64,000 nucleotides of DNA, from the NCBI RefSeq assembly GCF_023702065.1, contig NZ_QFDM01000003.1, forward strand, positions 248,001 to 312,000, given 5' to 3'. Positions 1 to 64,000 of this stretch are shown here, piece after piece. The translations under genes were made by a program, and so were the position numbers. Position 1 is the stretch's first letter; every line of letters starts with the position of its first letter. The DNA is from Methanoculleus oceani (GTDB lineage Archaea; Halobacteriota; Methanomicrobia; Methanomicrobiales; Methanoculleaceae). Below the pieces are notes generated by a model. It did not search any database, was not told the DNA's origin, and was given only the letters and a program-made list of their open reading frames with translations.

Positions 1-2
1 TC

Positions 3-893
3 TCCCCCCCGAACTGTACCACGACTTTCTGCCCGGAGATGCCGGGAACCGGCGTGACCGTCCGGATGGGGCGGGTGCTGGACGGTTTTCCCGAGCACAT
101 GCGGGGCTACAAGGAGGAGTGCAGGTTCGTACTCGCCGACGAGGAGGAAGCGTCGCGCGAGGACGTCGTCCGGGCGCTCGAGGACTCGGGTGCCGAGATG
201 CTGCTCAACTACCTCCCCGTGGGCTCGGAGGAAGCCGCACGGTTCTATGCCGGGTGTGCGCTGGAGGCGGGCGTCGGTCTCATCAACAACATCCCGGTCT
301 TCATCGCGAGCGACCCGGCCTGGGCGGCGAGGTTTCGCGAACGCGGTCTTCCGGTCATCGGCGACGACGTCAAGGCCCAGCTCGGTGCGACGATCACGCA
401 CCGGGTCCTCGCCAGCCTCTTCCGGCAGCGGGGGGTGAGACTGGACCGGACCTACCAGTTGAACACCGGCGGCAACACGGATTTTCTGAATATGCTCAAC
501 CGCGACCGCCTCGCCTCAAAGAGGACATCGAAGACAGAAGCGGTGCAATCGGTCCTCGAAGAACCCCTCGACGACGACGACATTCACATCGGCCCGAGCG
601 ATTACGTCTGCTGGCAGAAGGACAACAAGGTCTGTTTCCTCAGGATGGAAGGAAGGCTCTTCGGGGACGTCCCCATGCACATCGACCTCCGCCTCTCCGT
701 CGAGGACTCGCCCAACTCCGCCGGGATCGTCATCGACGCCGTCCGATGCTGCCGGGTCGCCCTTGATAGGGGCATCGGCGGTGCGCTCATATCCCCGTCC
801 GCCTATTTTATGAAGCACCCCCCGGTGCAGATCAGGGACGACGACGCTTATCGCATGACCGAGGAGTTCATCCGGGGCTTACGGCGCGACTGA
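3..893 (+). CDS. ino1: myo-inositol-1-phosphate synthase, 5' part outside the window
   Basis: Converts glucose 6-phosphate to 1L-myo-inositol 1-phosphate with NAD, feeding archaeal inositol phospholipids and the DIP-type solute pathway. The visible 296 codons carry the family core: NYLPVGSEEA, then GDDVKAQLGATITHRVL, then QLNTGGNTDFLNM with the downstream SKRTSKTEAV lysines, and VEDSPNSAGIVIDAVRC near the C-terminus. The frame is open to the window edge, and the first ATG at 39 lies inside the conserved fold. Roughly 70 N-terminal residues, including the Rossmann glycine loop, are therefore missing. An inositol-monophosphatase-family enzyme is encoded at 6393-7172, though not in the same operon. 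Confidence 0.93.
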   Translation, partial: SPPNCTTTFCPEMPGTGVTVRMGRVLDGFPEHMRGYKEECRFVLADEEEASREDVVRALEDSGAEMLLNYLPVGSEEAARFYAGCALEAGVGLINNIPVFIASDPAWAARFRERGLPVIGDDVKAQLGATITHRVLASLFRQRGVRLDRTYQLNTGGNTDFLNMLNRDRLASKRTSKTEAVQSVLEEPLDDDDIHIGPSDYVCWQKDNKVCFLRMEGRLFGDVPMHIDLRLSVEDSPNSAGIVIDAVRCCRVALDRGIGGALISPSAYFMKHPPVQIRDDDAYRMTEEFIRGLRRD

Positions 894-904
894 AGGCCGG
901 CAGG

Positions 905-1567
905 TCACTCGATGAGGACGAGCCCTATCGAGGTGATGTTGCCGTGCTCGATCTTCCCGTACTCGAGGTCCCTGCAGGGGATGACGTGCAGGTCCCACCC
1001 GGCCTTCCGGGCGGTGGAAAAGACGTCGATCCCGGCGCCCTCCATCGTCGGGCGGACGAGGTCCATGTGCCGACACAGCCTGCGGATGCTCTCGTCGACG
1101 ACTCCCTCGTGCTCCTCGGCGACGCAGTGCAGGTGCTCGCAGTAGATGCAGGGGTATCCCCCGAACCCGAAGGCCTTGGGGAAATCATCGTAAAACGCCG
1201 TCTTTTCGAGGAGGTGCACCGTCGAGTTCACCCAGAGGATGAGGTCGCGGAAGAACGGATGGAAGTCGAGCGGTATCTCCCCGGGTTTGAGGTCGGGGTG
1301 TCCGGGGATGCCCTCGAACCGGAGGAGGATAGCGGTGCTGTACTCGGCGAGCAGCCGCCGGGTGTCTGCGGGGGCGGGGGCATACGGCGGGCAGGACATG
1401 TGTTTCCCGTAGCCCTTGCACCCGAACCGGCACTTGAACCGCACCCATTCCGCAACGACGACGTCGTGGGCCGCTATCCGCCGTGCCTCCGCACCGCGCT
1501 CCCGGGCGAGGGAGGAGAGCCTCCCAACCTCTTCCTCAAGTTCGCTTCTCACTGCGCTTCGCCTCAA
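905..1567 (-). CDS. DUF2284 Cys-rich metal-binding protein
   Basis: A 220-residue soluble protein of the DUF2284 family. Cysteines cluster near residues 46, 50 and 59 (CRFGCKGYGKHMSCPPYAP) and again in GYPCIYCEHLHC near residues 135-150. This spacing is typical of DUF2284 proteins and suggests metal or Fe-S binding; the reaction or partner is unknown. It is convergent with the inositol-phosphate synthase gene with an 11-base gap. A TATA-like element on the minus strand at 1591-1600 lies about 25-30 bases upstream of the ATG, so the transcript probably has almost no leader. Confidence 0.8.
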   Translation of the reverse strand: MRRSAVRSELEEEVGRLSSLARERGAEARRIAAHDVVVAEWVRFKCRFGCKGYGKHMSCPPYAPAPADTRRLLAEYSTAILLRFEGIPGHPDLKPGEIPLDFHPFFRDLILWVNSTVHLLEKTAFYDDFPKAFGFGGYPCIYCEHLHCVAEEHEGVVDESIRRLCRHMDLVRPTMEGAGIDVFSTARKAGWDLHVIPCRDLEYGKIEHGNITSIGLVLIE

Positions 1568-1590
1568 TGAGGGGTATCTGCCGTATCCGG

Positions 1591-1600
1591 GTATTTATAG
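1591..1600 (-). promoter_or_regulatory. TATA box for the DUF2284 gene
   Basis: On the minus strand this reads CTATAAATAC. Its distance from the ATG at 1567 fits an archaeal TATA box with transcription starting at or just before the start codon. Confidence 0.5.
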
Positions 1601-1719
1601 GTAGCGCGAGGGAGATGGGGTTCCGGCGGGGGTGGTGAGTGAGGATTGGCAGAAACCATTGCAGGCGATAGAACTAACGGGGCATATGAGCATGCTCAAT
1701 GCAATTCGCGAAACGGGAA

Positions 1720-1746
1720 GTGCGAGGAAAAGCCCGATGCAGTGGA
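1720..1746 (+). repeat. dispersed intergenic repeat, module 1 copy A
   Basis: 27 bases that match the reverse complement of 25139-25164 with one indel and about three mismatches. The shared part contains AAAAGCCCGAT followed by CANTGGA. Both copies are intergenic. Confidence 0.5.
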
Positions 1747-1750
1747 CCGT

Positions 1751-1770
1751 GGGGAAATCGCCATAGGGGG
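1751..1770 (+). repeat. dispersed intergenic repeat, module 2 copy A
   Basis: Twenty bases, GGGGAAATCGCCATAGGGGG, matching 25062-25081 in the same orientation at 18 of 20 positions. It follows module 1 by four bases. Confidence 0.5.
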
Positions 1771-1777
1771 TGGGGCT

Positions 1778-1809
1778 GACGGGGAGGGGGAGCATCCCCC
1801 TCCCCTGTC
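1778..1809. repeat. G-rich inverted repeat (hairpin)
   Basis: GACGGGGAGGGGGA (1778-1791) pairs with TCCCCCTCCCCTGTC (1795-1809) apart from one bulged base, leaving a three-base loop. It would be very stable in RNA; a role as a transcript end or processing site is possible but not shown. Confidence 0.55.
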
Positions 1810-1863
1810 TCCACGTTATAATGGATCTCTGTAACCCCCACCCCGCCCGGCCTTCGGCCTCCT

Positions 1864-1886
1864 CCCCCGCCCCACAGGGGCGGGGG
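1864..1886. repeat. perfect C/G-rich inverted repeat (hairpin)
   Basis: CCCCCGCCCC and GGGGCGGGGG form a perfect 10-bp stem around the loop ACA. Only C and G occur in the stem. It lies between two repeat modules in a gene-free region. Confidence 0.6.
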
Positions 1887-1892
1887 CAGTCG

Positions 1893-1917
1893 TGGCGATA
1901 TCCAGTGGAAATCCGTG
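1893..1917 (-). repeat. dispersed intergenic repeat, module 2 inverted copy
   Basis: The reverse complement of these 25 bases matches 25050-25074 at 22 of 25 positions, sharing the core GGATATCGCCA. With 1751-1770 it bounds the hairpin-rich segment as an imperfect inverted pair. Confidence 0.5.
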
Positions 1918-2078
1918 CACGGTTTTGCGACGTTTCGGTGCGTGACAGACTGTATGGCGGGTATATCTAGAAGCGACAATACTTCAAAAAAGAACTTCCT
2001 ATAAGCGGAACTCAAAGACGACCAACGTGAGCGAAAAACTCACCCAGACCCAGGGCATCTCAAACCCGCCTAGCGCTC

Positions 2079-3215
2079 TCACCCCGCCGGCTCCCAGTCG
2101 GTGCAGACGTCACGTTGCGGGTCGAGCAGCACGTCGTGCGGGAGTCCCGCGAGCGAGATAGCCGCGAGCGCCCCGATGACGCCCCGGCCGCCGTGGAGGC
2201 GGGCACCGAACCGTTCGGCGGTCGCCTCGGCCGCTCCCCGGGTGAGCACCGCCTCTCGCGCGCTCCTGCCGTACGCCCGGAGGTCTCCCGGTATCCGGAA
2301 CCCCTGCCGGACGGCGATCCCCCAATCGGGAGACGCCGCTTCGCCGGCAACGAACCGTACGGCGGATTCCTCGATCTGCGAGACCTGACCGGGCTCCACC
2401 GCGAGCTCGATGTAACTGCAGGAGTTCCCGGCGGTCCGTTCCTTGAGCCGGGGATTTAACATCGCCACCCGGTGGCCGATCGGCATGACGCCGTCGAGTT
2501 TCGCGAGGTGCTGGAGGAGGGCGAGGGCGAGGGCGAACGTCGCGCCCTCGGTCCCGGTATCGGTGTCGTCGATCCCGATGGCGACGTAGGCGAGCGCCCG
2601 GGTGATCACCTCCCCCTCGACCACCGGCCCTTCACGGTGGACGGTAACGCCGCAGACGCCTTCGGCGAGGGACATCATATCGGTGAGCGAGTAGGCCGGA
2701 CCCCCGATGCACCGGATCTGCTGGCGGATGTAGCCGTTGTCGTGAAAGACGCCGACGATCCCGACCGCCGGCGAGGGGTCGAGCCCGACGGCGACGTCCC
2801 GCCGCCCGAGGCTCGCCCGCTCCCGGAGCAGCGTCCCGTCCCGGCGGACCGACTGCAGGGCGCCGCCGGCGCGGGCGTGATGAAACTCGCAGAATGCGGC
2901 GCACCCCCCGCTCATGCACTCGTGGTAGATCTCGACCTGATCTCCGTCGATGGTGGTGAAGACCCGCCGGCAGGCGCTCTCCGGCATCACGCTGCTCGCC
3001 GCATAGCGGGCCGCGTGGCGTCCCCGCTGCTCTTCCGTGAGAAGGACGCACCCCTCCTCGATGAGACGGTTCACCCAGTCCTGGACGGTGCTCCGGGGGG
3101 TATCGGTGGCCTCCGCGATATCGGCCACCGTAAAGGAGCCTCTCTCAAGCGTCTCCTGACGCATCAGCCGGAGATACTGTTTTCTCCGTTCAAGAACCCT
3201 GGACGTACCTGTCAT
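2079..3215 (-). CDS. HTH regulator fused to a GIDDTD-type (TiaS/marker-11-like) domain
   Basis: A 378-residue two-part protein. Residues 1-70 look like a winged helix (FTVADIAEATDTPRSTVQDWVNRLIEEG). Residues 80-378 carry YVAIGIDDTDTGTEGATFALALAL, the signature shared by tRNA-Ile2 agmatinylcytidine synthetase (TiaS) and methanogenesis marker protein 11. There is also a Cys/His patch near 98-110 (HECMSGGCAAFCEFHH). A marker-11-like identity is likelier than TiaS because the C-terminal OB and zinc regions of TiaS are not seen. Its start overlaps the end of the homoserine dehydrogenase gene by 26 bases, so the two are surely cotranscribed. The function of the fusion is not known to me. Confidence 0.6.
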   Translation of the reverse strand: MTGTSRVLERRKQYLRLMRQETLERGSFTVADIAEATDTPRSTVQDWVNRLIEEGCVLLTEEQRGRHAARYAASSVMPESACRRVFTTIDGDQVEIYHECMSGGCAAFCEFHHARAGGALQSVRRDGTLLRERASLGRRDVAVGLDPSPAVGIVGVFHDNGYIRQQIRCIGGPAYSLTDMMSLAEGVCGVTVHREGPVVEGEVITRALAYVAIGIDDTDTGTEGATFALALALLQHLAKLDGVMPIGHRVAMLNPRLKERTAGNSCSYIELAVEPGQVSQIEESAVRFVAGEAASPDWGIAVRQGFRIPGDLRAYGRSAREAVLTRGAAEATAERFGARLHGGRGVIGALAAISLAGLPHDVLLDPQRDVCTDWEPAG

Positions 3216-4182
3216 GGATGTAGAGGAGATCGCCGATCACGGCGCTGGCGGTCTCCATGGAGCCCGCGCCCTTCCCGATGAACGTGAGGTCCCCGGCGAG
3301 GTCGGTCTCCACGGTGACGGCGTTGAGTGTTCCTTCGACGACGAGCGGGTGCGCCTTCCCGACGATCCTTGGTGAGACACGGAGCACCCCGGCCTTCGGG
3401 ACGATCTCGCCGATCAGCCGGATGGTGCAGTCCTGGTCCTCCGCAAGCCGCAGGGCGTCGGGTGTCAGGAGGGTGATCCCCGTTCTCTCCACGTCGTCGA
3501 GCGTGGTCTGCATATTAAGGATGGTATTCGCGAGGATGACCAGTTTGATCGCCGCATCGATCCCCTCGACGTCGTAGGTGGGGTCCGCCTCGGCATATCC
3601 GAGTTCCCGGGCCTCGGCAAGCGCCTGCTCGTAGGTGAGGCCTTCTGCGGCCATCCGGGTGAGGATGTAGTTGCAGGTGCCGTTGAAGACCCCGTAGAGC
3701 CGGGAGATGGCGTTTCCGGCGAGCCCCTCCTTTATCGCATGGATGAGCGGAATCGCGCCGCAGACCGTCGCCTCGTACTTCAGGACGACGCCGTTTGCCT
3801 CCGCAAGAGACCGGAGTTCGGGGTAGGCAAGGGCTATAGGACCTTTGTTCGAGGTGACGACGTGCTTATGGCGCCGGAGGGCTCCGCGGATGTGGCCCAG
3901 TGCCGGCTCGGCGGTCTCCACGTTCGTCGGGGTCACCTCGACAAGGACGTCGTAATCCGCCTTCGCCACCACGTCTGCCGGGCTGACGCCCGGGGTGCCG
4001 CAGGGATCGCCGTTCCCCTTCCGGGCAAGCGCCGCCGCAAGATCGATCCCGCCGGCATCGATGACACCGCTCCGCGAGTCGGCAAGGCCGGTGACGGTGA
4101 TATTGAGGTTTTTTGCAAGGATCGCCCGGGCGATGCCCTGGCCGACCGAACCGAACCCGAGTATGGCGATCCGCATCATCAT
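3190..4182 (-). CDS. hom: homoserine dehydrogenase, short form
   Basis: NAD(P)-dependent reduction of aspartate semialdehyde to homoserine, for threonine and methionine synthesis. The 330-residue protein has an N-terminal Rossmann motif (GFGSVGQG, residues 9-16), NGTCNYILTRM in the middle, and EADPTYDVEGIDAAIK with the substrate-binding Asp and Lys. It lacks the C-terminal ACT domain found in many bacterial enzymes. A separate ACT protein is encoded just upstream and overlaps by 4 bases, suggesting that feedback sensing is supplied in trans. Three ATG codons occur in a row (4174-4182); the first gives the ATGA overlap and is used here. Confidence 0.93.
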   Translation of the reverse strand: MMMRIAILGFGSVGQGIARAILAKNLNITVTGLADSRSGVIDAGGIDLAAALARKGNGDPCGTPGVSPADVVAKADYDVLVEVTPTNVETAEPALGHIRGALRRHKHVVTSNKGPIALAYPELRSLAEANGVVLKYEATVCGAIPLIHAIKEGLAGNAISRLYGVFNGTCNYILTRMAAEGLTYEQALAEARELGYAEADPTYDVEGIDAAIKLVILANTILNMQTTLDDVERTGITLLTPDALRLAEDQDCTIRLIGEIVPKAGVLRVSPRIVGKAHPLVVEGTLNAVTVETDLAGDLTFIGKGAGSMETASAVIGDLLYIHDRYVQGS

Positions 4183-4679
4183 GCACCCTCCAGGGGTTCG
4201 ATGATGAGGAGTTCCTTCTGTTCAGCGACGCCGCGCAGGATCCCGATAGCCTTCTTCATCTCCGTTCGGGTGGTCGAACGGATGGTGATGCGGGCGGAAG
4301 AGGGAGAGTTGATCGCCGGCATGGCGAGGGAGAGGCCCGTCACCTCGGCCGAGCCGGTCCTGTCGATCCGGTCGACGGTGTCGGAGAGGTCCGTGTGCAT
4401 CAGGTGCCCGATCACGATCAGCGTGCATTCATAGAGGAGCCGCTCCTCGCCGATGCGCACGACGCTGACGCCCTGCTCCCGGAGAAGTTCGAGGAGACTG
4501 GGAAGGCGCCCTTCGGGGAGTTCCAGCACGATCTGGACGTCCAGCGTCTCCGCTGCCGTTGAGGTCTCTCTCTGGTGAATAACCACGATGATGTTTCCCC
4601 CGACGGCCGAGATCGGCTGGAGGGCCGCGACCAGCTGTCCGGGCCGGTCCTTCATCTCGAGCTTCATGGATACCTGCAA
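4179..4679 (-). CDS. ACT-domain regulatory protein, partner of homoserine dehydrogenase
   Basis: A 166-residue protein beginning with a clear ACT fold (MKLEMKDRPGQLVAALQPIS) and a second, more divergent half that may be another ACT-like repeat (residues 75-160, starting YECTLIVIGHLM). It has no catalytic domain. ACT domains bind amino acids and adjust neighbouring enzymes, and the 4-base overlap with the ACT-less homoserine dehydrogenase makes that enzyme the obvious target. Annotated relatives often carry the label 'amino acid-binding ACT domain protein'. Confidence 0.85.
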   Translation of the reverse strand: MQVSMKLEMKDRPGQLVAALQPISAVGGNIIVVIHQRETSTAAETLDVQIVLELPEGRLPSLLELLREQGVSVVRIGEERLLYECTLIVIGHLMHTDLSDTVDRIDRTGSAEVTGLSLAMPAINSPSSARITIRSTTRTEMKKAIGILRGVAEQKELLIIEPLEGA

Positions 4680-4783
4680 AAAACCACCTGCTGAATAGTT
4701 GACCTGCCGGAGAGATAAGCCTTTTACCCCGGAACGGACCCGGCGACGGGAAGCACGCCGTAAAAATAGAGAGGGACGGCGGC

Positions 4784-5500
4784 TTACCGCACCGACCCGG
4801 GCGCACCGGTGACGATCGTGAGGGACCGGGCAAACTCCGGGAGGAGCTCGGCGGGGATGCCCATGACGAGCTCGTTATCCTCGATCCCCGAGAACCGGCG
4901 CGAGCCGTCGCACCCGAGGGAGTAGTTGATCCTGCCGGTGAGGTAGGGCTGCGCGGTCGCGTCCGCACAGACCGACTGGATCCCCGACATCGTGGACTCT
5001 ATCCTTCCGCCGAGCAGGTAGAGCGCGGTCTGCGCGAGTTTCAGCATCGCCCTGGGCTCGGCGATGATGACGACGACGTGCGGGTCAAACGGCGTCTTCT
5101 CGAGCGGCGCGTAGACCGTCGCATACGTCTCGAGCTCCGGGACGTGCGGCACCTGCCGGATGGTCCGCATGCAGGCGGCCCAGCTCTCGAACTTGCCGAG
5201 TTTGTAGTAGAACTCTCCTGAGCGGAGGCTCTGCGTGAGTTCTTTCAGCCCGAGGGCCCAGCCGCCTCCCATGCAGACGTGCCTGTCGCCGGTCGCGTAG
5301 AAGATCTCGCCGTTCAGTCGGGCCCTGCTGATCATCTGGCAGTGACGGACCGTCTCCTCGATCGGCCCGACTCCTTCGGGGATGCCTTCGGGGCTCTTTG
5401 CGAGTTTGACCGCGACAGGTGAGCCTCGCAGGTCGAGGGCAGTCTTGAGCGTCTCTGCGATCTCCGCGTAGGGGATCTCCGTGCGCATCTGGTCTTCCAT
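4784..5500 (-). CDS. DUF169 family protein (paralogue 1)
   Basis: A 238-residue soluble protein of the DUF169 family, which is widespread in methanogens and anaerobes and has no settled function. Visible family features are SPVAVKLAKSPEGIPEG near the N-terminus, a conserved HCQMI, HVCMGGGWALGL, and a C-terminal YSLGCDGSR. The repeated Cys and Gly segments suggest ligand or metal binding. A second DUF169 protein is encoded at 47634-48410. It is probably monocistronic: gaps of about 70-100 bases separate it from both neighbours. Confidence 0.8.
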   Translation of the reverse strand: MEDQMRTEIPYAEIAETLKTALDLRGSPVAVKLAKSPEGIPEGVGPIEETVRHCQMISRARLNGEIFYATGDRHVCMGGGWALGLKELTQSLRSGEFYYKLGKFESWAACMRTIRQVPHVPELETYATVYAPLEKTPFDPHVVVIIAEPRAMLKLAQTALYLLGGRIESTMSGIQSVCADATAQPYLTGRINYSLGCDGSRRFSGIEDNELVMGIPAELLPEFARSLTIVTGAPGSVR

Positions 5501-5572
5501 AATCTGCTCACTCCTCTGTGGTGTTAGTCCCCGTGGTCACTCATAAAATCTCTGTTTGGGGTATCGGCAGGG

Positions 5573-6385
5573 TCAGAGGTTGCGCAGTTTGTGGTTCACC
5601 TTCTCAAAGAAAGGTTTGCCCGTATAGACAAAGAGGGCAGGCTGTTCGGACATCTTAACAGTTATGGTTGCCTCTTTCTCCAGTTCGAACGTGCTCTGCC
5701 CGTCGATGACGAGGTGCGCCGGCTTCTCGGTCTCAAGGGTGATCTCGAGGTTCCTCCCGGTGCTGATGAGGTGAGGACGAGACGAGAGCATGTAGGGCGC
5801 GAGGGGCACGAGGAGGAACCCTTCGATCTGCGGGTCGACGATCGGTCCTCCTGCGCTCATGGCGTAGGCGGTCGACCCGGTCGGGGTCGATATGAGCAGG
5901 CCGTCGGCCCGGAACCGCTCTGCGGGTGTCCCGTCGACGTAGACGCCGAACCGGAGCATCTTCGCCGGGCGGTCGGTGACGACGAGCCCCTCGTTGAGGG
6001 CGTCCCCGAGCGGTTTCCCGTTGACGGAGAGGTTGACGCGCAACCGCCGTTCGACCTGGAATCCACTCTCATGGGCGGCGAAGAACGCGCGTGCTTCGTC
6101 GGGTTCGAGGTCCGCGAGGAACCCCACCTCGCCCCAGTTGATCCCGAGGACCGGGACCTGCTTCTTCATCTGGTGGACGGTGAGGAGGACCGACCCGTCG
6201 CCGCCGACGACCACGACCAGATCGCCGTCGATCTTCTCAAACGGGATGCCCTCATTCCCGAAGTGCCTTGCCGTACCCTCTTCGAGAGCGATGTCGTGCC
6301 CCAGATCTTCGAGTTCCCGGGCGAGCGATGCGGTATAGCGGAGCGCACCCGCATCGTCGATACGCGATACCAGGACAATTCTCAT
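5573..6385 (-). CDS. nadK: NAD kinase
   Basis: ATP-dependent phosphorylation of NAD to NADP. The 270-residue protein shows the diagnostic [13 protein letters not shown], then [12 protein letters not shown] (NE/D motif), then [21 protein letters not shown]. Its length fits the archaeal/bacterial cytosolic enzyme. It lies 7 bases downstream of the FBPase/IMPase-family gene in the same operon, a pairing that recurs in archaea, where the two domains are sometimes fused. Confidence 0.95.
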
Positions 6386-6392
6386 GTGCGGT

Positions 6393-7172
6393 TCACCTCA
6401 GGTACTCGATGACCTTGTTATGCACGATGCCGTTCGTGGCAACGAGGCTCCGCCCGACGGAGACCTCGTCGGGGAATGTGAGGGTGTCCCCTTCGAGATC
6501 GGAAACCATCCCGCCGGCCTCCTCGCACACCAGCATCCCCGCCGCCGCGTCGGTGACGCGGAGCGTTCCCCGCACGTCTATGAAGCCGTCGATACGGCCG
6601 CACCCGACATAGCAGAGCTCGAGCGCCGATGCGCCGAGGAGGCGCCACCGCCGGATCTTCCTGCCGATCTCCTGAACCCTGGTCGGGTCGAACTTTCGGC
6701 CGTAGACGCTCATGGCGCTCTCTTCGAGGAGCGATACCCCCGAGACACGGATAGGATGCCCGTTGAGATAGGCCCCCTGCCCCCGTATGGCGTGGAACGT
6801 CTCGCCTGTGGCGAGGTTCCGGACGTATCCCGCCAGAACGATCCCCTCTTCTGCATACGCGATGGAGAGGGCGTAGAAGGGGATCCCGACCACCGCGTTG
6901 TAGGTGCCGTCGACCGGGTCGAGGAAGATGGTACCCTTCTCCCCGCCCATCTCGGCGCACCCGAGTTCCTCGCTGATCAGGCGCCGGCAGAACGGGTGGC
7001 GCGCGAAGTAGTCTACGACGATATCTTCTGCGACCAGGTCTATCTTTTTGGTGGGCGTCCCGTCCGCACCCATCTTAACGTACGCCCCTGCTTCCGGCGT
7101 TCCGACCATGCCGGCTATAGCATCGGAAACAGCCCTCGCCACATCGTCACATGCCCGGATGAACTCCATCAA
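6393..7172 (-). CDS. inositol monophosphatase / archaeal fructose-1,6-bisphosphatase family
   Basis: A Mg-dependent phosphatase of the IMPase-like class IV FBPase family, 259 residues. The metal-binding motif [19 protein letters not shown] is near residues 82-100, a Glu of the site sits in SEELG, and [16 protein letters not shown] forms the C-terminal metal and substrate region. Archaeal members often hydrolyse both inositol phosphate and fructose bisphosphate. A good ribosome-binding site (gaggag) lies before the ATG, and NAD kinase follows. Confidence 0.9.
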
Positions 7173-7258
7173 TTCTCCTCGTGCCTGCCCTCATTCTACG
7201 GTGTATTTATGTACTGTAATCCAGATACATTAATCACGCGTTTACCGAGTGAGACAAT
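7173..7258. promoter_or_regulatory. divergent promoter region, FBPase/NAD kinase operon versus IF5A
   Basis: Between the divergent starts lies an A/T-rich patch. A TATA-like sequence reading ACATAAATAC on the minus strand (about 7202-7212) suits the minus operon. The segment from 7224 to 7234 (ATACATTAATC) could serve IF5A. Exact assignment is uncertain. Confidence 0.4.
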
Positions 7259-7636
7259 ATGAAGGAACAGACAGAAGTTGGGAAGCTGAAAGAGGGACGT
7301 TACGTCGTCGTTGAAGATGAGCCTTGCAAGATTGTCTCCATCGCTACCTCCAAGCCCGGGAAGCACGGGGCGGCAAAGTCCCGGATCGACTGCATCGGCC
7401 TCTTCGACGGCGTCAAGCGCTCGATCGTCCAGCCGGTTTCGGCGAAGACCTACGTCCCGGTCGTGGAGCGGAAGATGGCACAGGTAATCTCGATCGCCGG
7501 CGCAACCCTCCAGCTCATGGACGTCAAGGACTTTGAGATGTTCGAGCTCACCGTTGGCGAAGACCGGGCCGGCAGTCTCGAACCCGGCCAGGAGATCCCG
7601 TACATATCATCCCTGGGCAAGAAGAAACTTGAGTGA
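7259..7636 (+). CDS. eif5A: translation factor aIF5A
   Basis: Archaeal IF5A binds the ribosome and relieves stalling at difficult peptide bonds such as polyproline. The 125-residue protein is of normal length and has the hypusine loop SKPGKHGAAK, with Lys35 as the residue expected to be modified. The N-terminal SH3-like half ends near residue 70 and an OB-fold half follows. The next gene, 25 bases downstream, is agmatinase, which supplies the polyamine branch from which hypusine or deoxyhypusine is made. Confidence 0.96.
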   Translation: MKEQTEVGKLKEGRYVVVEDEPCKIVSIATSKPGKHGAAKSRIDCIGLFDGVKRSIVQPVSAKTYVPVVERKMAQVISIAGATLQLMDVKDFEMFELTVGEDRAGSLEPGQEIPYISSLGKKKLE

Positions 7637-7661
7637 CCATTTCTGGCTCTCGAAGACGGGC

Positions 7662-8513
7662 ATGCACGAGCTCGCCCACCTCCATTTTGCGGATGCGGAC
7701 GCAGCGTATGAGGATGCCCGCTACGCAATCTTCGGCGTACCCTACGACGGCACGACGTCGTTCAAACCGGGAACACGGTTCGGCCCCCGGGCGATCCGGG
7801 AGGTCTCGTTCAACTTCGAATCCTACGATCCTTCGACCGGGATCGACTTCTTCGACATCCCGGTCGCGGATCTCGGCGACCTCGTGATCTCCCGGCTGCC
7901 GGAGGAGGTCGTCGACCAGGTGGCCGACATCGCGGGCGATATCGTACGGGACGGAAAGGTGCCGGTGATGCTCGGCGGCGAGCACACCGCCACAGTCGGC
8001 GCGGTCAGGGCCGTACAGCCGGATGTCTACGTCGTCTGCGACGCGCACCTGGACCTGCGGGACGAGCTCGACGGGACGCCCTACAGCCACGGGTGCGTCA
8101 CCCGGCGCGTCCTTGACCAGGGGGTGGACGACGTCGTTATCATAGGCGCCCGGAGCGGCGACCGCGAGCAGTTCGAGGTTGCCGCGGAGAGGACCCGGCT
8201 CTACTCCGCCGATACGGTGCGTGAGTCAGGTATCGGCGCCGTTCTCCGGGAAATACGGGAACATATCGGCGGAAAAAGGGTTTACCTCTCGATCGACGCC
8301 GACGCGATCGACTGCTGCCTCACTCCGGGCCTCGGGACGCCCGAACCGTTCGGGATGACGCCGCTCGATATCAGGGAGGTCGTACGGACCCTCGCACCGC
8401 ATGCTGCGGGTTTCGATTACGTGGAAGTGGCTCCGTTCGATTCCGGGCAGACGGCGGCGGTGGCGGCGCAGGTCGTGCGGGAGTTCATCGCCCGGCATTG
8501 GGTTGCCGGGTAA
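7662..8513 (+). CDS. speB: agmatinase (ureohydrolase)
   Basis: Hydrolyses agmatine to putrescine and urea with a two-manganese centre. The 283-residue protein has GGEHTAT, DAHLDLRDELDG and SIDADAIDCCLTPGLGTPEP, the three metal-binding blocks. The third block departs from the usual DPxxxPG by having Cys-Cys after the Asp, but both metal aspartates of the DxD remain. The ATG at 7662 is chosen because the upstream extension runs into IF5A and lacks the family fold. Context with IF5A points to polyamine and hypusine metabolism. Confidence 0.9.
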   Translation: MHELAHLHFADADAAYEDARYAIFGVPYDGTTSFKPGTRFGPRAIREVSFNFESYDPSTGIDFFDIPVADLGDLVISRLPEEVVDQVADIAGDIVRDGKVPVMLGGEHTATVGAVRAVQPDVYVVCDAHLDLRDELDGTPYSHGCVTRRVLDQGVDDVVIIGARSGDREQFEVAAERTRLYSADTVRESGIGAVLREIREHIGGKRVYLSIDADAIDCCLTPGLGTPEPFGMTPLDIREVVRTLAPHAAGFDYVEVAPFDSGQTAAVAAQVVREFIARHWVAG

Positions 8514-8588
8514 TACATCCGGGGCGTATATTCTTTCACGCATCCATCCGCACCGGCTTCCGGCGACTCCTCAACCGCATCCGTCCGG

Positions 8589-9251
8589 TCAGTTTACATA
8601 CCCCTCGGGCACCTGGATCTTCAAGTGGTAGGAGCCGATGCGCCGGGTGTTGATGACGAAGTAGTAATCGTGGTAACCCTCGTAGAAGGTGCTCACCCAC
8701 CGGTCCTTCCTGAGTTCGGGCCTGTCCTTCATCGCCAGAAAGTCGCGGAAGTTGAGCGTGACGATCCGGACGAACCGGTTCGGGTCTTCGGCGTCCATGA
8801 CCTGGCAGTTGAAGAACGGGATCTCGTCGTTCGTGGTCGTGATATCCGAGTAGTCGAGACGCCAGAGAGGAGACGGGACCCGGACGATCCCGGTGGTTCC
8901 CGACCATTGCCCGTCGATCGTCGCGTAGGTCACCCACCGGGTGGTGCCGGGTGCGGTCCCGGCCGAAAGAACGGTCATATTCAGGCGGTTCTCTTCGGTT
9001 GAGATATGGTAGGTCGCCGGGTCGACGAACCCGATCTCCTTCGGCTTCCCGTTCCAGGTGGGCGCCGGGGTGGGCGTCGGCACCGTGGTTGCGGGGGGCA
9101 TCGATGGCGTCCATGCCGGGGTTATCGCCGGCTCTTCCGACCCCCATAACCCCGCCGGCTCGCCGGTCGCTGCCGGCTTGATGACCAGGGCCAACACGAG
9201 GACGACCGCGATTGCCAGAACGACATAGATGAAATCCTGTTTCTTCGTCAT
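8589..9251 (-). CDS. hypothetical membrane-anchored extracellular protein
   Basis: A 220-residue protein I do not recognise. Residues 7-27 form one transmembrane anchor (FIYVVLAIAVVLVLALVI). Residues 35-67 are a Pro/Thr-rich linker (ATTVPTPTPAPTW), typical of archaeal cell-surface proteins, and residues 70-220 form a single predicted beta-rich extracellular domain without cysteine pairs. It is convergent with agmatinase and lies just upstream of, and divergent to, the archaellin genes, separated by 353 bases. Any link to motility is only positional. Confidence 0.65.
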   Translation of the reverse strand: MTKKQDFIYVVLAIAVVLVLALVIKPAATGEPAGLWGSEEPAITPAWTPSMPPATTVPTPTPAPTWNGKPKEIGFVDPATYHISTEENRLNMTVLSAGTAPGTTRWVTYATIDGQWSGTTGIVRVPSPLWRLDYSDITTTNDEIPFFNCQVMDAEDPNRFVRIVTLNFRDFLAMKDRPELRKDRWVSTFYEGYHDYYFVINTRRIGSYHLKIQVPEGYVN

Positions 9252-9512
9252 ACCCTGTTCCTTTCCCTTGAAACCCGCCTGTGCGGCACCTCCGGCCCCT
9301 CGTCCTCCGGCAACGGAAAAATACAGAATTTTTCCCGCGGGGAAACGTTATTTCCACAAATGGGCAGCTTACCGCACAGTATTTCGGCTATAGGTATCGT
9401 TGCACCTCCGGCTACAAATACTTGCCTGAAAGCGATAGCGGCCGATAAAAGGATGATTAGACGAACCTGTTACCCTAACAGGCACGTCTCACATCCCCCT
9501 TCAATTGAATAA

Positions 9513-9523
9513 CCTTTTATACC
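9513..9523 (+). promoter_or_regulatory. TATA box of the archaellin operon
   Basis: CCTTTTATACC is a strong archaeal TATA element about 85-90 bases upstream of the first archaellin ATG. This predicts a leader of roughly 60 bases that includes the strong AGGAGG site. Confidence 0.6.
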
Positions 9524-9589
9524 GGTTTACGCATATACTCCAAAGAACCGAATTAGTCTGAATGAGGCGCTCATCCGGACTCCGGTAAC

Positions 9590-9595
9590 AGGAGG
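9590..9595 (+). promoter_or_regulatory. strong ribosome-binding site of archaellin 1
   Basis: AGGAGG lies 9 bases before the ATG at 9605 and supports that start. Such a strong site fits high expression of the filament subunit. Confidence 0.7.
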
Positions 9596-9604
9596 AAACG
9601 TTTT

Positions 9605-10162
9605 ATGAGTAAATTGGTGAAAAACGAAAATGCATTCACCGGGCTTGAGGCGGCGATCGTCCTGATCGCGTTCATCGTCGTGGCTGCGGTGTTTTCTTAC
9701 GTGGTGCTCGGCGCCGGCTTCTTCACGACACAGAAGAGCCAGGAGGTCGTCCACACCGGTGTGGCCCAGGCGAGCTCGAACCTGGAAGTGTCAGGACCCG
9801 TCGTCATAGCGGGGGCTGCGAACTCGGTAGCAAACGTTACGTTCTACCTTCAGCTGGCGGCCGGCGGATCGCCGATCGACATGAACAAGACGACCTACGC
9901 TGTTTCTACCAAGGATGATCTGAAGACCTATACTAACGCCACGGTCACCATGATCTGGTATAAGGACGGCATTGTAGAGACCGGGGCAAACAATCTCCTC
10001 GAGAAGTTCGAATTCGTAAAGGTGACCATCGCCAGTCTGCCGACCATCGGTCCTAACGACAAGTTCGTTGTCGAGATCCGGCCCGACCAGGGTGCGGCCT
10101 ACCCGCTCGAGCGGAACGCTCCGCCGAGCCTGGCAGCAGGCAAGTTCTATGAGGTCTACTGA
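9605..10162 (+). CDS. flaB1: archaellin 1 (archaellum filament protein)
   Basis: Structural subunit of the archaellum filament. The 185-residue precursor has a short charged leader (MSKLVKNENA), then the class III hydrophobic helix FTGLEAAIVLIAFIVVAAVF, which is cleaved by the prearchaellin peptidase and packs in the filament core. The globular outer domain follows. Its N-terminal 45 residues are almost identical to those of the next gene, and the outer domain differs. It has Asn-X-Thr/Ser sequons for N-glycosylation, including VANVT and YTNATV. Confidence 0.93.
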   Translation: MSKLVKNENAFTGLEAAIVLIAFIVVAAVFSYVVLGAGFFTTQKSQEVVHTGVAQASSNLEVSGPVVIAGAANSVANVTFYLQLAAGGSPIDMNKTTYAVSTKDDLKTYTNATVTMIWYKDGIVETGANNLLEKFEFVKVTIASLPTIGPNDKFVVEIRPDQGAAYPLERNAPPSLAAGKFYEVY

Positions 10163-10176
10163 GGAGGGTGATGTAG

Positions 10177-10749
10177 ATGAAGAAACAATTCAATGATAAT
10201 GCATTCACCGGGCTTGAGGCGGCGATCGTGCTCATCGCGTTCATCGTCGTGGCCGCGGTCTTCTCGTACGTGGTGCTCGGCGCCGGCTTCTTCACGACAC
10301 AGAAGAGCCAGGAAGTCGTCCACACCGGTGTGCAGCAGGCAAGCTCCAGCATGGAGATCGTCGGCAACGTCTATGGGGAAGGAAACACTACCAGTAACGT
10401 TCTGACCTCCGTCCGGTTCATTGTTGCGAACACCGCCGGCGGGACGTCGCTCGATGTACACCAGATGGTTGTCACGTACGTGGATGAAACTCACCACGTC
10501 GTAGTGCCTTACAATGCGACCGGTAATGCCAATACGACCAACTGCTGGAATGTCCTAGAAGTTTACAACGAACAGGGGGTAGCAAACCTGCTCCTCGAAC
10601 CCGGCGAGCAGTTCGAACTCCAGGTTCACGTTGCGACTCCGGGCCCGAACACTCCGTTCACGGTGAACCTGCAGCCGGCTGCCGGCGCCGTCTACCCAAT
10701 CCACAAGACGGTTCCGCCCGCCATTGAGACGTACAACGTACTCAACTAA
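10177..10749 (+). CDS. flaB2: archaellin 2 (archaellum filament protein)
   Basis: Second filament subunit, 190 residues, 14 bases after archaellin 1 with its own site gaggagggtg. The leader MKKQFNDNA precedes the same FTGLEAAIVLIAFIVVAAVF helix; the outer domain diverges after about residue 50. The near-identical 5' DNA suggests a tandem duplication kept similar by conversion or strong selection. A run of seven T follows the stop codon. Confidence 0.93.
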   Translation: MKKQFNDNAFTGLEAAIVLIAFIVVAAVFSYVVLGAGFFTTQKSQEVVHTGVQQASSSMEIVGNVYGEGNTTSNVLTSVRFIVANTAGGTSLDVHQMVVTYVDETHHVVVPYNATGNANTTNCWNVLEVYNEQGVANLLLEPGEQFELQVHVATPGPNTPFTVNLQPAAGAVYPIHKTVPPAIETYNVLN

Positions 10750-10750
10750 C

Positions 10751-10760
10751 CCCTTTTTTT
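10751..10760 (+). terminator. T-tract terminator after the archaellins
   Basis: CCCTTTTTTT starts two bases after the stop codon. Runs of T are the usual archaeal termination signal. It would separate the highly expressed archaellins from the downstream motor genes, which have their own promoter. Confidence 0.6.
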
Positions 10761-10794
10761 GAGCGTTGAAACGCTCGCGGCCGGTTCGACCGGC
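10761..10794. repeat. two tandem hairpins after the T-tract
   Basis: GAGCGT/ACGCTC around TGAA (10761-10776) and GCCGGT/ACCGGC around TCG (10780-10794) are perfect short stems. They follow rather than precede the T-tract, so they are not a bacterial-type terminator; they could protect a 3' end or back up termination. Confidence 0.5.
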
Positions 10795-11181
10795 GATATC
10801 TTCCCGGCACTTGCAGAACAGGCAATCCTCTCCGCATTAAAGAAGTTTCGAGAGGCCTGCCTTGCGCGGTCGCTGCAGATAGACATACACCGACAGTTAA
10901 CGCCCCTACCCCTGCCGGGCCAGGGTTTGTCAGGTTGGCATCGCTTTGATGCGTATGAATGTTCGGAGGCGAGCCCTATCCGAATCAGTCAGGACGACCT
11001 CCTGCAGGTTACCAGTTGAAGAAGAGAATCACCGGTTACAGTTGGTCGGAGCGGGCCGGTGCAACGATGTTGCCGCACCATCCAGCCACTACCGTAGATA
11101 TCAGCGGCCTGTATCTCTAACAAATCTGGCACAACGTTTAGAAGACGGGAAGGCGTCCGGAAAACCAGTATCGGCACGAGC
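10795..11181. other. gene-free spacer between archaellins and motor genes
   Basis: About 390 bases with no supported gene. A short open frame from 10759 has no recognisable domain and no ribosome-binding site. Confidence 0.5.
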
Positions 11182-11191
11182 AACTTTTATT
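11182..11191 (+). promoter_or_regulatory. TATA box of the archaellum motor operon
   Basis: ACTTTTATTA lies about 30-38 bases before the ATG at 11220, and no ribosome-binding site is visible, so the first motor gene is probably translated from a nearly leaderless transcript. Confidence 0.55.
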
Positions 11192-11219
11192 AACCTTGAC
11201 ATTGATATGATTTAATATT

Positions 11220-12056
11220 ATGGTGGGGGTAGATCAGGCTCAAATCGACAAAATACTCTCCGGCGCGTCCTCCGAGGACCCGGGGGCCCGTCTCGAGACG
11301 CTCGAGAAGGAGCTGGACTTCGTCAAGACTTCGATCAAGCGGCTGCTCATCGATCTCCGTGAGCGGATGAACGAACTGGACAACCCGTTCACCAGCGCCG
11401 CCGCATCTTACTCTGGAAACAGGTCCGGGCAGCAGGATATTGCCGGGGAGAGTAAGGATGAGGACAACGAAGAGCCCGTGCTGGACGGTGCACCCGCCGG
11501 TATGACCGCTCAGCAGAAAAATGCAGGCCAGGAGAGCCACCGGCCGGACAGCGGTCTCTTCCCGGCCGACCTCGCGACGGCTCAGTTCTCCCCGGGCGCT
11601 CAGGTCCTCCCGGGCGTTCAGCTCCCACCGGGCGACACGCTCCCTCTCGTCCAGGCAAAACCCGCAGGAAAACTCAAACTGCAGAAAGTCCACCGGCTCT
11701 TCGAGTGGGTGCACCAGGGGTGCAGGAAGTACGGGCACGAGCACATGGCGATCATGGTCGACGCCTACCAGTCCATGGGCTACATCAACGAGGGTGTCTC
11801 CGACCAGATCCGTGATGTCATGAGAATGGCCCCCGAGACCCCGGGCGACGTCCAGGAGATCGGCCCGAACGAGTTCGTCTCCGAACTTTACGTCTTAAAC
11901 CGGATCCTCGACCCCGACGATGCGACGCTCGATCGGGACATGATCGAGGTGCTGATGCTCGCCCCCCGTCGCCCCGGGGACCGTAGCGCAGAGAAGACAT
12001 CACCACAGGAACAGGATGCCGGTGATACCTGGATTGAGTTGCTGGACAGGATATGA
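11220..12056 (+). CDS. flaCE: archaellum accessory protein FlaCE/FlaD
   Basis: Cytosolic ring component of the archaellum motor of euryarchaea, thought to connect the motor to the CheF/CheY input. In the 278 residues, 20-70 are a FlaC-like coiled coil (LEKELDFVKTSIKRLLIDLRERM), 75-145 a low-complexity linker with repeated PG-V/A-Q units, and 145-255 the FlaD/E domain (VHRLFEWVHQGCRKYGHEHM to SELYVLNRILDPDDATLD). FlaG follows after 3 bases. Confidence 0.88.
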   Translation: MVGVDQAQIDKILSGASSEDPGARLETLEKELDFVKTSIKRLLIDLRERMNELDNPFTSAAASYSGNRSGQQDIAGESKDEDNEEPVLDGAPAGMTAQQKNAGQESHRPDSGLFPADLATAQFSPGAQVLPGVQLPPGDTLPLVQAKPAGKLKLQKVHRLFEWVHQGCRKYGHEHMAIMVDAYQSMGYINEGVSDQIRDVMRMAPETPGDVQEIGPNEFVSELYVLNRILDPDDATLDRDMIEVLMLAPRRPGDRSAEKTSPQEQDAGDTWIELLDRI

Positions 12057-12059
12057 TGG

Positions 12060-12554
12060 ATGTCGAGCGAAACCTTCACCACAGCAATGTTCCTTATCGC
12101 CGCCATCATATCGGCCGGCGTCCTCATTAATGCAGTCTTCCCGGTGATCTACACCCTCTCGGGTACGATCTCGTCATCCTCCCACAAGGTGGACGAACGG
12201 TTGAGCACGGACGTGAAGATCGTCACGACGTACGCCAGCGGCGGGAGCAACACCGCCCGGATCTGGTTAAAAAACATCGGCGCCGGCAGGATCGCCGATG
12301 CCGACATACAGAAGGCCGACGTCTTCCTCGGGGCGCAGGGCGACTTCATCCGGTTAACGCGAGCTACGGTGCTCGCCGACGGAACCTGGACTTACGAGAT
12401 CCTCGAGGACACCAACAACAATTGGGACCCCGGCGAGACCCTCTGCATCGAGGCACAGACCGCGAAGATCCCCGCCAGGGAAGAGATCGTCTACTTCCAG
12501 TTCGTTCTCCCTACAGGACTCTCCCGGTCGACCACCTTCACCGCGGGTGACTAG
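12060..12554 (+). CDS. flaG: archaellum protein FlaG
   Basis: Pseudoperiplasmic stator protein that with FlaF forms filaments or complexes tethering the motor to the S-layer. The 164 residues start with a type III signal-like hydrophobic helix (TTAMFLIAAIISAGVLINAVF). A beta-sandwich follows in which DERLSTDVKIV and IWLKNIG match the pattern DIRTDVEVI...LLVKNTG known from haloarchaeal FlaG. This distinguishes it from FlaF, the next gene. Confidence 0.85.
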   Translation: MSSETFTTAMFLIAAIISAGVLINAVFPVIYTLSGTISSSSHKVDERLSTDVKIVTTYASGGSNTARIWLKNIGAGRIADADIQKADVFLGAQGDFIRLTRATVLADGTWTYEILEDTNNNWDPGETLCIEAQTAKIPAREEIVYFQFVLPTGLSRSTTFTAGD

Positions 12555-12556
12555 CC

Positions 12557-13030
12557 ATGAGTGCAGGGCCCCTCGTCGCTTCCGGAGTAGGCATCCTCCT
12601 CCTGGTCATCACCGCCTATGTCCTGATCGGCGGCACCCTCGCCACCACGGAAGTGATGGTCGAAGCGCAGAGCAACCTCGCCACCTACCAGGAAGCCCGG
12701 ATGCGGACGGCGATCGCGATCCAGAACACGACGATCGCCGACCCGACCCTCTACGTCGAGGTGAAGAACACCGGAAGCGAGCCGGTCGTCGAGATCTCGT
12801 CCATCGACGTCTACCTCCAGAGTGAGGGCGTTCCAGTCTACATCCCCTTTGGAGCCGGTGTGAACCACTGGGACCGGGTGAACATAACCCCGGACGAGGT
12901 CCACCCCGGCGAGCTCGACCCGGGCGAGACCCTCAACCTCTCCGTCACGTACCAGGACGTCGACCCCACGTGGATTCAGGTCGTCACCCCTAATGGGGTC
13001 TCCAGTTCAGCATACATCAAGGGTGAATAA
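12557..13030 (+). CDS. flaF: archaellum protein FlaF
   Basis: Partner of FlaG in the stator, anchored by an N-terminal helix (ASGVGILLLVITAYVLIGGTL) with an immunoglobulin-like domain outside the membrane that binds the S-layer in other archaea. The segment LATYQEARMRTAIAIQNTTI fits FlaF. It is 157 residues long, 2 bases after FlaG and 3 bases before FlaH. The order G-F is the reverse of that in haloarchaea and methanococci. Confidence 0.82.
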   Translation: MSAGPLVASGVGILLLVITAYVLIGGTLATTEVMVEAQSNLATYQEARMRTAIAIQNTTIADPTLYVEVKNTGSEPVVEISSIDVYLQSEGVPVYIPFGAGVNHWDRVNITPDEVHPGELDPGETLNLSVTYQDVDPTWIQVVTPNGVSSSAYIKGE

Positions 13031-13033
13031 CAA

Positions 13034-13777
13034 ATGGCCACGGGCGAAGGCGCAGACAGCAGTATTCATGGGATGCCTGATCAGTCGATCCTCTCGACCG
13101 GGAACTCCGAGCTCGACAAGAAGATCGCCGACGGCCTCCCGCTCCAGTCGCTCACCCTCATCGAGGGTGAGAACGACACCGGAAAGAGCGTGCTCACCCA
13201 GCAGATCGTCTGGGGTGCCCTGAAGCAGGGGTTCAACGTCGACCTCTTCTCGACCGAGAACACGAGCAAGAGTTTCATCTCCCAGATGGAGTCGATGAGC
13301 CTCGATATCTCCGACTACTTCGCCTGGGGTTACCTCAGAGTCTTTCCGATGCACGTCGTCGGGTTCGAGTGGACGAAAGAGAAGATGCAGGGGACGCTCG
13401 AGCGGATGATCCACTATATAGAGCAGAGCAAAGCGGACGTGATCGTCATCGACTCGCTCACCCTCTTCACCGAGTACGCGAAGCAGGACACGGTCCTCAC
13501 GTTCTTCACGAACTGCAAGAACCTCGTCGACCACGGCAAGACCATCCTGATCACCCTGCACACCTACGCCTTCGTCGAGGATTCCCTTGTCCGTATCCGC
13601 TCGATCTGCGACGCCCATCTCTTCATGAAGAAGGCGCTCGTCGGCGGCAAATACGTGATGATGCTCGAGGTCGTCAAGGTCCGCGGCGCACGAAAGACTA
13701 CGGGCAACATCATCAGTTTCGAGGTCCACCCCGGGTACGGCATCAAGATCATCCCGGTCTCTGTCGCGAAGGTGTGA
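13034..13777 (+). CDS. flaH: archaellum ATP-binding protein FlaH
   Basis: KaiC/RecA-like protein that sits at the base of the motor and controls the FlaI ATPase. The 247 residues include a Walker A EGENDTGKSVLTQQIVWG near 35-52 and a Walker B DVIVIDSLTLF near 135-145. As in other FlaH proteins the catalytic glutamate region is altered, so it probably binds ATP as a switch. FlaI follows after 5 bases. Confidence 0.93.
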   Translation: MATGEGADSSIHGMPDQSILSTGNSELDKKIADGLPLQSLTLIEGENDTGKSVLTQQIVWGALKQGFNVDLFSTENTSKSFISQMESMSLDISDYFAWGYLRVFPMHVVGFEWTKEKMQGTLERMIHYIEQSKADVIVIDSLTLFTEYAKQDTVLTFFTNCKNLVDHGKTILITLHTYAFVEDSLVRIRSICDAHLFMKKALVGGKYVMMLEVVKVRGARKTTGNIISFEVHPGYGIKIIPVSVAKV

Positions 13778-13782
13778 GAGCA

Positions 13783-15636
13783 ATGGGATCGGCGCTGGAA
13801 GCAACGGTGACCCTCCCCTTCGAGCCCGAGTTCATCGATGAAGGGAACGACTGCTACAACAACGTAGAGTCCTGCGCCCTCTACCGTATGCTCCCGGCAA
13901 ACGCCCGGGACTACGTCAAGGCGAGCCCCCACCTCCTCGAATACCTCCATATCCTGCCGGTCAACACCGTCGGCATCCCGCTCTTCCTCTCGGAACTGAA
14001 GCGGGACTTAAAATCGATGGAGAACCCGAACATCATCTACCCGGTGAACGAGACGACGTTCGTCCATATCTTTCCGGACCCAAACGACGTCCGGAACTGG
14101 TACATCCCGATCGAGCCGGCGTTCCTCCACTCCGTAAAAGAGATCCTTCCGGCGATCGAGGAGAAACTGATCGATATGATCGACGCCCTCGACGAGGAGC
14201 CGGTGACCGAGCAGGCGCGTATCGAGGTGCTCAGAAACTTCATCCGGCAACTGGTATACGTCCAGAAGCCGGGCGAGGTGATCGATGAGTCCCTGCTCGC
14301 CGGCTCCTCGTCAAAAGACCTCAAGGTCCGGATCAAAGCCTTCCTCACCTCGGAGATCGGTGCGTCGGCAAAACCGCAGGCGTCAGAGCACCCCGCGCTC
14401 GCCGACGGGCGGCTCATCCTCTCGCAGCAGGAATACAAGGCGCTCGAGTACATGATCATCCGCGACAAGATCGAGATGGGGACCCTCAAACCGTTCCTCT
14501 CCGACCAGTATATCGAAGATATCACCTGCGACGGCGTCGGACCGATCTTCATCGAGCACAAGATCTTCAAGGGCTTAAAGTCGGTCGTCGGGTTCCAGGA
14601 CTCAAAAGAGCTCGACAACTTCGTCATCAAACTCGCCGAGCGGATCAAACGGCCGCTGACCTACAGGAGCCCCATCGTGGACGCGACCCTCCCCGACGGC
14701 TCGCGTATCAACATCGTTTACGGGACCGAGATCAGCAAGCACGGGAGCAACTTCACCATCCGTAAGGTGAACGAGGTCCCCCTGAGCATCCTGCAGGTTA
14801 TCGAGAGCGGGGCGTGCAACTACATGATGGCCGCCTATCTCTGGATCTGCCTCGAGTACGGGATGTCGATGTTCGTCTCCGGCGAGACAGCAAGCGGCAA
14901 GACGACGACCTTAAACGCCCTCACGACCTTCCTCTCGCCCGAGAACAAGATCGTCACCATCGAGGATACCCCGGAACTGACGGTCCCCCACAGGAACTGG
15001 ACCCGCGAGGTCGCGAAAGCCAAGGGGAAGGGTGAAGGAGAAGGCTCGGAGATCACGATGTTCGACCTCCTGAAAGCCGCCCTCCGTCAGCGCCCGAACC
15101 AGATCCTGGTCGGTGAGATCCGTGGAGTGGAAGGGTCCGTCGCCTTCTCCGCCATGCAGACCGGCCACCCCGTGATGAGCACGTTCCACGCCGCATCGGT
15201 CGAAAAATTGATCCAGCGTCTCTGCGGAGACCCGATCAACATCCCGAAGACCTACGTCGACAACTTAAACCTGGTCATCATCCAGAGCGCCGTAAAACTC
15301 CCTCAGGGCGGGACGGTACGGCGGATGCTCAGCATCAACGAACTCGTGGGCTACGACCCCGAGACCCAGGGGTTCTCCTTCATGGCGGCGTTCGTCTGGG
15401 ACCCTGCGACCGACACCTTCACCTTCACCGGGAAAGGGAGCAGTTACCTCCTCGAGAACAAGATCGCAATGATGCTCGGCATCCCCGAGAACCGACGGGC
15501 CGACATCTACGACGAAGTCGACAAGCGCGCCAAAATTCTCGAGCGGCTCCACAAGGCCGGGTACACCCAGTTCTGGGACCTCTTCCACATGACCACGAAG
15601 ATCAAGAAACAGGGACTGCTCACCATCGAGGTGTGA
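13783..15636 (+). CDS. flaI: archaellum motor ATPase FlaI
   Basis: Hexameric type II/IV secretion-like ATPase that powers assembly and rotation. The true start is the ATG at 13783; upstream codons in this frame overlap FlaH. In the 617 residues, the N-terminal half is the flexible membrane-facing domain. The C-terminal half has Walker A SGETASGKTTTLNAL, an Asp-box glutamate in IEDTPEL, Walker B ILVGEIRGVEGS and the His box TGHPVMSTFHA. The GTG of FlaJ starts one base after the stop. Confidence 0.95.
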   Translation: MGSALEATVTLPFEPEFIDEGNDCYNNVESCALYRMLPANARDYVKASPHLLEYLHILPVNTVGIPLFLSELKRDLKSMENPNIIYPVNETTFVHIFPDPNDVRNWYIPIEPAFLHSVKEILPAIEEKLIDMIDALDEEPVTEQARIEVLRNFIRQLVYVQKPGEVIDESLLAGSSSKDLKVRIKAFLTSEIGASAKPQASEHPALADGRLILSQQEYKALEYMIIRDKIEMGTLKPFLSDQYIEDITCDGVGPIFIEHKIFKGLKSVVGFQDSKELDNFVIKLAERIKRPLTYRSPIVDATLPDGSRINIVYGTEISKHGSNFTIRKVNEVPLSILQVIESGACNYMMAAYLWICLEYGMSMFVSGETASGKTTTLNALTTFLSPENKIVTIEDTPELTVPHRNWTREVAKAKGKGEGEGSEITMFDLLKAALRQRPNQILVGEIRGVEGSVAFSAMQTGHPVMSTFHAASVEKLIQRLCGDPINIPKTYVDNLNLVIIQSAVKLPQGGTVRRMLSINELVGYDPETQGFSFMAAFVWDPATDTFTFTGKGSSYLLENKIAMMLGIPENRRADIYDEVDKRAKILERLHKAGYTQFWDLFHMTTKIKKQGLLTIEV

Positions 15637-15637
15637 C

Positions 15638-17236
15638 GTGTTCGAGGATGTAGCCGACCGGGTGCGAGAGGCGAACCAGGGGAAGATTCCGTTTGAGGAG
15701 CAGGCTGCATCGCTCGACGACCTCCGGCTATCCATCCTCGAGAACAAGAAGATGGAGCAGGATCTGCTCCTCATGTACACCTACATGGCCGCGATCACCA
15801 CGTCGGCCGTGACCCGGCCCGAGATCTTCCAATACACCTCCGAACGGTTCGAGTACATCCCGTCGCGCTACATCGCAAAGGTGCAGCGTCTGGTCGCGGG
15901 GTGGGGCCAGAGTTACGCCGGGGGGCTCCGGGCGGTCGCCGAGCGGTGCCGGAACAGAACCCTCCAGAGCATGCTCAACCGCTACGCAAACTCCATCGAC
16001 TCCGGTGTCCCGGACGACGACTTCATCGCCACGGAGTTATCGAGTATCCGGAGCATCTACCGGAACACGTTCGAGCAGGGGATCGAACTCCTCAAGAAGT
16101 GGGGCGACGCCTACATCGCGATGCTCCTTTCCGGGGCGCTCGTCGCGATCATCATCATGATATCGGTGGCCATCTACGCCCCCGACGGGATCGAATCGGC
16201 GCTGAACTCCTCCTACATGATCATCCTCGCAATATCGGTCTTCGGCCTCGTGATCATGTACCGGGCCGTTCCCGACGACCCCCGCACGCACGGGCTCCCC
16301 GGGGCCTGCTCCAAGGAGCAGGCTATCATCAGGAGACTGGAGCGCCCGGTCGCGCTGGTCGTCGCCATGATCGCACTGCTGCTCATCCTCGTCGGCGCCA
16401 ACGCCGGCATCATCTTCCTGCTCGTCGGTCTGCTCCTGATGCCGCTCGGGGTCATCGGCTACATCGACGATGCCAATGTCATCAACCGGGACAACGACTT
16501 CTCCACGTTCATCCGGAGCCTCGGGTCGATCATGGGCGGGAAGGGCATCACCACCGGCGATGCGCTCCAGGAGGTGGACAGGAGGTCGCTGATCCACCTG
16601 GAGCCGTTCATCAACTCGGTCTCGTCGAAGCTGAACCTCGGACTCGATGAAGCCGGGAGCTGGAGGAAGTTCATCGGGGAGAGCGGCAGTTACCTGATCT
16701 ACAAGTACATGAACATCTTCCGGGACGCGGTGGCCCTCGGCGGGTCTCCCGACGAGATAGGAAAGATCGTCGGTTCGTCGATGCTCGAGCAGGTGCTGCT
16801 CCGGAGGAAGCGCGACATGATGGTGAAGGGGTTTGTCGTCCTGCTCGTGCCGATGCACGGGGCGATGATCGCCATCTTCGTCTTCCTCTTCGAGATCCTC
16901 CTCGCCATGTCCCGTGCCGTGACGGAGGTGATGGCCCACTTCGAGGCGACCTCGGCGGCGCTCTCGGGAGGAACGTCTTCGATCGGCGGTTCCATGGGGA
17001 CATCCCTGAACATCTTCGTAAACTTCCCGGAAGACACGATGCGGACCTACGTGGTGACGATCCTCTTAATGCTGACCGTTGCCAACATGCTTGCAGGAAA
17101 GATTGTCATGGGCGGCGACCGATACCTGTACTACTTCTTCGCAAGCCTGCTTGCCGTGACAACCGGCGTCATTTACATCATCGCACCGATCGTCGTGAAC
17201 GCATTCTTTACCATTCCAGCATTTATGGAGGTGTAA
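15638..17236 (+). CDS. flaJ: archaellum membrane platform protein FlaJ
   Basis: Polytopic membrane platform of the motor, homologous to TadC/GspF proteins. It starts with GTG. The 532 residues have hydrophobic segments near 165-185, 190-210, 245-285, and a C-terminal group after 395 (FVVLLVPMHGAMIAIFVFLF) and 465-530, with cytosolic loops between that would contact FlaI. Length and position after flaI are typical. Confidence 0.93.
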   Translation: MFEDVADRVREANQGKIPFEEQAASLDDLRLSILENKKMEQDLLLMYTYMAAITTSAVTRPEIFQYTSERFEYIPSRYIAKVQRLVAGWGQSYAGGLRAVAERCRNRTLQSMLNRYANSIDSGVPDDDFIATELSSIRSIYRNTFEQGIELLKKWGDAYIAMLLSGALVAIIIMISVAIYAPDGIESALNSSYMIILAISVFGLVIMYRAVPDDPRTHGLPGACSKEQAIIRRLERPVALVVAMIALLLILVGANAGIIFLLVGLLLMPLGVIGYIDDANVINRDNDFSTFIRSLGSIMGGKGITTGDALQEVDRRSLIHLEPFINSVSSKLNLGLDEAGSWRKFIGESGSYLIYKYMNIFRDAVALGGSPDEIGKIVGSSMLEQVLLRRKRDMMVKGFVVLLVPMHGAMIAIFVFLFEILLAMSRAVTEVMAHFEATSAALSGGTSSIGGSMGTSLNIFVNFPEDTMRTYVVTILLMLTVANMLAGKIVMGGDRYLYYFFASLLAVTTGVIYIIAPIVVNAFFTIPAFMEV

Positions 17237-17237
17237 T

Positions 17238-18374
17238 GTGAGAGATAACCTACGTCGTCCGCTTCTGTTCCTGATCACCGTCGGTACAGGCTCCCTGATC
17301 ATCCTCGTCGACGCCCCCCTTGAGGTCATCGTCGCAGGCACCGTACTCGCGGGGTTTCTCGCGCTCGTCGTCACCGGGGCGCTCGACGTTGCAGAACTGA
17401 AACCGTCGAGGCTGCGGTCCGCGCTCGCGGAGCGAAAGGAGAAGAAAAAGCAGCAGGCAGCTTCGGAAACGAAGAAACCGGAGAAAACGGCGGAAAAACC
17501 GGCCCTCGTCCGGAAACGCCCCTTCGCCGGGATCGACCTCTCCGGCATGCTCCGGACCTTCGCGGCATCGGTTCGGGAGACGATCGCCCACGCCAGTGCC
17601 CCTGAAGGTGAGAAGAAGAACCAGTTCGCGGAACTCGATGCCATGCTCGACCAGGCGGTCGAGGGCACGGTCCCCGAACCGTCCATAACCCCGGTCCCGC
17701 CGAAAGCCGGCAGGGGCGCTGCCGACCCCCTTGCCTCGCTTGCGGATCTTGACCTCGACGCGCTCGAGGGCATCGACCTCGACGGCGAAGGGTCCGGTCC
17801 CGGGACAAGGTTTGAGTCCGAGCAGATCTCTCTCCTCTCCGGGGAAGATGCGGACGCCATATCGGAGATTCTCAAGACACACCAGAGCGACCTCGACGAC
17901 CTCGAACTCACATCCGACATGGATCTCGCCGGAGATACCGGCGAATCCGGCGCTGCCCTTCCACCGATCGGCGCGGAGATCCCGGAACTGCCCGGAGACG
18001 ACGGCATGCCGGATATGAGCGCGCTGAATGAGGAACTCTCCGCGCTCGACGACCTGGACCTCGACGAGATCAAGGACGAGATCACGATCGAGGGCGAGGA
18101 GGAAGAAGAGGTTGACGAGGAAGAGCCCGTCAGGGACGAGGGAATCCTTGAGGAACTCGAAGGGGAGACGAAAGAAGATTTCGACATGGTCTCCTTTGCG
18201 TCCGGCGGCGCGGTCGACGACGACCTGATCACCGAACTCAAGTCCGACACCAAGAAAAAGAAGTTTGTGGAGGACATCAGCCTGGTCCGCGACCTGAAGG
18301 GAGAAAAATACCAGGCAAAAGACCTTGTAGTGGAACTCGAGGATGTCCTCGCGGCGATGAAAGCACAACGATGA
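17238..18374 (+). CDS. hypothetical membrane-anchored acidic protein of the archaellum operon
   Basis: A 378-residue protein I do not recognise, started by GTG one base after flaJ and followed by cheF. Residues 8-48 form two close transmembrane helices (LLFLITVGTGSLIILVD and VIVAGTVLAGFLALVV). Residues 60-85 are Lys-rich and coiled-coil prone. Residues 125-330 are strikingly acidic, with repeated DLDLDAL-like units and a run of Glu/Asp (EGEEEEEVDEEE). The C-terminal 40 residues (VEDISLVRDLKGEKYQAKDL) look conserved and helical. By position it may link the motor to CheF, but this is inference only. Confidence 0.7.
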   Translation: MRDNLRRPLLFLITVGTGSLIILVDAPLEVIVAGTVLAGFLALVVTGALDVAELKPSRLRSALAERKEKKKQQAASETKKPEKTAEKPALVRKRPFAGIDLSGMLRTFAASVRETIAHASAPEGEKKNQFAELDAMLDQAVEGTVPEPSITPVPPKAGRGAADPLASLADLDLDALEGIDLDGEGSGPGTRFESEQISLLSGEDADAISEILKTHQSDLDDLELTSDMDLAGDTGESGAALPPIGAEIPELPGDDGMPDMSALNEELSALDDLDLDEIKDEITIEGEEEEEVDEEEPVRDEGILEELEGETKEDFDMVSFASGGAVDDDLITELKSDTKKKKFVEDISLVRDLKGEKYQAKDLVVELEDVLAAMKAQR

Positions 18375-18419
18375 TGGTATCCTGCGGAATAACAGTATAG
18401 AGGAGTGACGGAGGCGGAG

Positions 18420-19226
18420 ATGAAATCGGTTCCGGTAAAGGTCGAGCACGAAGGCAGGTGGGTCCCGACGACGATGGGCATCGGTGAGGATCGTTTCCGC
18501 ATCGAGGCTCCTCTCGAGAGGGAGATCGTATACAAATCCGTGGTCGATCTCGAGAGGAAGAAGAACCAGGTGGTGATCACCGCGGGTGCCGAGGGAGAGT
18601 CGGTCTACCGTATCGCATCGGTCGAGAAGGTTCTCACGGTCTTAAAGAAGTTTATCATCATGCAGGCCAGCGCCTACCGGTTGAACGCGTTCTTCATGTC
18701 GCCCGCAATCCGCGGTGGGGTGCTCATCCAGGATGCCCGGTGGGAGAAAGGCGCGATCGCCGTCATGAAGACCGGCATCTGGTTCGTCAGCCAGGATACC
18801 CAGGTCTGCATCCCCCTTGAGGATGTAACCGGCATCGAACTCACCTCCCGCGAGATCCAGGAGAAGAATCTCGACGTCGTGAAGATCGATCACCTCAGCG
18901 AGAACGAGGTCGTGACGACTTTCGTCCTCTGCCCGATGACGACGCTCCAGGTCCTCTACAACTTCCTCAAAGAGGCGACGCACGGGACCGAGGTCAGCGA
19001 GGAGATCGACCCCCTGACCGGGCAGGTGGCCATGCTGGTCTACAGCGGGATGGATTCGAGCGCCATCGAGAACATGCTCAAACTCTCGCACAAAGATCTC
19101 GACGCCATCTACGAGAAGCTCCTCGGCATGGGGCTTGCCGAAGTACTCTACATAAGAAAGGAAGTACAATTAACCGCAAAAGGTGTCAGATACATCTCAG
19201 AAACAGTAAAATCACCATTGGATTAA
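18420..19226 (+). CDS. cheF: CheF, chemotaxis-archaellum adaptor
   Basis: Archaeal adaptor (formerly DUF439) that binds CheY-P and passes the signal to the archaellum motor. Using the ATG at 18420, which has ggagg 5 bases upstream, gives 268 residues; a GTG at 18405 is an alternative with a poorly spaced site. The N-terminal two-thirds are beta-rich and PH-like (TGIWFVSQDTQVCIPLEDVTGIEL). The last 70 residues contain a winged helix (SSAIENMLKLSHKDLDAIYEKLLGMG). Its place between fla and che genes is the typical one. Confidence 0.88.
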   Translation: MKSVPVKVEHEGRWVPTTMGIGEDRFRIEAPLEREIVYKSVVDLERKKNQVVITAGAEGESVYRIASVEKVLTVLKKFIIMQASAYRLNAFFMSPAIRGGVLIQDARWEKGAIAVMKTGIWFVSQDTQVCIPLEDVTGIELTSREIQEKNLDVVKIDHLSENEVVTTFVLCPMTTLQVLYNFLKEATHGTEVSEEIDPLTGQVAMLVYSGMDSSAIENMLKLSHKDLDAIYEKLLGMGLAEVLYIRKEVQLTAKGVRYISETVKSPLD

Positions 19227-19252
19227 ATGTATTATTTCTTCAAAATAAGAAA

Positions 19253-19262
19253 GCATATATAA
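19253..19262 (+). promoter_or_regulatory. TATA box before cheY
   Basis: GCATATATAA is about 35 bases before the cheY ATG within the 69-base gap after cheF, suggesting a separate promoter for the che genes in addition to read-through. Confidence 0.5.
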
Positions 19263-19295
19263 CGTTTTTTCCAAATAAACAGTAAGTGGTGTTCG

Positions 19296-19658
19296 ATGGG
19301 GAGAATTCTGATCGTCGATGATACAATGTTTATGAGAACGCTGCTGAAGAACATCCTCTTTTCCGGCGGGCACGACATCGTCGGTGAGGCAGCAGACGGG
19401 GCGGAGGCCCTTGCCAGATACCGGGAACTCAAGCCCGACCTCGTCACGATGGACGTTGTCATGCCCAACGTGAACGGGATCGAGGCACTCAAGGCCATCA
19501 AGGCCGCCGACCCGGCAGCAAAGGTCATCATGTGCACGGCAGTCGGCCAGGAGCAGATGGTCAAACTCGCCGTCAAGAGCGGTGCGAGGGGCTACATCGT
19601 CAAACCGTTCCAGGCTCCAAAAGTCCTTGAAGAAGTCAAAAACGTCCTCAGTGCGTAA
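19296..19658 (+). CDS. cheY: chemotaxis response regulator CheY
   Basis: Single-domain receiver, 120 residues, phosphorylated by CheA on the Asp of DLVTMDVVMPNVNG (about residue 54). The acidic pair is in LIVDDTMFM, the Thr/Ser switch is in MCTAVGQ, and the Lys is in YIVKPFQAP. Phosphorylated archaeal CheY binds CheF and the FlaC/D/E ring. CheB follows after 2 bases. Confidence 0.95.
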   Translation: MGRILIVDDTMFMRTLLKNILFSGGHDIVGEAADGAEALARYRELKPDLVTMDVVMPNVNGIEALKAIKAADPAAKVIMCTAVGQEQMVKLAVKSGARGYIVKPFQAPKVLEEVKNVLSA

Positions 19659-19660
19659 CC

Positions 19661-20695
19661 ATGATACGGGTTCTGATCGTCGACGACTCGCTCTTTATCC
19701 GGACGATTCTCCGGGATCTGCTCAAAGATAGCCCGGATATAGAGGTCGTCGGGACGGCGGTCAACGGCATCGACGCCCTCGGGAAGATATCTGAGCTGAA
19801 GCCCGACGTCGTCACCCTCGACATCGAGATGCCCCGGATGGGCGGTCTTGAGGTGCTTGAAGCGCTCAGGGAGGTGAGAGCGAAGCCGAAGGTGATCGTC
19901 CTGAGCACGCTGACATCAAAGCAGGCCGATATGACCCACCGGGCACTTCGGCTCGGGGCAGACGACTTCATGCTCAAACCGAGGGATGTCCCGAACGTCA
20001 GGGGCATCGAGAGGGAACTCGTCCAGAAGATCAGAAACCTTGTCGCGCTCCCGACGATTGTAAGACCCCCCGCGGTCCGCCTGAGCGAGGCGGATATAGT
20101 GGTGCTGATAGGCTCTTCGGCCGGAGGACCGCCGATGCTTGACGCGCTCCTCTCCGCGCTCCCGCCGGATCTGCCTGCAGCGGTCGTCGTCACCCAGCAT
20201 ATGCCCGAGGGGTTCACCGCATCGCTCGCCGAGCGGCTGAGCAGGATCTCGCCACTGCAGGTGAAAGAGACCGCCAACGGAGACACCCTGCAGACAGGAA
20301 CGGTTCTGGTCTCAAAGGCCGGGTTCCACTCCGTCATCTCGCGGGTTGTTTCGGGTGCCGGGAGAAACCATGGACGGGTCGTCCACTCGACCGCCCCCCG
20401 CATGCATGCGGTCCGGCCTGCCGTTGATGCGACCTTCACCTCCGCAGCGCACGTCTTCGGTCCGCGTACCGTCTCCGTGCTCCTCTCGGGGATGGGGAAC
20501 GACGGCGGCGAGGGAACTCTCGCGGTGAAGACCGCGGGCGGTACCACGATGATATGCGCTGAAGAAGACTGTCTCGTATACGGGATGGCGCGATCCGCCC
20601 TTGCCAGGAATTGCGTCGACCAGGTGGCTCCGCTCGGGAGTCTTGCGCATGAGATAGCGAGAGCAGTCAGTCGGCTTGAGGTGAATTATGTTTGA
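19661..20695 (+). CDS. cheB: chemotaxis methylesterase CheB
   Basis: Receptor-demethylating and deamidating enzyme controlled by phosphorylation. The 344 residues contain a receiver (VLIVDDSLFIRTIL, phospho-Asp in VVTLDIEMPRMGG), a linker, and a methylesterase with the serine in GSSAGGPPMLD, the histidine in VVTQHMPEGF and the aspartate in SGMGNDGGEG. The start of cheA overlaps its end by 8 bases. No cheR is in the window, so the methyltransferase must be elsewhere. Confidence 0.95.
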   Translation: MIRVLIVDDSLFIRTILRDLLKDSPDIEVVGTAVNGIDALGKISELKPDVVTLDIEMPRMGGLEVLEALREVRAKPKVIVLSTLTSKQADMTHRALRLGADDFMLKPRDVPNVRGIERELVQKIRNLVALPTIVRPPAVRLSEADIVVLIGSSAGGPPMLDALLSALPPDLPAAVVVTQHMPEGFTASLAERLSRISPLQVKETANGDTLQTGTVLVSKAGFHSVISRVVSGAGRNHGRVVHSTAPRMHAVRPAVDATFTSAAHVFGPRTVSVLLSGMGNDGGEGTLAVKTAGGTTMICAEEDCLVYGMARSALARNCVDQVAPLGSLAHEIARAVSRLEVNYV

Positions 20696-22646
20696 TGAAG
20701 AGGGATACCGGAAGCTGTTCGTTGAGGAGTCGCGGGAGAACCACGAGAACATCGTGAACAATCTCCTTGCTCTCGAGAACGGGGAAGACCAGCAGACAGC
20801 CATCGATGAGATCTTCAGATCGGCACATACGCTCAAGGGGATGTCCGCATCGATGGGCTTTGATGCGATGGAGCACCTCTGTCACTCGATGGAAGACGTC
20901 TTCTCGCTCATCAGGAGCGGCCAGCGGGAGGTGACCGCAACCCTCACGGACCTTCTGCTCACCTGCACCGACACGATCGAGGGGATGCTGGATGCCATCG
21001 AGGCAGGAGGAACTCCGTCCGGCGAGCAGTCTGGGAGCCTGGTGCAGGAACTCCGGGCATTTACCGAAGAAGAGGCCCCGGTTGAGCCGAAAGCGTCTTC
21101 CGATGCGGCTTCCCCCGAACCGGCAGGAGAGGCCGACGGCTGTCCGCTCTACACGTTAACGGTCGCTGTCGACCCGTCCAGCACCATGAAGGATATCCGG
21201 GCCATGCTGCTCCTGCAGAATCTCCAGGAGATCGGGACGATTCTCTCGACCACTCCCTCGCAGGAACTCCTCGAGGATGGGAAATTCGACGGACCGTTCG
21301 AGATCCTCATCGAAACCGGAGCAGGGGAGGATGCACTCAGGACCGTCGCTTCCGGCACCGAGATCTCCCTTCTTGCTCTCTCCTCCTCGCAATCGCGGCC
21401 GGCAGTTTCCTCGGGGGCGACCGAGGGAAGCCGGGGATCCGAACCGGCCCCGGAGCCGCAGGCCGACCTGCCGTCGCCACAGGCGCAGAGAGGAGCCAAG
21501 AACGAGAAGACCCGGGAGATCAAGAACATCCGCGTAGATATCCAGCGGCTCGACCGGATGATGAACCTGGTGGAGGACCTGGTGATCAACCGCGGACGGC
21601 TGGAACTGATCGCGAAGAAACACGGCATCAAGGAGTTCGACGAGGCGCTCTCCATGGTCGGCCGTTCGGTTTCCGACCTCCAGAACCTCATGATGGGAAT
21701 CCGGATGATGCCGCTCGAGCGCATCTTCAACCGTCTTCCCCGGGTCGTGCGGGACGTCGCAAACCACGACGGGAAGGAGGTCGAACTCTTCATCGAGGGC
21801 GGCGAGACCGAGCTTGACAGGAGCATGATGGACGGGCTCTCCGACCCGCTCCTCCACATCATCAGGAACGCGGTGAACCACGGCATCGAGACCCCGGAGA
21901 TCCGTGAAGCCTGTGGAAAACCGCCGAAAGGGTCGCTCCGGCTGACGGCAAGGAGGGATAAGGACAACGTCATCATCGAGATCGAGGACGACGGTGCCGG
22001 CATCGATTCCGAGAGGCTCCGGAAGAAGGCCATTGAGAAAGGTCTCATGACACCCGAGGCTGCGGCGATCGCAACGAAAGACGACCTCGTCAACCTGCTC
22101 TTCGAGCCCGGGTTCAGCACGGCCGATACGATCACCGACATCAGCGGCAGGGGTGTCGGGCTCGATGTGGTCAAAAAGACGATCGCATCGCTGAAAGGAA
22201 CGATCAAGGTCGAGACCAACGTAGGCACGGGGACGAAATTCGAGCTGGTGCTGCCCCCGACGATGGCGATCATCGACGTCATGATGGTGCATATCAACGG
22301 GATGCGGTGTGCAATCCCGATCAGCAACGTCGTCGAGGTGGCGCAGACGAGGGCGGAGGCAATCCACCGGATCGGCAACAGCGAGGCGATCCTGCTCCGG
22401 GACCAGACCCTCCCCATGCACCGCCTGGAGGATATGTTCGGCCGGGCACAGAGGAGCGACACGCTGGTCGTGCTGCAGAATAACGGCAGGAGATGCTGCA
22501 TTGCCGTCGATACCGTGGATGGCCAGCAGGAGGTGGTGGTGAAACCGCTCTCCAGGATTGCAGGCAACTGTCGGGGGATCAGCGGGATCACCATCCCCGG
22601 AGACGGCGATGTCGTCCCGGTACTCGACGTGAATACAATGATTTAG
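20688..22646 (+). CDS. cheA: chemotaxis histidine kinase CheA
   Basis: Central kinase of the taxis pathway, 652 residues. The Hpt domain has the phospho-His in SAHTLKGMSASMGF (about residue 48); a P2-like region with low-complexity borders spans about 125-280. P3 dimerisation starts near 283 (NIRVDIQRLDRMMNLVEDLV). The ATPase has HIIRNAVNHGIE, DDGAGID and GRGVGLDVVKK, and the P5 CheW-like domain covers the last 130 residues. It phosphorylates CheY and CheB. Confidence 0.96.
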   Translation: MFDEEGYRKLFVEESRENHENIVNNLLALENGEDQQTAIDEIFRSAHTLKGMSASMGFDAMEHLCHSMEDVFSLIRSGQREVTATLTDLLLTCTDTIEGMLDAIEAGGTPSGEQSGSLVQELRAFTEEEAPVEPKASSDAASPEPAGEADGCPLYTLTVAVDPSSTMKDIRAMLLLQNLQEIGTILSTTPSQELLEDGKFDGPFEILIETGAGEDALRTVASGTEISLLALSSSQSRPAVSSGATEGSRGSEPAPEPQADLPSPQAQRGAKNEKTREIKNIRVDIQRLDRMMNLVEDLVINRGRLELIAKKHGIKEFDEALSMVGRSVSDLQNLMMGIRMMPLERIFNRLPRVVRDVANHDGKEVELFIEGGETELDRSMMDGLSDPLLHIIRNAVNHGIETPEIREACGKPPKGSLRLTARRDKDNVIIEIEDDGAGIDSERLRKKAIEKGLMTPEAAAIATKDDLVNLLFEPGFSTADTITDISGRGVGLDVVKKTIASLKGTIKVETNVGTGTKFELVLPPTMAIIDVMMVHINGMRCAIPISNVVEVAQTRAEAIHRIGNSEAILLRDQTLPMHRLEDMFGRAQRSDTLVVLQNNGRRCCIAVDTVDGQQEVVVKPLSRIAGNCRGISGITIPGDGDVVPVLDVNTMI

Positions 22647-22658
22647 GAGGGAGTTTTC

Positions 22659-23273
22659 ATGGAACTAGATGCCATTCAGAAAGACGCGCTGGCAGAGTTT
22701 GGGAATATCGGTGCGGCACATGCGGCGACGACTCTATCGCAGATGTTGATGAGCCCGATTGAGATGACGGTGCCGGAGGTGCAGGCCGTCGATATCGCCG
22801 AACTGCACAACTATATCAGCAACGAGATATCGGCCGTGGTCGTCTTCCAGATCCAGGGAGAGGTCGCGGATGGAGGGTATATCGTCGTCAGCATGCCCCG
22901 GGAGACCGTCATCCAGCTGACGAACCGGATGCTCGGCACCACGGATGCCGATCGCGAGATCAACGAGATGGACCAGAGCGCCGCAATCGAGATCGGGAAC
23001 ATCATGATATCCGCGTTTCTCGATGCGACCGCCGAACTGCTGGATATCGTCATGCTGCCGTCTCCCCCGGCGCTGGCCATCGATATGGCGCATGCTGCCT
23101 TTGAATCCATCATCGCGCAGATGGCCGGCGACGTGAACGACGTCCTGATCTTCAACACCGAGCTCACGAGCGAGGCGCCGCCCGTCTACGGAGGCATCTA
23201 CCTGCTGCCGAACGCCGAACTCATGCAACAGTTATTCCTCATGCTGAAACGCCTGATGGAACCACTCCCATAA
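22659..23273 (+). CDS. cheC: CheC phosphatase
   Basis: CheY-P phosphatase and partner of CheD, 204 residues. It has two copies of the family E-x2-N element: EFGNIGAAHAATTLSQML near residue 13 and AIEIGNIMISAFLDATAEL near residue 108, which places it with two-site CheC rather than CheX. A clear ribosome-binding site (ggagg) precedes the ATG. CheD follows after 19 bases. Confidence 0.92.
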   Translation: MELDAIQKDALAEFGNIGAAHAATTLSQMLMSPIEMTVPEVQAVDIAELHNYISNEISAVVVFQIQGEVADGGYIVVSMPRETVIQLTNRMLGTTDADREINEMDQSAAIEIGNIMISAFLDATAELLDIVMLPSPPALAIDMAHAAFESIIAQMAGDVNDVLIFNTELTSEAPPVYGGIYLLPNAELMQQLFLMLKRLMEPLP

Positions 23274-23292
23274 CCAGCCTTCGGGATATACC

Positions 23293-23784
23293 ATGGAGAA
23301 CAATTTTTTTGGTGAAGAGACGGCAGTAATCCTTGGTATGGGTGAACTCAGGGTCGGGACGTGCCCGATGGGGACAATCGGGCTCGGCTCCTGCATCGCG
23401 CTCATCCTGCACGACCAGCGGAGGTCTCTTGCGGGGCTCGCCCATATCATGCTCCCCGAAAGCCACGGGAACACCGACCGGCCCGGTAAGTTTGCCGATA
23501 CCGCCATAAGCGTCCTCCTCGAGGAGATGGAGAAGTTCGGAAGCACGAAGTTCTCGATCGCCGCAATCGTCGTCGGGGGTGCGAAGATGTTTCAGTTCTC
23601 GGCCGACTCCTTAAATATCGGCGAGCGAAACGCTGCCGTGGTGAAGGACCTGCTGCAGGAACAGGGCATCCGGATCGAGTACGAGGAGATCGGCGGAAAG
23701 GTTGGGCGATCCGTGTACTACTGGCCGGAGAAGAAGGGTCGCCTCATCATCAAGAGGGCGGACGGAACATGCATCGCGCTCTGA
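23293..23784 (+). CDS. cheD: CheD receptor deamidase
   Basis: Glutamine deamidase acting on chemoreceptors and regulated by CheC. The 163 residues contain the catalytic Cys in TIGLGSCIALILHD and the His in GLAHIMLPES, plus IAAIVVGGAKMF. Its last 16 bases overlap the start of the secreted propeller protein, which implies coupled translation of a cytosolic taxis enzyme and an exported protein. Confidence 0.94.
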   Translation: MENNFFGEETAVILGMGELRVGTCPMGTIGLGSCIALILHDQRRSLAGLAHIMLPESHGNTDRPGKFADTAISVLLEEMEKFGSTKFSIAAIVVGGAKMFQFSADSLNIGERNAAVVKDLLQEQGIRIEYEEIGGKVGRSVYYWPEKKGRLIIKRADGTCIAL

Positions 23785-24932
23785 TACTCTTTGTGGCCGC
23801 GGCATCCCTCTTATTCCCTCTCTCATCAGCGATTTACATCGAAGTACCCGATTATAATTCAGGCATCGCATCCGCCGGCGTGAAGGAGGCGATCAATGGC
23901 CGGTACGGGGACGTCATCTTTGCGACCGACAGCGGCATCTCCGTGCATACGGCAAACGGCACCTGGTATTCGGTCAATGCGAGGCATCCGGGAGAGACGG
24001 TCTACGGCCGGCTCGCGCCCCTCGAAACCATGGTGACCGCGGTCGCCCTCGACGCGGAAGGCCACCTCTGGATAGGGTATCCGGGCGGGCTGCAGATCGG
24101 AGACGGGACGGGCTATCGGACCATCACGGACCTGCAGTTCCTCAAGAACCGCAACATCAACTGCATGATACGGTGGGGGGACGAGATGTGGATTGCCACC
24201 GGTCGGGCGGGCCTCCACCGATACCATGGCGATGACTGGACGTGGTATAAGCCGCTCGGGCCCGAAGGTCTCGGGTGCCATACCGTTGTGAGCATGGCGG
24301 TCGATGCCGCGAGCGATGCGCTCGTCATCGGGTCCGAGAACGACGGGATCCGGGTGCTCGGGAACAGGACCGGGGAGGTTCGCTTCGAGCAGGTCACCTA
24401 CCGCGACGATCCGCTTCGCGGGATCTCCGAGGTGCGGGTCGACCCGTTCGGGGGCGTGTACCTCTTCAACCGCACCACGGTCCTCCGGTATACCCCTGAC
24501 GGGGGAGTTACCCCGGTCCTCGGCGCCGGGGACCTGAGCACGTTCCCGGTCACGATCAACGATGTCGCGGCAACACCGGAGGGGATGCTGCTTATTGCGT
24601 CCGACAACGGGATATACGGGTGGAACTCATCGGGTGTCGCCCTGCATATCATGTCGGGGGACGGCCTTCGCTCGAACTTTGTCAAGAAGCTCTTCATCGA
24701 TGCAGACGGACGGTGCTGGTTCGTCGTTCCCGGGAACGTGGGCTACATCCCGCCGATGACGGACTCCGCCACCCTCGATCTCTCCGCCGTCCCGGTGCAG
24801 ACGCCGGAGGTCGCCGGGACTGTCTCCGGCAGTGCCCCGGCGCCGGAGGAGACGCCCGGAGAGCCCGCCGGGCTGCTCGATGGAGTATGGGCTTTTTTTG
24901 AAGGGTGGATCGGCGCGGTGATCCCCGGGTGA
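23769..24932 (+). CDS. secreted beta-propeller protein coupled to the che operon
   Basis: A 387-residue protein with a signal peptide (residues 1-21, LILFVAAASLLFPLSSA) and no cytosolic domain. The body, residues 30-340, consists of repeats of the two-component-regulator propeller type: DAEGHLWIGYPGGLQI, GDEMWIATGRAGLHRY, DALVIGSENDGIRVL, EGMLLIASDNGIYGW, DGRCWFVVPGNVGYI, a 6- or 7-bladed arrangement. A Pro/Glu-rich tail and a short hydrophobic C-terminal stretch (WAFFEGWIGAVIPG) may anchor it. The 16-base overlap with cheD argues for a role in taxis or at the outer face of the motor, but no function is known to me. Confidence 0.72.
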   Translation: MHRALILFVAAASLLFPLSSAIYIEVPDYNSGIASAGVKEAINGRYGDVIFATDSGISVHTANGTWYSVNARHPGETVYGRLAPLETMVTAVALDAEGHLWIGYPGGLQIGDGTGYRTITDLQFLKNRNINCMIRWGDEMWIATGRAGLHRYHGDDWTWYKPLGPEGLGCHTVVSMAVDAASDALVIGSENDGIRVLGNRTGEVRFEQVTYRDDPLRGISEVRVDPFGGVYLFNRTTVLRYTPDGGVTPVLGAGDLSTFPVTINDVAATPEGMLLIASDNGIYGWNSSGVALHIMSGDGLRSNFVKKLFIDADGRCWFVVPGNVGYIPPMTDSATLDLSAVPVQTPEVAGTVSGSAPAPEETPGEPAGLLDGVWAFFEGWIGAVIPG

Positions 24933-25049
24933 GCGGGGTTTGAGAGCGCGGGCCAGGGAGGGATCTACCTCCGACTTTCTTGATGTCACGGTTCCCGGGC
25001 CCACGAAGGTTTTGTCGGAAACTGAGTCCGGTTCATCGACGCTCCCGGA

Positions 25050-25081
25050 CACGGATTCCCAGGGGATATCGCCATTGGGGG
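25050..25081 (+). repeat. dispersed intergenic repeat, module 2 copy B
   Basis: Positions 25050-25074 match the reverse complement of 1893-1917 at 22 of 25 bases, and 25062-25081 match 1751-1770 at 18 of 20. It lies in the 277-base gap between the propeller gene and ABCE1, where no gene is supported. Confidence 0.5.
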
Positions 25082-25138
25082 AGTGCGACTGGCCGAAGGG
25101 CAGGAGCACGAGCACCGTTAGGTGCGAGGGGCTGACGC

Positions 25139-25164
25139 TCCAGTGTATCGGGCTTTTTTCGCAC
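25139..25164 (-). repeat. dispersed intergenic repeat, module 1 copy B (inverted)
   Basis: The reverse complement matches 1720-1746 with one indel and about three mismatches. The plus strand reads CGGGCTTTTTTCG here, so the T-run could also end transcription of the che operon. Confidence 0.5.
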
Positions 25165-25209
25165 CGCTAATGTTCCAGCATCTCGTCAAAAGAGAGTGGT
25201 CGTGCCACT

Positions 25210-26982
25210 TCACGACTTCGAGATCTCCGCGTAGTAGTATTCCCCGGCGGCGACCTGTTCGCGGTCCAGGAACGAACCCGGCTTGTTGATCCGCGGCCGC
25301 CCGCTCTTGTCCCGCCGGAAGGTGATCCCGAGCGCCTCGAGGAACCGGTTCATGCCCGGCGCCATATCGAACGGCCCGGCGGCCTTGCCGTGCAGACCCG
25401 GCTCGCCCTCGAAGACCAGGATCCGGTCGCTGATCATGTCGATGACGTAGATGTCGTGGTCGATCACGAGCGTGCTCGCATCCCGCCCTTCTGCGTGTTT
25501 CCTGATCATCCGGGAGATCTTCACCCGCTGCTCCACGTCGAGGTGAGCGCTCGGCTCGTCTAAGATGTAGAGGTCGGCGTCGCGCGAGAGGCAGACCGCG
25601 ATGGCCACCCGCTGGAGTTCGCCGCCGGAGAGCGTGTTCACCGGCGCCTGGAGGAGCTGCGAGAGCGAGAGGGGCTCTAAGATCTCGTGCTGGTAGAACG
25701 AGGTGTCGAACTTCGTCGTCGTCTGCCGGAGGATCTCCTCGACGGTCGCCTCCGAGTCCCCTTTGAGGTACTGCGGCTTGTAGGAGATCCGCACCCGGGT
25801 ATCCATCGACCCGGTGTCGGGTTCGAGCACCCCGGCAAGGAGCTGGGCGAACGTGCTCTTCCCGATGCCGTTCGCCCCGAGCACCCCGAGGACTTCCCCG
25901 CTCCGGATCTCCCCGCCGTCGACGGTGAGCGAGAACTGCTCGAAACGCTTCGTCATCGACGGGAACGCAAGAAGCACCTCCCGGTCCGACTCGGAAGCGT
26001 GGGCCCGGGTATCGAACGTCACCGCATACGTCCTGAACCTGACGTTCTCCTCCGGGAGGAAGCCCTCCAGGTACTGGTTGATCCCCACCCGGACGCCTTT
26101 CGGGTGGGTGATGACGCCGAAGACCGCCGGTTCTCCGTAGGCGATGTGCACGGTATCGGCAAGCATATCGAGGATGGCAAGGTCGTGCTCGACGATCACG
26201 ACCGGCCGCTCCAGGGCGAGTTCCCGGATGAGGTTCGCGGCGGCCATCCGCTGGTAGACGTCGAGGTACGGCGTGATCTCATCGAGGAAGTAGAAGTCGG
26301 CGTCACGCGAAAGACAGGCGGTGATCGCCACCCGCTGCAGCTCGCCGCCGGAGAGGGTCGCTATTGGCCGGTCGATGACCGCCGCAAGCGATAACCGGTC
26401 GATGTAGTAGTCGAGTTTGCCGCGCTCGTCGGTGGTCGCGAGGAGGTCGCGCACCGACCCGGTAAAGACCTTCGGGATCTGGTCGATATACTGCGGCTTC
26501 ACGGCGACCTTCACGTTCTTCTGCGAGAGCAACTGGAGGTAGTCGAAGAGCTCGGTTCCCTGGTAGAGGTCGAGGACTTCCTTCCACGAGACCTCGGTGT
26601 CGGTCCTCCCCAGGTTCGGGACGAGCGTGCCCGAGAGGATCTTCACCGACGTGCTCTTGCCGATACCGTTCGGACCCAGAATGCCGGTGACCTTCCCCTC
26701 GACGGGGATCGGAAGGCCGTAGAGGACGAAACCGTTCTGGCCGTAGCGGTGGATCGGCCGGTCGAGCTGTTCGGGAAGGTTGACGATGTCGAGGGCCTCG
26801 AACGGGCACTTCTTCACGCAGATGCCGCATCCGACACAGAGTTCCTCGGATATGACGGCTTTCTGGTCTTCGCCGATGACGACGGTCTCGTCGCCGGTCC
26901 GGACACGCGGGCAGTAGAGGATGCACTCGGTGCCGCACTTGGCGGGGTGGCACCGATCACGGTGTACAACAGCAATACGCAT
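25210..26982 (-). CDS. rli1: ABCE1/Rli1 ribosome-recycling ATPase
   Basis: Splits ribosomes after termination or rescue together with aRF1 or Pelota. The 590 residues have an N-terminal double 4Fe-4S domain (RCHPAKCGTECILYCP and LCVGCGICVKKCPFEAL) and two ABC modules, each with a Walker A (GPNGIGKST near 105, GANGIGKST near 370) and an identical signature LSGGELQRVAI. Length matches archaeal ABCE1. It ends a minus-strand run of translation-quality genes that includes Pelota and the RqcH/NEMF homologue. Confidence 0.96.
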   Translation of the reverse strand: MRIAVVHRDRCHPAKCGTECILYCPRVRTGDETVVIGEDQKAVISEELCVGCGICVKKCPFEALDIVNLPEQLDRPIHRYGQNGFVLYGLPIPVEGKVTGILGPNGIGKSTSVKILSGTLVPNLGRTDTEVSWKEVLDLYQGTELFDYLQLLSQKNVKVAVKPQYIDQIPKVFTGSVRDLLATTDERGKLDYYIDRLSLAAVIDRPIATLSGGELQRVAITACLSRDADFYFLDEITPYLDVYQRMAAANLIRELALERPVVIVEHDLAILDMLADTVHIAYGEPAVFGVITHPKGVRVGINQYLEGFLPEENVRFRTYAVTFDTRAHASESDREVLLAFPSMTKRFEQFSLTVDGGEIRSGEVLGVLGANGIGKSTFAQLLAGVLEPDTGSMDTRVRISYKPQYLKGDSEATVEEILRQTTTKFDTSFYQHEILEPLSLSQLLQAPVNTLSGGELQRVAIAVCLSRDADLYILDEPSAHLDVEQRVKISRMIRKHAEGRDASTLVIDHDIYVIDMISDRILVFEGEPGLHGKAAGPFDMAPGMNRFLEALGITFRRDKSGRPRINKPGSFLDREQVAAGEYYYAEISKS

Positions 26983-26988
26983 GGGAGA

Positions 26989-27351
26989 TCACAGGACGGT
27001 AGTGGTCAAGAGGATCGTCCAGGTCATGAACCAGAGCGCGAACGTCATGAAACTCTGGTAGAACCAGTCCTTGCCGGTCAGTTCCATGTAGTCGACCCCA
27101 AGGAGCATGAAGATGTGCTTCTGGAAGACGACGCCCGCCATCAGGAGCAGAAGGCCTATGATGGCGTTCGCCTGGAGGCCGGTGACCGGGTCCGGGGTGC
27201 CGGAGAGGTAGAACGAGAGTCCTCCGGTCAGGATGCCCATGAAACAGGCTATAAGCGTCCGCTTTATCCGATTTCTGTGCTCGACCTGTTTCTCGGCACG
27301 GGTCCGCGGCCGTGTCTTCTCAACCTCTTCTGCTACCGCATTCTCGCTCAT
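26989..27351 (-). CDS. archaeal EMC6-like membrane protein
   Basis: A 120-residue protein with a charged cytosolic N-terminus (about 35 residues) and three transmembrane helices (LIACFMGILTGGLSFYL, IIGLLLLMAGVVFQKHIFML, FALWFMTWTILLTTT). Size, topology and the FMGILTGGLSFYLSG segment fit archaeal EMC6 homologues, which work with Oxa1-superfamily proteins in membrane insertion. It lies 6 bases upstream of ABCE1, so insertion and ribosome recycling factors are made together. Confidence 0.75.
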   Translation of the reverse strand: MSENAVAEEVEKTRPRTRAEKQVEHRNRIKRTLIACFMGILTGGLSFYLSGTPDPVTGLQANAIIGLLLLMAGVVFQKHIFMLLGVDYMELTGKDWFYQSFMTFALWFMTWTILLTTTVL

Positions 27352-27473
27352 CGTGACACCAGTGTTACGCCATTCCGGAAAGGGAAGTCTCTTCGGGACG
27401 GTGGCCCGGCGGAGAAAACAGGCTCCCGGCCACTCCCCGGATTGACGGAATTACTACATAATAGGGTGTTCTC

Positions 27474-27486
27474 CGGTTATAAAGGT
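27474..27486 (-). promoter_or_regulatory. probable TATA box for the EMC6-ABCE1 pair
   Basis: On the minus strand CCTTTATAACC is a good archaeal TATA element in the 157-base gap after Pelota. It would give a leader of about 100 bases before the EMC6-like gene. Confidence 0.4.
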
Positions 27487-27508
27487 AGGCAACTTCCGGC
27501 GAGCGGCC

Positions 27509-28534
27509 TCACTCGATCCTGTACCGCAGGAGCGCCGCAGCACCGCCGAGGGCCGCGAGGCGCTCTCCCGGCTCGAACTCGGTGCTCATCACCACGACCG
27601 TTGCGTTGACCTGCTCGGCCTGTTCGATGACACCCATAGCCTCTTCGTCCCGGAGCAGGGTGTCGGAGACCAGCACCGTCTCCGCCGCACCGTAGGCAAT
27701 CGCCTTCCTGACCTCGTCGATGCCGTAGGCGACGGCGCCTTCGGTCGCGATCCGGTGCAGGACTTCGTCCATCATCCTGACCTCCCGCGCAAGGTGGAGG
27801 TCGCCGAGCAACCGCTCGAGGATTCCCTGCCCGATGACCTCCTGCACGGCGCCTCGCCCGATGCGTCGTGTCTCGACCGCGACCATCCGTTCCGCGAGGT
27901 CGGGAGCACGGGCTTTCACGTAATTCGCGAACTCGTCCTTCACGAATCCCGGGCCCGCGACGACCAGGGGGCCGGTGACCGCGGCAAGCGCCTCAAGCGT
28001 CTTCTCGAAGAGCACCGACCGGGTGCCGGCATCGGCACCCTTGCTGCTCCCGACCGTAACAGTGGTCACCCACTCCGGGCCGAACTGGCGCAGGCGGTAG
28101 ACCTGCGCTTCCCCCTCCTCGACGCTCACGACGTGAACAACGCCGTACGCGGAAGCATCGACAGCCCGCCGGATCCGCTCGCAGTCGACGGGCCGCCACT
28201 GTTTGACGACCGAGATCTCGAACCCGATCTCGACGTTTAAGGTGTGGTGTGCAGTGACGTCCACCCCGCTTTCGATGGTGCCGCCGATGCGGAGGCGGTT
28301 CGTGTGCTGGTGGAACTCCACCTTCTCGACCCGGATCCCGAGCCGGACCGGCCGCTTCTCGGCCTTCTCCGGCCGGAGTTTGTCGGTTGCCGCCTCCACG
28401 CTCCGGAAGGTCGTCGCAAAGACGAGATCTCCCGGCCCGACCAGGTGGGAGAGGTGCCAGATGTCGTCGAGCGTCTCCGGGAAGAGACGTATCTCGCCGA
28501 ACCGCTTCTTCATCTCCCGAACTTCAGCCTTCAT
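27509..28534 (-). CDS. pelA: Pelota/Dom34 mRNA surveillance factor
   Basis: Recognises ribosomes stalled without a stop codon and, with aEF1A and ABCE1, releases them. The start at 28534 gives 341 residues beginning MKAEVREMKK and overlaps the upstream gene by 4 bases; longer upstream readings enter that gene and lack the fold. An SFR1-like N-terminal domain (LFPETLDDIWHLSHLVGPGD) is followed by central and C-terminal eRF1-like domains (VVAGPGFVKDEFANYV; AAETVLVSDTLLRDEE). No GGQ motif is present, as expected for Pelota. Confidence 0.94.
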   Translation of the reverse strand: MKAEVREMKKRFGEIRLFPETLDDIWHLSHLVGPGDLVFATTFRSVEAATDKLRPEKAEKRPVRLGIRVEKVEFHQHTNRLRIGGTIESGVDVTAHHTLNVEIGFEISVVKQWRPVDCERIRRAVDASAYGVVHVVSVEEGEAQVYRLRQFGPEWVTTVTVGSSKGADAGTRSVLFEKTLEALAAVTGPLVVAGPGFVKDEFANYVKARAPDLAERMVAVETRRIGRGAVQEVIGQGILERLLGDLHLAREVRMMDEVLHRIATEGAVAYGIDEVRKAIAYGAAETVLVSDTLLRDEEAMGVIEQAEQVNATVVVMSTEFEPGERLAALGGAAALLRYRIE

Positions 28535-30429
28535 GGTTCCACGATATCGGAGCCCCCCGGCGGGACGAATGCGGCGACCGCCTCGGTGTTCAGGGCGTTC
28601 TTGAGCCCTTTCCACTCGTCTTCCGAGAGTTTATCCCTGAGTGCCCGGACTACCTTCTTTGCGGTGTCGTTCGGTTCGAACTGCCCGGGACGGAGTTCCA
28701 CACTCACCTTCGTCCGCCCGCTGACGGCACCGGGGGGGCCGCCGATGACGGCGACCTCGGGCGCCATCGCAAGACCGATCGCCACGCCGAGGGGGACGTT
28801 CCGGAAGTACTGCCGCTCTCCGCGGACGATGAAAGCGCCCCTCGCCACGTACTCTCCGGACTCAGGCGTCTTGCTCACCTGGTCGGGGCGGGCGGCGTAG
28901 ACGTCCGCCGTGAAGTGCCCGGCCTTCCAGGCGTTGGAGTAGGATGCGGCAAACTGCACGGCCTCGTCCAGGCGTTCGGTCGCGCCCTTCACGATGACGA
29001 CGCTCCCGCCGTGGACGTCGGCGTGAACGAAGAGGTCACCCCCCTCCATGTACTTCTTGACGAGTTCCTCGTTCTGGGAGGCGTCCCGGCCGCCGATGAC
29101 GAGAGTGCCGTCGGTGGTAGTGAACCAGCGGAACCGGTGGTACCACCGCTTCTTCAAGAGGGCAAGGTTCTGTTTATGCCGGGGCTTCTCGGGGACCATC
29201 CGCTCCATCGCCGCGAGTGCGCCCGTCTTCTTCTTCTTGAACTTCTTGATGAAATCGTAGTAGCGGCCGAGGTTCTGCTCCATCGTCTCGTGGACGTAGA
29301 CCTTCACCCGCTCCTCTTCAAGACCGAGTTCCACCGCCGCCTCGGCAGGGTGGACCGCACGGACCATCTTTGCCGCCGCATTCCCGCTGTTCGACTTGAG
29401 GACCTGCTCGATCTCCTGCCACGAGCGATCTCTGCTTGCTTCGTCGAGCGTCGTTATGATCCCGGTGACTGCGGTGTAGTTCTCGTAGAGCACCTCCACG
29501 ACTCGTTCGTACCGCTCGATCTTCTTCTCAAACCCCTTAATAGCCTCCGCCTGGCGCCGACGGATCACCTCCGCCTGGGAGAGGCGAGGTTTCTCGGCTC
29601 CGGCCTCCTCCTTCTCGCCCGCCACCTTCGGGTAGAATGCATCCAGAGCCTCGCTGAAGGTCGCAAACCGCTCGCGAACCTCCTCGCCGGCAAGCACCAC
29701 CGGCCAGCACCCGGACGGCGTTATCACCGGCTCGTTGCGTCTCGCAACATCGGTCATCAGGCGATCGAACGCTTCCCGGACCGCCTCCGCGTTCACTTCC
29801 GCGGCTGCGGCGCTCTTCTCGACGCCCGCCGTCCTGCAGACTTCTTCGGCATACGCGCCGCCGAGCATGCACCCGACGGCGAGCGTCCGGACGATGTCGC
29901 GGTCGGACCCGGCAAGCATTGTCCGGAACTCAACAGGAGGGAGCGTCGAGCAGTCGGACCCCTCGAAGGCGTAGACCGCGCCGGGGACCACCTCCCGGGT
30001 CTTGAACCGGTGGTGCCAGAGGGGCTTTATTATCGTATACCCTTCGTCGCAGAGGACCGCGTTCCCCTCGTCGAAGAGTTCGAAGATGAGGTGATAGGTC
30101 GTGTCCCTCTTTCCGACGTCGATGCTCACGGTGCGCTCGAGCCCGAGCTGGCGGATGCCGAGCACCTTTCCGCCTTCGAGGTGCTTCCTGAGCAGCATCG
30201 CGAAACTCGGCGGATTCTTCGGGGGTGTGGGGAACTCCGCGGTGAAGTGGGCACGCCGTCCCGTCTCGACGAGGAACAGATACTTTGCCCGGTCTTCCCC
30301 GTTCAGCCTGATACCGAGGGTCTTCGCGTCGAACTGGTAGATCTTGCCGACCCAGAGCGGGAGGCGATCGGCGGCCTCCGCCACCAGTGCCCGAAGATCG
30401 ACCCCGCTCATTCCCTGTAGTGTCGCCAT
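28531..30429 (-). CDS. RqcH/NEMF-family ribosome quality control protein
   Basis: Archaeal member of the NEMF/Rqc2/RqcH family, often mislabelled fibronectin-binding protein. It binds obstructed large subunits with peptidyl-tRNA, and bacterial relatives add alanine tails. The 632 residues contain an NFACT-N domain (MSGVDLRALVAEAADRLPLW), helix-hairpin regions, a coiled coil near 290-330, and a C-terminal NFACT-R domain (RWFTTTDGTLVIGGRDASQN, GDLFVHADVHGGSVVIVKG). The ATGA overlap with Pelota ties stalled-ribosome detection and clearance into one transcript. Confidence 0.92.
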   Translation of the reverse strand: MATLQGMSGVDLRALVAEAADRLPLWVGKIYQFDAKTLGIRLNGEDRAKYLFLVETGRRAHFTAEFPTPPKNPPSFAMLLRKHLEGGKVLGIRQLGLERTVSIDVGKRDTTYHLIFELFDEGNAVLCDEGYTIIKPLWHHRFKTREVVPGAVYAFEGSDCSTLPPVEFRTMLAGSDRDIVRTLAVGCMLGGAYAEEVCRTAGVEKSAAAAEVNAEAVREAFDRLMTDVARRNEPVITPSGCWPVVLAGEEVRERFATFSEALDAFYPKVAGEKEEAGAEKPRLSQAEVIRRRQAEAIKGFEKKIERYERVVEVLYENYTAVTGIITTLDEASRDRSWQEIEQVLKSNSGNAAAKMVRAVHPAEAAVELGLEEERVKVYVHETMEQNLGRYYDFIKKFKKKKTGALAAMERMVPEKPRHKQNLALLKKRWYHRFRWFTTTDGTLVIGGRDASQNEELVKKYMEGGDLFVHADVHGGSVVIVKGATERLDEAVQFAASYSNAWKAGHFTADVYAARPDQVSKTPESGEYVARGAFIVRGERQYFRNVPLGVAIGLAMAPEVAVIGGPPGAVSGRTKVSVELRPGQFEPNDTAKKVVRALRDKLSEDEWKGLKNALNTEAVAAFVPPGGSDIVEP

Positions 30430-30520
30430 TGGTTCCAGAATACATTCGGCCCGGTACCTAAAGAAGGGTACTGCCGGCGGAAACGCTCTTCAAAAAAGCA
30501 AAACGTGAGAGGGAGGGGGA

Positions 30521-31243
30521 TTACTCCTCGGACTCTTCCGTCTCTTCGATCTCGGTAATCTCGGGCGCCGTCTCCGGCGTCGCCGGGCGGGAGACCGTCT
30601 CCTTCATGACGACGTCGTTGATATCGGGATAGTTTTCAAATATCTCGCGGACGAGGGTGCCCCGCCAGACCATCCAGCGCCTGTCGTATGCGATCGCGGG
30701 AGGAAGCGCCAGTTCGGCCACTCCGTCGGCGATGCTGATCTCGATGTCGGTCCGGCCCGAGAAGAGCTTGATGAGACCCTTGATCTGTTCTACCGGGTCC
30801 TCGACCTTCTCGAGGATTGCATAAGAGTAGTTCAGGGTCTTCCCGGCAAGCGGGTGGTTGAAGTCGACGACCGCACGCCTTCCGATGACGTCGACGACGA
30901 CGCCCTCGCGGCCTTCGACCTCGATCCGGGTTCCACGCTTGGGTTTCTCGCGGAACTGCGTGACCGGGACGGACCGGACACCATCTTCCTCGTGTGCCCC
31001 GAACGCCTTCTCGGGCGGGACGTCGACCTCTCCCTCGGCGCCGACATCCTTGCCTATCAGTTCGTCCTCAAGGCCGATGATGACGTGGTGGCTCCCCAGG
31101 CGAACGGTGACCGGACCGTACTCCGCTCGCGGGTTGTAGATCCCTTCTTCCTTTGCGTTCTCCTCATCCGTGGTATCGAAGATATTCTCACCGACGCGGC
31201 CGGTGTATCTGAGCCTGATAAAATCTCCTTCCTGAAGTGCCAT
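30521..31243 (-). CDS. FKBP-type peptidyl-prolyl isomerase, SlyD-like
   Basis: Folding helper that isomerises prolyl bonds. The start at 31243 gives 240 residues (MALQEGDFIRLRYTGRV) with gggtg upstream; an in-frame start at 31270 is possible. The FKBP fold is split by an insert-in-flap domain (VDVPPEKAFGAHEEDGVRSV to VVDFNHPLAGKTLNY), the archaeal long form. A C-terminal extension of about 100 residues ends in a very acidic tail (EITEIEETEESEE). It is separated from RqcH by about 90 bases. Confidence 0.9.
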   Translation of the reverse strand: MALQEGDFIRLRYTGRVGENIFDTTDEENAKEEGIYNPRAEYGPVTVRLGSHHVIIGLEDELIGKDVGAEGEVDVPPEKAFGAHEEDGVRSVPVTQFREKPKRGTRIEVEGREGVVVDVIGRRAVVDFNHPLAGKTLNYSYAILEKVEDPVEQIKGLIKLFSGRTDIEISIADGVAELALPPAIAYDRRWMVWRGTLVREIFENYPDINDVVMKETVSRPATPETAPEITEIEETEESEE

Positions 31244-31345
31244 TCCATTCACCCTGGATAGCAGACGCATTATGGCTCCGGTACGCCTTCCGTACCGGCC
31301 CGCCGCATGCCTGCATCTCGTTGTCCCACTTTATTTGGATGGAAT

Positions 31346-31356
31346 GGTATTTATAC
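31346..31356. promoter_or_regulatory. divergent TATA element, FKBP versus STAND ATPase
   Basis: GGTATTTATAC reads as a TATA box on either strand (GTATAAATACC on the minus). The plus-strand start at 31388 is about 35 bases away; the minus-strand FKBP start is about 100 bases away. Confidence 0.45.
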
Positions 31357-31387
31357 TGTCCACCGGAACACCCCGGCGGGCAGGATC

Positions 31388-32893
31388 ATGGTTGAGGTGC
31401 AGCAGCGGGCCTGGGGTGTATCGTATGCCCCCTCTCCCCCGGAGGAGTTCTGCGGCAGACAGGAGGAGCGTGAACGGCTTTCGGCCGTTCTCTCGCGTGC
31501 AGGAGAACACGGGCAGGCGGTGATGATCTCCGGCCCGCCCGGTATCGGAAAGAGTTCTCTCTTAAACCGGCTCGCATACGAGGTGCAGGAACGCCCCGGC
31601 GGGCTGCAGTCTCCCGTCCTCAGGGGTGAGGTCTTCGACCTCCCGGGAATGATCTTCTCTGCATTTCGGGAACTGTTGAAAGACCTGCAGCGCTCTGCCG
31701 CATCCGCAAGATTCGGGGACACCCTCGATGCCGAAGGCATGAAAGAGGCGATCCGGTATGCCGACGACGTCTTCGAGAAGTATGCCGCCACGGTGGAGCC
31801 GGTCGGTCTGCTCTCGAGGACCGGCGAAGAGATCATCGGTATCTTCGCCCGGTCGCCCGGGGTAGGGTACGACCGGGTACACCAGGCGTTCGAGGAGCTG
31901 CTCGGGGAACTCGGGAGACTGATGGTCGGGACCGGCCGTGTTGCGGCGGTCCTGCTCGACGATGTCCATCTCGCCTCGAGCCTCGATCGCCGCCTCCTCC
32001 GGGATGTCATGCACGACCTCCCGCCCGGCATCCTCCTCGCCTTCACCTGCCGGACGGAAGATGGGGGCGGCTCCGGATACGCAACGATGCGGGAGGAACT
32101 TCGAGGTTCCGGGATACCGGAAGTGCCGCTCTCCGGGATGCAGCGGCACGAGATCCGGGAGATGGGGGAGAAGCGGTTTGATCTCTCCATCGACGACGCA
32201 GCCGCCGGCCTCCTCGAGGAGACCTCGGGCGACCCGTTCAGCCTCATGGCCTGCTTCAACGCCCTGCGCCACCGGGGTCTTGCACCGTCCCGGGCAACCA
32301 TCGCGGACGTGCTCGCCGGGGCGGAGGACCCGGCAGGACTCGCCTTTGCCACGCTCCCCGAGTCGGGGAGGGCGTGGGCGGAGAATCTCTGCGTCTTAAA
32401 CCCCCCGCTCCCGGTGCAGGTCATGGCCTGCATGCTCGATCTCCAGGGGGCGGATGTGACGCTGATGACCGACAGGATGCAGGAGAGCGGCATATTCCGG
32501 AGGCTCCCGGGCGGGGAGTACGCCTTCGCACACCCCCTCCTGCAGGAGCACTGCAGGCACGGGCTCTCTGCAGACGCAAGAGTTGCGCTTAACGCCCGTG
32601 CGGCAGACTGCTTCGAACGTTCCATGCACCGCCTCTCCGGCAGGCTGCACGTCCTTCTCTCGCTTGCCTGCCACTTCTTCCACGCGCGGGAGCACGGAAA
32701 GGCGGCGGACCTGAGCCTGGAACTCGGGGTCCGGTTCTACCATCGCGAGGATTACGATACGGCCCTGGTGCTGACCGAGCGCGCGATCGTCTCTGCAGAG
32801 CGTCTCGGGGATGACGCTCTCCTCGCCGCCGCACGGCAGCAGAGAGACCTGATCCGGCAGAAGGTCTCCGGTCCGGCCCGGGCCGTGCAGTGA
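31388..32893 (+). CDS. STAND/AAA_16-type ATPase
   Basis: A 501-residue NTPase with an N-terminal segment EEFCGRQEERERLSAVLSRA, which is typical of AAA_16/Orc-like STAND proteins. Walker A is ISGPPGIGKSSLLNRLA near residue 50 and Walker B is VAAVLLDDVHLASSLD near 195. A helical C-terminal region resembles the winged helix and TPR-like arms of MalT-type proteins (ADCFERSMHRLSGRLHVLLS, YDTALVLTERAIVSAERLG). No effector domain is visible. It probably acts as a signal-dependent ATP switch; the ligand is unknown. It is not a replication Orc1, since the sensor-2 and initiator motifs are missing. Confidence 0.75.
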   Translation: MVEVQQRAWGVSYAPSPPEEFCGRQEERERLSAVLSRAGEHGQAVMISGPPGIGKSSLLNRLAYEVQERPGGLQSPVLRGEVFDLPGMIFSAFRELLKDLQRSAASARFGDTLDAEGMKEAIRYADDVFEKYAATVEPVGLLSRTGEEIIGIFARSPGVGYDRVHQAFEELLGELGRLMVGTGRVAAVLLDDVHLASSLDRRLLRDVMHDLPPGILLAFTCRTEDGGGSGYATMREELRGSGIPEVPLSGMQRHEIREMGEKRFDLSIDDAAAGLLEETSGDPFSLMACFNALRHRGLAPSRATIADVLAGAEDPAGLAFATLPESGRAWAENLCVLNPPLPVQVMACMLDLQGADVTLMTDRMQESGIFRRLPGGEYAFAHPLLQEHCRHGLSADARVALNARAADCFERSMHRLSGRLHVLLSLACHFFHAREHGKAADLSLELGVRFYHREDYDTALVLTERAIVSAERLGDDALLAAARQQRDLIRQKVSGPARAVQ

Positions 32894-32935
32894 GGGTTTA
32901 TCGTCGCTCGCGAGAGACGATCTGGTGCGACTGGC

Positions 32936-33466
32936 ATGCTCGAAGTGGAAGCAAAGTTTGGGGTCAGAGACCCGGAGGACGTCAGGGTCCGGCTCGACAG
33001 AAAGGGAGTGCAGATGGCCCGGCGGCAGCGGGAACGCGATGTCTACTACAACGCCCCCCACCGTGATTTCGGGCAGACCGACGAGGCGTTGCGGGTCAGG
33101 TACGACGATACCGGGTTTACCGTGACCTACAAAGGGCCAAGGGTCCGGGTCGGGAGCGCAAAGGCCCGCGAGGAGTTCAACCTGAAGGTAGCCTCGGGGG
33201 AAACCCTCGAGGGGATCCTCTCCCGTCTCGGTTTCCGGCTTGCCGCCACGGTCTCAAAAATGCGGGAGTTCTACGAGATGGGGGACGTGACGGTCACGCT
33301 CGACGACGTCGAGGGGCTCGGGACGTTCATCGAGATCGAGATACTGACAGAAGACGATAAAGAGGACGCTGCCGACCGGATCGGAGTGATTGCAAAAGAA
33401 TTGGGTGTAGACGGTCCACCGATCTACACCTCGTATCTGGAGATGCTGCTGTCTAGACAGCAATAA
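32936..33466 (+). CDS. CYTH-domain (CyaB/class IV adenylate cyclase-like) protein
   Basis: A 176-residue triphosphate-tunnel protein. It opens with the signature LEVEAKFGV (ExExK), followed by alternating charged strands: YYNAPHRDF, EALRVRYDD, VTYKGPRV, REEFNLKV, EIEILTED. Archaeal CyaB-like members of this size are annotated as class IV adenylate cyclases but may be thiamine-triphosphatase-like or polyphosphatase-like. It is 42 bases downstream of the STAND ATPase and converges with the phosphoesterase gene, overlapping by 14 bases. Confidence 0.88.
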   Translation: MLEVEAKFGVRDPEDVRVRLDRKGVQMARRQRERDVYYNAPHRDFGQTDEALRVRYDDTGFTVTYKGPRVRVGSAKAREEFNLKVASGETLEGILSRLGFRLAATVSKMREFYEMGDVTVTLDDVEGLGTFIEIEILTEDDKEDAADRIGVIAKELGVDGPPIYTSYLEMLLSRQQ

Positions 33467-34094
33467 GGTCGATATGGATATCTTTCGGCTCCTTCCCGAA
33501 GTGGATGATAGCGCCGTAGCCTTCTGAGGCGGGTCCGGGATTGACGACGGTGACGCCGTCGACCTCGGTTATACCCCGTGCCTCGTGGATGTGGGCACAG
33601 CAGACCAGGTCGAACCGGGTCATGTGCTTCCTGATGCTCCGGCTCCCGACGTGATCCTCGCTGACGGAATCCAGTGCCTCGTACGGCGGGGCATGGCTGA
33701 GCAGGACGTTGTGGACATTTTTGTCCATGTGGTTGGCGATCCGGGTGAGTTCTCTGTCAATCTCTTCTTCCGTCAGCTCAAACGGCGTATTGAAGGGGGT
33801 CTTGTTCGAACCCCCGAGACCGGCGAGCGTTATCTTGCCAAGGGCGATCCACGAGTTGTGCAGACAGACCGCATCCGAGCGCTCAAGCACGTCGATGATC
33901 TCGCGGGGATCACAGTTGCCGGGGATTGCGAAACACGGTACTTCAAAGTTGGAGAGTACCGAATCTACAGGCTCAAGTGGACCAAAGTTGGTGATGTCGC
34001 CTGCAATGATGACTGCATCGTAGTCGTAGCTGAGAAAAGCATCAAGCTTTCCGTAGTTACCGTGCAGATCTGCTAAGAGTAGCACATCCGTCAT
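33453..34094 (-). CDS. calcineurin-like metallophosphoesterase (YfcE/MJ0936 type)
   Basis: A two-metal phosphodiesterase of 213 residues. All family blocks are seen in order: LLADLHGNYGKLDAFL, IIAGDITNFG, AIPGNCDP, LLSHAPP and CAHIHEA. The substrate is unknown; small single-domain archaeal relatives act on phosphodiesters in vitro. The gene follows the radical SAM gene by 3 bases. Its 3' end overlaps that of the CYTH gene on the other strand. Confidence 0.92.
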   Translation of the reverse strand: MTDVLLLADLHGNYGKLDAFLSYDYDAVIIAGDITNFGPLEPVDSVLSNFEVPCFAIPGNCDPREIIDVLERSDAVCLHNSWIALGKITLAGLGGSNKTPFNTPFELTEEEIDRELTRIANHMDKNVHNVLLSHAPPYEALDSVSEDHVGSRSIRKHMTRFDLVCCAHIHEARGITEVDGVTVVNPGPASEGYGAIIHFGKEPKDIHIDLIAV

Positions 34095-34097
34095 GCA

Positions 34098-35207
34098 CTA
34101 TAGGTGAGAAGTGCGTCTAAAAAACCTTATCTCATGATCCATCCATGAGCCGGTTATCCTGCCGCTGAGTGCCAGTTTGCCAAGAACCTTTTCCGTCTCC
34201 GGAAGAAGCCGGCGTGGGCGGCTGTTTCGGAGCGGGGTCCCGGGCAGCGGCATAAAATAGTGGATGTGTGCCTTCCCCTCCCGGGCGACCAGTTTCACGA
34301 GGTCGAGCGTTGCGCGCTGGTCGTCGTCGCTCTCGAACGGCAGCCCGAGAATGAAATCGACGATCGGGAAGAGCCCGTGCTCACGGCAGAGATCGATGGC
34401 ACGGACGACGTCCTCCACGGTATGCCCCCGGTGCAGACGGCGGAGCACCGCATCGCTCCCCGATTGGGCCCCGAAGTGCAGGCGGGTGTTGGCGCAGTGG
34501 TCGAGGACGAGCTCGACGGACTGCCGCGAGACGCACTCCGGGCGCACCTCACCGGGGAAGGTGCCGAAATAGATCCGCCCGTCGAGGCTCCGGAGGAGCC
34601 GCTCCACTCGATCAAGCCGGAGATGGATGCCGTCCGAGCCGTAGGCGAACGCGTTCGGGGTGACGAACCTGATATCCCGGTAGCGCGATGCATAGCGAGC
34701 GATCTCGTCGACGGAGCGGTGGCGCATGCACCGCCCGAAGAGACGCGGCGTCTGGCAGTATCCGCAGGAGAACGGGCATCCACGGGTGATCTCGACGAAC
34801 CCCTTGAACTGCGAGAAGGGTGGGTAACCGTCGAGGAGGACGGTGTGGCGGGCAGGCGTGTAGCCGGCGGCAGTGGCGACGCCGGGAGGCGGGTCCCTGC
34901 CCTCTTCGATGGCGGATAGAAGCGCCGGGAGCGTGTACTCGCCTTCCCCGACGACGACGTAGTCGGCATACTCCGCCACCTCGCGGTAGCAGGCGGAAGC
35001 ATGGGGGCCCCCGGCGATCGTTATACAATCCGCCCCCGCGATCTCGTCACGATAGAAGCGTTCGTTGATGGAGTTCAGGCTGTAGATGGTGACGTCGGTG
35101 CGCGGTTCGCCGGTGATCTCAAGGTGGTACCCGGAGCCCTCGCAGGCCGCGTAGAGGGCGGCGAGAGTGTTGTTCGCCTGGGATATGGCTCGCCAGTTGA
35201 CGTTCAT
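34098..35207 (-). CDS. B12-binding-domain radical SAM protein
   Basis: A 369-residue radical SAM enzyme with an N-terminal region of about 110 residues resembling a cobalamin-binding domain (DCITIAGGPHASACYREVAEYA, VVVGEGEYTLPALLSAIEEG). The iron-sulfur motif is RGCPFSCGYCQTP near residues 140-152, and HFGAQSGSDAVLRRLHRGHT is the characteristic barrel strand. It fits the TIGR04013/MJ_1487 group found in methanogens. The substrate is unknown. It shares a transcript with the phosphoesterase. Confidence 0.85.
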   Translation of the reverse strand: MNVNWRAISQANNTLAALYAACEGSGYHLEITGEPRTDVTIYSLNSINERFYRDEIAGADCITIAGGPHASACYREVAEYADYVVVGEGEYTLPALLSAIEEGRDPPPGVATAAGYTPARHTVLLDGYPPFSQFKGFVEITRGCPFSCGYCQTPRLFGRCMRHRSVDEIARYASRYRDIRFVTPNAFAYGSDGIHLRLDRVERLLRSLDGRIYFGTFPGEVRPECVSRQSVELVLDHCANTRLHFGAQSGSDAVLRRLHRGHTVEDVVRAIDLCREHGLFPIVDFILGLPFESDDDQRATLDLVKLVAREGKAHIHYFMPLPGTPLRNSRPRRLLPETEKVLGKLALSGRITGSWMDHEIRFFRRTSHL

Positions 35208-35384
35208 GGGTGTAACGAAGATCCTCGTCTGCCGTCCCGTCGAGAGAGGAGGGCCGGCAGGAGCAGTCCCTGTATTGGCCGTTCAGCGGAACCGGGGAAC
35301 GTTCGACTCCCCGGAGCATTCGATATACCGTCTCTTCAAAGAAGAAGATTAATGTGACGCCGCCGACGAACTATTAGAAGGTAC

Positions 35385-36134
35385 ATGAAAATCACCGATT
35401 TCATGAAGATCTTTTCGAGTGAGCGCCGGATAGAGGTTCTGGACGCACTCCTGCGACAAGAGTCCAAAGATGAGATTAAACAACATATCCCCTCTTCGAC
35501 CTACGCTTTTACTGTCAATTACCTCAAGAAAGTGGGTTTTGTCAGGGAAGCTGACGGCGAGGTCCTGCTGACCGATAGGGGACATGCAAACCTCATCATC
35601 TTCGAACGGTTCAAAGAGAGCATTGAGACCCTCCGGATGCTCTATGAAGCCTTTCCGGACCATGTCATTACGTTCCCGGATGAGTTCGCTCTCCGTCTCT
35701 GTGAGATCCGCGATGCCAGGGTCATCGCCTCCGAGCCATCCGACATCTTAAAACCGCATCGCGTATTTACCGACTATCTGAGAAATACCCGGGAGATTTA
35801 CGGCGTCTCCCCGATTCTCTTCCCCGATTACCCCGAGTTCTTCAAGGGCCTGGCGGAGAGCGTCGATACGATCTCTCTCGTGGTCACGCAGGAGGTCTTG
35901 GATATCATCTCGGGCTACCCGATCGGTGATTACGGCAATCTTGAGATCTACCTCGCTCCGGAAGCCCCCCGGATCGCTGCCACCGTCACGAACACCTTCC
36001 TCTCGATCGGGTTCTTCTACAAATCGGGAAGTTATGACTTCACGCGGGACCTCATCGCAACGTCCCCCGAAGCGATAAAATTTGGAAAAGACCTCATTCA
36101 CCATTATAGAACACAATCCCGGAGAATCGTATAG
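35385..36134 (+). CDS. FilR1-type (DUF1724) winged-helix regulator
   Basis: A 249-residue transcription regulator. Residues 1-75 form a winged helix (FSSERRIEVLDALLRQESKDEIKQHIPSSTYAFTV is the region, beginning at residue 10). Residues 90-240 match the FilR1 middle domain (DUF1724) known from methanogen regulators of filament formation and methanogenesis, with DFTRDLIATSPEAIKFGKDLI near the C-terminus. The ligand is unknown. It converges on the UbiA gene with a 31-base overlap of coding ends, so transcription of the two may interfere. Confidence 0.83.
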   Translation: MKITDFMKIFSSERRIEVLDALLRQESKDEIKQHIPSSTYAFTVNYLKKVGFVREADGEVLLTDRGHANLIIFERFKESIETLRMLYEAFPDHVITFPDEFALRLCEIRDARVIASEPSDILKPHRVFTDYLRNTREIYGVSPILFPDYPEFFKGLAESVDTISLVVTQEVLDIISGYPIGDYGNLEIYLAPEAPRIAATVTNTFLSIGFFYKSGSYDFTRDLIATSPEAIKFGKDLIHHYRTQSRRIV

Positions 36135-36874
36135 CCCGTATAGAGGATCCATTCTCCATCGACGAGTGTGTTCCGAAACATCTCGAACCGGTTGCAGTAG
36201 GCGACGATGTAGAAGGTGCTGTGAACCGAACTGATGAGCAGAACGTCGATACCGGCGATAACGCCCGAGAAATATGCGCCGAAGACCGCCACGTGGGCGA
36301 TCAGGCTGAGACCGAGCAGCAGGGTAGTGACCTGCATCCGGGAGAGGACTGTCGGGATCGTCAGGATACCTGCCGTTCTGTCCTTATCGACATCGCGAAC
36401 GTCATAGATGACGGTATTGACAAAGCTTTTACAGAAGAAGAAAAGACAGACCAGCATGACCGGCAGGCTGAAGGTGCCGAGGAATATAAGGATGCCAAGC
36501 GACCAGGTGAGAGCGACGATGCAGTTTTTCATTCCCCTGCTCCCCTTCAGCCTGTACCCCCGGATGCCCTTCGCATACAGGTATGCGACAAGGAACGGCA
36601 CGAGAAGGGCGGGGTTCGGGTAGAGGACGAATGCGCCGATTGTGGCGATGAGCGCCGTTCCCAGGAGTGTTTGCCTGAACCGGTCACCTCGTTTCTCATC
36701 CTCCTTATTCTCCACACCCCGATCGAATGCATAGGCTGCATATGCGATGAGCGCCGCGGCGGCAAATTCGGTGATCGGTACGTGGTTGCCGAGGAAACCA
36801 TACGCGAATTGCAGTTTGAGGGCTCCCGAAAGCGTAACCACAAGTATCGAGATGATAAGATGCTGTGCTTCCAT
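36104..36874 (-). CDS. UbiA-family prenyltransferase
   Basis: Membrane prenyltransferase, 256 residues from the ATG at 36874, with about eight transmembrane helices. The first Asp-rich motif appears as AYAFDRGVENKEDEKRGD and the second as VIYDVRDVDKDRTAGILTIP, both with the spacing expected for prenyl diphosphate and Mg binding. It could make archaeol-type lipids, a quinone-like carrier or a modified tetrapyrrole tail; the sequence alone does not decide. An in-frame start at 36946 is possible but adds a charged stretch before the first helix. Confidence 0.85.
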   Translation of the reverse strand: MEAQHLIISILVVTLSGALKLQFAYGFLGNHVPITEFAAAALIAYAAYAFDRGVENKEDEKRGDRFRQTLLGTALIATIGAFVLYPNPALLVPFLVAYLYAKGIRGYRLKGSRGMKNCIVALTWSLGILIFLGTFSLPVMLVCLFFFCKSFVNTVIYDVRDVDKDRTAGILTIPTVLSRMQVTTLLLGLSLIAHVAVFGAYFSGVIAGIDVLLISSVHSTFYIVAYCNRFEMFRNTLVDGEWILYTGYTILRDCVL

Positions 36875-37002
36875 AATGTACACAATTGAGGAGAGGAAAA
36901 TATTACATTCTGACCGAAATTGTACAGTACCATTGTAAAGTTCCAATCATGTTGTAATTTCACAAAGGGCTTGTATTCTTTCGGCGAAACCGTAAGAAAG
37001 CC

Positions 37003-37010
37003 ATTTATAC
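37003..37010 (+). promoter_or_regulatory. TATA box of the PAS protein gene
   Basis: ATTTATAC followed by CGG lies about 35 bases before the ATG at 37043, predicting a very short leader and favouring this start over upstream codons. Confidence 0.5.
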
Positions 37011-37042
37011 CGGTTATTTTTAATGTATATTCCGGGGATCGA

Positions 37043-38284
37043 ATGCATTACTCCGGGGCGGCGAGTACGAACTGTCACAGAACCGGAAAGCAGAAATCAG
37101 AAAGAGAGCAGATAGCCGAGATGCTGCTTTACCGTAGCAGTTGCTCCGCACAGGACGCGTCGCGCGCTGCGGTATCCGCCCGGGATCTTCTGGTACTGCT
37201 GGTTGACCGCTGGGAGGATGGAATCGTGCTGGTCGCCCCGGATCAGACCATCGCCTGGATGAACGAAGCCATGGAGGGGCTCTTCAAAGTGAGCAGGTAC
37301 GAAACGATCGGCATGAATGCCGTGGAATTCATCTCCCTCTGCATCTCCCCAAACCTCCTGGACGGCGAGAATTTAAAAGCGGATTTCATCGGCTCCTGTT
37401 TCTTCTGCGAAAATATTCCGGCAAGGAGATACTGCACATCCCGTACTCTGGCAGGAGGAGTCTGTGTGGAATATTCAAGCATCGTGATCCCCGGCGGCCC
37501 GGCCCGGGGCGCGCGCCTGGACACCTACCACGTCAGCCAGGATTCCAGCCGGGCGGAGACGGGCCTCAAAGAGTACCGGCAACGATATGACTTCCTGACT
37601 GCCTTCTCTTCCGACCTGATCATATCCCTCGATCCAGGCCTCACGATAACGTTGGTGAGCCCCTCGGTGAAGGGGCTCCTCGGGCATAACCCGGAAGATC
37701 TGGCAGGAAAACACCTCTCTTCCATAATGGCCCGGGATTCTATTGCAGAGTTCCAGAAAGCCTGCTTCCTGGATCGCGTCTCCAGAGGATCGACAGGGTG
37801 CTCCGATCCGGCCGTATCAGTGCGCTGGATGGAGACGACCCTCATAGACGCGCAGGATCAACCGGTTGCCGTGATCTTCGGGTTTTCACCGATCGGCGAC
37901 AGTGAGGGGAGTCCCACCGGGATCATCGCGGTTGCGCATCGGAAGATCGACGATCACCTTCGGCAGGAGGTCGCTTCGCAGCTCGACCGGAACATTGAGC
38001 AACTCGCATGCCTTGGCGATCGCATCAAGAACCCGCTCGCCGTCATCGTCGGTCTTGCCGACCTGCAGGACGGCGAGGCTGCCCGGAAGATCTCCGAACA
38101 GGCACGGAGTATCGAAGGGGTCGTCATGGAACTGGACAGGGAGTACGTCGCATCGCTGAGCGTCAGGCAATTCCTGAGGAAGCACTATGACCTGGGAGAC
38201 GACGCCCGGTTGCAGGTCGCGCCCTCCGGGTCCGGTTCGGCCGAGGGTATTTCGTGCCGGCCCGGTTCGTCCACGGACGCCTGA
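37043..38284 (+). CDS. two-PAS sensor protein with degenerate histidine-kinase helix
   Basis: A 413-residue cytosolic sensor. The first PAS is near residues 50-160 (DGIVLVAPDQTIAWMNEAMEGLF) and contains several cysteines (CISPN, SCFFCENIPARRYC). The second is near 190-305 (DLIISLDPGLTITLVSPSVKGLLGH). A helix then reads LGDRIKNPLAVIVGLADL, which is the dimerisation helix of methanogen sensor kinases with Arg where the phospho-histidine is expected. There is no ATPase domain after it. It is therefore probably a signal-binding or dimerising partner rather than a kinase. The last 30 residues are low complexity. Confidence 0.75.
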   Translation: MHYSGAASTNCHRTGKQKSEREQIAEMLLYRSSCSAQDASRAAVSARDLLVLLVDRWEDGIVLVAPDQTIAWMNEAMEGLFKVSRYETIGMNAVEFISLCISPNLLDGENLKADFIGSCFFCENIPARRYCTSRTLAGGVCVEYSSIVIPGGPARGARLDTYHVSQDSSRAETGLKEYRQRYDFLTAFSSDLIISLDPGLTITLVSPSVKGLLGHNPEDLAGKHLSSIMARDSIAEFQKACFLDRVSRGSTGCSDPAVSVRWMETTLIDAQDQPVAVIFGFSPIGDSEGSPTGIIAVAHRKIDDHLRQEVASQLDRNIEQLACLGDRIKNPLAVIVGLADLQDGEAARKISEQARSIEGVVMELDREYVASLSVRQFLRKHYDLGDDARLQVAPSGSGSAEGISCRPGSSTDA

Positions 38285-38288
38285 AACA

Positions 38289-38298
38289 TTTTTATACC
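38289..38298 (+). promoter_or_regulatory. TATA box before the ChaB-like gene
   Basis: TTTTTATACC lies just past the stop of the PAS protein, about 40-50 bases before the ATG at 38339. Confidence 0.5.
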
Positions 38299-38338
38299 GG
38301 GCAGGGCACACCCGGTCGCACTGGAAACGGGTGAGAGT

Positions 38339-38587
38339 ATGCCGTATTATGCAAGTAACGAAGACCTGCCCCGACCGGTGAGGGAACTCCTTCCCGAGCA
38401 CGGCCGGGAGATCTACCGTGAGGCTTTCAACAGTGCCTGGGAGCAGTATGCCGACCCCTCGGAGCAGCGAAACCCCCGGGAGTCTCGTGAGGAGGTTGCC
38501 CACAAGGTCGCCTGGGCGGCGGTGGAGCGGGTCTACGAGAAGGGGCCGGGCGGTGAGTGGCGGAGGAAGCAAGAGGCGAAACAGTAG
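38339..38587 (+). CDS. ChaB-family small protein
   Basis: An 82-residue helical protein. LPRPVRELLPEHGREIYREA and FNSAWEQY are hallmarks of the ChaB family. Bacterial ChaB was linked to cation transport, but its molecular role remains unclear. It is monocistronic here, with its own promoter. Confidence 0.88.
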   Translation: MPYYASNEDLPRPVRELLPEHGREIYREAFNSAWEQYADPSEQRNPRESREEVAHKVAWAAVERVYEKGPGGEWRRKQEAKQ

Positions 38588-38748
38588 GTTCTGCTCCGGG
38601 CAACGCCGCCTCCGGCTGCTATCCCGGAGAGCGATCCCATTTTTATGCCGAATTTGTTATATTGCCATAAGAATTAAATACTGCTCGCCCTGTATTGACT
38701 CTCTTGCCGTGGAACAGCATGTTCCACAATCCTGGAGATGTGATTCAG

Positions 38749-39138
38749 ATGAGAGGAGCTACCACGCAGGTGGGGACACGGAATATTATAAGGGGAAAGG
38801 ATCTTGCGGACTATGCGGTCAGAAACCCGCGGGGCGAGGACCTCGGGAGCATCAAGGACGTCGTGATCGATACCAATGAAGGCTGCATCGCCTACGCCGC
38901 CCTCTCGTTCGGGGGTATCATGGGACTCGGCGACAAACTCTTCGCCATCCCCTGGGAGGCTCTTCAGTACAACGCGACCGACGACTCCTTCGTTCTGGAC
39001 GTGCCCAAAGAGCGGCTGGAGAACGCGCCGGGCTTTGACAAGGATAACTGGCCGACGACCGCCCAGCGCGAGTGGCTCACCGGCATGTACAGCCACTACG
39101 GCTACACACCCTACTGGGAGCGCCGCCTGGAGCGGTGA
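38749..39138 (+). CDS. PRC-barrel domain protein
   Basis: About 129 residues from the ATG at 38749, which has ggagatgtga in front; an earlier ATG at 38719 or 38695 is possible. The PRC barrel covers residues 10-85 (IIRGKDLADYAVRNPRGEDL, LGSIKDVVIDTNEGCIAYAA, KLFAIPWEALQY). Such domains bind RNA-processing or photosynthetic complexes in other systems; single-domain versions in archaea are often stress-related, which is not shown here. The tail is rich in Trp and Tyr. Confidence 0.85.
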   Translation: MRGATTQVGTRNIIRGKDLADYAVRNPRGEDLGSIKDVVIDTNEGCIAYAALSFGGIMGLGDKLFAIPWEALQYNATDDSFVLDVPKERLENAPGFDKDNWPTTAQREWLTGMYSHYGYTPYWERRLER

Positions 39139-39241
39139 GCCCGCTGCAAGAGCAGGAATCGAACCGGCCACGGAACCGCGTGCGGAACCGTGCCCGGTGA
39201 CAATTTTTGAAGAACTGTTGCCCCGGGCAGCTGCGACGAAC

Positions 39242-39251
39242 ACTATATATG
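39242..39251 (+). promoter_or_regulatory. TATA box of the pgk-pfkA pair
   Basis: ACTATATATG in the 256-base gap before pgk. It would give a leader of about 120 bases. The rest of the gap shows no gene. Confidence 0.45.
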
Positions 39252-39394
39252 TCAATGCACGCATGCACTGCGACACCGTAATTCAGCGGGGAGCGGTCGG
39301 AAGGGAGCAGGAAGCCGGATAGGGAGGGGGCTTCTTCACGTACCCGGGTCCCGGCACTCTGTGCCGTTCTCCGCTGCTCCGGGGGTATGCCGGT

Positions 39395-40606
39395 ATGCAG
39401 AATGTGATATCAAGACGGAAGAAGACCGTCCGGGAGATCGATGTGAGGGGCAAGCGGGTGCTCGTCCGTGCCGACTTCAACGTGCCGCTCGACGAAGACG
39501 GTGCCATTGCCGACGATACCCGCATCCGGGCCAGCCTGCCGACGATACGCTACCTCTGCGAACGGGACGCACGGGTCATCCTCTGCTCCCACCTGGGCCG
39601 GCCGAAAGGCGTGGTGGAAGAGCGGTTACGCCTGGTCCTCGTGGCAAACCGGCTCTCCGTGCTCCTCGACCAACCGGTCGTCGCGCTCCGGGACTGCATC
39701 GGGCCGGAGGTGGAGAGCGCGGTCGCGGCGATGAACGGCGGGGATGTCGTTCTCCTCGAGAACCTCCGGTTCCACCCGGAGGAGAAGAAAGACGACCCCG
39801 CCTTTGCGGAGAGACTCGCCCGCCTCGCTGAGATCTACGTCAACGATGCCTTTGGAGCCTCCCACCGGGCCCATGCGTCGGTCGTTGGCGTCCCGGAGCA
39901 CCTGCCGGCGGTGGCCGGTCTCCTGCTGGAGAAGGAGATCGGAACGTTTGCGCGCATCCTGGAGGACCCTGAGAGGCCGTTTGCCGCCGTGATCGGCGGG
40001 GCCAAGGTGAGCGACAAACTGGAGGTCCTCGATAACATCATCTCCCGGGTGGACACGCTCATTATCGGGGGAGGCATGGCGGCGACGTTCCTTGCGAGCC
40101 GTGGGTACGGGGCCGGCGCGTCATACGTCGAGACCGACCGCCTGGATGCCGTCAGAAGACTTGAGGAAAGGGCGACTGAACGCGGCGTCCGCCTCCTCCT
40201 GCCCGGGGACGTCGTCGTCGCGGAGAGGCTCGAGGCGGGTGTCCCGACCCGGGTAGTGCCTGCCGCGGAGATCCCGGACGGCCGTATCATCGCCGATATC
40301 GGGCCCGGGGCTGCCGACGAGTTCTCCCGGGAGCTTGCCGGTTCGCGAACCGTTGTCTGGAACGGGCCGATGGGGGTCTTCGAGATCCCGGAGTTTGCAG
40401 AAGGGACGCGCCGGGTCGCCGCGGCTCTCGCCAATCTCCGCGGCACCACGGTCATCGGCGGCGGTTCGACCACGGATGCGGTGGTGCGGTTCGGGCTTGC
40501 CGACCAGATGACCCACGTCTCGACGGGCGGCGGAGCCGCGCTGACGATGCTTGCGGGAAAGCCGCTCCCCGGCGTCACGGCGCTCGACGATGCAGGGACT
40601 CCATGA
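39395..40606 (+). CDS. pgk: phosphoglycerate kinase
   Basis: Interconverts 3-phosphoglycerate and 1,3-bisphosphoglycerate. The 403 residues include the N-terminal signature RVLVRADFNVPLDEDG, LCSHLGRPKG, VVLLENLRFHPEEKKDDP, AVIGGAKVSDKLEVLDN, WNGPMGVFE and GGGSTTDAVVRF, the complete active-site set. The downstream pfkA gene overlaps by 4 bases, coupling lower and upper glycolytic enzymes. Confidence 0.96.
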   Translation: MQNVISRRKKTVREIDVRGKRVLVRADFNVPLDEDGAIADDTRIRASLPTIRYLCERDARVILCSHLGRPKGVVEERLRLVLVANRLSVLLDQPVVALRDCIGPEVESAVAAMNGGDVVLLENLRFHPEEKKDDPAFAERLARLAEIYVNDAFGASHRAHASVVGVPEHLPAVAGLLLEKEIGTFARILEDPERPFAAVIGGAKVSDKLEVLDNIISRVDTLIIGGGMAATFLASRGYGAGASYVETDRLDAVRRLEERATERGVRLLLPGDVVVAERLEAGVPTRVVPAAEIPDGRIIADIGPGAADEFSRELAGSRTVVWNGPMGVFEIPEFAEGTRRVAAALANLRGTTVIGGGSTTDAVVRFGLADQMTHVSTGGGAALTMLAGKPLPGVTALDDAGTP

Positions 40607-41574
40607 GGCGCATCGGCATCCTGACGAGCGGCGGTGACGCCCCGGGCATGAACGCCTGCATCCGGGCGGCGGTTCGGACCGCGCTCGCAAACGACCTTGC
40701 CGTCATCGGGATACGCCGGGGGTATACCGGGCTGATCGCCGGCGACGCGGTGCCGCTCGACCGAAGAGCGATCCGAAACACCATTCACCTGGGCGGCACC
40801 ATCCTCGAGACCTCCCGGAACCCGGACTTCTACACCAGGGAAGGGAGGCTCAGGGCGGCAGCGTCCATCGAGCGGATGGGGCTCGACGGCATCGTCCTGA
40901 TCGGGGGCGAGGGGACGTTCCACGGCGCAAGCCTGCTTGCCGCCGATGCGGATACGGCGGCGCTCGTGGGGGTGCCGGGGAGCATCGACAACGACGTCTA
41001 CGGGACCGACTACTGCATCGGGTTCGATACGGCGGCGAACTGTGCGGTCGAGGCGATCGACCGCATCCGCGACACGGCCCGGTCGCACGAACGCCTCTTC
41101 TTCATCGAGGTGATGGGGCGGACGGCCGGATTCCTGGCGCTCGAGAGCGGCATCGCCGGCGGCGCCGAGGAACTGGTCATCCCGGAAGAAGAGGTCTCGA
41201 TCGCCCGGATCAGCGAGCGCATACGGGAAGGGTTCACCATCGGGAAGAAGAGCGCGATCGTGGTGGTGGCGGAGGGGAAGACGCCGGGAGTCTCCTTTGA
41301 GATTGCCCGGGAGGTCAGCGAGCGCCTCAACTTCGAATCCCGCGTCGTCGTCCTCGGGCACCTCCAGCGGGGCGGGCCCCCGACGCTGCGCGACCGGGTG
41401 CTCGGGAGCCTCCTCGGTGTCGCCGCCGTCGAGGCACTGACGGAGGGGCGGAGCGGGTGCATGGTGGGAGAGGTCGGCGGAGACCTCGCGTGCACCCCGT
41501 TCGAAGATACCTGGCAGAAGAAGAAACCGCTCGACGAGAAATTACGGCGGATATTCCCGTTCCTCTCGGAGTAG
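40603..41574 (+). CDS. pfkA: 6-phosphofructokinase, bacterial ATP-dependent type
   Basis: Phosphorylates fructose 6-phosphate. The 323-residue protein has the PfkA nucleotide loop TSGGDAPGMN (residues 8-17), catalytic PGSIDNDVYGTDY with the base Asp, MGRTAG, and VLGHLQRGG. At the ATP/PPi-deciding site it reads GGEGT: the Gly after the acidic residue, together with PG rather than PK before the catalytic loop, favours ATP over pyrophosphate. The acidic residue is Glu, not the Asp of the E. coli enzyme. Methanogens more often use ADP-dependent phosphofructokinase, so this gene may come from bacteria. It overlaps pgk by 4 bases. Confidence 0.93.
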   Translation: MRRIGILTSGGDAPGMNACIRAAVRTALANDLAVIGIRRGYTGLIAGDAVPLDRRAIRNTIHLGGTILETSRNPDFYTREGRLRAAASIERMGLDGIVLIGGEGTFHGASLLAADADTAALVGVPGSIDNDVYGTDYCIGFDTAANCAVEAIDRIRDTARSHERLFFIEVMGRTAGFLALESGIAGGAEELVIPEEEVSIARISERIREGFTIGKKSAIVVVAEGKTPGVSFEIAREVSERLNFESRVVVLGHLQRGGPPTLRDRVLGSLLGVAAVEALTEGRSGCMVGEVGGDLACTPFEDTWQKKKPLDEKLRRIFPFLSE

Positions 41575-41617
41575 GGGGAGGGCGGGAAAGCCCGTCCACG
41601 CGTGTCCTCCCAAAAAA

Positions 41618-42037
41618 TCAGATGGACTTCTCCCAGCCCTGCCCCATATCGATGAGGGGCCGTATTTCACTGACCTCGAACGTCACCGAGGCGTGGATCA
41701 TCGCCGCCGCGTCCTCGCCGGCGACTTGTGCGATCTGCTTCCGGTAGTTGTCCAGCGTCTCTCCGGAGGTCGCGTACTCCTTCATCTTCAGGTAGACCCG
41801 GAGCCCTTTCCAGTCCATGATCGTCTCTCCCTGTTCCACGATCGTGTAGACGGCGTTCGGGTTCTCCTGCAGGTACTCAAACGTACGGTTCTTCCCGAGC
41901 CCCATGACGACGGTCTTCTCGTCGAGCATCATCGGCGAGCCGAAGATTGCCGCATCGACTTTTCCCTCCTTGCTTGCGGTGCTGAGAAGGCCGATCCTCG
42001 GCTGTTTGTTGAAGTAATCCATCAGTCCGGATGCCAT
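41618..42037 (-). CDS. pyridoxamine 5'-phosphate oxidase-family flavin-binding protein
   Basis: A 139-residue split-barrel protein (PNPOx-like). GLLSTASKEGKVDAAIFGSP and VVMGLGKNRTFEYLQENPNA match single-domain FMN or F420-binding members common in methanogens. No residues specific for pyridoxine oxidation are seen, so a general flavin reductase or redox role is likelier. Convergent with pfkA. Confidence 0.85.
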   Translation of the reverse strand: MASGLMDYFNKQPRIGLLSTASKEGKVDAAIFGSPMMLDEKTVVMGLGKNRTFEYLQENPNAVYTIVEQGETIMDWKGLRVYLKMKEYATSGETLDNYRKQIAQVAGEDAAAMIHASVTFEVSEIRPLIDMGQGWEKSI

Positions 42038-42133
42038 GATTCTTTCCTCCGATTAAACCCGGCATTATCGTCTCTCCTTAAAATAGTATGGGTGACGGTG
42101 TCCCCGGGAAGGAGGGCTGCAGGAGTCGCAGCC

Positions 42134-43297
42134 TCAGACTGTCAGAAACTCCCGGGGAGCAAGGCTGGTGGCGAGCATCACCGTGTTGATCTCCCGGTTT
42201 TGCATCCAGGTGCCGGCTTCCCGGTTCTTTGGATCCGTCCAGAAGCGCTCGATCTCGTCGGCAAGCGGCACGTACCGCATGAGAGCGTCCGCCTGCCGTG
42301 AGAGGGGCGGGTTCTCACGCACCCGTTCCGCGAGGGGGCCGACCCCCCGGATCCCGATCGAGAGCCCGAACTCCCGGAAGGCGAGACGGTAGTCCGCGGG
42401 GTAGCGAAGGGTCCCGCCCCCGGAAAAGCGTGCGAGGCCGGAGAGGGCCGCATCGAGGACGGAAGCCAGCAGATTTTCATGTGCGAATCCTTCCCGGCCG
42501 GCAAGCTGCGCTATCCTTCCGGAACCCTCCAGGATCTGCACGATCCTTCCGGCATCAAAGAGGAGACCGCCGATGCCGAGCGGGTCATCGGTGGCAAGGC
42601 TTCCTCCCCGGCAGATCCCGGCCATGTCGGCGATCTCGGGCGTGAGATCGATCCTTCCTCCCGCCGCCCGGAGCTCGCTGTAGGTGACGAACCCGTCGAG
42701 CGGGTCATGCTGGCCCATCGCGGGGACGAGCGGCCGGGCGAGATCGATGCTCATCTTCCAGTACGTCCTCTTTCTGCCGCCGGAGGAGGGGACGTGGGTG
42801 AACGCGGCATGGGCGGCCTTTGCAAGCTCCACCGCCCACTGCACGTAGACCGGGTCTCCGGTGACCCGGCTCACCCGGCTGAGCGCGTGCATCCACTTTG
42901 TCAGGTAATGGTAGTACTGCCCGTCCCGCTCCCACTCCAGCCGCTCGTCGAACGGTTCCCCGGGCTTTCGTTCGGGAAGCGGTTTTCCTATCCGGAGACC
43001 GCCCCGGGTCGGGTGCGCCTCACCCTCCTCTTCGGGTAAACCGCTGATCCAGCCCGTGCGAGAGTCGTCGTCGCGGTGCCGGCCGAGGGTGTGGTGCACC
43101 TGGTCGACGAGGCGGAGGGCGAGATCGCGGTAGGTCCCGTCACCCGTCCGGCGGAAGAGTTCGAGGTAGTTGCAGACCGCGTAGGCGTCCGTCCAGAGGT
43201 AGCGCCGCGGGCGGGCGCGAGGGGGGTCTAGCCCGGTCAGGCCGGCGAACTCCGCCATGAGGTCCCGGACGATTGTGGTATTTGCGTCTCCTGTCAT
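42134..43297 (-). CDS. hypothetical (alpha/alpha)6-barrel-like protein
   Basis: A 387-residue soluble protein of mostly helices. Repeated helical pairs (LWTDAYAVCNYLELFRRTGD, YLTKWMHALSRVSRVTGDPV, VQWAVELAKAAHAAF) resemble the six-hairpin glycosidase or terpenoid-cyclase toroid of glucosaminyl-hydrolase-like and N-acylglucosamine epimerase-like families. No catalytic acid pair can be assigned with certainty. It is a single gene, divergent from the glycine-zipper peptide, and conserved relatives are annotated only as hypothetical as far as I know. Confidence 0.7.
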   Translation of the reverse strand: MTGDANTTIVRDLMAEFAGLTGLDPPRARPRRYLWTDAYAVCNYLELFRRTGDGTYRDLALRLVDQVHHTLGRHRDDDSRTGWISGLPEEEGEAHPTRGGLRIGKPLPERKPGEPFDERLEWERDGQYYHYLTKWMHALSRVSRVTGDPVYVQWAVELAKAAHAAFTHVPSSGGRKRTYWKMSIDLARPLVPAMGQHDPLDGFVTYSELRAAGGRIDLTPEIADMAGICRGGSLATDDPLGIGGLLFDAGRIVQILEGSGRIAQLAGREGFAHENLLASVLDAALSGLARFSGGGTLRYPADYRLAFREFGLSIGIRGVGPLAERVRENPPLSRQADALMRYVPLADEIERFWTDPKNREAGTWMQNREINTVMLATSLAPREFLTV

Positions 43298-43377
43298 CCC
43301 GTTTCCCGGGATGCTGCATCGGGTTCTTAAGTGTTGCCCCGGCGGCTACTTACGGCGGAGGGGCACACCGGATAGGT

Positions 43378-43533
43378 ATGGCAGATTTTGCAGGCGGATA
43401 TGCCGGAGTCGGAGCGGCGCTCGGGATGATCGCGGGACTGATGCTCGCCGGGCTGCCCGGCGCGGTTGCGGGCACCGCAGTCGGTGCGGTTGCCGGGTGG
43501 TACTTCGGGAAAAGGGCACCTCCCGTTCAGTAG
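43378..43533 (+). CDS. glycine-zipper small membrane peptide
   Basis: A 51-residue peptide beginning MADFAGGYAGVGAALGMIAG with two short hydrophobic stretches of Gly/Ala zipper type (LAGLPGAVAGTAVGAVAGWY) and a basic end (FGKRAPPVQ). Such peptides insert in membranes and can assemble. No clear ribosome-binding site is present, apart from a gcggagggg stretch 20 bases upstream. Its 3' end overlaps the ABC ATPase gene by 7 bases on the other strand. Confidence 0.6.
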   Translation: MADFAGGYAGVGAALGMIAGLMLAGLPGAVAGTAVGAVAGWYFGKRAPPVQ

Positions 43534-44342
43534 CCCGTCGCGTAATAGTAGCCGTCCTCTTCCCGGACGCGGACCGGGACGCGGAAGAGGTCGCCGACGG
43601 CCCCGTCGGTCAGGACTTCCGCCTTTGGGCCGTCCATCCGGACGGCGCCGTCCCGCATCAGGACGACACGGGAGATCTCGGGGATGATGTCGTGGAGATT
43701 GTGGGTCACGAGGATGACGCCGGTGCCCGACCGGGCAATCTTTCGGAGCGTCTTTCTGAAGGTGTGGAGCGCGTGGAGATCGAGGCTGTTCGTGGGCTCG
43801 TCGAGGAGGAGGGTACCCGGGTCGTGTACCAGCGCCCTCCCGATCAGGAGCCTGCGTGCCTCGCCCGAGGATATCTCCGTCATCGGGCGGTCGGCGAGGT
43901 GGGCGACCTCGAGGAACTCGAGGATCTTGTCCGCCTTTCGCTCCATCGCGTCCGTCACCTCGTGGGAGAGGAAGAGCCCGATGCTCGAGAAGAACCCCGA
44001 GAGCACGACCTCGCGGCCCGATATGCTCCGGGTGAAGGTCTGCTGGAGGTCGCCGGAGACAAGCCCGAGGTGGGACCGAAGGTCGAAGGCATCCCACGTA
44101 TCCCGCCCCCGGAACCTGAAGGTGACGTCCTGCCGCTGGCGGGAGGGGTAGTACTCGCGGGTGATCGTCCTGATGAGCGACGATTTTCCGGCACCGTTCG
44201 GCCCGAGGATGGCAATATGCTCTCCCTCCCGGATCGTGAGCGATACTGAGTCGAGGAGAATTCTCCCGTTCCGGACCACGCTGACGTTTTTAAACTCGAC
44301 CAGCGGGGAGGACGGGTGAGCGGCGGCGGTGCCGTCAGTCAT
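43527..44342 (-). CDS. ABC transporter ATP-binding protein, orphan
   Basis: A 271-residue ABC ATPase. Walker A is GPNGAGKSSLIRTI (about residues 47-60), signature ISSGEARRLLIGRALVHDP, Walker B LLLDEPTNSLD, and the H-loop is VTHNLHD. The signature has SSGEA instead of the common LSGGQ. The closest group is the molybdate/iron-like or ModF/YlmA-type single ATPases that have no permease. No permease or binding protein is nearby. Confidence 0.88.
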   Translation of the reverse strand: MTDGTAAAHPSSPLVEFKNVSVVRNGRILLDSVSLTIREGEHIAILGPNGAGKSSLIRTITREYYPSRQRQDVTFRFRGRDTWDAFDLRSHLGLVSGDLQQTFTRSISGREVVLSGFFSSIGLFLSHEVTDAMERKADKILEFLEVAHLADRPMTEISSGEARRLLIGRALVHDPGTLLLDEPTNSLDLHALHTFRKTLRKIARSGTGVILVTHNLHDIIPEISRVVLMRDGAVRMDGPKAEVLTDGAVGDLFRVPVRVREEDGYYYATGY

Positions 44343-44450
44343 GCCGGCCGCTCCGTCGGGCAGGGTTTAGGGGAGTGTATTCGGTACGGGGATTCCATCG
44401 GATGTCGCCGTTGTGTATGTTAGACGGTTCTCCTCAAAAGGTACGCTCAG

Positions 44451-45197
44451 TCATCGCGGGGAACCGAGCAGCGCGGCAACCCTCTCCGGGTCGTCCGCGT
44501 AGACGTGGAGGAACCCGGCGGGTTCCAGCCTCACCCAGACGCGGCCGGGATACCGCAGACTGACCAGGCCACGATAGAGCAACTCCAGCATAAATGCCAT
44601 CCAGCCGACCGCCAGGAGAACCTGAAAGCCGAAATAGGGGTTGAAGGCCTGGTCGCCGAAATAGCGCATCAACCAGTTCCCTACGCCGGCAAAGAATATC
44701 GCTGCAGTCATGATTATCAGGAGGAGCGCGGACAACCAGCGGGGTATGGAGAGGTAGGGTCGTTTCACCTCGACCGACCTTACCGTATCCTTTCCAAAGA
44801 CGAGGGGCCGGATATGCGATCTCCGGACAATGACGGAGTTCCCGGAGAATTCTATCATGGTTCGGTAGGGATCGAAGTAGATGCGCCATGCAGTCCATGC
44901 CAGAAGGGAAACAGCCATGAAAGTAAAGATGAGCCCCGGCCACAGGGAGGGGATCAGGACGGATATCACGAAGAGGAGGAGGAAAACGAGGACGGCAAAC
45001 GGCATCAGCACAAAGAAGCGAGGACTGGTGTACTCCACGAACACGTCCTCCACCACCTCCCGGCTGCCGTCCGCCGCCGTCCCGAGCCCGATCTCATCGC
45101 CCGGCGCGGCGTACCGCCGTCGGCAGGCGCCGGCAGCTGCCGCATTCGGGCACCACCCCATCCACCGGCGTATTGTCTCGGAGAGTTTCATCGTCAT
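44451..45197 (-). CDS. DUF1673-type membrane protein, GWCPNA motif (fifth gene of operon)
   Basis: A 248-residue membrane protein with N-terminal cytosolic motif TIRRWMGWCPNAAAAG and a linker of about 40 residues. Four transmembrane helices follow (FFVLMPFAVLVFLLLFVISVL; LIFTFMAVSLLAWTAW; LSALLLIIMTAAIFFAGV; FQVLLAVGWMAFML). Between helices 2 and 3 is a PH-like beta segment (TMIEFSGNSVIVRRSHIRPLVF). The tail VYADDPERVAALLG is shared with the paralogue at 45673-46362. Last of five overlapping genes beginning with an HTH regulator. Function unknown. Confidence 0.8.
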   Translation of the reverse strand: MTMKLSETIRRWMGWCPNAAAAGACRRRYAAPGDEIGLGTAADGSREVVEDVFVEYTSPRFFVLMPFAVLVFLLLFVISVLIPSLWPGLIFTFMAVSLLAWTAWRIYFDPYRTMIEFSGNSVIVRRSHIRPLVFGKDTVRSVEVKRPYLSIPRWLSALLLIIMTAAIFFAGVGNWLMRYFGDQAFNPYFGFQVLLAVGWMAFMLELLYRGLVSLRYPGRVWVRLEPAGFLHVYADDPERVAALLGSPR

Positions 45198-45673
45198 GCG
45201 GCTGCCTCCCCGCCGAGGTTTGCGCGGTAGATCTCTTTCCGGTGGAAGAGGTAAATTATCATGATGATGATCCCGCCCACAAGCGTCGCCGCCCCCCAGG
45301 TCAGCGGCTGCCAGGTGACGACATCGCCTAGCAGCGTCTCCTTCTCGAAGTTGTCCCCGGCACGGATACTCTGCGCGTCATAATACACGGCGACGGCGGA
45401 GAGGACGACGAGGAGCGGGAGGAACTCACGGTCATACACGACCGGGAGGAGCCAGGCCAGGGCAATGAGGATCAGCAGCATGTTGTCCTGGTAGCCACTC
45501 CGTTCGCCGCCTGCGGTGCCGGCCGGTTCCGGGCCGGGGTCTGGCTCCGGCTTCGCTCTCTGCCACGCATCCCCGTAGCCCGCTTCCGCGCTCGTGCGCC
45601 GGACGGGCCTGACGGCGTCGGCGTTCGGGCACCAGCCGAGCTTCTTCCTGATATACTCCAGAAACACCGTCAT
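45194..45673 (-). CDS. GWCPNA-motif membrane protein, short form (fourth gene)
   Basis: A 159-residue member of the same set. It starts MTVFLEYIRKKLGWCPNADA and has a Pro-rich linker. Three hydrophobic stretches follow (MLLILIALAWLLPVVY; FLPLLVVLSAVAVYY; ATLVGGIIIMIIYLF). It lacks the beta segment and the DDPER tail of its paralogues. Translational overlap is 1 base with the gene before and 4 bases with the gene after, so expression is tightly linked. Confidence 0.75.
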   Translation of the reverse strand: MTVFLEYIRKKLGWCPNADAVRPVRRTSAEAGYGDAWQRAKPEPDPGPEPAGTAGGERSGYQDNMLLILIALAWLLPVVYDREFLPLLVVLSAVAVYYDAQSIRAGDNFEKETLLGDVVTWQPLTWGAATLVGGIIIMIIYLFHRKEIYRANLGGEAAA

Positions 45674-46362
45674 CAGGCCACCCCCAGCGTTCGGGCTATC
45701 CGTTCAGGGTCGTCGGTGTAGATTGCGGCGATCCTCTTTTCCGTCGTTATCGTCAGGGTTCGCGGGTAACGTGTCCGCACGCAGGCGCGGTAGAAGATCA
45801 CGGGGAAGAAGAACGCGCCGCCAAGCCCGAAGATAAACCGCATGGAGGTCGGATTATCCCATCCATAGTATATACCGCCGGCCGCCGATACGAGAAGCGC
45901 CGCCAGTGTCGTCGCAAGGAGCCAGAAAGGGACAGGGAATCTGTTCTCTCCCACCTCCGCCTTCACGATGGCATCCTTCGGGATGACAATCGGCCGGAAA
46001 AGCGGCCGTCTGATGGTGATCGTCTCCGAAGAGATCTCGACGCGGGCTCTTCTCAGAACCCCGTATAACTCCACACCGGAGAAAGCCAGCAGGATAGCCA
46101 GCAGGATAAAGCGCCCTGCAGGGGCTGTCACAGCGAGGCAGCCGATGAGCAGAGCGCCGGCAACAATCAGAATGAGGTACATCGCCGGAGTGCCGATCGG
46201 GCCGTAGTCAACCAGTGCACCCTCCACCACATCCCGGCTGCCGTCCGCCGCCGTCCCGATCTCACCGTCCAGCGCAGTATACCGGCGGATGGTGCCAGCC
46301 GCCGCTGCGTTCGGGCACCAGCCCATCAGCCTCTGTATCGCCCGGGGGAATCTCATCGGCAT
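45673..46362 (-). CDS. DUF1673-type membrane protein, GWCPNA motif (third gene)
   Basis: A 229-residue membrane protein. The start at 46362 is supported by ggagga 7 bases upstream and by the conserved motif RAIQRLMGWCPNAAAAGTIR just inside; longer readings run into neighbouring genes. Four transmembrane helices and a beta segment (VEISSETITIRRPLFRPIVI) are arranged as in the fifth gene, and the tail IYTDDPERIARTLGVA matches. These two are close paralogues. Overlaps the second gene by 10 bases. Confidence 0.8.
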   Translation of the reverse strand: MPMRFPRAIQRLMGWCPNAAAAGTIRRYTALDGEIGTAADGSRDVVEGALVDYGPIGTPAMYLILIVAGALLIGCLAVTAPAGRFILLAILLAFSGVELYGVLRRARVEISSETITIRRPLFRPIVIPKDAIVKAEVGENRFPVPFWLLATTLAALLVSAAGGIYYGWDNPTSMRFIFGLGGAFFFPVIFYRACVRTRYPRTLTITTEKRIAAIYTDDPERIARTLGVA

Positions 46363-46964
46363 ATGGTCTCCTCCTGCGCCACCGTACCTAGAACATACGT
46401 CGACCCAATCTCTGCGATCAGGGTCGCCTGGTGCTGCCGCTCCCAGACGATTGTAACGCCGTACCACGTCCAGAAGATGAGACTCAGGCCCAGCACGAGC
46501 CCGAGAATCCGGTCGAACGTGCCGTCCTGCACAAGGTACACCATACAGGCGACGAGAAGAACAGCGGCCACCGGCAGACTCAGATACCTGATGATACGCT
46601 GTCTCCGGGTCATGTTGGCCCGGGTAAACTCCCCGGCGGCAACCCGTGCATACTGTTTCTGGTAACTGAGCAGGAAGCCGAGGGCCGCTCCTGCCCCGAT
46701 GGCGAGGCCTGTCCACATGGTCAGGTACCCCGGAGCATCCTCGACCAGGATAAAGAGCGCCGCTGTCGCCGCGGAGAAGGCTATTGCTGCGACCAGCAGC
46801 TGGTTGTGGTAGCGGTGCCACCACCCGGGTTCGGTCCGGGGGACGCAGTCCCTCCCCCCCGCCGCTGCGGCCGTCACCGGCCGCACCGCGAGATCCGCCC
46901 GCATCGACGCCTGCAGGGGGCACCAGCCCAGGTACGCCCGGATTGTCTCCATGAGAGGCATCAT
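46353..46964 (-). CDS. GWCP-motif membrane protein, divergent (second gene)
   Basis: A 203-residue protein starting MMPLMETIRAYLGWCPLQAS, the same N-terminal motif with PL in place of PNA. Four transmembrane helices in two pairs follow (LLVAAIAFSAATAALFIL; WTGLAIGAGAALGFLL; LSLPVAAVLLVACMVYL; LGLVLGLSLIFWTWYGVTI). No recognised enzyme domain. It overlaps the regulator gene by 4 bases. Confidence 0.75.
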   Translation of the reverse strand: MMPLMETIRAYLGWCPLQASMRADLAVRPVTAAAAGGRDCVPRTEPGWWHRYHNQLLVAAIAFSAATAALFILVEDAPGYLTMWTGLAIGAGAALGFLLSYQKQYARVAAGEFTRANMTRRQRIIRYLSLPVAAVLLVACMVYLVQDGTFDRILGLVLGLSLIFWTWYGVTIVWERQHQATLIAEIGSTYVLGTVAQEETICR

Positions 46965-47407
46965 ACCATCTCCCGGAGTTTCGCAAAGAGTTCGTCGGCC
47001 AGACGGGTCGGGTCGTCGGTCTTTTCAAGCGCAATCCCCAGTTCGTCTGCGTAGCCCCAGAGGAGTTCGATGCACCGGGCGTACCGGGGACATGCGCCGC
47101 AGTCGCCCTCGTGCTCGTACCAGACCTGCACGCCGTGGTTGGCCGAGACGAAGACGATGGCCGCTGCATTGAAGGGGACCGAGCGGCCGAAGAGGACTCC
47201 AATCTCTGCGTTCAGGCGCTCGACCTCGATCTGGTTCGCCTGCGCCATCTCTAGAAGCGTCTCCTCGACCTTCCGGTCCATGGCAAGCAGCGCCTTCGAG
47301 ACCGCCTGGCGGGATATGCGGAAGCGGTCCGCGATATGGACGTTCGCAAGACCGGTGCGGCGGAGCTTCCAGAACGCAAACTGCCTGTCGTTCAGGGGGA
47401 GTGGCAT
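46961..47407 (-). CDS. HTH regulator with Cys cluster (first gene of GWCP operon)
   Basis: A 148-residue predicted DNA-binding protein. Residues 5-50 form a helix-turn-helix (NDRQFAFWKLRRTGLANVHI then ADRFRISRQAVSKALLAMD) of the sigma-region-4/Tox kind. A coiled coil spans about 50-72 and a C-terminal sensor-like part holds CGACPRYARC (C-x2-C-x5-C) near 108-118, which could bind metal or respond to redox state. It leads five genes with overlapping ends. A 6-bp inverted repeat between its TATA box and start codon suggests that it represses its own operon. Confidence 0.78.
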   Translation of the reverse strand: MPLPLNDRQFAFWKLRRTGLANVHIADRFRISRQAVSKALLAMDRKVEETLLEMAQANQIEVERLNAEIGVLFGRSVPFNAAAIVFVSANHGVQVWYEHEGDCGACPRYARCIELLWGYADELGIALEKTDDPTRLADELFAKLREMV

Positions 47408-47409
47408 GC

Positions 47410-47429
47410 GTCAACAATCACAGGTTGAC
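47410..47429. promoter_or_regulatory. candidate operator, inverted repeat at the start of the HTH/GWCP operon
   Basis: GTCAAC (47410-47415) and GTTGAC (47424-47429) form a perfect 6-bp inverted repeat with 8 bases between. It fills the space between the TATA element and the start codon of the regulator, covering the expected transcription start, the usual place for an archaeal repressor site. Confidence 0.55.
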
Positions 47430-47440
47430 AATATATACAT
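47429..47440 (-). promoter_or_regulatory. TATA box of the HTH/GWCP operon
   Basis: On the minus strand ATGTATATATTG is a strong TATA element about 22-32 bases before the start codon at 47407, predicting a leaderless transcript. Confidence 0.6.
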
Positions 47441-47633
47441 TTCGATATTTCCTGCCGATCCGGCTCGTGTGCGGTTCCCGGCAGCCGGCTCTCCCCCGTC
47501 GAGATCTTCCTTTTCAGTAAGGACGGTGATAGTCCGTCAGCTCGGTACTCCGCCGGGTTCCTGCTGAGGCCGGACGCGCCACGCCAACAAGCGGATCAGA
47601 ATATTAATCCCCGCCGCCCTAAAACAGGGTCAT

Positions 47634-48410
47634 ATGGACACAGCACTGCGCGACGCTTACATCAGGCTCCACGAGAAGTACTTCCCCGGGACGGACCTCC
47701 CGATCGCCTTCGAGGTCGGGGGCGCGACGGATGGGGTGGAGAAGGCCCCCGCCCCGAAGGGCTGGAGGTGCTTCGTCTGCGACCTTACAAAGGTGAGAAA
47801 CGGCAAAAGCCTCGTCTTTTCCGAAGAGTCGATCGGGTGCCGCGGAGGGAGGTTCTACCTCGGCTACGACGCCGAGCGGTTCCCCGACTTCCGCTACTTC
47901 CTCTCCTACGGAAAACCCGGCGAGATGGAGGGGGAGCGCTACAAGCAGACGCCGGAGATCGTGGACGAACTCGACCGGGGAACCACCCGGATACCGACGA
48001 AGGGAAAAGAGATCGTATTCAAGCGCTGGGACAACCTCACGGACGCGGACAAGCCGGACGCCGTCGTCTTCTTCGCCCGGCCGGAGGTGCTCTCCGGCCT
48101 ATTCACGCTTGCAAATTTCGACCGGGCCGACCCGAACGGGGTTGTCTGCCCGTTCGGCGCCGGGTGCAGCTCGGTCTTTTACTTCCCCTGGCTCGAGCAG
48201 CAGAACGAGAATCCAAGAGCGGTGCTCGGGATGTTCGACCCCTCGGCACGGCCCTGCGTCCCGCTGGACGTCCTGACGATGGCCTTCCCCATGAAGAAGT
48301 TTGAGAAGGTGATCGGTTTCATGGAGGAGAGTTTCCTCATCACGGAGTCGTGGGGGAAGGTGATGAAGAAGATCGAGCGGAGCGACAGACTGTATTCACC
48401 TAAAAAATGA
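47634..48410 (+). CDS. DUF169 family protein (paralogue 2)
   Basis: A 258-residue DUF169 protein. LPIAFEVGGATDGVEKAPAP near the N-terminus, an adjacent Cys pair in WRCFVCDLTKVRNGKS, CRGGRFYLGYD and VVCPFGAGCSSVFYFP mark the family. It is diverged from the paralogue at 4784-5500, which is about 20 residues shorter. The cysteine spacing hints at metal or cofactor binding. A TATA-like ATATTAAT at 47601-47608 is the likely promoter. Confidence 0.8.
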   Translation: MDTALRDAYIRLHEKYFPGTDLPIAFEVGGATDGVEKAPAPKGWRCFVCDLTKVRNGKSLVFSEESIGCRGGRFYLGYDAERFPDFRYFLSYGKPGEMEGERYKQTPEIVDELDRGTTRIPTKGKEIVFKRWDNLTDADKPDAVVFFARPEVLSGLFTLANFDRADPNGVVCPFGAGCSSVFYFPWLEQQNENPRAVLGMFDPSARPCVPLDVLTMAFPMKKFEKVIGFMEESFLITESWGKVMKKIERSDRLYSPKK

Positions 48411-48424
48411 CCGGGTAGTGGAGA

Positions 48425-49186
48425 TCACCCGAGCGTCCGGTTGAAAAAGATTGCCATCTCCTGATACGCGCTCTCTGCGACAGGACTCTCCACCAGCTCC
48501 CCGTCCTCGCCGATCATGAACCCGTGCGGTTCGCCCTGGTAGACCTTGAGCTCGAAGTACTTCCCGGCGGTATCGAGATCGGTCGCATACCGGTAGATAT
48601 CGGCCACCGGACTTGCCTCGTCCGCCGTGCCGTGGATGATCAGCATCGGGTCGGTGATGTTGTCGATGAACTCCGCCGGGGGAGTCCCGTTCGCCTGCCC
48701 GCCGGAGTAGGGGAAGCCGTACCAGGCGACACCCGAACTGAACTCCTCTATCCGGGGCAGGAAGAGCATCGTGTAGCGCCCGCCCGCGCAGAACCCCGTC
48801 AGGCCGATGCTGCTTGAGTTAACCTCGGGACGGGTCCCGAGGTAGGCGACCGTATCCCTGACCAGCGCCTCCGTGACGTTGTCATCCGGCGACTCTTCGA
48901 AGGTCTGCCACTCGGGGGCGATGACGACGAATCCCTCTGTGGCCAGGCGGTCGATCATATCCTGGTAGCCGACTTCCAGGCCGTTGAAGGAGAGGAGCAG
49001 CACCACGGCCGGGTACGGCCCGGTGTCTTCGGGCGTCGTGATGTAGGCCGGATAATTCTGGCCGCCGCTCTGGATGTTCACCGTCGTTCCGTTCCGCATC
49101 CCGGCAGTGCCCACGTCGGCAGCGCCCACACTGCCGACGAGGAGGAGCAGGGATACAACCGCTGCAAGCAGGATCACACTTCTCAT
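48425..49186 (-). CDS. secreted dienelactone hydrolase-family protein
   Basis: A 253-residue alpha/beta hydrolase with a signal peptide (residues 1-22, LLAAVVSLLLLVGSVGA). The nucleophile is Cys in GLTGFCAGGRYTM, the Asp is in LIIHGTADEASPV and the His in QGEPHGFMI, the Cys-Asp-His triad of dienelactone hydrolases. Export is unusual for that family, which is normally cytosolic, so the natural substrate is probably an extracellular ester or lactone. Confidence 0.85.
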   Translation of the reverse strand: MRSVILLAAVVSLLLLVGSVGAADVGTAGMRNGTTVNIQSGGQNYPAYITTPEDTGPYPAVVLLLSFNGLEVGYQDMIDRLATEGFVVIAPEWQTFEESPDDNVTEALVRDTVAYLGTRPEVNSSSIGLTGFCAGGRYTMLFLPRIEEFSSGVAWYGFPYSGGQANGTPPAEFIDNITDPMLIIHGTADEASPVADIYRYATDLDTAGKYFELKVYQGEPHGFMIGEDGELVESPVAESAYQEMAIFFNRTLG

Positions 49187-49278
49187 AGGTTTCCCCCCGT
49201 TCCAGGGTGCACCCCAATCCTGCTCACATCATATAACGGTGTCGCCCGGCCGGCACGCCCGGTAGAAAAAAGAGGTGA

Positions 49279-51099
49279 TCAGATGAGTTCCCGGATCTCC
49301 GCAAACGTCGCATCCTTCGGGACCCAGACGGTATTGCCGGTGTAGTTCAGCCCGCCGGCAGCGCGGAGGTCTTCAAGCGGGTAGATCCGCGGCCCGTACT
49401 GGTACCCGGTCTCGTTCAGCCACCGTGACGGATACCCGGGCTCCTCGACCGCCCCCGTCACGGGGTCGGTGATGAGGCCGTTTGAGTACGTGACGATCAG
49501 TGTGCCCGACAGATCGTGCCACTCATCGATGATCGCATCGCCCCGTGCAACGGTGAAGTTCGTGAGGAGACGTGCCGCCCCTTCATCGTCGCCGGCAGCG
49601 ATGAGGTCGACCGCCTGTCTGTCGGTCTCCTGCACGAGCGCTATCGACTCAGCCTCGAGCTCGCCCTGCTTTGCAGTGATGACGTCGATCATCGCGTCGT
49701 AGCGGAGCATGGCCCAGTTCGTCAGGAGGTCGAACGTCCAGTACGCGGTGTCGTAGTCGTACTCCGACCGGTCGCCGGTCGTGTACGCGACGGACACGTT
49801 CGTTGAACCCGCGTAGATCGGCGCATAAACCGTCTCGTACGTGACCGCCGGACCGAACCAGAGCACGCCTCCTACCGGGTCGGGGAGAGACGACCGTGCC
49901 TGGGCGACGTAACTGTAACTGCAGAAGACCGCCGAGACCGGCCGCGGGTTCGCCCCGGGACGGACCTCCATGTACGACTCGTTCTGGAAGTCCGTGTGGG
50001 CATCGTCGGGTCCTAAGTACCGGTACGGGTTCCCGAACGGTCCGGCAGCCGTGCCTGCAGAGAGGTCGAAATCGGTTCCCTCGTAGTGGTCCCGGAAGAG
50101 CGAGAACGCCCCGGTGAGGTTGACCTTCTCGTCGGGCGCAACGGTGAACGGGTACGCCTTCGTGTACGAGTTCTCGACGTACGGACTCAGGTTGAGCGAC
50201 GGGGCGAGGCGGTCCTGGATGCGCCAGACCCGCATCAACGAGTAGTAGGGATGCGAGTACTCGCCGTAGCTGACGATCTTGAGCCAGTCGAGGGGGCCGT
50301 CGGCAGGGGACCACACACCGGCCTCTTCAAGCCTGCCGAAGAGATCGTTCGAGTAGATCTGGTCGGGGTTTCCGGGAACGACCTCGCGGATCCTGAACTC
50401 GTTTGCCGCTACAAAGACCTCCCCGTCGGGGATTTTCTGTGCGACCCAGAGGCCTCCGCCGTCCGCCTCATCGAGGCTCGAGCAGATCTCGATGACCCAC
50501 GCCTCCTCCGGGTCGGCGAAGATGAGCGTCTCGCCGGTTCCGTAATAGCCGTAGGTGTCGATCAGGCCGCCGACCAGTTCGACCGCTTCCCGCGCTTTCG
50601 TGCACCGCTCAAGCGCTATGTTCGAGAGCTCCGAGGAGTAAAAGATCCGCTTTCCTTCAACTGCATTGAGCTCGACCTTCGCGTATTCGGTGCATTCGGC
50701 GGAGAGGAGCTGGTGTTCGTTCATCATGCCGTACGACCCGGTGTAGTAGGCGTAGGTGTGCGGCACCTGGTCGATATGCCCGAGAACCAGGCGCGAATCA
50801 CCGCTGTCCTCGCCTCCCGCCGCATCCGAACCGCTGTCCGGGTCGAAAAAGACCGGTCTTTGCTCTCCGGGCGCATGGTCGGCCGCGGGGACGTAAAGAA
50901 GGCTTATGTCGTCGACGTTTCTCCAGTCTTTCCCGACGCCGTCGTTCGTATGCCCGACATACATCGACCCGTCTTCGGATGCACCGGGCGTCACTGCAAA
51001 GACGGTGCATGCCGCTGCATTCGCCGACAGGAGCAGGAATGCAACGAACAGGCAGAGGCCGCTGCGTAAGAAAACAGTTATACCGACACGCTTTCGCAT
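49279..51099 (-). CDS. C69-family dipeptidase (peptidase U34), secreted
   Basis: A 606-residue peptidase of the N-terminal-nucleophile class. The signal peptide ends ANAAA and the next residue is the catalytic Cys in CTVFAVTPGASEDGSMYVGH, so cleavage of the signal exposes the active N-terminus. The family core includes LIFADPEEAWVIEI and a C-terminal helical region with long extracellular beta stretches. It likely trims extracellular peptides. The start at 51099 (MRKRVGITVF) is preferred over a TTG 15 bases earlier. Confidence 0.88.
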   Translation of the reverse strand: MRKRVGITVFLRSGLCLFVAFLLLSANAAACTVFAVTPGASEDGSMYVGHTNDGVGKDWRNVDDISLLYVPAADHAPGEQRPVFFDPDSGSDAAGGEDSGDSRLVLGHIDQVPHTYAYYTGSYGMMNEHQLLSAECTEYAKVELNAVEGKRIFYSSELSNIALERCTKAREAVELVGGLIDTYGYYGTGETLIFADPEEAWVIEICSSLDEADGGGLWVAQKIPDGEVFVAANEFRIREVVPGNPDQIYSNDLFGRLEEAGVWSPADGPLDWLKIVSYGEYSHPYYSLMRVWRIQDRLAPSLNLSPYVENSYTKAYPFTVAPDEKVNLTGAFSLFRDHYEGTDFDLSAGTAAGPFGNPYRYLGPDDAHTDFQNESYMEVRPGANPRPVSAVFCSYSYVAQARSSLPDPVGGVLWFGPAVTYETVYAPIYAGSTNVSVAYTTGDRSEYDYDTAYWTFDLLTNWAMLRYDAMIDVITAKQGELEAESIALVQETDRQAVDLIAAGDDEGAARLLTNFTVARGDAIIDEWHDLSGTLIVTYSNGLITDPVTGAVEEPGYPSRWLNETGYQYGPRIYPLEDLRAAGGLNYTGNTVWVPKDATFAEIRELI

Positions 51100-51114
51100 A
51101 AAGAAAAGAGACAA

Positions 51115-51484
51115 AACGGGTTTAAAAGGATGGCGAATTGTCTGCCGCTGATTTCGGAAAGATTTTTCAGAACGGATTCACTTTCGCTGCCAGTTGCAGC
51201 GATGATCAAAGTGTCTGCAGGAGAGAACAGGCAGAATCCGGCAGGAATACTTCGCGGGCCGGGATCCGCACCTCGTCAAGCCATGCCTTACGCCGCCTAT
51301 CCGTTCTGGTGACCATGACCTCGAACGTCCGCCGCCGGAAGGCCGAATCCCGCAGGGTCTGCAGATGCAGCCCCATCTGGAGCGGTTCAAGGGGATCGCG
51401 TATCACGCCTGTTTCAGGCTGGCCTGCCGGAAGAAAGACGGCAGCGAAAAGGGTTATCTACCATTTCCGGGATACCTGATCCGC
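51115..51484. other. 370-base spacer without a supported gene
   Basis: Divergent region between the dipeptidase and CPBP-like genes. A minus-strand open frame of 66 codons (51206-51406) has no clear start signal or recognisable domain and may be chance or a remnant. No tRNA or repeat is seen. Confidence 0.4.
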
Positions 51485-52291
51485 ATGGCATCGGTCGAAA
51501 CCGCCCCCGGCAGCACCGGGCTCTCCAGGGGGAAGGCCTTCGGCATCGCGGTCGCGCTCTACCTGGTCTGGGTCTTCGCCACATGGCTGCTCGAGGGCAG
51601 GATCCTCCTGCTGCAGAACCCGGACCCGACGGGAAGGCTGATCTACGCCGTCGTGGCGAACATCGTCATCGGGACCCTGATCACCCTCGTCGCCATCCGC
51701 GCTTTCCTCTCGGCCGGCATACTCTCCCCGGACAGGACTGGATTCCGCCCGGTCCCGTATGCGGTCGGTGCGGTTCTCCTTGCGGGGATCGTCGGGGCGC
51801 TCATCTACGCCCTGTCCGGGTTCCCGACATCGGACCCGGTCGTCTTTCTCAACGGGTTCGCCCAGGTCTTCCCGACATCCGTCGCCGAGGTCTTCGTCTG
51901 CTGGACGGCCATCGGCATGGTGAGCGAATCCCTGGCGCAGCCGGCGGGAAAATATCTCGCGCTCGTCACCGGGATCGTGACGGCAACGGTCTTCTTCGGG
52001 GTCTACCATATCGCCCACAGCCCGCCGTTTAATACCCCGATGATGATCGTCTTCCTGATGCTCCCGGGCCTTGCGACGAGCATCTTTTACTTTGCAGTCA
52101 GGGAGGTCTACTCGACGATCGTCTTCCAGAACCTCATGGGAACGCTCGGGGTGCTCCAGAACATCGATCCGGCGGCGCTGGCCCGGCCGAACCCCGGCGC
52201 GATAACGCTTGCCCTGGCCCTGGTCGCGGTGCTGATCGCTGCCGATTACCTGCTGGTCCGCAAACGGTTCGGTTCCCCGAAGCAGGAATGA
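51485..52291 (+). CDS. CPBP-like intramembrane protein
   Basis: A 268-residue membrane protein with about eight hydrophobic helices. ATVFFGVYHIAHSPPFNTP contains the F-x3-H element of the CPBP (Rce1-like) family, with a following Asn. The usual first motif EExxxR is reduced to a single Glu (SVAEVFVCWTAIG), so peptidase activity is doubtful. The start at 51485 (MASVETAPGS) lies just before the first helix. Confidence 0.65.
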   Translation: MASVETAPGSTGLSRGKAFGIAVALYLVWVFATWLLEGRILLLQNPDPTGRLIYAVVANIVIGTLITLVAIRAFLSAGILSPDRTGFRPVPYAVGAVLLAGIVGALIYALSGFPTSDPVVFLNGFAQVFPTSVAEVFVCWTAIGMVSESLAQPAGKYLALVTGIVTATVFFGVYHIAHSPPFNTPMMIVFLMLPGLATSIFYFAVREVYSTIVFQNLMGTLGVLQNIDPAALARPNPGAITLALALVAVLIAADYLLVRKRFGSPKQE

Positions 52292-52979
52292 GGATTTTCC
52301 ATCCTGCGGATAGCCCTCGTGGAGCAGCCGCGGGTATGCCCGGGCGGCACGTCCGGAGCGTGAGGGGGAGAGCCGAAAACGGCTCGGGTGCGTGCTTCCG
52401 GTAGTCCCCACCCGGCTGCACCAGGCACGCGTCCCAAATTTATCCGGAACGTTGAAGATTCAACCGATCGGTTCGCCCTCATTCGCAGTGTCGATAATGC
52501 GAGTCGTCATTGACCCAATACCTCAAATAAGATTTTTTCGGGCCTTCGGAGGCTCAAGGAATTCCAGACTCCTGCGTTCGCACTTCCGACCGGTCGCAAC
52601 TCGCACAGGAGAACGCCGGTCGGAACATCCGGCGTTTGAACATCCAGGTGCAACGGGATCTATCCCTGCAGGAGTTTTGGGATAGCCCCAAGGCCAAATG
52701 TTATTAGCAATTATCCGAAGATTCATACTTGTCAACTGGGTGAGATATTAGGATCGTGGTCGGGAATCAAGATGGCCTGCATGAGAATACTCATTATCCG
52801 GCAGAAAGATCTGCCTGTCGGGAGAGCGAACCCTCACGGCGCCCCGTGAAGGGGCAAAGACCGGGGTTACGCCGGCAGGATCGATGAGAAAGATAACTGA
52901 CGAAACGTACCGGGAGATTGGTGCGGACTCCCGGGGACACCCGTCCGCTCGACGACGCATCTTCTAAAGGAGAAACGGG
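52292..52979. other. 688-base non-coding leader region of the large kinase operon
   Basis: No gene is supported. The region contains inverted repeats at 52586-52623 (CCGACCGG with CCGGTCGG) and 52660-52685 (CTATCCC with GGGATAG), an A/T-rich segment at 52685-52755 likely to hold the promoter, and a folded element at 52814-52879 listed separately. Confidence 0.5.
52814..52879 (+). ncRNA. candidate structured leader RNA, class unknown
   Basis: An outer 8-bp stem (CCTGTCGG at 52814-52821 with CCGGCAGG at 52872-52879, one wobble pair) encloses a strong hairpin, CCCTCACGG (52831-52839) with CCGTGAAGGG (52844-52853), one bulged A and a 4-base loop. An unpaired segment GCAAAGACCGGGGTTACG follows. 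It ends 100 bases before the kinase start. It could be a riboswitch-like leader, a small RNA or a protein site; no known class fits well. Confidence 0.35.
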
Positions 52980-55900
52980 ATGCTGATATCCAATTATGAG
53001 TTACTCGAGAGACTGGCCGAAACACCTCATGCTACCGTTTTCAAAGCGTATAACAAGAGAAACCCGGATAAACTGCTGACCCTCAAGGTCCTGAAGGAGA
53101 ACGGCCTCTCCGAATACAAGTTGACCCGGTTCAGGCAGAAGGTCGAGCACCTCAGGGTCCTGGATGACCCCCGGTTGATTACGCCCCTATCGTTCAGTGA
53201 TCTCGACGGAACCTGCTTTCTCACCCAGGAGTACTTCGGCGGAATCACCCTCAGTTCGCTGATGGAAGCGCGCTCGCCGCTTTCTCTCTCCGACTTCCTC
53301 ACCGTAGCCTGTGCGCTCACGTCGACGCTTGAGAAAGTGCATGAAGCGGGGATCATCCACGGGGGCATCAAACCCAACAACATCCTCGTCGACGGGACGC
53401 TCGCCGTGCGGCTGATCGACTTCGTCAGTGCCGTCGATGTGAGGGATGTCAGCCATTTCATCTACGACCGTTCTTTCGTCAGGGGGACGCTGGCCTATAC
53501 TTCCCCGGAACAGACCGGCCGCATCAGCCACCAGGTGACCGTCGCCTCAGATCTGTACTCGCTCGGGGTCGTCTTCTACGAGATGCTGACCGGCCGTCTC
53601 CCCTTCATATCCGATGATCCCCTTGAATTGATACATTCCCACCTTGCACGGGAAGCGGTAGCGGCCCACGAAGTGAACCCCGAAGTCCCCGTCGTCGTAT
53701 CGAGGATCGTCGCCAGGTTGATGCAGAAAGAGCCCGAGAAGCGCTACCGGAGCTGCAGCGGACTCCTTGCCGACCTCACGCAGTGCCGCGACGAGTTTGC
53801 GGCAATCCGGACCGTCCGTGAATTCCCCCTGGAGCGGTACGTTCAGACTCACAGGGCAACATTCGTATCGAAGATGGTCGGCCGGGACAGGGAGGCCGGG
53901 ACCATCCTCGGCGAATACGAAGAGGTTGCCCGGGGCGAGTTCCGTGCGCTCTTCATCTCCGGGCTCTCCGGCATAGGAAAGACCCGCCTGATACAGGAAC
54001 TGCAAAAGCCGATCGTGCGGCACGCGGGCTACTTCACATCGGGAAAGTTCGATGTCTACCAGAGAAACATACCCTACAGTTCCCTGATTCAAGCGATACG
54101 AAATCTGCTGCGGACCTTCCTGACCGAGAGCAACGAGCGGGTCCTTCTCTGGAGGGAGAGAATCACGGAGGCCGTGGGCCAGAACGGGAAGGTCCTGACC
54201 GATGTCATCCCGGAACTGGAGATCCTGATCGGTCCGCAGCCCGGGGTCAGGCCTCTCCCTCCGGTCGAGTCACTGAACCGGTTCCATGACGTCTTCGGCC
54301 GGTTTCTGGGCTGTCTCGCAAGCGAGGAGAACCCGCTGACCCTCTTCATCGACGACCTCCAGTGGTGCGACGGGGCCTCCTTCGACTTCCTGGAGAACAT
54401 CTTCGCAAGCTCCGGGGATCACCCCTACCTCTTCCTGATCGGGGCCTACCGCCATAACGAGGTCGACCAGAGCCATCCCCTCTCAAGGCTCATCCGCAAT
54501 GCGAAGGAGAACGGCCGACCGTTGAAGGAGATCCGGCTCGAGCCCTTGAAACCCGAACACTGCCACGAGATGGTCTCGTACATACTCGACTCTCCCCTTG
54601 TGCAGACAGAGGCCCTTTCTGAGTTTATTTTTGCGCTGACCGAAGGAAACCCGCTCTTTGTCAGCGAGAGCCTTTCCTACCTGCACAACGAAGACCTGCT
54701 GTATCTCGACGACGACCGCCAATGGCGGTGGGACCTCGAGAGGATCCAGAGGTCCCGCATGCCGACCACCATCGTCGCCCTCTTCGCCTCGAAGATCCAG
54801 AACCTCCCTCGGGACCTGATCACCCTGCTCGAATACTGTGCCTGCATGGGCAACACCTTCTCGCCTGCCGAGGTCTCGCAGATCCGGGGGATGACCCTGC
54901 TCGAGACGTTCGAGGTGCTGAAACCGGCTCTCGGGCAGGGACTGCTCGTCGAGAGCAAGAACCAGTTGCAGTTCATCCACGATAAAGTCCAGGAAGCGGC
55001 GCTATCCGCCATACCGGCAGAGAGGCGCCGGCAGATCCACTGGCAGGTGGGCAACCACCTCCTCCGTGCCGTCCCGGAGGAGGCGCTTATGGGGATGGAG
55101 AAGCTCGAAAACCTCTTCACCATCGCCTCCCACCTCAACCTGGGTCTGGAAGAGGAACCTGACCCGAAGAAGGCGTATTTCCTCTCGGATATCAACTACC
55201 ATGCCGGCAACAAGGCACTCGACTCCCTCGCCACACAGGCAGCCAACGATTACTTCAACCGGAGCAGGGAACTCCTGCCCGACGACTGCTGGGAGGAGAG
55301 CCACTATGAGCGCACGTTCAGGATATTCCAGAGAGCGGCAAAGACGGAGCTCATGTGCGGGAATTACGGGGACTCCGAGAGGCTGCTCAACCACCTCCTC
55401 GACCATGCCGGGACGGATCTCGACCGGGCGGAGTGTCTCGCGGAGCAGACCACGTCGCTCTCGTCCATAGGCAACTTCAACAAGGCTATCGAGACCGCGA
55501 ACCGGGGCCTCGCCTACTTCGGCAGATCCATCCCGGACGATCCGGACGAAGCGGAGAGGAGACGAGAGGCTGTGATGGGCGAGATCGCCTCGATGGAGGT
55601 CGACGTATGGGATGCCATCCGGAAGATGCCGTTTACCACGGACAGGAAGAGTAAGATAGAACTCGCCTATTACAGCGAACTGATCCCCGACCTCTACATG
55701 TCGGGGCTCGTGCCGCAACTCTACCTCTCGGCTGCGCAGTCGACCCGGCACTGCCTCTCGGGGGGTATGGACGAGTCCGTCATCTATTCCTTCAGCATCA
55801 TGGGGCTCATGCTCGGGGAACAGGAGGATTTTGCGTCGGCGTTCAGGTACGAGGACCTTGCTCGCGACCTCTCGGCAAAATATCCCAATACCTTCGGCGC

Positions 55901-58493
55901 CACGCGCGGCATGAACGGGATCGTCTGGTGCAACATGCATTCGAGAAGTCATCCACAGGAGATCGTGGATTACTGTCTCAAAGCGATCCAGAGCGGGAAG
56001 AACTGCGGCGACCTCTACAATGCAGGCCTCTCCTACGGGCCCCTGATGTGGAACCTGCAGGTCCAGGGAGCGGACTTCTCCGTTATCGAAGAGTATGCCA
56101 TCGAATGCCTTCAATTCTCCAACCGGTACCACCTCTCCTTCTCCGTCGGACTCGCCGAAGCGATGCAGGCGGGCTGGATCGAGCCCATGAAGAAGGGCTC
56201 CCAACCGGCGCCCATGGACCAAAAATTGGCGCAGTGGGAGCAGGAGAACCACATCGCCTCTGCCGGGAGTTATTTCGTCCACAGGGCTCTCGCGCATTAC
56301 TACCTGGGAGAGCACGAAGAGGCCGGGCGATACCTCGCCGGTGTCCGGAAGTATCTCTCGGGCCTGACCGACAACGTGCTGAAGAGGGAGTGGTACGTCT
56401 TCAGGGTCTTGAATGCCCTGAAACTGCACGAGATGGGACTAGGGTTTGAGCGTGAAGAGGACCTGCTCGCGGAGATCCGGCCGATCATCGCGAACCTTGA
56501 GACGTGGGCGAGTCTCGGGCCTCTGCTGCGACCCTATCTTGCCTTTGTGCATGCCGAACTCGCGAGAGTCACCGGCGATTACCGGGAGGCGAGAAGCCTT
56601 TACCTCGATGCGATAGACGCCGCACACAGGGAGAACTACACGTTCCTCGCAGGGCACCTCAACGAATGCCTCGGGGAACTTCTCGGGCAGGCCGGAGGGG
56701 GCTCCGGAAGGGCGTTTATCACCGAGGCAGGGCGTCTGTACAGGAAATGCCGCGCAGAGCGAAAAGCGGTCAATCTTGTCGAACGCTATCCTGAATACTT
56801 TGAGGACGGGGTCGCTTCGTACCCGCACCTCGATCCGGATCATTCTGCCCGCACTCTTCCCGATCTCGACGTCGAATACCTCATGAAGTCCTCGCTCGCC
56901 ATCTCCGCCGAGATCGAGCAGAAAGCCCTGCTTGAGAAGATCATGAACGTGGTCATCGAGAGTTCGGGGGCGGAGGCAGGGTATCTCCTGATGGAAGAGA
57001 ACGGCAACCTGTTCATCCGCGCAGAGAGCCATGTCACCGACAGGGAAGCTGTGAAGACTGCCAATAAAAGACTGGAAGAGTCGTCCGGGATCTGCAAGGC
57101 GATCGTCCGCTACGTGCACCGGACCGGGGAGACGCTGATCCTGAGGAACGCCGGGAAGGAAGGGCCGTTCATCGACAACCCGGAAATCCAGGAGATGCAC
57201 CTCCGCTCGGTGCTCTGTCTTCCGGTGATCAAGCAGTCGAAGATGATCGGGGTGCTGTACCTGGAGAATCGCCTGTCGGAGGGGGTATTCACACCCGGAA
57301 AGACGGATATGGTGGAACTGCTGGTCTCCCAGGCGGCCATCTCTCTTGAGAACGCCACGCTCTTTGCCGAGCGCAGGCGGGCCGAGGAGGCCTTCCGGGA
57401 GACGAGCGATTACCTGGAGAGCCTGATAGACCATGCCAACGCACCCATCGTCGTCTGGGACACGTCGAGGAGGATCACCCGGTTCAACCACGCCTTCGAA
57501 CGGTTGACGGGCTATGCGGCACGCGATGTGCTGGGGAGACCCCTCGAACTTCTCTTCCCCGAGGAAGGCAAGCAGAGATCCCTCGCACATATCAACCGGA
57601 CCTCGTCGGGGGAGTACTGGAACGCCGTGGAGATCCCTATCCGGAGAAAGAGCGGGTCGGTGCGCACGGTGCTGTGGAACTCGGCCAATATTCACGACGA
57701 GGACGGGATCACCGTCATTGCCACCATCGCCCAGGGGCAGGACATCACCGATAGAAAGCTCGCCGAAGGAGAACTGAAAAAGTATGCCGAAGACCTCAAA
57801 CGGAGCAACCAGGACCTGGAGTGGTTCGCCTATATCTCCTCTCACGACCTCCAGGAGCCGCTCAGGGCAATCTCCGGCTTTGCGGAGCTGCTCGAGAGAC
57901 GGTATAAAGGTCAGATCGATGAACGAGCGGATAAATACATCCATTTCATCGTCGACGGCACCAGACAGATGCAGCAGATCATCCAGGATCTTCTCTCGTA
58001 TTCCCGGGTACAGACCAGAGCCCATGAATTCGACCTCATCGACACGAACCGATCGCTCGACCAGGCGCTCCTGAATCTGCACGCGTCGATCAGGGATACG
58101 CACGCCGTCATCACGAAGGACCCGCTCCCGGAGATCCTCGCCGACAACATCCAGATCACCCAGGTCTTTCAGAACCTCATAGGCAACGCATTGAAGTTCC
58201 ATAAGCCGGAGACGGTCCCGGAGATCCACATCTCCGCTTCCCGGGATGGAGATGCCTGGGTATTCTCGGTGACGGACAACGGGATCGGCATCGATCCTGC
58301 GCACATCGACCGTATCTTCAGGCTCTTCCAGCGCCTGCATGCAAAAGGCGAGTACGATGGTACGGGCATCGGCCTTACCATCTGCAAGAGGATCGTCGAA
58401 CGACACGGCGGCGAGATCACCGTCCGGTCGGAGCCCGGGGCGGGATCGACGTTCTCCTTCTCCATCCCGTCCCATTCGGAGGTCACACCATGA
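52980..58493 (+). CDS. giant hybrid sensor: kinase-like, STAND ATPase, GAF, PAS, histidine kinase
   Basis: An 1837-residue cytosolic protein of the PknB/AAA/histidine kinase type. Residues 1-275 are a Ser/Thr kinase-like domain, but the catalytic loop reads HGGIKPNNIL (127-136), so the Asp of HRD is Gly; DFV replaces DFG. Residues 295-560 are a STAND ATPase (LFISGLSGIGKTRLIQEL near 330, LTLFIDDLQWCDG). Residues 600-1280 are TPR-like helices, 1300-1460 GAF, 1473-1595 PAS, and 1610-1837 histidine kinase (YISSHDLQEPLRAI, QVFQNLIGNALKFH, DNGIGID, GTGIGLTICKR). A site aaggaga precedes the ATG. The response regulator gene overlaps by 4 bases. It has no membrane segments. Confidence 0.92.
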   Translation: MLISNYELLERLAETPHATVFKAYNKRNPDKLLTLKVLKENGLSEYKLTRFRQKVEHLRVLDDPRLITPLSFSDLDGTCFLTQEYFGGITLSSLMEARSPLSLSDFLTVACALTSTLEKVHEAGIIHGGIKPNNILVDGTLAVRLIDFVSAVDVRDVSHFIYDRSFVRGTLAYTSPEQTGRISHQVTVASDLYSLGVVFYEMLTGRLPFISDDPLELIHSHLAREAVAAHEVNPEVPVVVSRIVARLMQKEPEKRYRSCSGLLADLTQCRDEFAAIRTVREFPLERYVQTHRATFVSKMVGRDREAGTILGEYEEVARGEFRALFISGLSGIGKTRLIQELQKPIVRHAGYFTSGKFDVYQRNIPYSSLIQAIRNLLRTFLTESNERVLLWRERITEAVGQNGKVLTDVIPELEILIGPQPGVRPLPPVESLNRFHDVFGRFLGCLASEENPLTLFIDDLQWCDGASFDFLENIFASSGDHPYLFLIGAYRHNEVDQSHPLSRLIRNAKENGRPLKEIRLEPLKPEHCHEMVSYILDSPLVQTEALSEFIFALTEGNPLFVSESLSYLHNEDLLYLDDDRQWRWDLERIQRSRMPTTIVALFASKIQNLPRDLITLLEYCACMGNTFSPAEVSQIRGMTLLETFEVLKPALGQGLLVESKNQLQFIHDKVQEAALSAIPAERRRQIHWQVGNHLLRAVPEEALMGMEKLENLFTIASHLNLGLEEEPDPKKAYFLSDINYHAGNKALDSLATQAANDYFNRSRELLPDDCWEESHYERTFRIFQRAAKTELMCGNYGDSERLLNHLLDHAGTDLDRAECLAEQTTSLSSIGNFNKAIETANRGLAYFGRSIPDDPDEAERRREAVMGEIASMEVDVWDAIRKMPFTTDRKSKIELAYYSELIPDLYMSGLVPQLYLSAAQSTRHCLSGGMDESVIYSFSIMGLMLGEQEDFASAFRYEDLARDLSAKYPNTFGATRGMNGIVWCNMHSRSHPQEIVDYCLKAIQSGKNCGDLYNAGLSYGPLMWNLQVQGADFSVIEEYAIECLQFSNRYHLSFSVGLAEAMQAGWIEPMKKGSQPAPMDQKLAQWEQENHIASAGSYFVHRALAHYYLGEHEEAGRYLAGVRKYLSGLTDNVLKREWYVFRVLNALKLHEMGLGFEREEDLLAEIRPIIANLETWASLGPLLRPYLAFVHAELARVTGDYREARSLYLDAIDAAHRENYTFLAGHLNECLGELLGQAGGGSGRAFITEAGRLYRKCRAERKAVNLVERYPEYFEDGVASYPHLDPDHSARTLPDLDVEYLMKSSLAISAEIEQKALLEKIMNVVIESSGAEAGYLLMEENGNLFIRAESHVTDREAVKTANKRLEESSGICKAIVRYVHRTGETLILRNAGKEGPFIDNPEIQEMHLRSVLCLPVIKQSKMIGVLYLENRLSEGVFTPGKTDMVELLVSQAAISLENATLFAERRRAEEAFRETSDYLESLIDHANAPIVVWDTSRRITRFNHAFERLTGYAARDVLGRPLELLFPEEGKQRSLAHINRTSSGEYWNAVEIPIRRKSGSVRTVLWNSANIHDEDGITVIATIAQGQDITDRKLAEGELKKYAEDLKRSNQDLEWFAYISSHDLQEPLRAISGFAELLERRYKGQIDERADKYIHFIVDGTRQMQQIIQDLLSYSRVQTRAHEFDLIDTNRSLDQALLNLHASIRDTHAVITKDPLPEILADNIQITQVFQNLIGNALKFHKPETVPEIHISASRDGDAWVFSVTDNGIGIDPAHIDRIFRLFQRLHAKGEYDGTGIGLTICKRIVERHGGEITVRSEPGAGSTFSFSIPSHSEVTP

Positions 58494-58957
58494 ACAAGCC
58501 CGACAAGAACCAGGAAACCCCAAAAGTGATTGAGATACTGCTCGTTGAAGACAGCCCCGCCGACATCGCCCTCACGCAGGAAGCGCTGCTGGACAGCAAG
58601 CTCACGAACAACCTGCACGTGGTCACGGACGGGGAGGAGGCCATGGCGTTCCTGCAGAAACATGGCAGGTACGCGGCCGCACCGAAACCGGATCTCATCC
58701 TCCTCGACCTGAACCTGCCCAGGAAAAGCGGGCGTGAGGTCCTCGCGGAGATCAAAGCGAACGAGAGATTGAGTTCCATACCGGTCGTGGTCATGACCAT
58801 TTCGCAGGACGAGCGAGATATCTGCGAATCGTACCGGCTCCATGCAAACTGCTACATCCGAAAACCGTTGAACTTCGAAGAGTTCATCAAGATCGTCCAG
58901 TCGATCGAAGATTTCTGGTTCTCTATCGTGACGCTGCCGCCCCGGTGTGGAGAGTGA
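58490..58957 (+). CDS. Rcp1-type response regulator
   Basis: A 155-residue single receiver of the phytochrome-partner (Rcp1) type, with ILLVEDSPADIALTQEALLD, the phospho-Asp in LILLDLNLPRKSG, VVVMTISQDERD and YIRKPLNFEEF. It has no output domain. It starts by ATGA overlap with the large hybrid kinase, which is very likely its phosphodonor; the following kinase gene is 2 bases away and may be the next component in a relay. Confidence 0.93.
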   Translation: MNKPDKNQETPKVIEILLVEDSPADIALTQEALLDSKLTNNLHVVTDGEEAMAFLQKHGRYAAAPKPDLILLDLNLPRKSGREVLAEIKANERLSSIPVVVMTISQDERDICESYRLHANCYIRKPLNFEEFIKIVQSIEDFWFSIVTLPPRCGE

Positions 58958-58959
58958 GC

Positions 58960-61917
58960 ATGAAGATCCTGGTGGTCGAGGATAGCCCCGCAGATCTGGA
59001 ATTGATACGGGAACTGCTCGCGGATTCCCCCGGGCTTGATCTTGAGATCGAATCCGCACAATACCTCTCGTCCGCGCTCTCCATCCTGCACGAGGGAGGG
59101 ATCGATCTCATCCTTCTCGACCTCCATCTCCCGGACAGCCAGGGTATCGGAACGGTCGGGACCGTGAGGGGAAATGCGCCGGGCATCCCCACCGTGGTCC
59201 TGACCGGGCTTGACGACGAAGAGACAGGCCTTGCTGCACTCCAGAAAGGAGCGCAGGACTATCTCGTGAAGGGCCGGCTGACGGGTCCGTCGCTCGTGCG
59301 GTCGATACGCTACGCGCAGGAGCGAAACCGCATCGAACAGGAGCTGACCCGCAAGAACAGGGAGCTCAACGATGCCTACGAGGACCTGACGACGGTAGAG
59401 GAGGAACTGCGACAGAACCTGGACCAACTGGGAAGGAACGAACATTCGCTGCGCGAAACGACCCAGTACCTGGAGAACCTGATCACATACGCGAACGCCC
59501 CCATCATCGTCTGGGACGCAGGCCTCAGGATCACCAGGTTCAACAACGCCTTCAAGCGGCTGACGGGTCGAACCGCGGGCGAAGTCGTCGGTCGGTCCCC
59601 GGCAATGCTCTTCCCCGAAGCCCGGCGGGAAGAACTGATGGACCTCATCAGGAAGACGACGGCCGGGGATCGGTGGGAGACCGTCGAGATCCCCATACTC
59701 ACGGCGGACGGCAGTATCAGGACCGTCCTGTGGAACTCCGCCGCCATATACGGGAGCGATCTGGCAACGGTCTCATCGGTCATCGCCCAGGGCCAGGACA
59801 TCACCGAGCGCAAGCGGGCCGAAGAGGCGCTGCAGAGAGCGAACGACGAACTGGAAAGGCGCGTTCTGGAACGCACCCTCAAACTCCGGGAGGCGAACGA
59901 GGCCCTGGAGGCCGAGGTCGCCGAGCGCGCCCGGGCGCAGGAGGCGGTGCAGACAGAGCGGCAACGTCTCTATGATGTCCTGGAAACGCTGCCGACGTAC
60001 GTGATACTGCACTCGCCGGACTATCACGTGCCTTTCGCGAACCGCTTCTTCCGGGAGCGATTCGGCGATTCCGGCGGCCGGCGCTGCTTCGAGTACCTCT
60101 TTGGACTCACGGAGCCCTGCGAGAACTGCGAGTCCTACCGCGTCATGAAGACGAAGGCGCCCCACCACTGGGAGTGGACCGGCCCGGACAACCGCGATTA
60201 CGACATCTTCGACTTCCCCTTCATCGAAGCGGACGGTTCACTCCACATTCTGGAGGTGGGCATCGACATCACCAAGCGCAAACGGGCCGAGGAAGCGTTG
60301 CAGAAGTTAAACGAGACGCTCGAGGAGCGCGTGATCGAACGCACCGACGAACTGCGCAAAGCCAACGCCCTCCTTAACGCCATCACCGAGAACACGCCAG
60401 CCCCTATCTACGCTGTAGACCGACAGAGCCGTTTTGTGATGTGCAACCCTGCCGTGCTTCGGATGATGGGCCGGCCGGCCAGCGAAGTGCTCGGCAGATC
60501 GGCAATCGAACTCGTCGGCGAGGAAGTCGGCGGACCTTTCGTTGCCAACGAACAGCGCGTGATGGAGACCGGGATAACCGGGACCTTCGAAGAAGAGGGC
60601 GGCGACCGGATCTTTTACTCCACAAAGACCCCCCTGCGGGATGCACGGGGCGACGTCACCGGAGCCATCGCCGTCGGAACGGAGATTACGGAGCTGAAGC
60701 GGGCGGAAGCACAGAAGCAGGAACTCCTGGAACAGCTGCAGCAGTCCGCCGAAGAACTGGAGGTCCAGAACGAAGAACTGCAGTACACCACCGAGCAGCT
60801 CCGGCAAAAAGGGGACGAACTGGTCCGTCTCAACCGGGCCCTGCAGGAGAGCGAAGTGCATTTCCGTTCTCTCATCGAGAACGCGTCCGACATCATCCTC
60901 CTCCTCGATACAAAAGGGCGCATCACCTACGCGAGTCCTTCCGTGAAGCGGCTCGGGGGCTACGACCCCGATGGCCTCATCAGCATGAATGTACTCGACC
61001 TCGTACATCCCGATGACACGCTGAAGGTAGCGGAAGCGATGAGGACCGGGACGGCCCAGCCTTCGGCGAGACTCACCTTCGAGATCAGGGTCAGGGACTC
61101 TGCCGGGCGGTGGATATTCCTCGACGTTACGGGTGCAAACCTGCTCCGGGAGGGGAGCACCCGGGGGTTCATCGTGAACGCACGCGACATCACCGACCGA
61201 AAGCGGGCCGAGGAGGAGCGCAACAGGCTGATCGCCAGCCTCGAGGAGGCGCACCGGGAGGCAAACCTCTACCTCGACATCATGACGCACGATATCCGGA
61301 ACGCAAACAACGTCTCCGGCATCTACGCCGACCTCATGCTCGACCTGCTCGAGGGGGCCGAGAGGGCCTACGCTCAAAAACTCCACGACGGCATCGCGCG
61401 GAGCACAGAGATCCTCATGAACGTGGCGGCGTTCCGGCGGATCCACACGGAATCGGCGGAATTTGCGCCTGTAAGCCTCAACGCGATCATCGATGGAGAG
61501 ATCGGAAATTTCCGCGGAGCATCGATTCGGCAGGAGGTCCCGACGCTCGAGGTCCTGGCGGACAACCTTCTCTCCACAGTCTTTACGAACCTCATCGGCA
61601 ACAGCGTCAAGTTCGGCGGCCCTGACGTGGAGATCGTCGTCCGGGCGGAGGAGCGGGACGGCGAGGTGCTGGTCTCGGTGGAAGACGACGGACCCGGCGT
61701 GCCCGACGATGTGAAGGAGAAACTCTTCCACCGGTTCGAGCGTGGGAAAGCCCGGGGGAAGGGCGACGGGCTCGGGCTCTACATATGCAGGACGGTCATC
61801 GAGCGCTACGGAGGGAGGATCTGGATCGAGGACTGCGTGCCCGACCGTCCGGAGGACGGGGCGGCGTTCCGGTTCACGCTCAAGCGGGCGGAGCGGGACC
61901 GGGACTCAGGTTCGTGA
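58960..61917 (+). CDS. REC-PAS histidine kinase
   Basis: A 985-residue cytosolic kinase from the ATG at 58960 (site ggagagtga). The receiver occupies 1-120 (VVEDSPADLELIRELL, ILLDLHLPDSQG). Four PAS domains sit near 170-300, 340-450, 465-590 and 630-760, joined by coiled coils. PAS 2 has a Cys pair, CENCESY. The phospho-His is in MTHDIRNANNVSG near 775. The ATPase is near 840-980 (FTNLIGNSVKFG, DDGPGVPDD, GLGLYICRT). PAS 1 is closely related to the single PAS of the large hybrid kinase. The receiver suggests it takes phosphate from, or is tuned by, that system. Confidence 0.92.
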   Translation: MKILVVEDSPADLELIRELLADSPGLDLEIESAQYLSSALSILHEGGIDLILLDLHLPDSQGIGTVGTVRGNAPGIPTVVLTGLDDEETGLAALQKGAQDYLVKGRLTGPSLVRSIRYAQERNRIEQELTRKNRELNDAYEDLTTVEEELRQNLDQLGRNEHSLRETTQYLENLITYANAPIIVWDAGLRITRFNNAFKRLTGRTAGEVVGRSPAMLFPEARREELMDLIRKTTAGDRWETVEIPILTADGSIRTVLWNSAAIYGSDLATVSSVIAQGQDITERKRAEEALQRANDELERRVLERTLKLREANEALEAEVAERARAQEAVQTERQRLYDVLETLPTYVILHSPDYHVPFANRFFRERFGDSGGRRCFEYLFGLTEPCENCESYRVMKTKAPHHWEWTGPDNRDYDIFDFPFIEADGSLHILEVGIDITKRKRAEEALQKLNETLEERVIERTDELRKANALLNAITENTPAPIYAVDRQSRFVMCNPAVLRMMGRPASEVLGRSAIELVGEEVGGPFVANEQRVMETGITGTFEEEGGDRIFYSTKTPLRDARGDVTGAIAVGTEITELKRAEAQKQELLEQLQQSAEELEVQNEELQYTTEQLRQKGDELVRLNRALQESEVHFRSLIENASDIILLLDTKGRITYASPSVKRLGGYDPDGLISMNVLDLVHPDDTLKVAEAMRTGTAQPSARLTFEIRVRDSAGRWIFLDVTGANLLREGSTRGFIVNARDITDRKRAEEERNRLIASLEEAHREANLYLDIMTHDIRNANNVSGIYADLMLDLLEGAERAYAQKLHDGIARSTEILMNVAAFRRIHTESAEFAPVSLNAIIDGEIGNFRGASIRQEVPTLEVLADNLLSTVFTNLIGNSVKFGGPDVEIVVRAEERDGEVLVSVEDDGPGVPDDVKEKLFHRFERGKARGKGDGLGLYICRTVIERYGGRIWIEDCVPDRPEDGAAFRFTLKRAERDRDSGS

Positions 61918-61977
61918 GCGCAAGGGTGCCGTCGCCCGCGAGGAAAACCAATCACCTTCACCGCTGATACCCTGTGC

Positions 61978-62412
61978 ATGAAAACCGTCGCCGTCGGCGT
62001 CTTTGCCCTCACGCTGCTTGCAGGGGCGGTCATCATCGGAACGGTCGCAATAAGCTTCGTCTCTCCGCTGTACGCTCCGGCGTACCTCGCCGTCGCCGCC
62101 CTCCTCTCCGGGGCGGTCATCGCAGTCTTCTGCACGAAATGCCCGATGCGGGGGGAGGGGTGCATCCACTTCTTTCCCGGCAGAGTTGCAGCCCTCCTTC
62201 CGGCCCGGCGGGGGAAGTATACGGCCGTCGAGATCGCCGCAGTCTCGGTTGCACTCCTCCTTATCGCCGCAGTTCCCCAGTACTGGCTGCTCTCGCAGAT
62301 CCAACTGTTCGCACTCTTCTGGGTGCTTGCCGGCACGGGCATCTTCCTGATCCTTCGCCGCGTCTGCCCGGGATGCGACAACGCCTGCTGCCCGTTGCGG
62401 CCGAAGGAGTGA
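61978..62412 (+). CDS. hypothetical Cys-rich membrane protein
   Basis: A 144-residue protein with four predicted helices (VFALTLLAGAVIIGTVAISF; YLAVAALLSGAVIAVF; AAVSVALLLIAAVPQYW; LFALFWVLAGTGIFLIL). Seven cysteines lie in two loop groups (CTKCPMRGEGC after helix 2; CPGCDNACCP near the C-terminus), suitable for metal binding on one face. I know no function. It stands alone between the kinase and the exporter. Confidence 0.65.
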   Translation: MKTVAVGVFALTLLAGAVIIGTVAISFVSPLYAPAYLAVAALLSGAVIAVFCTKCPMRGEGCIHFFPGRVAALLPARRGKYTAVEIAAVSVALLLIAAVPQYWLLSQIQLFALFWVLAGTGIFLILRRVCPGCDNACCPLRPKE

Positions 62413-62547
62413 TCCGTAGAGACCGACGGATTTTTAGCCCCATGCGGTCGTGAAATCCCTGCGTGCACAATCTTCTCGACCCCATTCGGGAATCGGGGGA
62501 GAGATCCTTTCCAAAATATCTTAATCCAAACAGCAAACACATTCAGT

Positions 62548-64000
62548 ATGCATCAGACGGACGGCAACGCCTCACAGCAGCGGTACACGCTGCTCATGGT
62601 CTCGATCGCCCTTGCGATGTTCATGACGTCGCTTGACGGGACGATCGTGAACATCGCCCTCCCAACGATATCGACGATCTTCGACCTCCCTTCAACAACG
62701 GTCAGCTGGGTTGCAACGACGTACCTGCTGGTGCTGACGGGCTCAATCCTCGTCTTTGGCAAGGTTGCCGACAGGATCGGTTTCAAGACCGTATTTCTCG
62801 CCGGATTCGGTGTCTTCACAGCAGGCTCGTTCTTCTGCGGTTTCTTCCCGGAGGCCTTCGACTCGTTTGGGGTGCTGATCGGGGCAAGAGTGCTCCAGGC
62901 AATCGGTGGAGCGATGATCGCCGCCATCGCACCGGCCCTGGTCGCGGCGTTTCTCCCGATGAAGATGAAAGGGAAGGCGATGGGAGTCGTGACGACGTTT
63001 GCAGCGTTCGGGACCGCGGCCGGCCCGATCCTCGGTGGAATCCTGACGCAGTACCTCTCCTGGAACTGGATCTTTTTCATCAACGTCCCGGTCGGGATCG
63101 CGGCCATCCTGCTCGGCTCATACGCGATACCGGCAGGCCGGACGGCAACCGGCACGCCCTCGCCGTTCGACCGGCTCGGTGCGGTCCTGATCTTCGTCGG
63201 GCTCGGATCCCTCATCTACGCCGTCAGCGAAGGGTCCGCGCTCGGCTGGACCGACCCGACGATTCTTGCGGCACTCGCGGCTGCAGGCGCCGCGCTCGGG
63301 TACCTCGTCCTTCACGAGCAGAAGACGGCCGACCCGCTGCTCGACTTCCGGCTCTTTGGGAACCGGAACTTCCTCTACGTCAACCTCATGCTCGCCCTCT
63401 CCTACTTCCTCTTCGGCGGCGTCAACTACCTCCTCCCGTTCTTCCTCGAACTGGTAAAGGGCTTTGACCCGTCGACCTCCGGGCTCGTCCTCACCGCGCT
63501 CTCGTTCGCCATGATGGCAAGCGGCTTCCTCTCCGGCATGCTCATAAACAGCATCGGGAACAGGAGGCTCTGTATTGCCGGCGCGCTCGCAGTCTCCGCC
63601 GGGTACCTGATGTTCCACTTCTTCTCGGCAGAGAGCACGATATACTACATCAGCGGCGCACTCGCCGCCGTGGGGTTCGGTCTCGGCCTCATGCTCTCGC
63701 CGGGCACGAACATGGTGATGAACATGGCTCCCCGCGACCGGCAGGGCATGATCTCGAGCCTCATCTCCGTGGAGCGCACCGGCCCGATAACCCTCGGCAT
63801 CTCCTTCATCAGCATGCTTTTTGTCCAGGCGATGCTCACGGTCGCGTCGCATCGCCACGTCACGGCGTCCTCTCCGGCCGAGATCAGGATAGAAGTGCTT
63901 TCGACGGGGTTCGATTTTGTCTTCGTCGCCGTCTTTGCGGTCTCGCTTGCCGTCGTCGTCCTCGCCATCTTAAGCCGCGACGAGGTTCACGCCGACAACC
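62548..64000 (+). CDS. DHA2-type MFS drug exporter, 3' end outside the window
   Basis: Proton-driven exporter of the EmrB/QacA group with 14 expected helices. The open frame runs from the ATG at 62548 to the window edge, 484 codons without a stop. It shows the DHA2 motif LDGTIVNIALPTIS in helix 1, KVADRIGFKT between helices 2 and 3, RVLQAIGGAMIAA, and the motif C region GPILGGIL in helix 5. The N-terminus (MHQTDGNASQQRYTLL) is short and cytosolic. Substrates may be drugs or metabolites. The upstream A/T-rich stretch (ccaaaatatctt) at about 62513-62524 may hold the promoter. Confidence 0.9.
   Translation, partial: MHQTDGNASQQRYTLLMVSIALAMFMTSLDGTIVNIALPTISTIFDLPSTTVSWVATTYLLVLTGSILVFGKVADRIGFKTVFLAGFGVFTAGSFFCGFFPEAFDSFGVLIGARVLQAIGGAMIAAIAPALVAAFLPMKMKGKAMGVVTTFAAFGTAAGPILGGILTQYLSWNWIFFINVPVGIAAILLGSYAIPAGRTATGTPSPFDRLGAVLIFVGLGSLIYAVSEGSALGWTDPTILAALAAAGAALGYLVLHEQKTADPLLDFRLFGNRNFLYVNLMLALSYFLFGGVNYLLPFFLELVKGFDPSTSGLVLTALSFAMMASGFLSGMLINSIGNRRLCIAGALAVSAGYLMFHFFSAESTIYYISGALAAVGFGLGLMLSPGTNMVMNMAPRDRQGMISSLISVERTGPITLGISFISMLFVQAMLTVASHRHVTASSPAEIRIEVLSTGFDFVFVAVFAVSLAVVVLAILSRDEVHADN

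Follow-up and report, generated by a model that had tools for sequence, protein, structure and literature searches.

A Tfx-like regulator and membrane proteins with a shared GWCP head in a candidate autoregulated operon of methanogens and ANME archaea

As one HTH regulator gene followed by four membrane-protein genes whose products start alike and then differ, the operon at 44451-47407 of the window (the whole 64,000-nucleotide stretch of Methanoculleus oceani DNA analysed here) raises the question of whether the regulator and the shared start belong to one system, and what such a system would do. The five genes are all on the minus strand and overlap by 4 nt (HTH/M1), 10 nt (M1/M2), 1 nt (M2/M3) and 4 nt (M3/M4), in agreement with an earlier note on this DNA that described a five-gene overlapping operon; the limits given there enclose the five genes but leave out an operator at 47410..47429, just upstream.

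The regulator and its His/Cys3 motif

The regulator (46961..47407, minus strand, 148 aa, P0001), a proposed autorepressor, is a divergent Tfx-like protein as judged by profiles. The TIGR00721 profile of the archaeal Tfx family, known from Tfx of M. thermautotrophicus, matches it with 17.9 bits (E 0.0022), below the curated cut-off of 60.25 bits; among its relatives weak matches are seen in 29 of 32 members, the best one (E 1.7e-5) being below the cut-off as well. The likeness lies in the N-terminal HTH and the similar length, whereas all scores stay under the curated cut-off and the C-terminal half with the His/Cys3 loop has no convincing match in the Tfx family. None of the 32 members matches ArsR or SdpR above cut-off, and the SdpR model matches just two of them (best E 0.059). 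The AlphaFold2 model of the regulator reaches a pLDDT of 89.9, and a structure search with it gave no significant fold match, the top ones being the archaeal regulators 8hno/8hnp (E 0.18, TM about 0.3).

The Cys cluster C-x2-C-x5-C noted earlier is present as C103-x2-C106-x5-C112, and four residues ahead of C103 there is also H99, which had escaped the first reading. In our alignments the three Cys are invariant and H99 is nearly so. The whole motif, H99-x3-C103-x2-C106-x5-C112 (47072..47113, minus strand), is predicted from this conservation and from sub-cut-off PF10588 matches to hold Fe-S (or Zn) ligands. PF10588 (NADH-G_4Fe-4S_3) matches 14 of the 32 members at residues 98-126, with a best E of 4.8e-4 and a best score of 20.0 bits under the gathering cut-off of 27. 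The spacing H-x3-C-x2-C-x5-C with a following C-x-E-L is that of the known His/Cys3 [4Fe-4S] sites of NuoG N5 and [FeFe]-hydrogenase (PF10588, PF22609), and the regulator has the same; unlike those, it is a transcription factor with a short motif match under cut-off. The Cys cluster is part of a His/Cys3 motif whose closest likeness is a [4Fe-4S] site, and it would more readily carry Fe-S than Zn.

One N-terminal head, several kinds of membrane body

All four membrane proteins, encoded on the minus strand, carry a short N-terminal helix followed by LGWCP or MGWCPNA, just as was claimed before. M1 (46353..46964, 203 aa, about 4 TM, head METIRAYLGWCP) has YLGWCP, with GWCP at 46917..46928; M2 (45673..46362, 229 aa) has LMGWCPNA, with GWCP at 46312..46323; M3 (45194..45673, 159 aa, about 3 TM, head VFLEYIRKKLGWCPNA) has KLGWCPNA, with GWCP at 45626..45637; and M4 (44451..45197, 248 aa, C-terminus YADDPERVAALLGSPR) has WMGWCPNA, with GWCP at 45147..45158. 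The earlier proposal to check whether GWCP is kept outside this locus has a clear answer: across two archaeal classes it occurs in 234 of 252 heads, the Cys being kept in all 252 with a search pattern that demanded it. Among 61 M4 relatives that diverge elsewhere, no stretch but WCP is invariant, and the head Cys is the one invariant column in an alignment of 150 head proteins, surviving even a change from GWCP to GLC[RP]K. The head is a separable module joined to unrelated membrane bodies: it is found on 18 body clusters, and in profile comparisons the body families have only 23-29 head columns in common.

The earlier assignment of the proteins to DUF1673 (PF07895, arCOG06827, supercluster SC.00027), a family defined by Methanosarcina membrane proteins of this kind, stands for M1 (37.3 bits, E 3.6e-9) and M4 (33.2 bits, E 6e-8), which exceed the Pfam gathering cut-off of 30.4 bits, but not for M2 (29.0 bits) and M3 (26.8 bits), where the match falls under it and is confined to the head. 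The MGWCP motif of DUF1673 proteins was noted in 2014 (PMC4158269), and apart from this no earlier account of the system was found in the literature searched. Pfam treats the head plus one body as a single family, whereas here the head is separable, sits on many bodies and is tied to a regulator and an operator.

For M2 and M4 a beta segment and a DDPER tail had been listed as features; both are present, but they are best read as parts of one split PH-like domain with 4 TM. In the AlphaFold2 model of M4 (pLDDT 78.8), strands at 47-57, 113-118, 121-125, 132-135, 139-145, 218-224 and 228-234 and a helix at 237-245 are separated by inserted TM pairs, and the top fold matches are mostly PH, PTB or FERM, all with E of 0.1 or worse, so that the reading comes from topology and such matches. 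A single profile takes in both M2-type and M4-type proteins, bPH_6 matches M2 under cut-off (E 0.015), and the M3 head type occurs on a 247-aa PH body in relatives. The window bodies are of split-PH and DUF1673 type, neither SdpI nor Yip1; a Pfam search found no SdpI domain in the four proteins. In relatives the bodies include bona fide SdpI+DUF1648 (E down to 7e-18) and Yip1 (E down to 1e-19); SdpI-bearing head proteins occur at loci L147, L148, L150-L152, L154 and L257, and L147 and L152 are minimal two-gene operons of a regulator and one head-SdpI protein. A 6-TM, 255-aa Methanoculleus body was considered as a divergent SdpI and dropped, as profile comparison found only the head in common.

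Pairing of regulator, head and operator

The regulator together with GWCP membrane proteins is conserved in Methanomicrobiales, Methanosarcinaceae, ANME-2 and Methanoperedens, with at least 157 matched loci of the regulator family and from one to about a dozen head proteins per operon, most operons carrying several. A check suggested by the earlier note, namely whether DUF1673 neighbourhoods hold the same HTH, found the two linked wherever they occur: among 127 distinct regulator genes whose downstream sequence is present, 122 have a head protein directly after them. The five exceptions include two with frameshifted heads and two with heads further downstream. Several other candidates for exceptions were rejected: L064 has a GRCP variant of the head, three loci of the TRQ class described below have GLC[RP]K heads that the search had missed, and L155 lies at a contig end. 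Over 295 genomes of the phylum, the HTH and DUF1673 tend to occur in the same genomes (Fisher p about 6e-30, a raw value that ignores kinship); one PF07895 match, in genome G366, was taken as spurious, spanning positions 80-191 only and having no head.

The regulators fall into two classes by their recognition-helix segment. Those with SRQAVSK, as in the window (47294..47314, minus strand), have a GWCP-type head immediately downstream in 114 of 119 cases with downstream DNA, and those with TRQGVSQ have a GLC[RP]K head there in 8 of 8, never GWCP; cross-pairing was not seen among the 127 loci. The pairing of TRQGVSQ with GLC[RP]K probably goes back to one evolutionary event, because it is confined to one clade. 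The 155-aa forms of TRQ-class regulators were not accepted, their start codons being mis-called and reading through the operator.

In front of the regulator, a BRE/TATA element (tcgaaatgtatatatt on the gene strand, 47430..47445) is recognised from the sequence and from the profile of relatives, 121 of which have in common AAA..TTTATA at -37..-24. Between the TATA box and the start codon, 2 nt upstream of the latter, sits the palindrome GTCAAC-CTGTGATT-GTTGAC (47410..47429, minus strand), of the form GTCAAC-N8-GTTGAC, which is new here; the start codon of the operon is probably leaderless. The same place, -22 to -3, is taken in 115 of 121 relatives' loci, with -23 in 3 more. The TRQ class has GTAAAT-N8-ATTTAC at this position in 8 of 8 loci, and therefore regulator and site have changed together.

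In the genome of the window the operator is the sole exact match (reversed-pattern control, 0). Methanoculleus-type genomes with a match have one exact operator each, or two where the regulator has two copies, always at the regulator start, and in the 7 genomes without an operator match no regulator match was found either. From its position and uniqueness, the site is presumably bound by the regulator, which would repress its own operon. The single operator in this genome, the regulator's own, implies a repressor dedicated to its own operon rather than one that, like a sigma factor, controls a large regulon. A wider regulon was looked for in the same genome and discarded: both one-mismatch sites fall within open frames and lack a TATA-like context, and none of three two-mismatch matches inspected is promoter-like. 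In five Methanoregula-type genomes the operator occurs once more, away from the regulator start; 4 such extra sites were read, and all 4 precede a stand-alone Yip1-type gene.

A proposed membrane-response switch and its alternatives

We regard it as somewhat probable that the locus is a self-contained autoregulated membrane-response operon, with SdpR/SdpI-like logic and many interchangeable receptors. The Tfx-like repressor, presumably dimeric, would occupy the palindrome that separates the TATA box from the start and block its own operon. The downstream genes would supply membrane proteins, from one to about a dozen of them, which differ in their bodies but have in common a cytosolic handle at the N-terminus, made up of a short cationic helix and Gly-Trp-Cys-Pro. 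A body would sense a membrane insult, in all likelihood from a peptide toxin or some other envelope perturbant, upon which its handle would bind the repressor near the His/Cys3 loop and retain it at the membrane; with the repressor held there, the promoter would open and synthesis of the protective membrane proteins would rise. In this scheme we infer both the binding of head to regulator and the ligand and protective output (envelope or peptide-toxin protection). A shared head on different bodies, all communicating with one regulator, is the reading we favour, in agreement with the earlier suggestion, and it is supported because regulator class and head class change together (TRQGVSQ with GLC[RP]K). 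Given the single operator in this genome, SdpR/SdpI is a closer parallel than the anti-sigma arrangement drawn on earlier.

Like SdpR/SdpI of Bacillus subtilis, the operon with its dedicated operator combines a (proposed) autorepressor with polytopic membrane proteins; true SdpI/DUF1648 bodies are found in some relatives, where the minimal operons consist of the regulator and one SdpI protein. In contrast, SdpR is of ArsR type, whereas the regulator here is Tfx-like with a His/Cys3 site, and SdpR/SdpI has one membrane protein where the archaeal system has as many as a dozen receptors, unrelated in their bodies, and an added GWCP handle. Membrane sequestration of the repressor is a feature of SdpI and is proposed here by analogy. 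A further likeness is to the Sigma-W antibiosis proteins of Bacillus, where YdbST are PH proteins. In Bacillus the SdpI paralogue YfhL, along with YdbST and YknWXYZ, confers protection against peptide antibiotics (PMC8144471), and YknW belongs to the Yip1 family (PMC4887032). Here all three of these body types (PH, Yip1, SdpI) occur under one regulator, whereas the Bacillus set is controlled by an ECF sigma factor and has no shared head. Rather tentatively, the archaeal system may constitute a new signalling class, in which a dedicated autorepressor, possibly with a [4Fe-4S] cluster, is read by an open-ended, recombining set of receptors, clients being gained via the 20-residue GWCP handle, with handle, repressor loop and operator co-evolving, for which the TRQGVSQ/GLC[RP]K class is the example. 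If the switch proposed above is right, methanogens and ANME archaea possess an immunity switch like SdpR/SdpI but extended to many receptors, and peptide-toxin warfare or envelope stress sensing would be implied in their communities. DUF1673, an uncharacterised expansion of methanogen membrane proteins, and the regulator family gain a testable function, and the genetically tractable Methanosarcina allows a direct test of the mechanism through the operator, the head Cys and the paired regulator and head classes.

The head might instead be an assembly or membrane-docking module of a hetero-oligomeric complex, having no contact with the regulator, which as an Fe-S redox or oxygen sensor alone would set the amount of complex. 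We hold this for unlikely, yet worth serious attention: arrays usually contain several head proteins, a short cationic helix plus WCP suits interfacial docking, and with its His/Cys3 motif the regulator would be able to sense unaided; conservation of the head could indeed stem from co-assembly of the membrane proteins, or in part from recombination among adjacent genes. However, single-head operons (9 of 56 long loci; L147, L152) keep the head with nothing to co-assemble, and heads change along with the regulator class. The persistence of the head Cys through the change from GWCP to GLC[RP]K, as the one invariant column of the 150-protein alignment, would also suit a residue that binds a metal or cluster and is shared with, or passed to, the His/Cys3 site in membrane metal or redox homeostasis; this seems improbable to us, as the regulator has four candidate ligands of its own and a domain search of the bodies found no transporter, metallochaperone or metal-binding domain.

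A conflict module of toxin-antitoxin or abortive-infection kind, with the heads as membrane-damaging effectors kept off by the regulator, would agree with a patchy presence (the complete genomes G011 and G031 have no system), a strongly varying copy number and the existence of frameshifted copies. We give it very little credence, since the recognisable bodies (SdpI, Yip1, PH-like) are immunity-protein types and not pore formers, the flanking genes are the same at almost all Methanoculleus loci, and convincing virus or plasmid copies were not found: two viral contigs match over only 38 residues at 45%, and plasmid matches are absent. As for remnants of the regulator, a 43-codon ORF in a 124-127 bp gap of ten relatives resembles its tail by eye, only the last 22 nt matching, and was rejected as a copy, with alignment scores equal to those of shuffles and a profile E of at least 0.28. 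True regulator-tail relics occur in two Methanosarcinaceae-type arrays.

The regulator and its head genes

The HTH regulator gene of the window (46961-47407, minus strand), whose protein is Tfx-like, is the first of five overlapping genes with four membrane-protein genes (M1-M4) behind it, the successive overlaps from the HTH gene through M4 being 4, 10, 1 and 4 nt. Every one of M1-M4 has an N-terminus with a short cationic helix and then GWCP, herein termed the head, the remainder being the body; as for Pfam DUF1673, M1 and M4 are above the cut-off and M2 and M3 match by the head only. The window's genome is of Methanoculleus type, as regulator relatives with 84-96% identity are in most cases Methanoculleus by name, and in nearly all Methanoculleus loci the array (the regulator and its head genes) is flanked by the same two genes, the downstream one at 43527-44342, presumably an ABC-type ATPase, and the upstream one at 47634-48410, which we take to be DUF169-like. 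These two genes are fixed neighbours, outside the regulator/head system.

In the parts of the literature available, the MGWCP motif and its expansion in Methanosarcina are already on record with no function given (PMC4158269, PMC4390880), and the searched passages of PMC4158269 name no regulator beside the MGWCP proteins. Literature searches, with most subscription papers outside their reach, found nothing for the motif with methanogens or for an iron-sulfur Tfx regulator.

Among 40 genomes of the window's family, the regulator and DUF1673 are each present in 30, nearly the same genomes, and the genes are adjacent. Moreover in the phylum (295 genomes), 29 of the 30 genomes with a DUF1673 match also have the regulator (Fisher p about 6e-30, relatedness ignored), and in the single one without it the match spans positions 80-191 only, the head not included. 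Another 11 genomes of the phylum have the regulator without a Pfam DUF1673 match; the five read (G046, G053, G060, G052 and G114, that is L144-L148) all have GWCP heads, sitting on bodies missed by Pfam DUF1673. A scan of the genome collection gave 157 regulator relatives, the best 80 of which belong to Methanomicrobiales, Methanosarcinaceae, ANME-2 and Methanoperedens, together with one Caldiserica-labelled contig that is probably mis-binned. Across 127 distinct regulators with downstream DNA, a GWCP-type head directly follows 114 of the 119 main-class regulators (recognition helix SRQAVSK), and a GLC[RP]K head all eight second-class ones (TRQGVSQ); the five main-class exceptions are two frameshifted heads, two cases of a headless membrane gene followed by head genes, and one without a head.

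The operator

A palindromic operator, GTCAAC-N8-GTTGAC (47410-47429), is located directly after the TATA and 2 nt before the regulator ATG. Of 121 main-class loci, 115 have it at exactly this position and 3 have it shifted by one base; 8 of 8 second-class loci keep the position too, with GTAAAT-N8-ATTTAC or a close variant as the sequence. Archaeal repressors commonly act from sites between TATA and start, and since the operator lies there, we read it as the putative site of autorepression by the regulator. From the TATA-to-ATG spacing we also infer that the regulator transcript is leaderless at its start.

Across 35 genomes of the genus, every genome with a match has a single exact site, or two where there are two regulator copies; the other 7 have none. 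The reversed pattern as a control gave one chance site in total. An order-wide scan with a stricter form of the site gave matches at regulator starts, one site in the array region of the genome G108, and one site each away from regulators in five Methanoregula-type genomes; four of these five were read and all precede a Yip1-type gene, one gene being Pfam-checked.

Loci L281-L284 of Methanoregula-type genomes have the operator at 1501-1520 ahead of a stand-alone Yip1-type membrane gene, with a TATA-like sequence near it in L281 and L284. The TRQGVSQ class, with GTAAAT-N8-ATTTAC operators and GLC[RP]K heads, is represented by L137, L148, L154, L158 and L159, and in this class adjoining genes for secreted-looking proteins carry their own operator. 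A third regulator copy (G034:C230:27691-27835) is degenerate, its operator still intact.

A proposed switch built on the head

Tfx models match 29 of 32 regulator relatives weakly, the window protein being under the cut-off throughout. The predicted structure (pLDDT 89.9) comprises an HTH whose third helix is long, a sheet of four strands, the Cys loop and two helices, and no significant PDB fold match was obtained for it, the archaeal regulators 8hno/8hnp being on top (E 0.18). The motif H99-x3-C103-x2-C106-x5-C112 is conserved among the regulators and by its sequence resembles the His/Cys3 [4Fe-4S] site that NuoG and hydrogenases carry; PF10588 reaches at best E 4.8e-4 (residues 98-126), below the cut-off.

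GWCP is found in 234 of 252 head genes (80 loci), usually behind E-x-I-[RK]-[KR], the Cys being in every head by design as the search pattern demanded it. The regulator is the sole partner encoded alongside all heads. In the second class its recognition helix is altered and its Cys loop goes from CxxCxRY to CxxCxE[YF], with a matching head change from GWCPN to GLC[RP]K; one side of this joint change is acidic and the other basic. Since regulator class and heads changed together, a pairing that rests on a single clade, the sequences point to a contact of the Cys loop with the head.

In Bacillus, YfhL (an SdpI paralogue), YdbST and YknWXYZ give protection from peptide toxins (PMC8144471), YknW being a Yip1 protein (PMC4887032). 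Because the same body types here come under a single regulator, and regulator and head-SdpI can also form a two-gene operon (L147, L152), we propose a switch like that of the Bacillus repressor SdpR and membrane immunity protein SdpI, which would be built around the shared head as a handle. The proposed likeness is in working only; the archaeal system is not a member, as its repressor is of a different family and the window bodies are not SdpI.

Bodies and possible array growth

Body clustering gave 20 groups, or 18 once two false heads were dropped, some of which may be distant relatives of one another. The profile alignments of M1-type with PH-type, and of 6-TM type with SdpI-type, are confined to the head. 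Bodies with family names in relatives are SdpI/DUF1648, Yip1 and GPDPase_memb/DUF6159. The predicted M4 structure has the head helix, a disordered linker and a PH-like barrel interrupted by two TM pairs, its fold matches being mostly PH, PTB and FERM domains, not one significant.

In Methanoculleus one body type can bear several heads in different genes, for example the PH247 body, which occurs 12 times with head type a and 6 times with type c, and a head-proximal 56-nt direct repeat (84% identical) is shared by M4 (45030-45085) and M2 (46204-46259). This repeat and the mixed pairings suggest recombination of heads and 5' ends between paralogues.

Pieces of the regulator C-terminal tail lie between head genes at G317:C4:24004-24114 (L130) and G260:C1:635801-635920 (L131), and give the impression that arrays have grown through tandem duplication of a regulator end with a head gene. 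A translationally coupled ORF of ~43 codons (MITLGAMDLVCTPVREIFG...) occupies the 124-127 bp gap after a head gene of 253-255 aa; it is open in 10 of 10 copies (L065, L068, L069, L072, L074, L079, L081, L083, L084 and L085), whose length differences are multiples of three.
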